DNA from: Phycisphaerales bacterium
GTDB taxonomy: Bacteria > Planctomycetota > Phycisphaerae > UBA1845 > Fen-1342
Length of the DNA: 36,114 nt
Reading direction: 5' to 3'
NCBI GenBank assembly: GCA_020427345.1
Contig: JAGQOO010000007.1
Coordinates: 1 to 36,114 of the forward strand
Shown: positions 1 through 36,114 of the stretch, one piece after another
How the letters are laid out: each line of letters starts with the position of its first letter
How positions within the stretch are numbered: position 1 is the stretch's first letter
Notes under the pieces: generated by a model
What the model was told of the DNA's origin: nothing
The model's database searches: none
The model's input: the letters and a program-made list of their open reading frames with translations, nothing else
Program-made: the position numbers and the translations under genes

Positions 1-128
1 CGCCGGACGAACTGCAATGGGGCCTCGTCGAACTGGCCCGCCGACTGTATTCGCCCGAGGCGATCCAGCGCCGCCGCGAAAAGTTCTTCGAACAATCCCG
101 CGCGGCGCGAAAACCCGGCGCGAACTAG
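1..128 (+). CDS. C-terminal fragment of a cut-off protein (possibly radical SAM/B12-type)
   Basis: Reading from base 3, the frame stays open for 41 codons to a TAG at 126-128. The encoded tail contains the segment LARRLYSPEAIQRRREKFF and ends in GAN. Its Arg/Glu-rich helical character and the LYSPE segment resemble C-termini of B12-binding radical SAM proteins with a DUF4070-like end. That resemblance is from memory and weak. The gene converges on the amidohydrolase gene, 24 bp away. The rest of the protein lies outside the window, so function cannot be assigned firmly. Confidence 0.45.
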   Translation, partial: PDELQWGLVELARRLYSPEAIQRRREKFFEQSRAARKPGAN

Positions 129-152
129 CCGCTTCAATCCATACGCCAGTCG

Positions 153-3100
153 CTATCTCGGCGGCATCGAGAGTGACTTCGGCCCGATCAGGTCCGTCCG
201 TTCCGCCGGCAGCTTCGGCGCCGGGCGATGCGAGAACTTCCGCGCATCCAGCACGTGCTTGCTTTCCAGCGACACAGGCTTGCCGCCGATGTACGCGTGC
301 GTCACGCGGCTCGTCGCCTGACAAACGTGATCTGTCGTGACGATCACATCCGCCCGCTTGCCGACTGCGAGCGAGCCATACTGATCGTCGACACCGAGGA
401 TCTCCGCCGCCGACAGCGTCATCGCCCGAACGGCGGCGTCCGGATCAAGCCCGTGCGCGACAGCGAACCCGGCGTCGATCGGCATTTGCTTGACCAATTC
501 GGAGTCACCGAAGGACAGGCAGAACCGCGCACCGGCGTCCGCCATGACCGACATCGCGCGATAGTTGCAATCCCATGTGTCGATCCGTCCGGGCAAATCA
601 AACACGCCCTGGTAAATCACCGGCACATCACGCTCGACGAGCAGGTCCGCGAGTTTCCAGGCGTCGCGACCGCCGAGGATGATCGGCTTGAGTTCGAGTT
701 CCTGCGCGAACTGCAGCGCCTCCAGAATCGCCTTGTAGCTGCCCGCGCGGAACAGCACCGGCTTCTGGCCGCGGACATACGGCCGCAACGCTTCGTAGCG
801 CAAATCAGGCTCGATCGTGTCCGCGCTCGCGTCCAGCATATCCGCGTACAAGCGGGCGTCCCGGAAAAGCCGCTCCAATTCGACAACCTGCTCCAAAGGC
901 TCGTTCTCGTCCGGCTTATCTTCCTCTTCCTCCTCGAACGGCGACTTGACCTTTTCGGTCAATGGCTTCGGCGGTTTCGACGGCAGATTCACGATGAGGC
1001 CGACGTCGCTCGCGCGCAACATCTCATTCATCGTCCAGCCGCTGAGTTCCACAAATCCTGCGCGCCCCGGGACCATCGGCTGCGAAGCGGCAATGACCGC
1101 GGACAAAATGCCGTCCGCCCGCGCCACGCCGATCATGGCGCTGTGCGGATTGAAACCAGACACGCCGAGCAGATCAGGCTGAAACTCACCGGATTCGAAG
1201 GCGTCCTTGGTAACTTCGACCTGCCCGATTTCGTTCAGGCCGAGTTGGGTGGCGGCGTTGATCAGTCCGGGCCAGACGTGCATCCCGCGCACGTCGATGA
1301 TCTGCATCGCGGAGTTCAACGGCACATCACCCTCAGCGCCCATCGCCGCGATCTCGCCGTCGCGCATGACCAGCACGCCGTTTTCGATCGCCGGCCCGCT
1401 GATCGGGTGCAGTGTCGCGCCGCGCAGGGCGATCGCGTTCGGAATCTCAAAGGGCTGAACGCCGGGCTTGGTCAGTTCGCGCAGCATGTTGTCATAAGCG
1501 GCGGCCTCGTCCTCCGGCAGCCACAACCCGGCCTTGCCGTTGTCGTACGCGTCAAACCGCTTGATCGTTCGCCCTTGTTCCGGATGATCGACATCAAACG
1601 ATTCGTGCTGGAAATACACTTCGCCATCGACGAGCGTCATCTCACATCGCGCAAACGTGTCCAGCGGGTGCCCGCTGAAAATCGCGACATCGCCATCTTT
1701 GCCGACCTCCAGACTGCCAACGCGATCCTGCAAGCCGAACAGCCGCGCCGCATTAATCGTGATCAGGCGCAGCGCCTCGTTCGGCGTCAGCCCGCCGTAA
1801 CGCATACTCTTGGCGGCTTCGACGTTCATATGCCGCATCAGGTCGGCTGAGTCTGACTTGACCGTCGAGTTGACGCCGGCTCTCAGCAGCATCGCCGCGT
1901 TGTGCGGGACGGCGTCATACGCCTCGACCTTGTACGCCCACCAGTCCGCGAACGTGGCCGTGCCGCAGCCATGTCGCAGGATCTCCGGCATGATGCGATA
2001 GGCCTCCAGACAGTGGTGCAGGACGGCGACGCGCACGCCGAAATCCTCAGCGACGGCGAGCAGGCGCAGAATCTCGTCGGCGCGATAGCAATGGCAGTTG
2101 ATCCAGATATCGCCTGACAGAATGCCGGCCAGTGCTTCAAGGCGCAGATCGCGCCGCACCGGCGCCGCGCCAGGCGCCTTCGCCCCTTCGCATTGTCGCG
2201 CGTAGACGCGCCCCGCCATCAGCGCGCGACGCAGAGTCGCCTCGACACCCAGACGCGTCGCGGGGAAACGTCGCGGCGTGTCACAATCACAACTCCACGG
2301 CCGCGGATTCGGCTTGCCGGGGTTGATGACGTTTTCGCCTAGCGCAAACTTGACGGTTTTGTGCGCGCCATCGAAGAACAATTCCGACGCCGGCCGGCCA
2401 TAGCGCATCTTCAAGATCGCGTTCTGACCACCGATCGGGTTCGCCGATCCGTGCATCGTGTGGATTGTCGTTACGCCACCCGCGAGGGCGTGATAGATGC
2501 TGATGTCGTCATGCACGATCACGTCGCCGACGCGCACTTCGGGCACGACGCTCATCGACCCCTCATTGACGGCGGCGATGGCAATGTGCGAGTGCGGATC
2601 GACGATCCCCGGCATCGCCACGCGACCGCGGACATCGATCACCGCGACACCCGATGGCGCCGCGATGTCCTGCCCGATCTGCTTGATCTTGCCGTCGCGA
2701 ATCAGAATGTCGGCGTTCGGCATGTCATCGCCGACGACGGGAATCACGTACGCGTTCTTCAGCAGCACGTTTCCGCCGGTCTGCACGCGCGGTTTGCGGT
2801 CTTCGTCGGTTTCGACCGCCCATTGCGGTTCATGGCCGCGAACATCGAGCAGCGGATCCTCGACTTGCTCGGTCTCGTCGCCGCTCATTTCTTCGGCCGC
2901 GTCATCGTCGCCGCCGGCGTCATCAATGTCATCGTCATCATCGTTGTCGACATCGTTCGGCTCGTCGGGTTTGCCGTGTTTCTCGACATCAAACTCGAAC
3001 TCCCGCCCGTCGATCACGACGCGCGAAACACGGGCGTGCTCCTCGCCAAGGGGCTCAGTTAGCAGCGTCACGTTGCCACGCATTCCCGGCGCGAGCCTCC

Positions 3101-4385
3101 CGAGTATGCGCTCTGTTCCTGTCAGCGCGGCAGGCGCAACCGTCAATCCACGCAGCACGAGCCCCGCGTCCACCCCGCCCTCAACCAGTTCCTCCGCCGA
3201 CTTCAGCGCGACAGATGGTTCTTTCGTTCCGAACGTCGTGAACGCCCAACGCACGCCCGCCGCTTCCAGCTTCGCCGCATTGTCAACGCGCTCCTGCCGC
3301 TTTCGCTCCGCTTCTTCATAGGCGGCGCTTGGCAAGAACGGACGATCCTCCCACTCCTCGCCATACAGCGATTCATCGTCCGCCGCCTTGGCGTAGTCCT
3401 CCGGCTCGAACTCGTATTCCTTGATCTTCTCGCCGAAGTCGAGCGAAACGAGCACCCATGTATCCGTTTTCTTCAGTCGATCCGTCGTTTCCCACGCGTT
3501 GGCGCCGCCGACGATCACCGCTTTCAACCCGAACTCATCGACGAGGTTCAGCACGCGGCCGATCTCATCCGCGCTGTCCGCCTCAAACGCGATCCGCCGC
3601 TCGCCTTTCACCAGCGGCGCCAGCGCGTCCAAGTCGGCGTCGTACTTGAACATCGCCGAGGCCTCGGGGAACTTGCGGACATACGCCTGCATGTCCATCT
3701 GCCATTTCGTGTCCAGCAGCGCCTGCCGCGCCTGCGCGATCGCGCCCAACAGCGTCCCGGGGTACATCCCGCGATCTTCAATCGCCCGCGCCGGTGGCGG
3801 CGCCAGTCGCCCCGTTTGCATAACGTCCGTAACGACAATCGCGTCGCGTGTCGGCCCGTCGTGCAGTTCCATCAGTGCCGCCGATCCACCCAAGATGTTC
3901 GTCGGCGGCGCCAGCAGCGCAGTCGTGAACCCGGCTTCGCGCGCCTTCTCAAACGTGTCATCAACGACGGTCACAAGTTCTTCCGCGCGGCAATGCGGCG
4001 CCACGCCCTTGCGGTTCGCCTCCCACATGCGCGTGACCGGCCCATCGGGCACTTCGGGAAATCGGCTCTCCAATCGCAGCTCGTCGTCCTCCGACACGCG
4101 CGGGTCTGCTACGCCGATCCGCGAATACGGGTCGATAAAGCCCGGGTACGCCCACTCCCCCTTGCCGTCGATCAGGCGCGTGCCGGGCGGCAGGGTCAAA
4201 GTCTGCCCCACCGCGACAATCGCGCCATCCCGAATCAGGATCGTGGCGTTTTCAATCTGTTTGCCGGGTTCCGTCGTCACCGTCACGTTCTGGATCGCGA
4301 TCGGCGTCTGCAACGGCGGAAAGGCCTGCGCCGCCACGGACAATGCCACACACGCCCCAACCAGCCAACTGGCGAGCTTCAACAT
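153..4385 (-). CDS. Exported triple-domain amidohydrolase (imidazolonepropionase-like)
   Basis: This 1410-aa protein begins with a signal peptide (residues 1-22). It holds three consecutive amidohydrolase-like units, each opening with a composite beta-strand part (ILIRDGAI, ILIRDGKI, VLVMRDGEI). Units 1 and 2 are joined by an Asp/Glu-rich linker near residues 475-515. Only unit 2 has the metal motif PHSH (H598, H600), with later His-rich segments (INCHCYR, LHHC) and Asp845 in KSDSAD. The equivalent positions are Y87/R89 in unit 1 and A1045/Q1047 in unit 3. Family members hydrolyse cyclic amides or peptide-like bonds; the substrate here is unknown. The start codon is preceded by AAGGTG. It is divergent from the fumarylacetoacetase pair. 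Family assignment is firm; the catalytic role of units 1 and 3 is doubtful. Confidence 0.9.
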   Translation of the reverse strand: MLKLASWLVGACVALSVAAQAFPPLQTPIAIQNVTVTTEPGKQIENATILIRDGAIVAVGQTLTLPPGTRLIDGKGEWAYPGFIDPYSRIGVADPRVSEDDELRLESRFPEVPDGPVTRMWEANRKGVAPHCRAEELVTVVDDTFEKAREAGFTTALLAPPTNILGGSAALMELHDGPTRDAIVVTDVMQTGRLAPPPARAIEDRGMYPGTLLGAIAQARQALLDTKWQMDMQAYVRKFPEASAMFKYDADLDALAPLVKGERRIAFEADSADEIGRVLNLVDEFGLKAVIVGGANAWETTDRLKKTDTWVLVSLDFGEKIKEYEFEPEDYAKAADDESLYGEEWEDRPFLPSAAYEEAERKRQERVDNAAKLEAAGVRWAFTTFGTKEPSVALKSAEELVEGGVDAGLVLRGLTVAPAALTGTERILGRLAPGMRGNVTLLTEPLGEEHARVSRVVIDGREFEFDVEKHGKPDEPNDVDNDDDDDIDDAGGDDDAAEEMSGDETEQVEDPLLDVRGHEPQWAVETDEDRKPRVQTGGNVLLKNAYVIPVVGDDMPNADILIRDGKIKQIGQDIAAPSGVAVIDVRGRVAMPGIVDPHSHIAIAAVNEGSMSVVPEVRVGDVIVHDDISIYHALAGGVTTIHTMHGSANPIGGQNAILKMRYGRPASELFFDGAHKTVKFALGENVINPGKPNPRPWSCDCDTPRRFPATRLGVEATLRRALMAGRVYARQCEGAKAPGAAPVRRDLRLEALAGILSGDIWINCHCYRADEILRLLAVAEDFGVRVAVLHHCLEAYRIMPEILRHGCGTATFADWWAYKVEAYDAVPHNAAMLLRAGVNSTVKSDSADLMRHMNVEAAKSMRYGGLTPNEALRLITINAARLFGLQDRVGSLEVGKDGDVAIFSGHPLDTFARCEMTLVDGEVYFQHESFDVDHPEQGRTIKRFDAYDNGKAGLWLPEDEAAAYDNMLRELTKPGVQPFEIPNAIALRGATLHPISGPAIENGVLVMRDGEIAAMGAEGDVPLNSAMQIIDVRGMHVWPGLINAATQLGLNEIGQVEVTKDAFESGEFQPDLLGVSGFNPHSAMIGVARADGILSAVIAASQPMVPGRAGFVELSGWTMNEMLRASDVGLIVNLPSKPPKPLTEKVKSPFEEEEEDKPDENEPLEQVVELERLFRDARLYADMLDASADTIEPDLRYEALRPYVRGQKPVLFRAGSYKAILEALQFAQELELKPIILGGRDAWKLADLLVERDVPVIYQGVFDLPGRIDTWDCNYRAMSVMADAGARFCLSFGDSELVKQMPIDAGFAVAHGLDPDAAVRAMTLSAAEILGVDDQYGSLAVGKRADVIVTTDHVCQATSRVTHAYIGGKPVSLESKHVLDARKFSHRPAPKLPAERTDLIGPKSLSMPPR

Positions 4386-4579
4386 GCGTCACCTTGCGTT
4401 CTCGGAATGATCTCGAACTTGCCGCCGGACAAGGCGGTCCGCCAACGCGACGCCCATCGGCTGATGGCGCGCCGCTTGGCCCAGAGCGTCAGTATCGGCT
4501 AACCTCGTCGTTCCGGCAATCGGGCTTTGGTCACTTCCCGGTTTGCCGATGGCGTGGTTCCGGGCAGGGAGAGGCGTGG

Positions 4580-5512
4580 ATGACGGGCAGTCTCCGGGCG
4601 CTGATGGCGCGACTGATTGACTACGCGGGCCTTTTCCCCCCCGCCAGCCTTGACCTTGAAACCACCGTTCAGAACTTCGTCGAATACACCGCCAGCGCCG
4701 ACGCCTGGATGCTGGGTCGGCTGATTTGTCCGGTGGCGCGGTTTGAGGCGCTGGCCCCGCTGATCGCAAGCGGGCCGCGGGTATCGCTTTCCGCATTATG
4801 TGGACAGGCCGACACTCCCTCCGAGTGGAGCGCGCAGGTCGTTAGCGCGATGCGTTCCGCCGGCGAGTTTGTGAGCGGCCACAACGCGAGCATCGACGCC
4901 GTCGAAACACGCATGCCGATGGGGCCGCGATTCGCGATTCGCGAGGCGCTGCGCGAAGTGCTCGCCGCCCGCTCCGCCGGTCCGCTGGCCAACGCGCCGA
5001 TCTTCGTCGAAATCGCGCGCGATGAGCAATGGGTAGACACATGCGCGCTCATCGTCAGCGAAATCGCCGACGCGAAAGCCGGCGACCAGGCCACATTGGG
5101 TTTCAAGCTGCGTTGCGGCGGCGTGACACCCGACGCGTTTCCGACTTCCGAGCAAATCGCCATCGCGATTGACGCGTGCGCACACGCGAACGTCCCAATC
5201 AAGTTCACCGCCGGCCTGCACCATCCGCTGCGCCATTTCAACGACGGCGTCGGCTGCGACATGCACGGCTTTATCAACGTTTTCACCGCGGCGCTGATGG
5301 CGTTTCAGCATGGTCGTGGCCGCGATACGCTTGTATCGATCCTCGAATCGCGTGACGCGAGGGCGTTTGAGTTTTCCGACGCCGCGCTGCGGTTCGCCGA
5401 CTTGTCCGTCACGACGAAGGACATCGCCGCGCTTCGATCGCTTGTAACTTCGTACGGCTCGTGCAGCTTCGACGAGCCCCGCGATGATCTGGCCACCCTC
5501 GGGTGGCGCTAA
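4580..5512 (+). CDS. Conserved uncharacterised protein paired with fumarylacetoacetase
   Basis: This 310-aa protein has no signal peptide or membrane segment. ATG 4580 is chosen because GGGAGAGG lies just upstream; the frame stays open further left without a better site. Notable segments are IDYAGLFPPASL at the N-terminus, KLRCGG (residues 176-181), TAGLHHPLRH (His214, His215) and MHGFINVF. The clustered Cys, His, Lys and Arg look like an active site, possibly on a barrel fold, but that is inference. It ends 15 nt before the fumarylacetoacetase start, so the two are probably one transcript. A role in tyrosine or phenylalanine breakdown is plausible from context only. I do not recognise a named function. 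Confidence 0.85.
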   Translation: MTGSLRALMARLIDYAGLFPPASLDLETTVQNFVEYTASADAWMLGRLICPVARFEALAPLIASGPRVSLSALCGQADTPSEWSAQVVSAMRSAGEFVSGHNASIDAVETRMPMGPRFAIREALREVLAARSAGPLANAPIFVEIARDEQWVDTCALIVSEIADAKAGDQATLGFKLRCGGVTPDAFPTSEQIAIAIDACAHANVPIKFTAGLHHPLRHFNDGVGCDMHGFINVFTAALMAFQHGRGRDTLVSILESRDARAFEFSDAALRFADLSVTTKDIAALRSLVTSYGSCSFDEPRDDLATLGWR

Positions 5513-5527
5513 AACGATGAGACCGCC

Positions 5528-6820
5528 ATGCACCCAAACGACCCCGCTCTGAAGTCGTTCGTTCCCGGCGCCGACGATTCCGGCTTTCCGATTCAAAACC
5601 TGCCGTACGGCGTGTTTCGCACCCCTGCCGACGACAAGCCGCGCGTCGGCGTGCGCATCGGCGAGCATGTGCTCGACCTGAAGGTTCTGGAACACGCCGG
5701 ACACTTTGAAGACCTGTTCGGCGACACGCACGTCTTCTGCAAGTGGGGTTTGAATCGGTTCATGTCACTCGGCGCCGAGGCGTGGACCAACGCGCGGCAG
5801 CGAATCAGCGAACTGCTGCGCGCCGACAACGGCACACTGCGTGACAACGCCGCGCTGCGCGAGCAGGCGCTGGTCCCGCTCGAAGCCGCACACATGCTGC
5901 TCCCCGCTGAGATCGGCGACTACACCGACTTCTACTCGTCCAAACAGCACGCGTACAACGTCGGGTGCATGTTTCGCGACCCGAAAAACGCACTCTTGCC
6001 CAACTGGCTGTGGATTCCAGTCGGCTATCACGGCCGCGCCAGCAGTATCGTCCCCAGCGGCACGCCGGTACGCCGCCCGCGCGGGCAAACAAAGGCCGAC
6101 GACGCCGAGGCGCCGACGTTCGGTCCGTCGCGATTGCTGGACTTTGAGCTCGAAATGGGCTTTTTCACCGGTCCCGGCAACACGCTCGGCGAGCCGATCA
6201 CGATCGAATCCGCCGAGCGCCAGATCTTCGGCGTCACCCTCGTAAACGACTGGTCGGCGCGGGATATTCAGAAGTGGGAATATGTGCCGCTCGGGCCGTT
6301 CCTGGCGAAGAACTTCGCGACGACCGTATCGCCATGGGTAACGCCGCGGGCCGCGCTGGAGCCGTTCCGCACGACCGGCCCCGAGCAGGATCCGCAGCCG
6401 CTTGAGTATCTGCGCATTCCCGAGTCGAAACGCGACGGCGCCCCAGCCGCCGGCTGGACATATGACATCAAGCTCGAAGTCGCGCTGCAGACCGAGAAAC
6501 AACGCGAGCCGTTCGTGATCAGCCGCAGCAACTTCAAGCACCTGTATTGGACAATGGCGCAGCAGCTCGCGCATCACACCGTCAACGGCTGCAACCTGCG
6601 CCCCGGCGACCTGCTCGCCAGCGGCACAATCAGCGGCCCGACACCGGATTCGTACGGCTCGATGCTGGAACTCGCCTGGCGCGGCGAGCGCCCGATCCAA
6701 CTGCCAAGCGGTGAAGAGCGGAAGTTCATCCAGGACGGGGACACGGTGATCATGCGGGCGTATTGCGAGGGGCCGGCGTATCGGTTGGATTTGGGGGAAT
6801 GCGTTGGGCGCATAATGTAG
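5528..6820 (+). CDS. fahA: Fumarylacetoacetase
   Basis: This 430-aa cytoplasmic enzyme catalyses the last step of tyrosine catabolism, splitting fumarylacetoacetate into fumarate and acetoacetate (EC 3.7.1.2). Length and motifs match the animal and bacterial enzyme closely. DYTDFYSSKQHA supplies the metal-ligand Asp134 and general-base His141. LDFELEMGFF supplies Glu207 and Glu209. NDWSARDIQKWEYVPLGPF supplies Asp241, with Lys261 shortly after. An N-terminal SH3-like domain (about 1-120) precedes the catalytic beta-roll. It follows the uncharacterised 310-aa gene by 15 nt. No other tyrosine-pathway gene (hppD, hmgA) is in the window. It converges with the next gene with an 18-bp gap. Confidence 0.97.
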   Translation: MHPNDPALKSFVPGADDSGFPIQNLPYGVFRTPADDKPRVGVRIGEHVLDLKVLEHAGHFEDLFGDTHVFCKWGLNRFMSLGAEAWTNARQRISELLRADNGTLRDNAALREQALVPLEAAHMLLPAEIGDYTDFYSSKQHAYNVGCMFRDPKNALLPNWLWIPVGYHGRASSIVPSGTPVRRPRGQTKADDAEAPTFGPSRLLDFELEMGFFTGPGNTLGEPITIESAERQIFGVTLVNDWSARDIQKWEYVPLGPFLAKNFATTVSPWVTPRAALEPFRTTGPEQDPQPLEYLRIPESKRDGAPAAGWTYDIKLEVALQTEKQREPFVISRSNFKHLYWTMAQQLAHHTVNGCNLRPGDLLASGTISGPTPDSYGSMLELAWRGERPIQLPSGEERKFIQDGDTVIMRAYCEGPAYRLDLGECVGRIM

Positions 6821-6838
6821 GGAGCGGCTCGCAGCACC

Positions 6839-7669
6839 CTACTTCGCTGCGTCATCTTGCGGAACCGGCTTCTTCAACTCCGCCACTTTGTCATTCAAGA
6901 ACGAAACGGCGTCGCGGCCGCCGACGATGAACGGTGCGCTCAATATCACCAGCGCCGCCAGCGCCAACCACGCCAGCGCCGCGCGGCCGATCACACGGCG
7001 CACTGACTCCGGCGCGTTGGCCAGCGGGCGGGCGAGGCACTCAAGCCCCCGGTCCAAGGCGCGATACGCCCGCTTGAAGATCGAGATTCTCGGCGCTCGG
7101 AGTCGCGTGGTCCCACCGCCGTTGGCCACTTCGCCGGATGCCGCCGTCGCCCCATCCGCCGACGACACAACCGGCGGGGCCTTCTTACCGACCTGAAACC
7201 GCAGCTTGCGCCCGGCGTCCGGGGCGGGAGCGTCCTCGGCGCCTTCGTCCCCCGCCGACGCGATCTCGGCCAAGGCGCCAGACAGGTCATCCTGCGCCTC
7301 CGGATCCGGCCCGGGCGGCGGATCCGGTTCTAGGGAGTCGTCGAGACTTGGGGCGCCCCCGACCTCCGCCAGTGCTGCTGCCAACTCGTCTTCGCCGACA
7401 ATCGACGATGCGTCGTATCTCTGCGATCCCGCCTCAATCGAAGTGCCCGCCTCCGACGGCGCCGTCTCCAAATCGTTTTCAGCCGCAGCCGACGACGCGA
7501 CGGGCTGCGCCGATTTCGATTCGGGTGATGAGTTAGCCACCTCGGCGAGCGCCGCCGCCAAATCGTCCTCAGTGGAGCCCGACGACACGTCCGAGCGCAG
7601 CGATCCCGCATCGGTCGGCGCAGGCGACGCCGGCGCCGCCGCGACTTCCGGTTTGGCGGTGTCGTTCAT
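6839..7669 (-). CDS. Acidic Ala/Pro-rich anchored protein with three DDLAAALAEVA-type motifs
   Basis: This 276-aa protein starts at ATG 7669; a longer frame to 7729 exists but has no better start site. The first 150 residues are low-complexity and acidic. They contain a motif repeated three times: EDDLAAALAEVA (34-45), EDELAAALAEV (93-103) and QDDLSGALAEIA (126-137). A basic stretch follows, then one hydrophobic segment (about 229-250) and a short polar tail. The large N-terminal part is probably cytoplasmic and the protein anchored near its C-terminus. The repeated helix-like motif could be a docking peptide, loosely like the FliM N-terminal peptide; that is speculation. Function unknown. 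Confidence 0.7.
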   Translation of the reverse strand: MNDTAKPEVAAAPASPAPTDAGSLRSDVSSGSTEDDLAAALAEVANSSPESKSAQPVASSAAAENDLETAPSEAGTSIEAGSQRYDASSIVGEDELAAALAEVGGAPSLDDSLEPDPPPGPDPEAQDDLSGALAEIASAGDEGAEDAPAPDAGRKLRFQVGKKAPPVVSSADGATAASGEVANGGGTTRLRAPRISIFKRAYRALDRGLECLARPLANAPESVRRVIGRAALAWLALAALVILSAPFIVGGRDAVSFLNDKVAELKKPVPQDDAAK

Positions 7670-7917
7670 TTCTCGGACCCTGGCCGACTCGCTTTGTAGC
7701 GCCAGACCGCTGGCGACACAGACTCTCAAAGGGCGAATCGGCGCGCGGCTTCACCCACGCCGACAAACCAACCCAACACCCCCGGAGACCTCCGAACCCC
7801 ACCGTTTATCAGGCCTTCGCCCTCGTGAATCCCCCTGAAAACCAAGGTCGGTCCACGCGCCCGAGACGCGCCCGATTGGAACCCTTCATACACACAACGA
7901 ACGATGGGGGTATCCTC

Positions 7918-10533
7918 GTGCCGCATCACCTACGAGCCAGGTTGCTTTCGGTCTTGGGCTGTGCCGCTATTGTCGGCGCGTGGCGCACCGCGGATGTTCC
8001 ATGCGCGCCGGCGCCGACTTCAGACGCGCAGACGCTGCGCGGCTGCGCCTGCTTCGCTCCCGGCACGCCCGAGGACTACATCGAGCGCGTCGAAGCCCTG
8101 ATGTTTGCCAACGAGCAGTTCGCGAACTTCTCCGCCGCCTCGCGCTGGACGACCGCGGCGAACGGCTCAGCCACCGGAAACGGCACTCCCATTATCATCA
8201 CCTACTCATTTGTACCTGACGGCGTGATCGGCGTTCCGAACGGGAGCTTCGGCGCCGGCATTACCACGGTAAACAATACGCTGCACGCTACGCTCGACGG
8301 GCAATTCGGCTCTACCGCGGCGTGGAAAAACGTTTTCCGCGACGTGTTTGACGCGTGGTCAGACATGACCGGCATTACCTTCGTCGAAGAAACCAACGAT
8401 GACGGCGCGGCGTGGGCACAGAGCATCGGCGTACTGGGCGTGCGCGGCGATGTGCGCATCATCGCGGCGGCGCAAGACGGCGCATTCGGTGTGCTGGCAT
8501 TCAATTACTTCCCGAATAACGGCGACATGGCGCTAGACAGTGGCGAGAACTGGGCGAATGCCGCCAACAGCTATCGGTTCATGCGCAACGTGCTCGCGCA
8601 CGAACTCGGCCATGGCATCGGTCTGAACCACGTCAACCCGCGCGACGAAACCAAGCTGATGGAAGCGATCCTCGCGACGGCCTTCGACGGCCCGCAGGAC
8701 GACGACGTCCGCGGCGCGCAGTTCTTTTACGGCGACGACTACGAAAAGAACAACACGGTTGGAACCGCCGCCAGCCTTGGCGCGTTTTCCAACGGCAAAC
8801 TCGTTGAAGATCTGTGCCTGCACACGGCGTTTGATGTCGACTTCTACGAACTCACGGCCGCCGCAGGCACGGGCGTATCCGTTACTGTGACGCCGGTCGG
8901 CGCCGCGTATTCCGTCAGCGGCGATCCCGGCACACCACAACCGGTCGATACGCGCGCGATCCACGCCCTGACCGTGACGATCCTCGACGAAACCGGCGCC
9001 GAAACGCTGCGCCAGGCGGCGGCCTCCGTCCCGGGGCAGTCCGTCACGACGGTTCCCGTTCCGGTTCCCGGCGGCGACAGCGGCTTCATCGTGAAGGTTC
9101 ACACCGAGGGCATCGAGAACTCTCCGCAGCGCTATAAGCTCACGTTCTCGCAAACGTCGGCGACGATTCGCGAACTGACGCTGACCGCGACTTCAGTCGG
9201 CTCCGTTGTCGTCAGCGCCAATCCGCCGGATGTGGTCGCCGTCGACGAGCCGAATGCTCCGACGACCTTGTTCTACGAGGACGGCGAAACGGTCATGCTC
9301 ACCGCACCCGACGCCGTCGATGACCTGCTATTCGATCACTGGATAGTCGATGATGCAGCGCAGGCGGACGGCGAGCACACTGTCGTCATCACTATGAGTG
9401 CTAACCACGTCGCCGAGCCCGTCTACTCCGGCGCCCTCCGCGCGGACGCCGGCGAAGATCTAAGCTTCGTCCTCGGCGAATCCGTCACGCTGTCAGCATC
9501 CGCCATGGGTGGCACGCCGCCATACGCGTTCCGCTGGAAGCCCGCCGCGACAATCGACGCCTATCTCAGCGCGACGACCGACGCAACGCCGACCGGCACG
9601 ATCACCTATACCGTCACCGTCACCGACTACGCCGGCGACACGGCAACGGACGCGGTGACGGTCACGGCGTTGCCGGGCCTGGAAGCGGACGCCGGCGCCA
9701 CGCTATACACCCTGCCCGGCGCGACATTTCTGCTCTCCGGAAAGGCGACCGGCGGCGATCCCCCGTACGTGTTCAAGTGGTCGCCTGCGGAAGGGCTCAA
9801 CACGACGGCGAACGCGCTGGTCAGCGGCTCGCTCAACCAGCCGCGCGAATACACGCTCGAGGTGACCGATGCCGAGGGTCGTGTCGACTCTGACACGATT
9901 CAAGTGAAAATCGCAGGAAAGCTGAGCATCGACGCGGGCAAGGACCAGTCGGTGTCCAATGGTGATGATGTGACGCTGAGCGTTGACGTGCAGGGCGGCG
10001 CGCCCCCGTTTGACATCACCTGGACGCGCAACAACGAAGTCGTTGGCGCCGCGTCAAGCATCACACTAACCCCAAAGACAAGCGGCATGTATGACGTTGT
10101 CGTACGCGACGGCGTGGGCCAGCAGGCCACCGACTCCGTAAACGTCAGCGTGCCCGCAAAGCTGACGATCAGCGCCAGCGCGACGCCCGATACCCTCAGT
10201 CTTGGCGAAACCACGACCCTTAGCGCGTCCGCGGTCGGCGGCGTCGCGCCTTATTCGTTCAAATGGAGCCCGACGGCCAGCGTGGGCGACCCGCAATCCG
10301 CCCAGACGACCGCGAAGCCAAGCGAGTCGACGACGTATACGGTGACCGTGACCGACAGCAACGGCGCTTCCGCAAGCCGAGATGTGTCAGTGTTCTTGGA
10401 TGACACGCCCGTCGCGGTTTCACTCGGACTCTGCGGCGCCGGATTCGTCGGCATGACGCCGCTGCTCATGCTGGCGATGGCGTCGATGCGCCGAGCGCCG
10501 CTCAGACGCCGCGCGCGGCGAGCACGTCGTTGA
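7918..10533 (+). CDS. Secreted matrixin-like metalloprotease with PKD/Ig-like repeats and C-terminal sorting-type tail
   Basis: GTG 7918 is preferred because GGGGG lies upstream and a signal peptide follows directly; the frame extends to 7825. The mature 871-aa protein has a zinc-protease motif HELGHGIGLNH (His228, Glu229, His232, His238) and a downstream Met-turn (Met248 in KLMEAI), as in matrixins (M10-type). A PPC-like segment (DVDFYEL), an InlB B-repeat-like domain (GETVMLTAP...FDHWIVDD) and about four PKD/Ig-like repeats with a PPY/F-x-F-x-W core follow. The C-terminus is a Cys-containing hydrophobic stretch and an Arg cluster, resembling a CTERM-type sorting signal. The last 32 bp overlap the convergent histidine-kinase gene. 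It is a paralogue of the protease at 23989-26499. Confidence 0.88.
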   Translation: MPHHLRARLLSVLGCAAIVGAWRTADVPCAPAPTSDAQTLRGCACFAPGTPEDYIERVEALMFANEQFANFSAASRWTTAANGSATGNGTPIIITYSFVPDGVIGVPNGSFGAGITTVNNTLHATLDGQFGSTAAWKNVFRDVFDAWSDMTGITFVEETNDDGAAWAQSIGVLGVRGDVRIIAAAQDGAFGVLAFNYFPNNGDMALDSGENWANAANSYRFMRNVLAHELGHGIGLNHVNPRDETKLMEAILATAFDGPQDDDVRGAQFFYGDDYEKNNTVGTAASLGAFSNGKLVEDLCLHTAFDVDFYELTAAAGTGVSVTVTPVGAAYSVSGDPGTPQPVDTRAIHALTVTILDETGAETLRQAAASVPGQSVTTVPVPVPGGDSGFIVKVHTEGIENSPQRYKLTFSQTSATIRELTLTATSVGSVVVSANPPDVVAVDEPNAPTTLFYEDGETVMLTAPDAVDDLLFDHWIVDDAAQADGEHTVVITMSANHVAEPVYSGALRADAGEDLSFVLGESVTLSASAMGGTPPYAFRWKPAATIDAYLSATTDATPTGTITYTVTVTDYAGDTATDAVTVTALPGLEADAGATLYTLPGATFLLSGKATGGDPPYVFKWSPAEGLNTTANALVSGSLNQPREYTLEVTDAEGRVDSDTIQVKIAGKLSIDAGKDQSVSNGDDVTLSVDVQGGAPPFDITWTRNNEVVGAASSITLTPKTSGMYDVVVRDGVGQQATDSVNVSVPAKLTISASATPDTLSLGETTTLSASAVGGVAPYSFKWSPTASVGDPQSAQTTAKPSESTTYTVTVTDSNGASASRDVSVFLDDTPVAVSLGLCGAGFVGMTPLLMLAMASMRRAPLRRRARRARR

Positions 10534-11506
10534 TCGTCTCGACCAGCGCATCGGCGGTAAAGGGCTTGTGCACAAAACCGGCCGGTTTCAGCGCGTCGAA
10601 CCGTGATGAGAGCAGCTCTTCGCTGTAGCCGCTGATGACGACAATCTGCGCCGCTGGCGTATCCGCGAAGATTTCTCGCATCACTTCGCCGCCGCTCTTG
10701 TCCGGCATGGTCATGTCGAGCAGAACAACATCGATCAGGTCGCGCTGGCGGCAGAACAACTCCACGCCGCGCGTACCGTTCTCCGCCGTCAATACGTTCA
10801 GCCCGCGCGAGCGGAGGATGTCGCGAATCACTTCGCGCACCTCGTCCTCGTCGTCGATCACGAGGACAGTCGGACGGCGGGCCTCCGCCGGCCCCGCCTC
10901 GGCGGGCGCGCCTTCGGATACGCCGGGCGCGTTGAGCGGCAACAGAATCACGAATCGCGTACCGCGGCTCTGCGCTGTTTCGACGCGCACCGCGCCGCCG
11001 AGCGACTTGATGATGCCGTACATGGCCGCCAGTCCGAGCCCGCGACCAGTGCCCTTGTGGGAATAGAATGGCTCGAAAATCCGCTGCGCCACCTCCGGCG
11101 GCATGCCGCAGCCGGTGTCGCGCACCGTGATCTCCGCATACGCGCCGGACGGCAATTCAGCGTCCCGGAACTCGCGCGCGATCACTTCCGCGATCTCGTC
11201 ACGCCGATCCACGCGGATCGCGATCCGCCCCGGCGTCTCGCCAATGGCCTCAACCGCATTTGAAATCAGGTTCGACAGCACCTGCTCGATCTGACCGGCG
11301 TCGGCTTGAATCGCGACGTCTTTTGGACCGCTCTCTATAGTCAGATCAATCCACTCGGGCGTTCCCGCTCTCATGAACTCGGCTACCTCGGTAACGAGTT
11401 CATGCAGCGATACACGTTCGGGCTGGGTGATGGCGCGACCGGAATACGCCAGCACTTTCTGAATCATGCCCGACGCGCGTTCGCACGCTTTGATGATTCG
11501 GCGCAT
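10502..11506 (-). CDS. Hybrid histidine kinase, C-terminal part: ATPase plus receiver (after frameshift)
   Basis: This frame holds the second half of a hybrid sensor kinase. It starts in the second dimerisation helix (ACERASGMIQKVLAYSGRA). The HATPase_c domain follows, with N box (NLISNAVEA), G1 box (DTGCGMPPEV) and G2 box (GTGRGLGL). A receiver domain then carries the acidic pair (DDEDE), phospho-acceptor Asp264 in LLDMTMPD, and Lys in HKPF. The phosphorylated histidine itself is in the upstream reading frame (11464-12702), and the two frames overlap by 43 nt. A stop at 11525-11527 means this part cannot start further upstream. One base appears to be missing between about 11467 and 11524. 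Whether this is a real mutation or a sequencing error cannot be told here. Confidence 0.88.
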   Translation of the reverse strand: MRRIIKACERASGMIQKVLAYSGRAITQPERVSLHELVTEVAEFMRAGTPEWIDLTIESGPKDVAIQADAGQIEQVLSNLISNAVEAIGETPGRIAIRVDRRDEIAEVIAREFRDAELPSGAYAEITVRDTGCGMPPEVAQRIFEPFYSHKGTGRGLGLAAMYGIIKSLGGAVRVETAQSRGTRFVILLPLNAPGVSEGAPAEAGPAEARRPTVLVIDDEDEVREVIRDILRSRGLNVLTAENGTRGVELFCRQRDLIDVVLLDMTMPDKSGGEVMREIFADTPAAQIVVISGYSEELLSSRFDALKPAGFVHKPFTADALVETINDVLAARGV

Positions 11507-12702
11507 CCCTTCGCGTCCTCCGCCTCACCTTCGCCGAGCGACGCGTTTCCCATTACGCCAACAAGCGTGTTGTTCAAGTCGTGCGCGAGTCCGCCCGCGA
11601 GCAGCCCCATGCTCTCGATGCGTTCGGCCTGACGCTGGCGTTCCTCCATCTCCGATCGCTCGCGCTCGATTCGCCGGCGCTCCGAGATATCCTCCATGAC
11701 GAGAACGGCGCCCGACGCGGCATGGCCTGCGCCCATGGGGGTCAGCGTAAAGGCGAGTTCAACCGATTCACCACCTCGTCTCGTCGCGCACACCCCCCGC
11801 GCGATCGACCGACCGCGACACAAGACACCGCAAATCGGACAATCCGCCGCGCCGCAATCCGGCTTGGCCGCGTCCTGGCCGCGCAACAACGCATGCGCCG
11901 ATCGCCGCATCGCTTCGCCAGCCGTCGCGCCGAGCAGGCGCTGTCCGGCGACATTGAGAAACACAAACCGCCCTTCGCTGTCGATCTCGGCGATGCCTTC
12001 AGCGGTGGAGTCGAGTATCAACTGGCGCTGCCGCATCAAACGAGCGATCTCATCCTGCGCCCGCAACCGCTCGCTGATGTCCCGCGCGAAACCGACGAGA
12101 ATTTTCTGATCTTCGTCGTGCAACACGTTCAAGCAGACTTCCAGGTGCAGCAGGCGGCCGTCCTTATGGCGGTGAGCGACGGGAAACTGATGCAACCCGG
12201 TGCGCGTGTGAGCCGGCACCGTATCGCGGGCATCGGGCGCCTCGAGATCGGTGATGCGCATGCGCCGTAATTCATCCGCCGCGTATCCGGTCATGCGGCA
12301 GAACGCGTCATTGACTTCGACAAAGCGGCATTCCGCGTCGACGACGAAGAAGCCGTCCATCGAACTGGCGAGGATCGCCTCGTTACGACGCGCGAGGCGA
12401 TGCGCGCGTTCGCGCTGACTGTCAACGGCGTTCTCTGTCAGTACGACCAACGCCGGGCCGTTCGATGTCCCGTCACCAGCCAAAGGGACGATGTCGACAA
12501 ACAGCAGCGGTTGAGAAACTCGCGAAACACTCAGTCGCTTCCGCTCTCCGCTGTCGCAGGCCTCGGCCACGAGTTCGAAGAACTCCGTCCGCGCGGAGCG
12601 CGGCAGCCGCGCAATCACGCCCGAAGCGCCCACACCCTCGGCGCCGACGCCCTCGCCTTTTCGATCAACTAACGCCCACTCCACGGTCGCGCTCCGTTTC
12701 AA
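11464..12702 (-). CDS. Hybrid histidine kinase, N-terminal part: PAS-PAS-HisKA (ends by frameshift)
   Basis: This 412-codon frame contains a short N-terminal sensor-like region, PAS 1 (from NEAILASSMDGFFVVD, about 110-215) and PAS 2 (from ILDSTAEGIAEID, about 230-340). PAS 2 carries the Cys cluster CGAADCPICGVLC. The H box LAHDLNNTLVGV holds phospho-acceptor His374. The reading then runs into unrelated residues and stops, while the ATPase and receiver continue in the -1 frame. The start is TTG 12702: its TTGA overlaps the TGA of the upstream Ser/Thr kinase gene and AGGGCGG lies just before, suggesting translational coupling. If intact, the two parts make one PAS-PAS-HisKA-HATPase-REC protein. 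PAS domains without membrane segments suggest a soluble sensor. Confidence 0.88.
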   Translation of the reverse strand: MKRSATVEWALVDRKGEGVGAEGVGASGVIARLPRSARTEFFELVAEACDSGERKRLSVSRVSQPLLFVDIVPLAGDGTSNGPALVVLTENAVDSQRERAHRLARRNEAILASSMDGFFVVDAECRFVEVNDAFCRMTGYAADELRRMRITDLEAPDARDTVPAHTRTGLHQFPVAHRHKDGRLLHLEVCLNVLHDEDQKILVGFARDISERLRAQDEIARLMRQRQLILDSTAEGIAEIDSEGRFVFLNVAGQRLLGATAGEAMRRSAHALLRGQDAAKPDCGAADCPICGVLCRGRSIARGVCATRRGGESVELAFTLTPMGAGHAASGAVLVMEDISERRRIERERSEMEERQRQAERIESMGLLAGGLAHDLNNTLVGVMGNASLGEGEAEDAKGCAESSKRANARRA

Positions 12703-15098
12703 CCGCCCTGATTTCCGCCCCGCAACGAACTGCCCGGATTAGACACATCCGCGCACTGCTCCGCTTCCTGCGCCGCCTGCTCCTCGCCCATCCGCCGGAG
12801 GGCCTCCGCCTTTTGCCGCCACGCTTCGGACAGCATCGAGCGATTCGCATGGCGTTCGGCGAGTTCGATGCGCCGCTGCGCGCACCGCGCCGCCTCGCGG
12901 TCATTTTCCAGCTTCAGATTCAAATCAGCCATGTATTCGTATACACGCGCCAAGCCGTTCCAGAAGGTCGTTCCCTCGAGCAGGTTTAGCGCCACCGCCA
13001 GTTCATGCTTGGCGTCGGCAAGCCGATCCCGCATCAAGGCACACTGCCCGAGGTTCATGAAGGCCACCCCGGTGTTGACCACGTCCTCGCTCTCCTGCGC
13101 CAACGCCAGTGCCTTGCGAAAATACATCCGCGCCTCGTCATATCGCCCCTGCGCCTGCAATACGTGACCTACTCCGTTATACGGCCCGATCAACGATACG
13201 ACGGCGCCATGCGCCTTGTGCGTGTCAATCGCCGCCATGAACGCCTGCTTCGCCTCGTCGCGCCGCCCGATCTGCATCAGCGCGAAGCCGAGATTGTTGC
13301 GGATCAGCGCCAATTCCGATTCCAACCCTTCCGCCTCCGCGATGCGGGCCGCCTGTTGCAGCGCCGCGGCGGCGGCTTCGTGATCGCCGCGGAAATAGTG
13401 CATCGAGCCGAGGTTCGCGAGCGATTCGACGCGCAAACGCGTATCGCCGGCGACTTCCGCCAGCGCCCGCTGCCGGTCATTGTGGCGGGTCGCCTCTTCG
13501 TATCGCCCCATGCGCGTGCAGCACACGCCCATGAACCCGATCGCCTCGCCGAACTGGGCGTCTTCCTCCACCGCCTTCTCGCCCAGGGCCAGCGCCTTTT
13601 CGTAGTCGCCGCGCAGGAATGCGCGCTTCGCCTCAAAGAACCGCTGCGTCGCGGCCACTGAGATCCGGCGCGGCTCGGCATCCGCCTCTTGCGCCGCGTC
13701 AAGTCGCAAGGCGTCCGCCACTTGTTCGCAGATCATCGCCTCCAGCCGAGCGAGATCCGACAGCGAGCCGGCGACACCGCGCAGTGTGCGCCGCGCGCCG
13801 CTCTGCGCCGTCTCAATCGCCGCTTCAACCTGAATCGAATCCTCTCGCCGGGTGAACTGCCCGCTGACCACATGCGCCGCTCCAACCAGGCGCCCCGCAA
13901 CTCGTAGTCGCTCGGCATAACCCGGCCGAATCCCGCTGAGGCGCTCCATCGTCGTCGCAAATTGCGAGCGATCCACAATTCGCGCGGCGCGCGTCGTCGC
14001 CAACGACCTTCCAACATGATCCGCCAGCGCGTGCCCGAGCCAGTCGTCGCCTTTCTCCCCCAGATTGTCGAACGGCAATAGCACGAGGCCCCGTGCCTCG
14101 ACGCGATCCGGCGGAACCACCGGCGCCCGCATCGGCTGTTCACCGAGGCGGCTCAGATCTGCGATCAGGTCGACGGCCCGGACATAACGCTCTTCGCGCG
14201 CGGCCAGCAGCCTTTCTACGCAGGAAATCAGCCAGGCAGGGGCGCCCGGCTCCAGGCTTTCGCGCCAACCAGCGATCGGTGAAGCCAGCATGGCCTGATA
14301 CGGGCCCGCCGCCGTCACGGATATGCCGCTTAGGAGTTCCGCTAGTACCACCCCCAACGCATAAAGGTCATCCCCCGCTGTCGGTCCGGCGCCACGCAGG
14401 GCTTCCGGCGACACATATCCGGCCGTCCCGGCGGGATGAGCGGCTTCGGTCGTCAGGGAAGCGACGCCGAGATCGGCAACGCGGGCGCGGTTATCAACGC
14501 CGAGCAGGACGTTGCCGGGTTTGATGTCACGATGGACCAGCCCGGCGTCGTGAATCGCGCGCAAGCCGCTCGCGATCTCGACCCCCAAGCGCCCCACCTG
14601 CCGCCAGCTGACCCGAAGCCCGCACTCGACAATCGCGGCGAGCGATTGGCCGGCAATGTGCTCAGTGACGAAGTACCAGCGGCCAGCTTCGCAATCGCAA
14701 TCCAGAGTTCGAACGACGGCGGGGTTCGACACGCGAAACCCAGCCGACGCCTCCGCCCGCAGGCGAATCGCCTCCGGCCCCTCAGCCGAGGCCGCCCCGT
14801 GAAGGGCCTTTACGACACACGGGTGATTCAGATATTCGTGCCGGGCGAGCATAGTCACGCCGTGGGCGCCACGACCCAACACGGCTTCAATACGGTACCG
14901 ATCGCGCACCAACGCGCCGACGGGGAAAGGGTCATCAGTCGCCGGCGGCTGGCCGCGGTCGGCGAAGGGGATCAGCCAGCCGCAGACGTCGCAAATCGCT
15001 AATCGGGGGGACAAAGGCCGCCTGACCGCCGCCGGCCCGCAGACGGGGCAGGAAGGGGTGGGGTCCGCGCTGACCGGCATTTTCGCCGTTTCGGCCAT
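12699..15098 (-). CDS. Ser/Thr protein kinase with zinc ribbon, TolB/FlgO-like domain and TPRs
   Basis: ATG 15098 is preferred over 15137 because GAGGGGAG precedes it, giving 799 aa. An N-terminal ribbon has CPVC (C17, C20) and CDVC (C36, C39). The PknB-type kinase domain has glycine loop GRGAHG, Lys97 in VVKAL, catalytic loop HRDIKPGN (D191, K193), DLG in place of DFG (D209), and GTAGYVSPEA. Next comes LVLLPFDNLGEKGDDWLGHA, resembling the N-terminal fold of TolB/FlgO-type proteins. The last 300 residues are at least six TPRs (for example GDYEKALALGEKAVEED). No membrane helix is seen, so it is probably cytosolic. It is coupled to the histidine-kinase gene by a TTGA overlap, suggesting a shared signalling task. 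Substrates are unknown. Confidence 0.92.
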   Translation of the reverse strand: MAETAKMPVSADPTPSCPVCGPAAVRRPLSPRLAICDVCGWLIPFADRGQPPATDDPFPVGALVRDRYRIEAVLGRGAHGVTMLARHEYLNHPCVVKALHGAASAEGPEAIRLRAEASAGFRVSNPAVVRTLDCDCEAGRWYFVTEHIAGQSLAAIVECGLRVSWRQVGRLGVEIASGLRAIHDAGLVHRDIKPGNVLLGVDNRARVADLGVASLTTEAAHPAGTAGYVSPEALRGAGPTAGDDLYALGVVLAELLSGISVTAAGPYQAMLASPIAGWRESLEPGAPAWLISCVERLLAAREERYVRAVDLIADLSRLGEQPMRAPVVPPDRVEARGLVLLPFDNLGEKGDDWLGHALADHVGRSLATTRAARIVDRSQFATTMERLSGIRPGYAERLRVAGRLVGAAHVVSGQFTRREDSIQVEAAIETAQSGARRTLRGVAGSLSDLARLEAMICEQVADALRLDAAQEADAEPRRISVAATQRFFEAKRAFLRGDYEKALALGEKAVEEDAQFGEAIGFMGVCCTRMGRYEEATRHNDRQRALAEVAGDTRLRVESLANLGSMHYFRGDHEAAAAALQQAARIAEAEGLESELALIRNNLGFALMQIGRRDEAKQAFMAAIDTHKAHGAVVSLIGPYNGVGHVLQAQGRYDEARMYFRKALALAQESEDVVNTGVAFMNLGQCALMRDRLADAKHELAVALNLLEGTTFWNGLARVYEYMADLNLKLENDREAARCAQRRIELAERHANRSMLSEAWRQKAEALRRMGEEQAAQEAEQCADVSNPGSSLRGGNQGG

Positions 15099-15125
15099 CC
15101 CGCTCCCCTCAAGCGCAAAAAACGC

Positions 15126-15153
15126 TTGACAACCCACGTGTTATCGGTACCGT
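15126..15153 (+). promoter_or_regulatory. Candidate sigma70-type promoter for the tiny-ORF transcript
   Basis: A perfect TTGACA (15126-15131) is followed after 16 bp by TACCGT (15148-15153), which keeps the key T, A and last T of the -10 box. It points rightwards, away from the kinase gene and towards the hairpin and two tiny ORFs. The -35 is convincing; the -10 is weak. Confidence 0.35.
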
Positions 15154-15168
15154 GCGCAGCTATCGAGC

Positions 15169-15187
15169 GAGGTTGTGGGGCAACCTC
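15169..15187 (+). other. Hairpin in the leader of the tiny-ORF transcript
   Basis: GAGGTTG and CAACCTC form a perfect 7-bp stem around the loop TGGGG. It lies about 16 bp after the candidate -10 box and 133 bp before the first tiny ORF, so it would be near the 5' end of that RNA. It has no T-run and is probably structural or regulatory. The rest of 15099-15319 shows no other gene-like feature. Confidence 0.4.
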
Positions 15188-15319
15188 ACCAAAAGGCGAA
15201 CGGTTCCGCGGCGGCGCGCCCAGTTCTTGGGGCGTCTTGTTCGCGCGCCCGCAAGTCTATTCCGACGCTGGTCTTATGTCCACGTCAGAGCCGTTGTCCC
15301 ACGTACGGAGGACCAAGCA

Positions 15320-15397
15320 ATGATGCTGATCGACGTGTGGGAGCCCATTTCACGGCTCGCGAACCTGCTGTTGGCCTTTATCGACCAGATTACCTGA
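15320..15397 (+). CDS. Tiny ORF, 25 aa, with strong Shine-Dalgarno
   Basis: GGAGGA (15307-15312) sits 7 nt before ATG 15320, which is followed by a second ATG. The product MMLIDVWEPISRLANLLLAF plus five residues is a mostly hydrophobic, possibly amphipathic helix with Asp, Glu and Arg near the start. It could be a small membrane peptide, a leader peptide or a small toxin-like protein. Expression is unproven. The spacing and ribosome site argue for translation. A second tiny ORF follows 11 nt after its stop. Confidence 0.45.
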   Translation: MMLIDVWEPISRLANLLLAFIDQIT

Positions 15398-15408
15398 GGA
15401 AGCGGACC

Positions 15409-15459
15409 ATGATCGACGTCATCACCGAAGTGGACCGCATCAAGGGCGGTCGAAAGTAG
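15409..15459 (+). CDS. Tiny ORF, 16 aa, following the 25-aa ORF
   Basis: GAGGA (15396-15400) overlaps the stop of the preceding tiny ORF and lies 8 nt before ATG 15409. The product, MIDVITEVDRIKGGRK, is charged and ends at two consecutive TAG codons. It shares a start like the first peptide (LIDV versus MIDV). It is too short for any family assignment. It is listed because two ORFs in a row each have a well-placed ribosome site. Confidence 0.38.
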   Translation: MIDVITEVDRIKGGRK

Positions 15460-15471
15460 TAGCCCGCATAG

Positions 15472-15493
15472 CTGCTCGACCCTACACGGGCAG
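15472..15493 (+). terminator. Possible weak terminator after the tiny ORFs
   Basis: CTGCTCG and CGGGCAG pair (one G-T wobble) around an 8-nt loop, 12 bp after the second tiny ORF. Only a short TTAT follows instead of a proper T-run. It would end the small transcript before the glycosyltransferase gene. Confidence 0.3.
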
Positions 15494-15589
15494 TTATCAT
15501 CGCGGCGTCAGATCGCAGGGCGGGCGCGCTTGGCGCGCCGGCGCTGAGTCTGTACGCCGTCTTTTTTGTGCCACATTCGCGGAGCTGAC

Positions 15590-17284
15590 GTGAGTCCTGA
15601 TCTCCAGCCTCGCCGACGCCGCCCGCTCTCCATCGCCCGTCTGGTCGGCATGCTGCTGTTCATCGGGCTCGCCGCCCGGCTGACGCGATACCTGCTCGAC
15701 TTCCCGATCTGGGGCGATGAGGCCTTCGTCGCCGTCAATTTCCTGCTGAACGACTTCTCCGACATGTGGCAGCCACTGATCTATCACCAGATCGTGTCGC
15801 TCGGCTACATGTGGATCACGCTGGCCGTCGCGAAGGTGTTTGGAACCTCGGAGTACGCGCTGCGCTCGGTCGCACTGGTCGGTGGCATCGCCGCATTGTT
15901 CATCTTCTGGCGGTTCGCATGGACGACAATCCCAAAGCGGGCGGCAGTGCTGGCGCTCGGTTTCATGGCCGCCGCGTATTACGTCATCCGTCACGGCGCG
16001 GAGGTCAAGAACTACGGGACCGACCTGCTGGTTTCCGTCGCGCTGTCGACGCTGGCCTGGAATGTGTATCGCAATCAAACGAGCGTCGCGCGGTGGATCG
16101 CGCTGATCGCATTCGGCGCCGTTGCCATCTGGCTATCTCTCCCAGCGATGTTCGTCATCGGCGGAATCGGATTATTACTGCTGTCGATGATCCTCAAGCG
16201 CCGTGCGCCGCATACTCTGATCGGCGGCGCGGCCTTTGTCGCGATCGTCGGCGTCAGCGCCGCGGTCATGGTCGTCACCTACGCCGAGCCACACGCGCGG
16301 GCCGTGCCGGAGATCAAGGAACTCGGCATGTGGACGATGGCCTTTCCGCTCCGCCAGGGTTGGAAGCTGCCATTGTGGCTGGTCGTGATACACGCCGGCC
16401 GGATGATGGCGTATCCCATCGGCGCCGAGAGCGGCGGCAGTTCGCTGACGCTGCTGCTGGTCATCATCGGCGCGGTCTCGCTGTGGCGATCCGGCCGGCG
16501 CGATCTGCTGTTGCTGTTACTCGGACCGCTACTGTTCGCGCTCGCCGCGGCCGCGATGGAAAAATATCCATACGGCGGGACCGTGCGAACGATGATCTTC
16601 ATGGGGCCGGCGTTCTGTCTGCTGGCCGGGCTGGGCGTGTATGTCGCCATCTGGCGGCTGCCGTGGTCCGCGTTCTGGGAACTCCTCGGGCGCCCCGCTC
16701 GACCGTTGCGCAACGAACACAACACCGAAATCCGAATCGCGGCGCTGATTCTCGGTTTCATCGGCGTCGGCAGCATCGTCAATGACCTGCGATCGCCGTT
16801 CAAAACGTCCGCCGACCAGGAAGTGCGCGACACGATGCGCGAATTCGCCGAAAAGTGGCGCCCCGGCGATCGCACGATCGTGTACATGGCGCTCGACCCA
16901 GAGAAATCGCCGCCGACCATGCGGGCGGAATATCCCGCCGCAGAAGGCGCGCCGCCCGCGTGGGAGTATCGCGGCGATGGCGCTGTGGTGCTGTTCAACC
17001 TGGCGCGCGTGATTCACGGATTGCCGCTGTTTGCGCCACAGATCGAGGCGATCGCCGCTGGCGATGCCGCCCGCACATGGGTGATTCGGCTGCGGGGCCC
17101 GAAGTATGACGAGTTCTTCGACGTCAGCGCCGAACGGACTTACATGGATGGACTTGTTGACCTGTTCGGCGCCAGCGCCGCCCGTGAGACAACCGTCCTG
17201 AGCCGCGAACGTGTCAAGCAGCCGGATGGCACAAAGACATCGCGCGTCTCGCGCGAACTTGTGATTGAGCGATTCGAGAATTGA
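15590..17284 (+). CDS. Membrane glycosyltransferase, GT39/ArnT-like (PMT_2 type)
   Basis: GTG 15590 is chosen because GGAG lies 5 nt upstream; the frame extends to a TTG at 15566. The 564-aa protein has a basic N-terminus, a first membrane helix at about 20-40, then WGDEAF. The Asp43-Glu44 pair in the first periplasmic loop is the usual acidic motif of GT-C enzymes that use polyprenyl-phosphate sugars. About ten hydrophobic segments follow, with EVKNYGTDLL matching the second acidic loop. The last 130 residues are soluble and presumably periplasmic. Such enzymes transfer a sugar to protein, lipid or glycan at the outer face of the inner membrane; acceptor unknown. The VOC gene follows after 30 nt. 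Confidence 0.85.
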   Translation: MSPDLQPRRRRPLSIARLVGMLLFIGLAARLTRYLLDFPIWGDEAFVAVNFLLNDFSDMWQPLIYHQIVSLGYMWITLAVAKVFGTSEYALRSVALVGGIAALFIFWRFAWTTIPKRAAVLALGFMAAAYYVIRHGAEVKNYGTDLLVSVALSTLAWNVYRNQTSVARWIALIAFGAVAIWLSLPAMFVIGGIGLLLLSMILKRRAPHTLIGGAAFVAIVGVSAAVMVVTYAEPHARAVPEIKELGMWTMAFPLRQGWKLPLWLVVIHAGRMMAYPIGAESGGSSLTLLLVIIGAVSLWRSGRRDLLLLLLGPLLFALAAAAMEKYPYGGTVRTMIFMGPAFCLLAGLGVYVAIWRLPWSAFWELLGRPARPLRNEHNTEIRIAALILGFIGVGSIVNDLRSPFKTSADQEVRDTMREFAEKWRPGDRTIVYMALDPEKSPPTMRAEYPAAEGAPPAWEYRGDGAVVLFNLARVIHGLPLFAPQIEAIAAGDAARTWVIRLRGPKYDEFFDVSAERTYMDGLVDLFGASAARETTVLSRERVKQPDGTKTSRVSRELVIERFEN

Positions 17285-17314
17285 TGTCGCGATCGGTTTG
17301 ATTGCGGGGGTTGA

Positions 17315-17722
17315 ATGGCCAGTGGCCCGATCTTCATCCTATACGTGCGAGATCAAGAGCGATCGATGGCGTTCTACGCCGCCACGCTAAACGCGCAGCC
17401 AACACTGCATGTCCCCGGCATGAGCGAGTTCACACTTCCCGGCGGAGCGGCTCTGGGCCTTATGCCGGAAGCCGGCATTTCGCGACTTATCCCCGCGATC
17501 GATCCCACCGCCGCGAACGGCGCGCCGCGCGCGGAATTGTATCTGCGCGTCGATGATCCGACTTCGAGCCTTGACCGCGCGATCCAGGCCGGCGCAACGA
17601 TGCTCAGCCCGGTGACGCCGCGCGATTGGGGAGAAGATGTCGCGTATTGTCTCGACCCGGATGGGCATGTGCTGGCTTTCGCGCGGCCGACGGCTCGTGC
17701 GCCCTCCGGGCGCCGCGAATGA
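17315..17722 (+). CDS. VOC superfamily (glyoxalase/dioxygenase-like) protein
   Basis: This small protein of 135 aa has the usual length of a one-unit VOC protein. It opens with the strand-helix IFILYVRDQERSMAFYAATL and closes with the paired module DWGEDVAYCLDPDGHVLAFA, which ends in the characteristic DPDGH-x-hydrophobic strand. GGGGG lies 4 nt before the ATG. VOC members include glyoxalases, extradiol dioxygenases and drug-binding proteins. The metal ligands cannot be fixed by eye. It lies 30 nt behind the glycosyltransferase gene and may be cotranscribed, without an obvious functional link. Confidence 0.85.
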   Translation: MASGPIFILYVRDQERSMAFYAATLNAQPTLHVPGMSEFTLPGGAALGLMPEAGISRLIPAIDPTAANGAPRAELYLRVDDPTSSLDRAIQAGATMLSPVTPRDWGEDVAYCLDPDGHVLAFARPTARAPSGRRE

Positions 17723-17732
17723 AGACCCGTGT

Positions 17733-17752
17733 CCGGGGGTGGAAACCCCCGG
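17733..17752. terminator. Perfect GC hairpin after the VOC gene
   Basis: CCGGGGGT and ACCCCCGG form an 8-bp stem around the loop GGAA, starting 11 bp after the VOC stop. There is no T-run, so it may be a transcript-end stabiliser or part of a dispersed palindromic repeat rather than a classical terminator. Confidence 0.4.
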
Positions 17753-17763
17753 CAAGGAACGTG

Positions 17764-17778
17764 CGCCCCTTCGGGGCG
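17764..17778. repeat. Second short palindrome (CGCCCC TTC GGGGCG)
   Basis: A perfect 6-bp stem with a 3-base loop lies 12 bp after the preceding hairpin. The pair looks like a REP-like intergenic element. No other copy is present in this window. Confidence 0.4.
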
Positions 17779-17817
17779 ACAGCGCCATGAGAATGCGCAT
17801 TCGGCGCGCTCCATCGC

Positions 17818-17922
17818 CGACGGAGCAGACATCGACGGAGCGGACATCGACGGAGCGGACATCGATGGAGCGGACATCGACGGAGCGGAGATCGACGGAG
17901 CGGAGATCGCCGGAGCGGACAT
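17818..17922. repeat. Seven tandem copies of a 15-bp unit (pentapeptide-coding in one frame)
   Basis: Seven consecutive units of CGACGGAGCGGACAT with a few substitutions (C to T, C to G, GAC to GCC). Because 15 is a multiple of 3, all frames stay open. One rightward frame reads as repeated ADIDG/AEIDG, close to the A(D/N)LXX pentapeptide-repeat pattern. No credible start codon and ribosome site lead into it, so it is annotated as DNA repeat. The rest of 17723-18088 holds only the two hairpins and a -10-like box. Confidence 0.7.
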
Positions 17923-18074
17923 CGCCGATGGCGCCGCGTGTCGGCTTTCAGCCGTGCCGCTCCGACAACAACGACGCCTCGAAACCGTCTCATCAGGTCG
18001 CGGCAACGACAACGATACGCCGAAAGCAGCGTCTAAAGGCCGCCCAATCAACGACGCCCCTCGATTCGCTCCCG

Positions 18075-18080
18075 TATAAA
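18075..18080 (+). promoter_or_regulatory. -10-like TATAAA immediately upstream of the permease ATG
   Basis: TATAAA ends 8 bp before ATG 18089 and there is no Shine-Dalgarno in between. If used, the transcript would begin at or next to the start codon, that is, leaderless. No good -35 is seen 16-18 bp upstream. Confidence 0.3.
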
Positions 18081-18088
18081 CTCCGCCA

Positions 18089-19678
18089 ATGCGACGAGCC
18101 TTGATCTCCCTCACGCTTGCGGTCGGTGTTTTCTTTTTTTTCGCCGCGTTCGTCGCTCCACTCGCCGCCGCGATTTACTCCGCGATTTTCGAAACTCCCG
18201 ACCTGAACGATCTCGGACTCGGGCAGCGCCGCATCGGCTTGTTGCTGACCGGTATCGGCATCGCCGCCGGCGGATCGCTTATCGCGCTGATTCTCGGCAG
18301 CGGGTTTGCGGCCGGCATCAACAGCGGTCGCGTCATGAGCGGCGTGTGCGTTATCGTCGCGATGCTCACGCTGCTCACGCCGCCGGCGATGCTCGCCTAC
18401 GCGTGGAGTTTGCCGCTGCTGCCGAACGGCCTTTTTGTCGCCAATACACACGGGCCGATTGTCGAATGGCTGATGACGCGCGGTCGCGCGGTCGCGCTGA
18501 CCGGGGTGCGACTGTCGCCGATTGCCGCCGGGATGCTCGTGATCGCCTGGCGCGGCGCCGGGCGACAGGCGATGGCGCTCGCGTTGCAGGACGCGCGCCC
18601 CGCCAAGGCCATGACCCGCGCCGTTCCCGGCGTAATGGCGCCGTGGCTGCTCGCGACATGGGTGATTTGTTTCGGCGTCGGATTGTCGGAGTACGCCATC
18701 TGTCACGTCTGCCTGATACAGACGTGGAGCACCGAACTGCTCGCCGTCGCGCAGAGCGCCGGGCCGACGGTCGCGTTGAGTTGGCCGCTGATCGCCATCG
18801 CGCTAATCGCGATTCTTGTCATACTCCCGATGCGCCGCCGCTGGCGCGAGGCGATCGACCGCATTCGCGACAGCGAGGAAGTCGCGGGCGACGCGCGTTG
18901 GGGACGCGGATTTGCGCGCTTCGCCGCAATCGTCGCATGCGCTGCATGCCTCTCCAGCGGCGTGATTCTGTGTTTCTGGATGCGCGACTTTGACTCAGTC
19001 CAGATCTCATTCATCGCGTACGCCGGCGCATGGCCCCGCGCGCTCGCGATGGGCGCGACGGCGGCGCTGTTCTCCGCCACGCTCGCGCTCGTCGCGGAAT
19101 GCGCCCGAAAGTCGGGTACCCGCGCGATTCGCGGCGTCGCGACAACCATCGCCCTGCTCGCACTAATCGGCGCCATCGCCCCGGCGGCGGTCATCGCAGA
19201 AGCGTATCTCGTCCTGCGTAACGGCCTCGTCTGGATTGAAGCCGGCTTGCCAATACGCCCATCGCGCGTCTTCGACTGGTGGCTGATTCTCAGCATCGCC
19301 ACTACGACGCGCTTCGCGATTGTGCCGATTGTCGCGACGCGCATCGCCGCCCGCCTGATGCCGGGTTCGGTCGAGGCGATGAGCCGGCTCGAAGCGATGA
19401 CGCCATTGACGCGTTTCGCGCGGATCGGCCTGCCGCTGGTTCTGCCGGCGACGCTTGCGGGGGCCGTCGCCGTGTTTGCGCTATCGATCGGCGAAGTCGC
19501 TGTAACGAGCGTGCTGGCGCCGCCGGGCGCGCCGATTGTTGGACAAACCCTGCTCGCACAGATTCACTTCGGCCGTAATGATGACGTTGTCGCGTTCTGC
19601 GTCGTGCTGCTGGTGTTTTGCGTCGTGTGCGCCATTTCCGCGATTCTGGCGTCCCGCTTGCGAATCACCGCCCGCTGA
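18089..19678 (+). CDS. Two-domain ABC transporter permease (Fe3+/thiamine-type)
   Basis: This 529-aa integral membrane protein has about twelve hydrophobic segments in two similar halves, as in FbpB/ThiP-type importers. Each half has a cytoplasmic coupling loop: QDARPAKAMTRAVPGVMAPW in the first, and the EAA-like EAMSRLEAMTPLTRFARIGL in the second, followed by LPATLAGAVAVFALSIGEVAVTS written here in part. It would form the membrane channel of an importer for iron, thiamine or another small solute. No ATPase or binding-protein gene is nearby, so partners must be elsewhere. ATG 18089 has no Shine-Dalgarno; an internal start is possible but would cut the first helix. ACMSD follows after 81 nt. 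Confidence 0.85.
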   Translation: MRRALISLTLAVGVFFFFAAFVAPLAAAIYSAIFETPDLNDLGLGQRRIGLLLTGIGIAAGGSLIALILGSGFAAGINSGRVMSGVCVIVAMLTLLTPPAMLAYAWSLPLLPNGLFVANTHGPIVEWLMTRGRAVALTGVRLSPIAAGMLVIAWRGAGRQAMALALQDARPAKAMTRAVPGVMAPWLLATWVICFGVGLSEYAICHVCLIQTWSTELLAVAQSAGPTVALSWPLIAIALIAILVILPMRRRWREAIDRIRDSEEVAGDARWGRGFARFAAIVACAACLSSGVILCFWMRDFDSVQISFIAYAGAWPRALAMGATAALFSATLALVAECARKSGTRAIRGVATTIALLALIGAIAPAAVIAEAYLVLRNGLVWIEAGLPIRPSRVFDWWLILSIATTTRFAIVPIVATRIAARLMPGSVEAMSRLEAMTPLTRFARIGLPLVLPATLAGAVAVFALSIGEVAVTSVLAPPGAPIVGQTLLAQIHFGRNDDVVAFCVVLLVFCVVCAISAILASRLRITAR

Positions 19679-19759
19679 AATAAAAGCCGGTCTTGAAGCC
19701 GGGTCGCGCACAGTCGGATCGGACATCGCAAGCGTGCCGCGGATGGGGAGAAGAGCGCC

Positions 19760-20770
19760 ATGAAGATCGACGTCCATACCCACATTCTGCCCGAGAAGTG
19801 GCCCGATCTAGAGGCCAAGTTCGGGTACAGCGGCTTCATCCGGCTCGACCACCATGCCCCATGCCGAGCGAAAATGATGATCGGCGATCGGCTGTTTCGC
19901 GAAATCGGCAGCAACACCTGGGACCCCGTCCAACGACTCACCGATTGCGACCAAAGCGGCGTCACCCTGCAAGTCCTCTCCACCGTTCCCGTCATGTTCT
20001 GCTATTGGGCCAAGCCGAAACACACGCTTGAACTCGCTCAGATTCTGAACGACCACATCGCCGGCGTCGTCGCGGGCAGTCCGGATCGATTCGCCGGGCT
20101 CGGCACACTGCCGATGCAGGACCCGCAACTCGCCTGCCGCGAACTCGACCGCTGCGTAAACGAGCTCGGGCTCGCGGGCGTCGAGATCGGCTCGCACGTG
20201 GAGAAGTGGAATCTGCACGAGCCGGAGTTGTTCTGCGTGTTTGAGCGGGCGGCGCAGCTCGGGGCGGCGGTGTTCGTGCACCCGTGGGCGATGATGGGGC
20301 GAGACGACATGCGCCGCTACTGGCTGCCGTGGCTGGTCGGCATGCCCGCCGAAACGACCCGCGCGATCTGCTCAATGATCTTCGGCGGCGTGTTTGAAAA
20401 ATTGCCGGCGCTGCGCGTACTGTTCGCGCACGGTGGCGGCTCATTCCCGTTCACGATCGGCCGCATCGAACACGGCTTTCACTGCCGGCCCGATCTGACG
20501 CAGATCGACAGCAAGGTGAACCCGCGCGACTACCTCGCCAAAGACGGCGCCCCCGCGCGGTTCTGGGTCGACTCGCTGACGCACGACCCGGACGCGCTGA
20601 AGTACGTGATGCGGGAATTCACCCCCCGCCGCGTCTGCCTCGGCAGCGACTACCCCTTCCCGCTCGGCGAACAGGAGCCGGGGAAGCTGATCGAGGGGAT
20701 GGGGGAGTTGGAAGCGGAGGCGCGGGAGTGGATGTTGTGGAAGGCGGCTGGGGAGTTCTTGGGGCGGTAG
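19760..20770 (+). CDS. 2-amino-3-carboxymuconate-6-semialdehyde decarboxylase (ACMSD)
   Basis: This 336-aa zinc enzyme of the amidohydrolase superfamily decarboxylates the ring-opened kynurenine-pathway intermediate (EC 4.1.1.45), steering tryptophan carbon to catabolism instead of quinolinate and NAD. It matches the animal enzyme in length and nearly residue by residue. It has DVHTHILPEKWPDL (His6, His8), STVPVMFCYWAKP, FVHPW (His174), WLPWLVGMPAETT, FAHGGGSFPF (His224) and GSDYPFPLGE (Asp297). The start follows a strong GGGGAGAAG. No other kynurenine-pathway gene is in the window. A role on an analogous semialdehyde (nitrobenzoate-type pathways) is possible but less likely. Confidence 0.93.
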   Translation: MKIDVHTHILPEKWPDLEAKFGYSGFIRLDHHAPCRAKMMIGDRLFREIGSNTWDPVQRLTDCDQSGVTLQVLSTVPVMFCYWAKPKHTLELAQILNDHIAGVVAGSPDRFAGLGTLPMQDPQLACRELDRCVNELGLAGVEIGSHVEKWNLHEPELFCVFERAAQLGAAVFVHPWAMMGRDDMRRYWLPWLVGMPAETTRAICSMIFGGVFEKLPALRVLFAHGGGSFPFTIGRIEHGFHCRPDLTQIDSKVNPRDYLAKDGAPARFWVDSLTHDPDALKYVMREFTPRRVCLGSDYPFPLGEQEPGKLIEGMGELEAEAREWMLWKAAGEFLGR

Positions 20771-20791
20771 CGCGCGGAAGTGACAGGGCTT

Positions 20792-20816
20792 GGGTGGGGC
20801 AGGCATCCTGCCTGCC
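20792..20816 (-). repeat. 25-bp palindromic repeat, left copy (inverted)
   Basis: These 25 bp are the exact reverse complement of 21491-21515. The core GGCAGGCAGGATGCCTGCC is itself nearly palindromic. It lies 21 bp after the ACMSD stop. Confidence 0.75.
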
Positions 20817-20876
20817 ATTTCGCGGGACCGAATGTGGGGTTGGCGAAGTTTGGCCGGGCCCAGTGGAAGATTGAGT

Positions 20877-20963
20877 TGTAGGGTGGGTTACAGCGAAGCG
20901 AAACCCACCATTCGGCCACCTGCAAAACACCGGTGGGTTGCGCTTCGCTCAACCCACCCTACA
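20877..20963. repeat. 87-bp nested inverted repeat (MITE/REP-like)
   Basis: The outer arms 20877-20900 and 20941-20963 are inverted copies with about one mismatch and one gap (TGTAGGGTGGGTT ... AACCCACCCTACA). Each arm contains its own smaller hairpin (GGTGGGTT with AACCCACC around AGCGAAGCG). The architecture fits a small non-autonomous palindromic element of a kind scattered in many genomes. Nothing else is seen in 20771-21001. Confidence 0.75.
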
Positions 20964-21001
20964 TTTTGAGGACAGCGTCATTCACCATTCTAGCGGCCGC
21001 G

Positions 21002-21433
21002 TCAAAACCCCCGCCCGCATTCCGGGCATCTCGGCTCCTCCTGCCCGCGCAGGTCGTAGCCGCAGCCGAGGCATACCGGGACGCCGAGGGTCGTCAGGCG
21101 CTCGCGCAGGAAGCGTCGGAAGCGCCGCCGCCATAGCCAGAAACCGCCATACCAGATGGCGAGGCTGAAACTGATCACAAAACTGACAGATATCGCGATC
21201 CGATAGGGCCAATCGCTGAAATCAATCTGCGGCAAACTGCGTTTGATGGCCTTCAACACAACATAGGCGACGGCCCCGAAGGTCGCCGCATACGCCAGCA
21301 GCGCCAGCCAGAAGCCGGGCATCAGGTAAAGCCGCGTGTGCCACTCCTGGAGCGCGGCGTCGGCGTCCTCCGACTGTGGGAACAGCCGGAGTTCTTCGTA
21401 GCGGTCAGCAAGCCGGGAGTTGTGTTCGCTCAC
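21002..21433 (-). CDS. Two-helix membrane protein with C-terminal GYDLRG zinc ribbon
   Basis: This 143-aa protein reads from GTG 21433, with no clear Shine-Dalgarno. It has a soluble N-terminus (1-38), two membrane helices (about 39-60 and 76-100), a basic stretch WRRRFRRFLRERL, and a C-terminal ribbon with C121, C124, C136 and C139 in the pattern CLGCGYDLRG...CPECG. This GYDLRG ribbon is common at protein ends in planctomycetes (family knowledge, from memory). By charge the ribbon is cytoplasmic. Function unknown. The gene is flanked on both sides by inverted 25-bp repeats, with a further inverted repeat next to its 3' end. Confidence 0.78.
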   Translation of the reverse strand: MSEHNSRLADRYEELRLFPQSEDADAALQEWHTRLYLMPGFWLALLAYAATFGAVAYVVLKAIKRSLPQIDFSDWPYRIAISVSFVISFSLAIWYGGFWLWRRRFRRFLRERLTTLGVPVCLGCGYDLRGQEEPRCPECGRGF

Positions 21434-21459
21434 GCGCGCGAATCCAGGTACCTATTGAT

Positions 21460-21520
21460 GGCAGGCAAGATGCCCGCCCCACCCGGGCTCGGCAGGCAGG
21501 ATGCCTGCCCCACCCGGATC
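21460..21520 (+). repeat. Two direct copies of a ~30-bp palindromic repeat
   Basis: Units 21460-21490 and 21491-21520 share GGCAGGCA(A/G)GATGCC(C/T)GCC followed by CCACCCGG. The second unit matches 20792-20816 exactly in inverted orientation over 25 bp. They sit upstream of the GTG start of the ribbon protein. Confidence 0.75.
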
Positions 21521-21552
21521 AAATCACCAAATCGCCAGATCACAAGGTCGCC
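21521..21552. repeat. Four degenerate 8-bp tandem units
   Basis: AAATCACC, AAATCGCC, AGATCACA, AGGTCGCC follow one another directly, ending 4 bp before the hutI stop. It is a short microsatellite-like stretch between the palindromic repeats and the gene. Confidence 0.5.
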
Positions 21553-21555
21553 AAT

Positions 21556-22791
21556 TCACACACGCTGATCCCCCACGACCTTGCCCGCCTTCACCACCAC
21601 CCGCACCCGATTCCGCCCCGGCGAATAGAACCACGCTTCCAGCGTCGGCGTGTCCAGCACCACCAGGTCCGCGTCGTGACCGATCGCGATCGCGCCGATG
21701 CGCGCTTGCTCCCCGATCGCCGCCGCCGCGTTGGCGGTGACGGCGGCCAGCGTTTCGACGGGCGTCATGCGCAACTGGCAGCAGGCGATGCTCATCACGA
21801 ACGGCAGCGATTCGATGTGGCATGATCCCGGGTTGTAGTCAGTCGCCACGGCGACCGCCAAACCCGCTTCGATCATCCGCCGCGCGTCGCAATGCTCGAT
21901 GCCCAGAAAGAACGACGTGCCCGGCAGCGCCACGGCCACCACGCCCGCCGCCTTCATCGCCGCGATGCCCGCGTCGTCGATCTGCTCAAGATGATCCGCC
22001 GAAACCGCGCCGACTTCGCCCGCGAGGCGCGACGCGCCGATCTGCGCCAGTTCGTCCGCGTGCAGCTTCGGGCGCAAACCCGCCGCCTTGCCGCGCTCCA
22101 GCACGCGGCGGGCCTGGTCGACATTCAGCGCGCCGCGATCGCAGAAGACATCGCAAAACCGCGCCAAACGCTCGTCCGCGACTCGCTGCATCACGTCCGC
22201 CGACGCGATCCGCTCGATAAACCCGTCGGCGTCGCCTTCAAACTCGGCCGGGACAGCGTGCGCGCCGAGGTAGGTCGGCACAAGCTCGATCGGCTGCATC
22301 GCGGCGAGGCGGCGGATGGCGCGCAACTGTTTCAACTCGTCATCCACCGTGAGCCCGTAGCCGCTTTTGCATTCAACCGTCGTGACGCCGTCGCGCAAAA
22401 TCCGCGCGAGGCGCGGCAGGTTGATGTTGACGAGTTCGTCTTCGCTGGCCTCGCGCACAGCGCGCGTCGTGACGCGTATCCCGCCGCCCGCCTGCATGAT
22501 CGACAAATACGACTCGCCCGCGACGCGGCGTACGAACTCGTCGCTGCGTTCGCCGGCGAATGGAATGTGCGTGTGACAGTCAATCAGGCCCGGAATGACG
22601 CAGCCGCCTTCAGCTGACAGGATTTCGTCATCGGGGGCGTTCGGCGCGTTTTTTTGTTCGCCGAACCACGCGATTTTTCCGTCTTTCACTAACAGCGCGG
22701 CATTTGGCAGTGTCTGAATCTCGCGCATTTGTGCGCCGACCAGCGGCCCCGGCGGCACGATGACAAGGCGCCCGATGTCGCGAATCAGCAT
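21556..22791 (-). CDS. hutI: Imidazolonepropionase
   Basis: This 411-aa cytosolic metal-dependent amidohydrolase converts imidazolone propionate to N-formimidoyl-glutamate, the third step of histidine breakdown (EC 3.5.2.7). Signature segments appear in the usual order: IDCHTHIPFAGERSDEF (His73, His75), GGGI, CKSGYGL, TYLGAHAVP, KLHADEL, SADHLE, ALPGTSFFL and ATDYNPGS with the last metal-ligand Asp. Length is typical. GGGAGG lies 6 nt before the ATG. No hutH, hutU or hutG is in the window, so the pathway genes are dispersed. It is divergent from the lipoprotein pair with a 121-bp shared upstream region. Confidence 0.95.
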   Translation of the reverse strand: MLIRDIGRLVIVPPGPLVGAQMREIQTLPNAALLVKDGKIAWFGEQKNAPNAPDDEILSAEGGCVIPGLIDCHTHIPFAGERSDEFVRRVAGESYLSIMQAGGGIRVTTRAVREASEDELVNINLPRLARILRDGVTTVECKSGYGLTVDDELKQLRAIRRLAAMQPIELVPTYLGAHAVPAEFEGDADGFIERIASADVMQRVADERLARFCDVFCDRGALNVDQARRVLERGKAAGLRPKLHADELAQIGASRLAGEVGAVSADHLEQIDDAGIAAMKAAGVVAVALPGTSFFLGIEHCDARRMIEAGLAVAVATDYNPGSCHIESLPFVMSIACCQLRMTPVETLAAVTANAAAAIGEQARIGAIAIGHDADLVVLDTPTLEAWFYSPGRNRVRVVVKAGKVVGDQRV

Positions 22792-22912
22792 GAAACGCCT
22801 CCCGCTCGGCTGGGCGGGCCTTGTCCGACGATTGGGACCCGCGAAAATAGCGCGCAGAGCATATCATCGCACGGAACGCTCGCAACGCGATATGCCAAGG
22901 GGTTACACACAC

Positions 22913-23419
22913 ATGAAAACGAACACCGCGTGGCCGCGCATCGGCCGAATGGGGCTGGTCGCCCTTGCTCTGCCGCTGATGATGGGCGGCTGCACCATCA
23001 CGTTTGATCCCAATCCGAATGACGGCAACAACAACCCCAACGATCCCGATCCGGGGACCGTGACGATTCGCGTGCTAAATCGCACAAACACAACGCTCGA
23101 TCCCGAGATCTACGTCGCGGGCTCGGCAGTGACGGTGTCGCAACTTTTTTCCAGCAGCCGCAAGTACACGGAGTTCGGCGTGGGCACGCTCGGGTTGCTG
23201 GGGCCGTTCGGCTCGGACTCGTTCACGCTGACATGCGCCGAAGCCCGCGTCCTCGGGACAAAGGGTGGCGCGTTCGGCGACAACCTCAACAACCCGGACG
23301 GCACAGGTCGCCAGATCGTGCTGACCCAGGAACTCGTCTTTGATTGCGGCGCCGTGATCACGTTCTCGTTTGAACGCTCGGGCGGCGGATTCACGACGAC
23401 GTTCGAGGTGGAGGGCTAA
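22913..23419 (+). CDS. Predicted lipoprotein, first of a paralogous pair
   Basis: ATG 22913 follows AAGGGG and gives 168 aa. The N-terminus is basic, then hydrophobic, ending in lipobox MGGC (Cys27), so the mature protein is predicted to be lipid-anchored. A Asn/Asp/Pro-rich linker (NPNDGNNNPNDPDPG) leads to a beta-rich domain beginning VTIRVLNRTNTTLDP. That domain has two conserved Cys: LTCAEAR and FDCGAVITFSF. The same layout recurs in the next gene. No known family is recognised; an envelope or surface role is inferred from the lipobox only. Confidence 0.8.
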   Translation: MKTNTAWPRIGRMGLVALALPLMMGGCTITFDPNPNDGNNNPNDPDPGTVTIRVLNRTNTTLDPEIYVAGSAVTVSQLFSSSRKYTEFGVGTLGLLGPFGSDSFTLTCAEARVLGTKGGAFGDNLNNPDGTGRQIVLTQELVFDCGAVITFSFERSGGGFTTTFEVEG

Positions 23420-23420
23420 G

Positions 23421-23885
23421 GTGGCGCGGGGATCAATGCGGCGCGCCTGGCTATGGGCCGGCGCGCTGGGAGTCGGGGCCATTTCGGCGCTCGGCGGCTG
23501 CGTGGTTACGCCGCCCGCGCCGGTGACGGTAGTGTTGGCGAATCGCACGGGCACGGATCTGACGCCGAAGTTCTTCAGCAGCGCAAGCGCGACTACTACG
23601 GCGTCGCTATTCGTGTACAACAATCGACTGGTTGACTTCAACAACCGCGCGTTCGATGAGATGCGAGCCGGAGAGGTCATCACGCTGAACTTTGACTGCG
23701 AGGAATTGCGCAGCATGGGCGTGCAGCGGCCGTTCATCTTCGACCCGATCAGCCTGACGATTGGGCGATTGGAAGACGAGGTTTTTCTCTTGCGCGATAA
23801 CGGGTTCCAGTGTGGCGATCTGGTGCGCTTCGTGTACGACACCGATGAGAATGGCGCGCTGACGCTCGATGTTGAGTTTGAGTAG
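23421..23885 (+). CDS. Predicted lipoprotein, second of a paralogous pair
   Basis: GTG 23421 has GGAGGG 5 nt upstream, overlapping the end of the previous gene; ATG 23436 is an alternative start with a weaker site. The 154-aa product has lipobox LGGC (Cys27) and a domain starting VTVVLANRTGTDLTPKF, which aligns with the first lipoprotein through NRT-x-T-x-L-x-P, a Cys before E-x-R/L (FDCEEL), and a second Cys in FQCGDLVRFVY. A single base separates the two genes, so they are an operon from a tandem duplication. It ends before a strong bidirectional terminator. Function unknown. Confidence 0.8.
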   Translation: MARGSMRRAWLWAGALGVGAISALGGCVVTPPAPVTVVLANRTGTDLTPKFFSSASATTTASLFVYNNRLVDFNNRAFDEMRAGEVITLNFDCEELRSMGVQRPFIFDPISLTIGRLEDEVFLLRDNGFQCGDLVRFVYDTDENGALTLDVEFE

Positions 23886-23922
23886 CGGCCCGTCGCACGG
23901 CGAACCCACCCAGACAATAGAC

Positions 23923-23959
23923 AAGGCCGGCAGCCTCACGCATCGAGGCTGCCGGCCTT
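23923..23959. terminator. Strong bidirectional intrinsic terminator
   Basis: AAGGCCGGCAGCCTC and its exact complement form a 15-bp perfect stem around the 7-base loop ACGCATC, followed by CTGTTGTT. It sits between the convergent lipoprotein operon and the second metalloprotease gene and can serve both. Confidence 0.85.
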
Positions 23960-23988
23960 CTGTTGTTAGCTACGGTGACGCTTCGCCC

Positions 23989-26499
23989 TTACGTCGGGCA
24001 AGTCGCCCCGAACACCGCCAGGAAGCCGGACAGGTCCGACAGGCTGACCATGTTGTCGTTGTCCAAATCGGCCGGGTTCGGCCCGATCGCCCCGAAGTTC
24101 GCCAGCAGGAAGGCGAGATCAGGCAGGTCGATCGTGCCGCTGCCGTCAAAGTCCTCGGGACACGGCTGCGCTACGGGCTCGCACGCTACAGATTCGACAT
24201 GGAACGCGTCGAGGCCACCTTCGACTACATCGCCCGGCGTGTTGTCACTGACCGAGAAGCGAATGCGGATCGTGGAGCTCGCGGCCACTTCGCTGCCGAC
24301 CGCGATCGAATCCTGACGCCACACGGCAGCAACGGTCGTGTAGGTGCGCACCGTCTGCCAGTTCGTTCCGCCCGCGTTGGTCGCGACTTCTACGACCATC
24401 GAGTCCTCAACGCCGATCGGACCGCTGGCGACGTCATTCAACCAGTAGGAGTACGAAATCGTGCCGCCGCTGGACAGGTCAATCACCGGCGACGTCAGCG
24501 TCGTCGTGCCGCCGTCAACGTCGGAATTGGTGTTGGCGGGGTCATTGTCCGTCAGCCACGCCTGGCCGGAACCGTCGGCGTCGGTCGGCGGATCGCCACG
24601 ATCGTTGTTCACGGGCACTCCGCGATCCCACTGACCGTCGGTGGCCGTACCGCTGACAGTGAAGCCAATGTCGGTTTCTGAGTTATCGTCGATGATGACG
24701 GTCAGCTCGCCAACCGCGACGCTGAGCGGATTCGCGGCGCCATTGTCCGGCGCGGTCACTTCACCGGAGGTCGAGCCGGTTGCGCTGACATAAAACTCCG
24801 GAGTGTCATTGCAATCAACGGCCGGAACACTGCCGGAATAGCTCATGCCACCGTTCGCGGTCATCGCGATCGGCGTATAGGCGCCGCCGCTCAACCGGTA
24901 GTTCAGCGTGGGTCCGCTCGTCAGTGACTCGTCACCCTCGTTCACCGAAACATCGATGTCGATCGTCGAGCCCGCAGACACAAAGTTGGGGACAGACGAC
25001 GTGATGACGACCGAGAGCGGAATGAACGGCGGGTCGGCGACATCGAGCGTCAGGTCGTAGCGCTGGATGTTGTCGGCCGTGCCCGGATTGACGCGCACAT
25101 AGTATGTGCCGGCGACGGGCAGCACAGTCGTCAACGATTCCGCAACGCCGGCCGGGTTTGAATCCGCGCTGGCGCGAATGGTCGAACCATTCGACTCAAG
25201 CACATCGACGCTCAGGTTCTGAACGGTCAGGGCGTTGAAGCTGGAACCGGTGTTACACTGAGATGTCTGCGGACCCTGTGTGTAGGTCGAGCCTAGCGGC
25301 GTGCAGGTGACGGTCAGTTCCTTCGGCTGCGTAACGCTGATCTCGTAATAGTCGACATCGCCGTTGTCGTCGATGCTGGCGAGCTCAGTGGTGGTTGAGC
25401 CATTGCCCAGCGTGCCTAGAACCGTGGCGGTTCCGGCCGAGTCGTTCTCTTCCATCGGGTCGCCATAGTGGCGCTGGGCGTTCAGGATGTCGTCAAACTG
25501 CGGTCCGTCGAACGCAAGCGACAGGAACGGCTCCATGAGCTTGGTCTGCTGGATCGGGCAAACGTGCAACTGGCCCATGCCGTGGCCGTGCTCGTGAGCG
25601 AGCGTGTTACGCAACAACAGCGAGTTGTTGCTGAGATCATTGAACGCGTTGTCGGCAGTGTCGATGACCATGTCGCCATCGTTGGGGAAGTTGTTGTACG
25701 CCAGAACGCCGCTATTGCCGTCGATCGTGATGCCGGCCATGCGCAAGTCGCCGCGGACGCCCAAGACACCGGCGGCGCCGTTCAGGTCCACGCCGTCGTC
25801 ATTGGCCTCGAACACGTAGCTCACGCCGGCGAGTTCGCTCCAGTGGGTGAATATCTGCTGATAGAGGCCCTGCCAGGTCGCCGGGGACCCGTAAAGGCTG
25901 TTCAGGCGAGCAAACAGATTGCTGTTGCCGGTAACGCCGATCAGGTTTGGCACGAACGTGCCATCCGGCACAAAGCTGTAGGTCAAGACGGTCGGCTCGC
26001 CCTGCGCGAACGGGCCGGGGTCCATCGCCGTCGCGCTCCAGCGGCCAGTCTGCTGGAAGCGAGGCGAGAACATCACGGTATTGAACGCGTCAACAATGTC
26101 CTGCGGCGTATCCGGCGCAAAGCACATCGCCACGCGCGGGCCGTTGGCGTTGACCTCGCGGATGCGCTCCAGCATGCGGCGCTGCAGCGGCGTCATCTTC
26201 GCCCATGTTTCGGGGGAAACTTCGGCCGGCGCGCAAGTGTGGTCACAGGCCACTTCCGCCGCGCCGGTCAACTTTTCACGGATGATCTGCTGGTGCCGCG
26301 CTGGAAGCGCCTGGAACGTTTGCCACACAATCAACTGCGTGGTCGCGGCGCGCTGCGATTCGATGTCCATCGCGGTGGACGTCGGCTGGACATACCGACA
26401 CGCCTCGCACTCACCGCTCGACGCGGTCCACACCTGCGTCAATCCCGCCGCCGCCAACATGGCGCACAGCCAGGATGCGCGCATCGCAATCTGGGTCAT
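23989..26499 (-). CDS. Secreted matrixin-like metalloprotease with dockerin-like EF-hand tail
   Basis: This 836-aa protein has a signal peptide (1-25). A conserved region beginning MCFAPDTPQDIVDAFN parallels CFAPGTPEDYIERVE in the first protease. The zinc motif is HEHGHGMGQLH (His302, Glu303, His306, His312), with KLMEPFL as Met-turn. A PPC-like segment (GDVDYYEI), an Ig-like region and a jelly-roll/MAM-like domain with VDGGTTTLTSPVIDL follow. The C-terminus (780-836) has two EF-hand loops, DFDGSGTIDLPD (783-794) and DLDNDNMVSLSD (811-822), like a dockerin, ending in CPT. GGGAGG precedes the ATG by 9 nt. The first 500 residues are paralogous to the protein at 7918-10533. Substrate unknown. 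Confidence 0.9.
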   Translation of the reverse strand: MTQIAMRASWLCAMLAAAGLTQVWTASSGECEACRYVQPTSTAMDIESQRAATTQLIVWQTFQALPARHQQIIREKLTGAAEVACDHTCAPAEVSPETWAKMTPLQRRMLERIREVNANGPRVAMCFAPDTPQDIVDAFNTVMFSPRFQQTGRWSATAMDPGPFAQGEPTVLTYSFVPDGTFVPNLIGVTGNSNLFARLNSLYGSPATWQGLYQQIFTHWSELAGVSYVFEANDDGVDLNGAAGVLGVRGDLRMAGITIDGNSGVLAYNNFPNDGDMVIDTADNAFNDLSNNSLLLRNTLAHEHGHGMGQLHVCPIQQTKLMEPFLSLAFDGPQFDDILNAQRHYGDPMEENDSAGTATVLGTLGNGSTTTELASIDDNGDVDYYEISVTQPKELTVTCTPLGSTYTQGPQTSQCNTGSSFNALTVQNLSVDVLESNGSTIRASADSNPAGVAESLTTVLPVAGTYYVRVNPGTADNIQRYDLTLDVADPPFIPLSVVITSSVPNFVSAGSTIDIDVSVNEGDESLTSGPTLNYRLSGGAYTPIAMTANGGMSYSGSVPAVDCNDTPEFYVSATGSTSGEVTAPDNGAANPLSVAVGELTVIIDDNSETDIGFTVSGTATDGQWDRGVPVNNDRGDPPTDADGSGQAWLTDNDPANTNSDVDGGTTTLTSPVIDLSSGGTISYSYWLNDVASGPIGVEDSMVVEVATNAGGTNWQTVRTYTTVAAVWRQDSIAVGSEVAASSTIRIRFSVSDNTPGDVVEGGLDAFHVESVACEPVAQPCPEDFDGSGTIDLPDLAFLLANFGAIGPNPADLDNDNMVSLSDLSGFLAVFGATCPT

Positions 26500-26720
26500 A
26501 TTTTCTTGCCTCCCGAAAAGAAATGAATCTCCGCGCAGGCGCTCCGCCTCAGAGCTGAACCCAAGCCGACAAAGTCAGCCCTCGCAGGGTCCGTTGATCC
26601 GTTGCGCGAAAACCGTCGCCAAACTGGATATGGCGCCTCCGAGGCCAATAGTAGCGGATGATCGCCGGTCCGTAACCCGCATTTCGCCCATAGATTCAGT
26701 TTTTCAGGGCGCCAGCTTGG

Positions 26721-29700
26721 TTAGTCGCCCGATAACAGGCGCCGAAACGGCTCGGTCACGTTGCGCAGCGGGCGGGCCTTGACGCGCGGACTGGAGATAC
26801 TGCCCGATACGTCGTATTGCATGATTTCGCGTCCGGCCGCGTCAATGAGTTTGGTCAGCGGGTCTCCGGGACCGCCGCCGACGGCGAACAATGTCAGGCG
26901 GATCGTGCCCGCGGCCATGTCCCAGTCGCCCTCGCCGACAAAGCGCGTGCTGGCGCCGCGCACGTCCAAGTTCGAGATGCGGAGCGTTTGCCCTTCCCAC
27001 GCGAATTGCATCGTCGCGACTTCCACGGCCTCATCGACCGGGGCGTCGCGGCCAGCCTCGGCAACTGAGCGCAACACGCGATTTCCGAGCAGCGAAGCGT
27101 CGCGGATTCGCAGTTCCCCACCGCCTCGACGTGACGCGACATCCCCGTTTCCGCGCAGGAAAATCTGGCCATCGACCCGCCCGGGCCGGTCGGACTCGGC
27201 GTCTCCCTGGTCCGGAAACAGGCTTGCCAGCCGCATGTCGTGCAGCGTCAGGTTGAGTTCGTACGCGCCGGTGTCGGCGTTCACGCGGGCGAAGCCGAAT
27301 AGTTCGCCATCACACAGGCGAGCGCGCAAGTCGTTTAGTCGCGTCCACTCATCCGTTGCGCGCTTCGTGAAGGCGCCCTCCAGTCGCTCAAACGGGCGCC
27401 CGTCGAGCGTTCCGCGATCGGCGACAAATGTGCCATCCAACGCGGGGCCGGCGCCAGGCTCGACGCGCACTTCGCCGTCGAGCCGCCCGGACACGTCGCG
27501 CAACGGAAGCCCGAGATCGAGCGAGGCGTCGGTGAAGGACATGCGCCCGCGCACGCTCCACGTGCCAAACGAGGCGGACTTCAGCCGGATTCGATCGAAG
27601 GCCGCGTCGATCCGACCCGAAAGCGCGACGCGCCGCAACATGTCGCGCAGCGCCGCCGGCATCGCGTCAACAAATGCCTGACCGACGTCAATGGACTCCG
27701 CCTGGAGCGAAAAGTCAGACCACGCGTCAGAGTCGCCAAGGCTACCGCCGCCACTTGCGCGAATCGTCCCCTGATCGCCGTACCGGGCTTGAGCATTCAC
27801 CAGTTCGAACCCGGTCTCGCTGACCGTTACTGAGCCGGTGACGTCGCGCAAGGCCAGCGGCGCGGGGCCGGGGCGCATTCTGGCGGCACTGATCTCGAAC
27901 CGACCCTGATTGAGGTCGCCACCGGGCTTTGCGCTCAGGTTGACGCGGACGCTACCCGGCCCGCTCAGACCCAGGGCGTCGCGCAGTCGCGTCCATTTTG
28001 ACGGGATCATCTGGTCCAGCACGATGCCAAGTTCATCGTCCGTCGTTTCCATGGCGATCGAGACGGGGCGCAGCTCATTCTCGACTCGCGCGAATCTCCC
28101 ATCGATGCGGACACTGCCGCTGGGTCGCGTCGCCTCAAGGTCGCGGACTTCGATCTTGTCGTCACCGAGAAACAGCACGCCGTGTGCGCCGCGCCACGGC
28201 GGCCCTTTTGAGAAACCCGTCAGCTCGCCATCGTTGACCTTTGCGAGATAAGTCGCGACGCGATGATCCAGGCTGCCCGTCACTTCGCCGTGCACGTCCG
28301 CCACGCCGATGAGGCGCGGCGCCTCGCCTGGCAGCAGATTCGACTCCGCCGTGTCAATCGGGTAGCCGGCGATGAGCACGCGCACAGCGACGGCCGCTAC
28401 GTCCCTGGCGCGCAAGTCGATATCACCATCAACCGTGATTTCGGCGCCGCCGTTGAAGCCGCGCAGATCGGCAAGTTGGATGTGCCCGTCGCGGACCGAT
28501 ACGCGTCCGGAAGCGTCCGTCAGGCGCGTGTCGCCGAGCGACAGATCGGCGGCAATCAGACGGGCCACAACTTCCGTGTTGATCTCCTTCGGAACGCCGA
28601 CCTCGCCGTCATCGCGCCACAGGTGAACAGTGGCGTCAGTAACGCCGGTCGGCTGGGCGGATTCCCAGATCGGCCGATATCCCGGCGGCAAGGCGCGAAA
28701 CAGGTCGTCATTGAGGGGCAGGTTGCGCGCTTCAAACGTCAGGTCCAAACCGGTCCACGGGTTGTAGTTGTTGATGCGGCCTTCGCGGATCCAAATGTGC
28801 CCCGGCCCGTGTCGACCGCCGAGCCCGTCGAGTCGCACACCGTTCTCTGAGAACAGCACATCACCCTGAACCTGGTCGATCAGATAAGGAAAGCGGAAGT
28901 AACGCGACTCGCCATCGTCCGCTTTCATTTCGCCATCGAAGCGTGTCGTCCATTCGCCGCCGGTTGAGCGTTCGGTGACGCCGCGCCCCTGGAGCGCGCC
29001 ATGCCCGCGCGGCAGGTAGTCCATCAGGAACGCCCTGACCGGGCCGGGCAGGCGGGGCGACTCCACAAACGCGGTGTTGGATGGGGCCGGGAGCGAAATG
29101 CCGCGCGACTCGAACTGCCAATCGATGCGACTTCCGAGCATTGACTCGATGTCGCCGTCGCGCACGCGCGCCCACAAATCCACCGGCGCGCCGGAGGAGC
29201 GCCACGTCGCCGTGGTTTCGGCGCTGTTGATCTGGCCGCGCAGTTCGATGCTGACGGTTAACTCGCCACGGTCGCTCGCGCGCTGCGCGTCGACGGTGAC
29301 AACGCTTTCTCGAAAACGCAGAAAACGCGACGACGGATCAACCTCGACCGGAAACGCGCCCGACGCGTTCAGCAGACGCAGCCGGGCTCGACGCAGTCCG
29401 CTCGCGTCCAGCTCGATGCGCTCGACGCTCAATTCGCCTTCCAAGTCACAATCACGCATCGACGCGCGTAGCGATTCCGGCGCTGGGAGGAGCACGGCGC
29501 CGAGGGAAAGCGGGGCGACGGATACAGAGGCGTCGCTCGTGCCCCACTCCAACTCCACAAGTGGCCGCGTGCCAAGAAATGATCGGCCGCGCAGCGCCGC
29601 GCCGCCGACCTGGCTCAACCGCGCCACGTATCGCCTTGCGACGCCAACTCCCTCGTAATCTGCCACAGCGCTGAGCAACCAGCGTCGGGTTCCACCGCTG

Positions 29701-30197
29701 CGCCCCGCCGCCACGCGCACATCGGCGTTTTCAATCTCGATGCGCGGCAAATCGGAAGGCGCGGCCATCCAACTCGCGGGCGGCGCCGGTTCGCCGGGCT
29801 CGGAGCCCCACACAATATTGTCGGGGGCCGCGGCCAACTCGATGGTCGGGCTGTGCAGGTGAATTCCGGTGGGACGGGCCTCGCCCAGCAGCAGTCGGCT
29901 CCAGTCGAGATCGACCCGCCCGAACGGCGCCAGCACACGCGTGCCGCTTGTAATTGTGGGCGGGTCCGCTCCGGCGCCGCCGACCATCAGTTCCAGCCCC
30001 GAAAACGTCAAACCGCCCCAGGGTGTAAACGAGATATCCTCGATGCGACGCGCGTCTGCACCGAAGGCGGCGAGCGCGCGAGTGAGCTCAGCGCGAAGGC
30101 GGGTTGGGTTTGCGGCGCGCCAATACAAGCCAGCGGCGGCCGCGCCGATCAGCGCGAAGACAATGAGGAGGACCCGACGCCCCTTCCGCTTACGCAT
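26721..30197 (-). CDS. AsmA/YhdP/TamB-like envelope protein
   Basis: ATG 30197 is chosen because it begins the basic tail and single membrane helix (about 8-26); the longer frame overlaps the upstream gene. The 1158-aa protein is then almost entirely beta-rich periplasmic sequence, with repeated strands such as VRIDGRFARVE, VDGDIDLRA and VDGQIFLRGNGD. It ends in the AsmA-type closing module: DWDMAAGTIRLTLFAV, PLTKLIDAAG, MQYDVSGSISSPRVK. Members of this group bridge the inner and outer membrane and are linked to lipid transport. That function is known for enterobacterial relatives and inferred here. It lies 39 nt behind the TPR gene, probably in one operon. No clear Shine-Dalgarno is seen. 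Confidence 0.82.
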   Translation of the reverse strand: MRKRKGRRVLLIVFALIGAAAAGLYWRAANPTRLRAELTRALAAFGADARRIEDISFTPWGGLTFSGLELMVGGAGADPPTITSGTRVLAPFGRVDLDWSRLLLGEARPTGIHLHSPTIELAAAPDNIVWGSEPGEPAPPASWMAAPSDLPRIEIENADVRVAAGRSGGTRRWLLSAVADYEGVGVARRYVARLSQVGGAALRGRSFLGTRPLVELEWGTSDASVSVAPLSLGAVLLPAPESLRASMRDCDLEGELSVERIELDASGLRRARLRLLNASGAFPVEVDPSSRFLRFRESVVTVDAQRASDRGELTVSIELRGQINSAETTATWRSSGAPVDLWARVRDGDIESMLGSRIDWQFESRGISLPAPSNTAFVESPRLPGPVRAFLMDYLPRGHGALQGRGVTERSTGGEWTTRFDGEMKADDGESRYFRFPYLIDQVQGDVLFSENGVRLDGLGGRHGPGHIWIREGRINNYNPWTGLDLTFEARNLPLNDDLFRALPPGYRPIWESAQPTGVTDATVHLWRDDGEVGVPKEINTEVVARLIAADLSLGDTRLTDASGRVSVRDGHIQLADLRGFNGGAEITVDGDIDLRARDVAAVAVRVLIAGYPIDTAESNLLPGEAPRLIGVADVHGEVTGSLDHRVATYLAKVNDGELTGFSKGPPWRGAHGVLFLGDDKIEVRDLEATRPSGSVRIDGRFARVENELRPVSIAMETTDDELGIVLDQMIPSKWTRLRDALGLSGPGSVRVNLSAKPGGDLNQGRFEISAARMRPGPAPLALRDVTGSVTVSETGFELVNAQARYGDQGTIRASGGGSLGDSDAWSDFSLQAESIDVGQAFVDAMPAALRDMLRRVALSGRIDAAFDRIRLKSASFGTWSVRGRMSFTDASLDLGLPLRDVSGRLDGEVRVEPGAGPALDGTFVADRGTLDGRPFERLEGAFTKRATDEWTRLNDLRARLCDGELFGFARVNADTGAYELNLTLHDMRLASLFPDQGDAESDRPGRVDGQIFLRGNGDVASRRGGGELRIRDASLLGNRVLRSVAEAGRDAPVDEAVEVATMQFAWEGQTLRISNLDVRGASTRFVGEGDWDMAAGTIRLTLFAVGGGPGDPLTKLIDAAGREIMQYDVSGSISSPRVKARPLRNVTEPFRRLLSGD

Positions 30198-30235
30198 GCG
30201 CGTATCGTAGCGAAGCGGCCCGACGGGAGGCGGAT

Positions 30236-31507
30236 TCAGGGCTGAGGGGCCGGCGTTTCGTCCAAGACCGGCGCCGGAGCCTTTGCGGCTGCGGGGGCTC
30301 CGAGCGCCCGAAGCTGCCGCAGCGCACTCTCGTTGGTTGGGTCGATATCCAATACCCGCAGGTAGGTATTGATCGCGTCTTCGTTCTTCTGGCACTGCGC
30401 CTGAAGCGCTCCCAACCGCAGCAGATACTCCGTATTGTCCGGCTGGTAGGCGACAGCCCGCTGCGCGAGTTCGAGATAGCTGTGAAACTCCATCTGTTTG
30501 CGCAATTCGGACTGGAGAATCATCAGGTCAACGGTGTCGCTCAGGACCTTCGCGGCCAAGCGTTCGCCTCCCGGAATAATCAGATCGCTGCGCTCACCGC
30601 TCGGATTGGGGATAAACAGCGGCTCCGACTGCTTACGCAGCATCCAGATCTTGAGGTCGTACGCGTCGTACAACTCCCGGAGCTTCTCGATGTTCCAGGG
30701 CTCCGCCTGCGCCGCCGCCCGCGAGATGTCGATGAACTGGTCGGCGTTGCGATGGGCGGCGTCAAAGTTCTCGCGCTCCGACCAGAACACCGTCGCCAAG
30801 CGGCGTGATTCGCGGTTCTCCGGGTCCATCTCCTGCAGCGCTTTCTGGGCCTCGTCCCACTTTCCCGCCCCCATGTACGCTTCGACGAGCGCTTCCAGCG
30901 TCTCCTGCCGCTTGTCCGGCGGCGCAACCTTGCGGGCGAACTCCAGATAGAACATCGCCTGGCGCGGGTAGTTGGCGCGCAGGTGGAACTTGCCCAACCC
31001 GAGGTTCGCGCGGAAGTCGCTCTCCTGCACCGAACGCACCTTCATAAAGTCGTTCCGGGCCGCGATATGGTCCCCTGTCGCCGCGAGGATCTCGCCGCGC
31101 AAATTGAGCGCGTCAAAGTTGTCCGGCTCGCGCTCGATGACACGATTCAGGGCAAGCAGCGCTTCCTGGTACGCCGCCCGCTGCGCGAGCGGATCGCTCG
31201 CGTCTTCCGCGAAGTCACGCCGGGTCTCCGCGAGCCGCATCAACTCGGACGCGGACATCTGCTCCATGGTGCGGGCGTCCAGCGGCGCCTCGGGTTGGGC
31301 GCTGATGGCCCCCGGCTTCGCCAGCGGCGGCGCCTCGGGCCTGGTCGGCTGCACGGCGGGGGCTGGCGGAGACGCCGGCTCAACCTGCGTTTGCTCGGCA
31401 GACGGCGGAATGACCTCCGGCTCGCCCTGCCCAAACGCCAAATGTCCGGGAGCGATTACGAGCCCCGCGAACCCCATCCCAATCGCAAATCGCCGGTTTC
31501 GGTTCAT
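30236..31507 (-). CDS. Exported TPR protein
   Basis: ATG 31507 is preferred to 31552 because AAGGAAG precedes it and a signal peptide begins there (basic MNRNRRF, hydrophobic core, AFGQG). The 423-aa product has a Pro/Ala-rich linker (about 30-85). TPR units follow: one around ALLALNRVIEREPDNFDALNLRGEI written here in part, several in 130-240, and a last pair near AVAYQPDNTEYLLRLGALQ and INTYLRVLDIDPTNESALRQL. The tail is Ala/Pro-rich. It probably acts as a periplasmic scaffold. It is followed by the AsmA-like gene, which suggests an envelope complex. No enzyme motif is visible. Confidence 0.85.
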   Translation of the reverse strand: MNRNRRFAIGMGFAGLVIAPGHLAFGQGEPEVIPPSAEQTQVEPASPPAPAVQPTRPEAPPLAKPGAISAQPEAPLDARTMEQMSASELMRLAETRRDFAEDASDPLAQRAAYQEALLALNRVIEREPDNFDALNLRGEILAATGDHIAARNDFMKVRSVQESDFRANLGLGKFHLRANYPRQAMFYLEFARKVAPPDKRQETLEALVEAYMGAGKWDEAQKALQEMDPENRESRRLATVFWSERENFDAAHRNADQFIDISRAAAQAEPWNIEKLRELYDAYDLKIWMLRKQSEPLFIPNPSGERSDLIIPGGERLAAKVLSDTVDLMILQSELRKQMEFHSYLELAQRAVAYQPDNTEYLLRLGALQAQCQKNEDAINTYLRVLDIDPTNESALRQLRALGAPAAAKAPAPVLDETPAPQP

Positions 31508-31681
31508 TCGACTTCCTTGTCGGCTCAAAGGGCTTCTGAAGCGGCCGGCCACGCCGCAATGGATAGGTTATCGGCGAATCCCGCGCGCTTCGCCGCTCCG
31601 GCGACCGATCGCCCTGTCGGAACCGGCTACGCAAGCGGCGATCAACTGCGGTACTTACGCCCGAGCCCGAACGCGGTTCTC

Positions 31682-31807
31682 TCAGAACGAGATGTTGATC
31701 CCGTTAAAGATGTCGGTCAGGAAGCCGAACAGGCCGTTCAGCAGGTTGTTGAGAAACCCGAAAAGAGCGCCCAGGAATCCGTCGAGCGAGTCCTGAAAGT
31801 CCAACAT
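31682..31807 (-). CDS. 41-aa amphipathic peptide of 11-residue repeats
   Basis: A perfect AGGAGG (31815-31820) lies 7 nt before ATG 31807. The product starts MLDFQDSLDGFLGA and then contains two adjacent 11-residue repeats, LFGFLNNLLNG and LFGFLTDIFNG, ending INISF. An 11-residue period is three helical turns, typical of amphipathic helices lying on membranes or lipid particles. No basic N-terminus or cleavage site is seen. It is co-directional with the TPR and AsmA-like genes 174 nt downstream and divergent from the serine hydrolase. A TATGAT (-10-like) lies at 31882-31887 on the same strand. I recognise no family. Confidence 0.6.
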   Translation of the reverse strand: MLDFQDSLDGFLGALFGFLNNLLNGLFGFLTDIFNGINISF

Positions 31808-32070
31808 CGGTCGGCCTCCTGACGATCCGGCGCTGCGCCAGGGTCCAAGCCCACAGACTCCCCGCAGCGCCACCGCTCGGAATCATATGGCGCCACTGCC
31901 TGACCGGCGACCCGCCGCCCCGATCCGGATTTTCTCCGTTTCTCGAAAATCTCTGAAAGAAACCCGCCGCAGCCCGGCCACTTGGGATGCAGGCCACATC
32001 GGCGACGGACGCCGACGGTGGCGACCGAATGGAATCCGCTCAGGGAACTTGAGAGCTAGGGAGAAACACG

Positions 32071-34374
32071 ATGTCGAGCACGTGGCGAATCAGAATCGGG
32101 CTGGGAATGGCCGCCATCGGCCTCTCAGCGGGTTTGGCGGAAGCGAAGCCGTGGATCATGCGGCATGGCCAGAACGCCCAGCAGTACCAGGACTACTACG
32201 ACAATGAGTTGCCCGCGGGTTTTCACCCGATTTCGGTCAACGTCAACGGTACAACCGCAAATCCGCGGTTCACCACCGTTTTCGTTTCAGACGGCGTTGC
32301 CGATGGCGACTGGGCCGCGCGACATGGGCTGGATTCGGACGGCTACCAGAATGAGACCGTCGCACTCGACGACCTCGGTTTCCGCGTGATCGCGGTCGAC
32401 GCGGTTGGCGATTATCCGAACGAGACCTATGTGGCGGCGTATGTGCGCGACGGTGTGTCCGACGCGGACTGGTACGCGCGTCACCGCATGACAGACGCAG
32501 ACGTGCAGAACGAGTTCACCTTCGCCCAAGCGAACAACTTCCGCATGATCTACTTGTCCGGCTATGGATCGGGCGCCAATCGCCGCTACGCGGCGGCGTT
32601 TGTTCGCAATTTCGAGGGCATCTCATGGACCGCGGCGTGGGGCATGGACACGGCGGGCTACCAGGCGATGTTCAACGGATTGTGCCGGGGCGGATTCCGC
32701 CAGACCGGGACCACGGTATATGGCACAGATGCCAATCCGACCTACGCCGGTGTCTGGGAGCGTCCGGACGGTCCAAACTTTGAGATTCAGAAGCGACAGC
32801 ATGTCCGCGCGGGTCTGACGGGGCAGGAGTATCAGGACCTCGCGACAGACTTTGAGAACACGCCGTGGCAATCGACCTGCGCCGTTGAGTACGGCACGCC
32901 GGGCAACGAGCGGTACGCCGTATGTTGGGAAGAGGATCGCGGCCCGTCATTCTGGACGGAGAACGGGCAGGTCGTTCCCGAACTCGCCTCGCTCGACCAG
33001 GTGATGCAGAATTTCATGACAACGCGCAAGGTTCCGCACGGTTCGCTGGCCGTCACCTATCAGGGCAAGCTCGTCTACTCGCGGTCGTTCACGTACGCCC
33101 CGGCGGATGAGCCAATCTCGACGCCGAAGAGCCTGTTCCGCATCGCCAGCATCTCCAAGCCGATTACCGCGATTGGTGTCTTCCAGCTGATCGAAGACGG
33201 GATCATCGACCCGAACGCGACGCTGGGCTCATTTGACTTCTTCGATGTCAGCGGCTGGTGTGATCCGGAGGCCCGCAATATCCGCGTCAGCCATGTGTTG
33301 CGCCACCTCGGCGGGTGGGACCGCGCGTGGCAGACCGGCGACCCCAACGGGATTACGCAGCTTTGCGGGGCCGGCGCCGGCACGCAGCGCAGCTATTTCG
33401 ACCCGATGTTCAATAACTACGCGACTGCGGCGGAACTCGGTGGCATCGGTTTGCCGGTGTCGCAACTCAACCTGATGAACTACATGCAGCGCTGGCCGTT
33501 GAACTTCGCTCCCGGCACGGGCTACGAGTACAGCAACTTCGGCTATATGTTGCTTGGCCGCGTCATCGAGGAAGCCACGGGGCAGTCGTATGAAGACTAC
33601 ATCCGCGACAACGTTCTGTGCCCGGTCGGATCGCAGGGAATGATCCAGGGCAAGAGCCTTTGGGAAGACCGCCAGGAGTATGAAGTCGAATACAGCGATC
33701 CGATGCGCCGCTGCTCGAACAGCGCATTCGCCACGGACCCGAACAACCCGGAGCAGGTCGCGATTCAGTACGGCGGTTACAACATCGAGAACATGGACTC
33801 GCACGGCGGCTGGGTCGGTTCAGCGTCGCACCTGGTCCGAATCGTCAATGCGTTCACCGATCCGAACAACAGCGTGCTGCTCAACAAAGCCACAATCCAG
33901 CGGATGTGGATGCCCACGGCGTTGTCGGGCGGCGGCTATGCGGCCGGGTGGCAGGTGGGCAGCATGGATCGCTACCACAACGGCAGCCTCGACGGCGCGT
34001 GGACGTTCATGTCGCGGCGCAACGACGGCATCTGCTGGGCGGTCGTGCTGAATCAGAAGAGCAGCGACGCGAATACGCCGGTGCAGAACAACGATTGGGA
34101 CATTCGCACGAACATCCAGAACGCGCTCAGCGCGATGCCGTCCAGCCCGAGCGCGTGGCCGCGTCACAACCTGTTCGGCATTGGTAACAAGTTTGATCTG
34201 GACTGCAGCGGCACGATTGACCTGTCTGACCTGGCCGGGTTCCTGCCCAGCTACGGAGCGGCGGTCGGGGCGGCCAACTACGATCCGGCCATCGACGTGG
34301 ACGGCGACGGCGTGATCGGCCTGCCGGACCTCGCCGGCATCCTGGCCCACTTTGGTGAGCGGCTGCTCGAATAA
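32071..34374 (+). CDS. Secreted beta-lactamase-fold serine hydrolase with polyglycine-hydrolase-like repeats and dockerin-like tail
   Basis: This 767-aa protein has a signal peptide (1-25) and AGGGAGAA before the ATG. Residues 40-310 hold about five repeats with an RHGLDSDGYQ/WGMDTAGYQ core, like the bacterial tandem repeats found in polyglycine-hydrolase-type proteins. The class C beta-lactamase/PBP-like domain follows, with SISK (Ser360, Lys363), YSN (Tyr487-Asn489) and HNG (His636-Gly638) replacing KTG. The C-terminus has EF-hand loops DLDCSGTIDLSD (709-720) and DVDGDGVIGLPD (742-753), as in dockerins. It probably cleaves a peptide or ester outside the cell; the substrate is not predictable. 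No beta-lactam resistance is implied. Confidence 0.9.
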   Translation: MSSTWRIRIGLGMAAIGLSAGLAEAKPWIMRHGQNAQQYQDYYDNELPAGFHPISVNVNGTTANPRFTTVFVSDGVADGDWAARHGLDSDGYQNETVALDDLGFRVIAVDAVGDYPNETYVAAYVRDGVSDADWYARHRMTDADVQNEFTFAQANNFRMIYLSGYGSGANRRYAAAFVRNFEGISWTAAWGMDTAGYQAMFNGLCRGGFRQTGTTVYGTDANPTYAGVWERPDGPNFEIQKRQHVRAGLTGQEYQDLATDFENTPWQSTCAVEYGTPGNERYAVCWEEDRGPSFWTENGQVVPELASLDQVMQNFMTTRKVPHGSLAVTYQGKLVYSRSFTYAPADEPISTPKSLFRIASISKPITAIGVFQLIEDGIIDPNATLGSFDFFDVSGWCDPEARNIRVSHVLRHLGGWDRAWQTGDPNGITQLCGAGAGTQRSYFDPMFNNYATAAELGGIGLPVSQLNLMNYMQRWPLNFAPGTGYEYSNFGYMLLGRVIEEATGQSYEDYIRDNVLCPVGSQGMIQGKSLWEDRQEYEVEYSDPMRRCSNSAFATDPNNPEQVAIQYGGYNIENMDSHGGWVGSASHLVRIVNAFTDPNNSVLLNKATIQRMWMPTALSGGGYAAGWQVGSMDRYHNGSLDGAWTFMSRRNDGICWAVVLNQKSSDANTPVQNNDWDIRTNIQNALSAMPSSPSAWPRHNLFGIGNKFDLDCSGTIDLSDLAGFLPSYGAAVGAANYDPAIDVDGDGVIGLPDLAGILAHFGERLLE

Positions 34375-34400
34375 TCAGCCACAAGGTACTAAACATCCCC

Positions 34401-34430
34401 TTGAGCGAACTTGAATCTAGGGGTTACTAT
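34401..34430 (+). promoter_or_regulatory. Candidate sigma70-type promoter for the small anchored-protein pair
   Basis: TTGAGC (34401-34406), an 18-bp spacer, then TACTAT (34425-34430). It lies about 80 bp before ATG 34510, in the only gap upstream of that gene. Confidence 0.4.
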
Positions 34431-34509
34431 TCGAGGGTCGCTCGGCGCAGGCGCGCCGGGCGATCCTTTCTTCTATAGCTCGGAGGGCAACCAACAAAGG
34501 GAGACCGCC

Positions 34510-34887
34510 ATGCAGAGAGTGGTGGGCGCGCTTGTCACGATCGCCATTGTCGGAGGTCTGGCCTATTTTCGTTTTCAGGCGAACGAAGCGACGGATCAGA
34601 AGATCGACGACACGTTGTCGATTGTCGTGGAGCACGTTCAGCAACTGCCAAGCTACAGCCAGAACTCGGCGTTCTTCGATCTTCACCTGGAAAGTGCGCA
34701 CAGCGCCGCATTCAACTCCGCCTATTCGTCGGGCGGCCGCCGCAGCCCGGCTCGATTCGACGCGGCGAAGTACGCGAAGGTGTTCTGCGAGCACCTGAGC
34801 AAACGGGCGCAGGAGAAGGGCGACCAGAAACTGGACGTCGAAATCCGAGACATGCAGATCAAGCTGGAACAGGCGCTGGATTCCTAG
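34510..34887 (+). CDS. Small anchored protein, first of a paralogous pair
   Basis: ATG 34510 is chosen because AAAGGGAGA precedes it and a hydrophobic anchor (about 4-22) starts there. The 125-aa product then has ATDQKIDDTLSIVVEHVQQL, an aromatic/His-rich middle (AFFDLHLESAHSAAFNSAY), RFDAAKYAKVFCEHLSKRA, and a charged C-terminal helix. It is a single-pass or uncleaved-signal periplasmic protein. The next gene encodes the same layout. No known domain is recognised. Confidence 0.78.
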   Translation: MQRVVGALVTIAIVGGLAYFRFQANEATDQKIDDTLSIVVEHVQQLPSYSQNSAFFDLHLESAHSAAFNSAYSSGGRRSPARFDAAKYAKVFCEHLSKRAQEKGDQKLDVEIRDMQIKLEQALDS

Positions 34888-34922
34888 GCGACTTCGGCGC
34901 CAGCCGAAATGGGAAAAACACG

Positions 34923-35306
34923 ATGAAGCAAACGGCGATCGGGTTTCTGGTTTGCCTCGTGGCGTTCAGCGGCCTGGCCTACTACAAGTCGCAATCTGAA
35001 AAGGCCACGGACCGCCGGATCGGCGCCACCATAGCGCTCGTCCAAGGGCAGGTTCGGGAGTTGCCGAGCTTTGAGGCCAAGCGGGCCTTCTTTGAGCGCT
35101 ATCTTGATCTGGCGCACGACACCGCGTACAGCACGGCGTACACGCCCGGGACGCGCCAGATCCCGGCGAGCTTTGATTCAGGAAAATACGCGCGTGTGTA
35201 CTGCGATTTCCTACGCCGGCACGCCAGGACGGCCGGCGAGAAGAAGCTGGAACAGGAGTTTCGCGACCTGGAAGTCCGACTGGAAGAGGCGCTGCCGTCT
35301 GACTGA
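34923..35306 (+). CDS. Small anchored protein, second of a paralogous pair
   Basis: This 127-aa product aligns over its whole length with the preceding one: hydrophobic anchor ending LAYYKSQ, ATDRRIGATIALVQGQVREL, FFERYLDLAHDTAYSTAY, SFDSGKYARVYCDFLRRHA and a charged C-terminal helix. The shared residues are the LP-S, FF, L-x-x-AH, SAY/TAY, FD-x-x-KYA and a Cys. It starts 35 nt after the first gene behind GGGAAAA, so the two are an operon formed by tandem duplication. It ends 8 bp from the convergent regulator gene. Function unknown. Confidence 0.8.
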   Translation: MKQTAIGFLVCLVAFSGLAYYKSQSEKATDRRIGATIALVQGQVRELPSFEAKRAFFERYLDLAHDTAYSTAYTPGTRQIPASFDSGKYARVYCDFLRRHARTAGEKKLEQEFRDLEVRLEEALPSD

Positions 35307-35314
35307 CACGGCCC

Positions 35315-35932
35315 TTACGCGTCGTCGTGGTTCGTCGTTTCCCCACCCCGCCGACGTTTGGGCTCCATCGGTGTCAGGAACGCCGTGATTGAATAGAGCT
35401 TGCGCGCCGCGGCGTCCGCCTTCGGCCGTTCCCGCTCGAAGACATCGAGGATCCGATCCAGATAACCGTGCACCTCGGTTAGGTCACCCTCGCTTAGCCA
35501 CGCTTTGACGCGGCCGTGGCGGGCATTGCGCTTCGGACCCAGCGATGTGATGCCGCCGCGTTTTGCGGCCGCCTTGAAATCACGATCGGTCAGCCGCAGC
35601 AGTGCGGCGAACACGCGGGCGACCTGGGCCGATCGGGCCGGATCGTGCGGATCGAGCGGTGTGCGAATGCGACGAGCAGGCGTGCGATAGACGGCTTCAT
35701 CGCGTCGTCGTGTCTTTCGCGTGCCGCACTCGATCAGCAATCCCACTTTCAACAGCTTGCGGACGTGGTAATAGAGCGAATCCGGCGCCCGGCCGAGGAA
35801 CTGGCCGATATCGGCAATCGAACACGGACCGATCACACGCACCGCATCGACGACCTCCAGCCGAGCCGGCGAAGTGAGCGCAGCAATCTGCGTGTCATCG
35901 TCAACAATCAGCACATCGTCTTGGATCGCCAT
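35315..35932 (-). CDS. ArsR-type winged-helix transcriptional regulator
   Basis: This 205-aa cytoplasmic protein has an N-terminal winged helix (about 10-80): LTSPARLEVVDAVRVIG, then the recognition region SIADIGQFLGRAPDSLYYHV and the wing GLLIECGTRKTRRRDEAVY. This matches ArsR/DUF-type HTH proteins that use the ALTSPxR opening. The C-terminal half is helical and charged with no Cys metal site, so it is probably not a classical metal sensor. GGAG lies 11 nt upstream of the ATG. It converges on the paralogous small-protein pair. Targets are unknown. Confidence 0.85.
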   Translation of the reverse strand: MAIQDDVLIVDDDTQIAALTSPARLEVVDAVRVIGPCSIADIGQFLGRAPDSLYYHVRKLLKVGLLIECGTRKTRRRDEAVYRTPARRIRTPLDPHDPARSAQVARVFAALLRLTDRDFKAAAKRGGITSLGPKRNARHGRVKAWLSEGDLTEVHGYLDRILDVFERERPKADAAARKLYSITAFLTPMEPKRRRGGETTNHDDA

Positions 35933-36033
35933 CGGTCGCGAATCTCCATCCGAAGTCTCTCGTGGCGGCGCGCGAATCGGGAGTCTAAGGCCGCACGCCA
36001 GTGCGGAAAAGGCGCGGGGTCGACAACCCCATC

Positions 36034-36074
36034 AAAAAGGCGCCGCCGAAACGCTGGTAGCGTCCGGCGGCGCC
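36034..36074 (-). terminator. Strong intrinsic terminator for a leftward gene beyond the window
   Basis: GGCGCCGCCG (36039-36048) pairs with CGGCGGCGCC (36065-36074), and ACGCT with AGCGT inside it. Read leftwards, the stem is followed by TTTTT (36038-36034). It therefore ends a minus-strand transcript coming from the right. Confidence 0.8.
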
Positions 36075-36097
36075 AAAGGTAAGGGTGAACAGAATCC

Positions 36098-36114
36098 CTA
36101 CGGGCAAACCTGCC
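36098..36114 (-). CDS. Possible last codons of a secreted protein (partial)
   Basis: Read leftwards, the edge encodes ...QVCP followed by TAG at 36100-36098, 24 bp before the terminator stem. A CP ending matches the ATCPT end of the dockerin-tailed protease in this window. The fragment is far too short for proof; the terminator is the main support. Confidence 0.25.

Follow-up and report, generated by a model that had tools for sequence, protein, structure and literature searches.

A 41-residue reading frame on the minus strand of a 36,114-nucleotide stretch of Phycisphaerales DNA (hereafter the window) is a genuine, selected gene, and its product is the first to be seen of a large and undescribed group of micropeptides, which has so far been found in one planctomycete order only. 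Annotation largely misses small proteins, and planctomycete envelopes are still poorly understood. The product, MLDFQDSLDGFLGALFGFLNNLLNGLFGFLTDIFNGINISF, contains no lysine, arginine or cysteine, and probably acts at the membrane surface as an amphipathic helix. An earlier, sequence-only reading had the coordinates and the 41-residue sequence right without naming the strand, and had pointed to the AGGAGG at an ideal distance from the start codon. The features are as follows.

31682..31807, minus strand: peptide gene (family A), 41 aa; ATG at 31807..31805, TGA at 31684..31682
31820..31815, minus strand: Shine-Dalgarno (SD) sequence AGGAGG, 7 nt 5′ of the ATG
31910..31882, minus strand: predicted sigma-70-type promoter, TCGCCG-N17-TATGAT, with a weak −35 element (shuffle p = 0.01)

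A conserved micro-gene under purifying selection

Of 61 relatives searched, 27 held a match, and many of the matches are full-length with 42–65% identity. Extending the search by profile to 114 genomes of the order produced a clean break between weak matches and 22 strong full-length homologues (E ≤ 1e-7 with the first profile, ≤ 1e-11 with the refined one), which we call family A. Every strong homologue, 37–47 aa long, has its own start codon, SD sequence and stop, the SD-like hexamer lying mostly 6–7 nt 5′ of the start (range 3–9 nt). As start, SD and stop are kept in 22 genomes, the reading frame is far beyond chance. Family A is under purifying selection: pN is below pS in all 210 pairs that can be formed from 21 members, and the two pairs that are closest to each other have a dN/dS of about 0.05/0.34 and 0.16/0.80; closest-pair ratios are about 0.15–0.25. 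Its codon usage is that of the adjoining genes. The sequence-only reading had proposed to search related genomes for the frame and to compare synonymous with non-synonymous change, and was prepared to give the gene up if relatives lacked a conserved frame or carried substitutions that break it; the frame is present and intact in the homologues, and selection acts on the encoded peptide.

Some of the matched records are metagenome-assembled genomes labeled Phycisphaerales/Phycisphaerae and Planctomycetota. Outside the order, no convincing homologue was found in the class (397 genomes) or the phylum (294 genomes); the weak matches there sit inside longer reading frames or in different ones and do not pass the detector described below, with the exception of one spurious reading frame (L292). 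Viral contigs, phage records and plasmid records likewise yielded no homologue. The earlier proposal of an undescribed small peptide holds: the peptide is under purifying selection and has no significant match in Pfam, NCBIfam, PHROG or Rfam, PDB searches returned chance-level short matches only (e.g., 14 residues of a 39-residue photosystem II subunit, E = 0.39), and no survey of small proteins in planctomycetes turned up among the papers whose text was searched.

A wider group of lysine- and cysteine-free peptides

The weak profile matches within the order, which we first took as noise, are further SD-preceded, lysine-free, phenylalanine-rich reading frames of 29–45 aa that mostly open with M-[FL]-D or M-F-F. 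Searching with one of these peptides and with a profile delivered two further families, B (of the MFDFGSIFQQLIAGISDVFVNQILSLISSLFGGLLG type) and C (of the MFDIGGFLSSTEFFAQLASIITAVLNTFFGDLLLGLFGGM type). Together with orphans, the superfamily comprises about 56 distinct peptides of 29–47 aa in about 50 of the 114 genomes, a larger group, often with several loci per genome, that the earlier reading had missed; two or three loci each, three being the maximum, occur in G032, G041, G043, G044, G056, G060, G066, G100 and G106. The 56 peptides total 2,209 residues, among which there are no lysines, no cysteines and four arginines. Genome-wide counts are based on HMM matches and on a DNA control of 800 kb, for which two of the order's genomes were tiled. 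On this control, which holds 1,401 SD-preceded starts of suitable length, our detector gave no match, and in the 36-kb window it accepts the 41-residue gene alone. The detector demands K + R ≤ 2; family A and the strong family B and C matches were found by homology, where no such limit applied, and K + R = 0 holds for nearly all of them.

Kinship between families A and B is suggested by profile alignment (hhalign probability 89%), a value that can be suggestive only at such length and composition. For some diverged members, homology is backed by shared position: a dnaE-like gene lies downstream in G014 and G021 as in G003, and two upstream genes are common to G099, G056 and G096. The strict avoidance of lysine and cysteine across so many peptides that have no Pfam, NCBIfam or PHROGs entry and no clear PDB relative is what makes the group noteworthy; its members are short and synthesisable, and thus easy to test, and the detector recipe can be used for finding such genes elsewhere.

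Genomic surroundings and expression

The neighbours of the peptide gene are stable within clades and different between them. By our reading of the neighbouring sequences, a divergent GT4 glycosyltransferase gene adjoins it in part of family f1 and tpx (with trx) in family f7; elsewhere the neighbour can be dnaE, thrS (in family C) or a gene resembling geranylgeranyl reductase. The sequence-only reading had linked the peptide to genes for an exported TPR protein and an AsmA-like envelope protein on the same strand; these stand beside it in the window only and adjoin it at none of the 20 other loci examined, and we rejected such a partnership as its association is not conserved. Elsewhere in the window, a gene at 32071–34374 (plus strand) encodes an exported protein of 767 aa. 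This protein combines five BTRD1 repeats of polyglycine-hydrolase-like type with a beta-lactamase/esterase domain and ends in a dockerin-like segment with paired EF-hands. The gene is followed by adjacent paralogous genes for small proteins (34501–34887 and 34923–35306, both plus strand), which are 42% identical over 124 aa, carry an N-terminal hydrophobic segment and have no significant Pfam match.

Sigma-70-type promoters are enriched on the sense strand upstream of the homologues (z = 9.1 overall). The enrichment stands at z = 8.9 in the 15 homologues that do not belong to the tpx-linked clade, and is absent within that clade (f7). There, tpx precedes the peptide gene in the same orientation with no promoter signal in between (L112, L113, L115, L118, L121 and L064), and the peptide gene is likely transcribed by read-through from tpx; a terminator-like hairpin separates the two genes in G049 and G111. 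Considering the upstream promoters and the clade-varying neighbours, the gene is a self-contained expression unit in most carriers. Intrinsic terminators showed no overall enrichment (9 found against 7.75 expected), strong ones following several f7 genes.

It could be imagined that the peptide is a leader that controls a downstream gene, since a TPR gene follows on the same strand in the window, and since family C peptides lie a few hundred nucleotides upstream of thrS, again on the same strand, at eight loci of family f8 (L252, L232, L233, L269, L267, L249, L250 and L247). This we regard as very improbable and already disfavoured, as the downstream gene varies from clade to clade and often lies on the other strand, and what is conserved is the sequence of amino acids rather than the choice of codons or the structure of the RNA. 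Hairpins can be seen by eye in the window's 5′ UTR, but its fold is not significant (z = −1.5), and a structured 5′ leader was dropped as a candidate.

The gene is missing from about half of the order's genomes, even within one genus. For instance, G046 has no peptide gene past tpx, where its congeners G049 and G058 carry one, and G024 (88% completeness) lacks the gene that its companion G007 has; at GT4- and Tpx-anchored sites of the genomes without a match, no hidden orthologue was found. Such absence indicates that the peptide is not a core structural part, and the patchy, multi-copy spread, together with the lack of a constant neighbour, suggests that the peptides serve a membrane function of planctomycetes that is self-contained.

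Patchy, lineage-restricted spread over several loci is also what type I toxins such as Hok, Ldr/Fst, TisB and Ibs display, and they share with our peptides a size below 60 aa, hydrophobicity and a helical build; high diversity and the tandem pair in G056 (see below) would further fit a toxin-like peptide, whose small hydrophobic helix would depolarise the membrane once repression is lifted. We nevertheless consider this unlikely. A promoter scan found no antisense enrichment over, before or after the reading frame, and an antisense antitoxin was set aside on that account; a trans-encoded RNA is conceivable. The SD sequence is strong and not unusually occluded (accessibility 0.34 vs 0.32 in shuffles), and no toxin model in Pfam or NCBIfam matched at E ≤ 1. 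Most reviewed type I toxins bear positively charged residues that are important to membrane binding (PMC8309996), from which the present family is essentially free.

A predicted amphipathic helix and its candidate roles

The family A consensus, MLDFxxSLxxFLxSLFGFLNxLLNxxFGxLAxFFSGLxxxx, has four invariant positions (F11, F18, F27 and L30) and a fifth, L23, that is nearly so. Across 21 members there are no lysines, no cysteines and two arginines in total, and phenylalanine makes up 19% of residues; by inspection, the N-terminal M-[FL]-D-[FIL], in which there are no basic residues, provides no Sec-type signal. AlphaFold2 predicts a single helix for the window peptide (residues 4–36, pLDDT 90.6) and for family B (4–35, pLDDT 86.8). 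Along the family A alignment, mean hydrophobicity has its maximum at 98 degrees (3.67 residues), which is the 11/3 period (permutation p = 0.0005), and bears out the amphipathic helix of 11-residue period that had been proposed from the window alone. The two adjacent 11-residue repeats described at the same time are indeed present there, with 7 of 11 positions identical (p = 0.0009 against full shuffles, p = 0.013 against shuffles that keep the hydrophobic/polar pattern), but as a family-wide description they are too literal: the best adjacent 11-mers in relatives share 2–8 of 11 residues, the literal pair being confined to the window peptide and a few other members. Therefore, the conserved feature is the amphipathic periodicity rather than a sequence repeat. 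Nor is 11/3 a constraint on the whole superfamily, given peaks at 94 degrees in family B and 88 degrees in family C.

Helices of 11/3 periodicity in apolipoproteins, perilipins and synuclein serve as lipid-body coats elsewhere, and the exact period of family A, with its weakly charged polar face, invites the idea that the peptide coats lipid bodies or storage granules inside the cell, or controls their size. We find this rather improbable: the likeness in period is limited to family A, families B and C departing from it, and no gene for lipid or PHA synthesis was seen to be linked. The peptides here are, moreover, single 41-aa helices that are far more hydrophobic, almost uncharged and unrelated in sequence, and several recognisable tandem 11-mers, as in apolipoproteins and synuclein, do not recur across family A members.

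Hydrophobic moments of 0.55–0.72 and strongly favourable interface partitioning scores in family A agree with the earlier membrane-active reading, most likely in the form of a membrane- or interface-active amphipathic helix. Octanol-scale sums also permit a true transmembrane helix, which speaks against placement at the interface only, and with both sets of scores favourable, surface-bound and membrane-spanning states are not distinguishable. A small accessory subunit that belongs to a membrane enzyme or regulates it, comparable to CydX, KdpF or AcrZ, would likewise be a single helix under purifying selection, present as one copy in most genomes; it is quite unlikely in our view, since no neighbour is conserved across clades, several diverged paralogues can occur within one genome, and the amphipathicity is strong, unlike that of a plain transmembrane helix.

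The explanation we prefer, though we judge it evenly poised between right and wrong, is that of an anionic amphipathic helix that attaches to a lipid interface and associates with further copies of itself, its gene being expressed autonomously and free of antisense repression. What the data establish is the gene itself, its selection, the composition and helical periodicity of its product, the autonomous placement and the promoter enrichment; membrane location, self-association and function are inferred. The micro-gene would be transcribed constitutively from its own promoter without an antisense RNA to hold it down, and the signal-less peptide would fold into a helix of ~33 residues upon meeting a lipid interface. 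Its F/L face (F11, F18, F27, L30 and L23) would insert in the lipid while the narrow G/S/N/D face packs against further copies, and the assembled copies might constitute a small structural or pore-forming element on or across the membrane. The net negative charge counts against lipid-interface binding, as it disfavours contact with anionic phospholipids.

Signal-less, short, cysteine-free amphipathic helices rich in F and L are also found among staphylococcal phenol-soluble modulins (PSMs), which raises the prospect of a secreted surfactant or fibril-forming peptide that coats surfaces or builds matrix. We hold this to be doubtful, as the present peptides are lysine-free and anionic, no ABC exporter is conserved at the loci, and Pfam, whose models include PSM and delta-lysin, gave no match to these at E ≤ 1.

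For the preferred lipid-interface helix, the closest known parallel in mode is the set of PorA, PorH and ProtX of the corynebacterial mycomembrane (45, 57 and 38 aa), which have no identifiable signal sequence; PorA and PorH are predicted to be helical and have been proposed to form a hetero-oligomeric pore, and ProtX has no sequence homology to them (PMC12632848, PMC5310785). Our peptides resemble these proteins in being short, predicted helices without a signal sequence. They differ in lacking lysine and cysteine and in being encoded by usually solitary genes, whereas PorA and PorH come from paired genes and all three proteins are O-mycoloylated. Mycolic acids are not known from planctomycetes. 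Owing to the missing mycolate context, the usual lack of a partner gene and the lack of any sequence relation that we could find, we do not class the peptide with that group. It is conceivable, if improbable, that the whole lysine- and cysteine-free superfamily (A, B, C and orphans) builds pores out of alpha-helices, or assembles itself into a coat, in the Gram-negative-type planctomycete envelope; it would then be a helical counterpart of the beta-barrel porins outside the mycolate-containing actinobacteria.

A second peptide gene was not detected nearby at 20 of the 21 family A loci. At the remaining one (L063, in G056), a diverged peptide gene, MFFDTISRGILDVFQATFGTLLDGFLAALTTIINDLLNITL, lies 375 nt upstream of the family A gene in tandem, and the two may possibly form a two-peptide pair.
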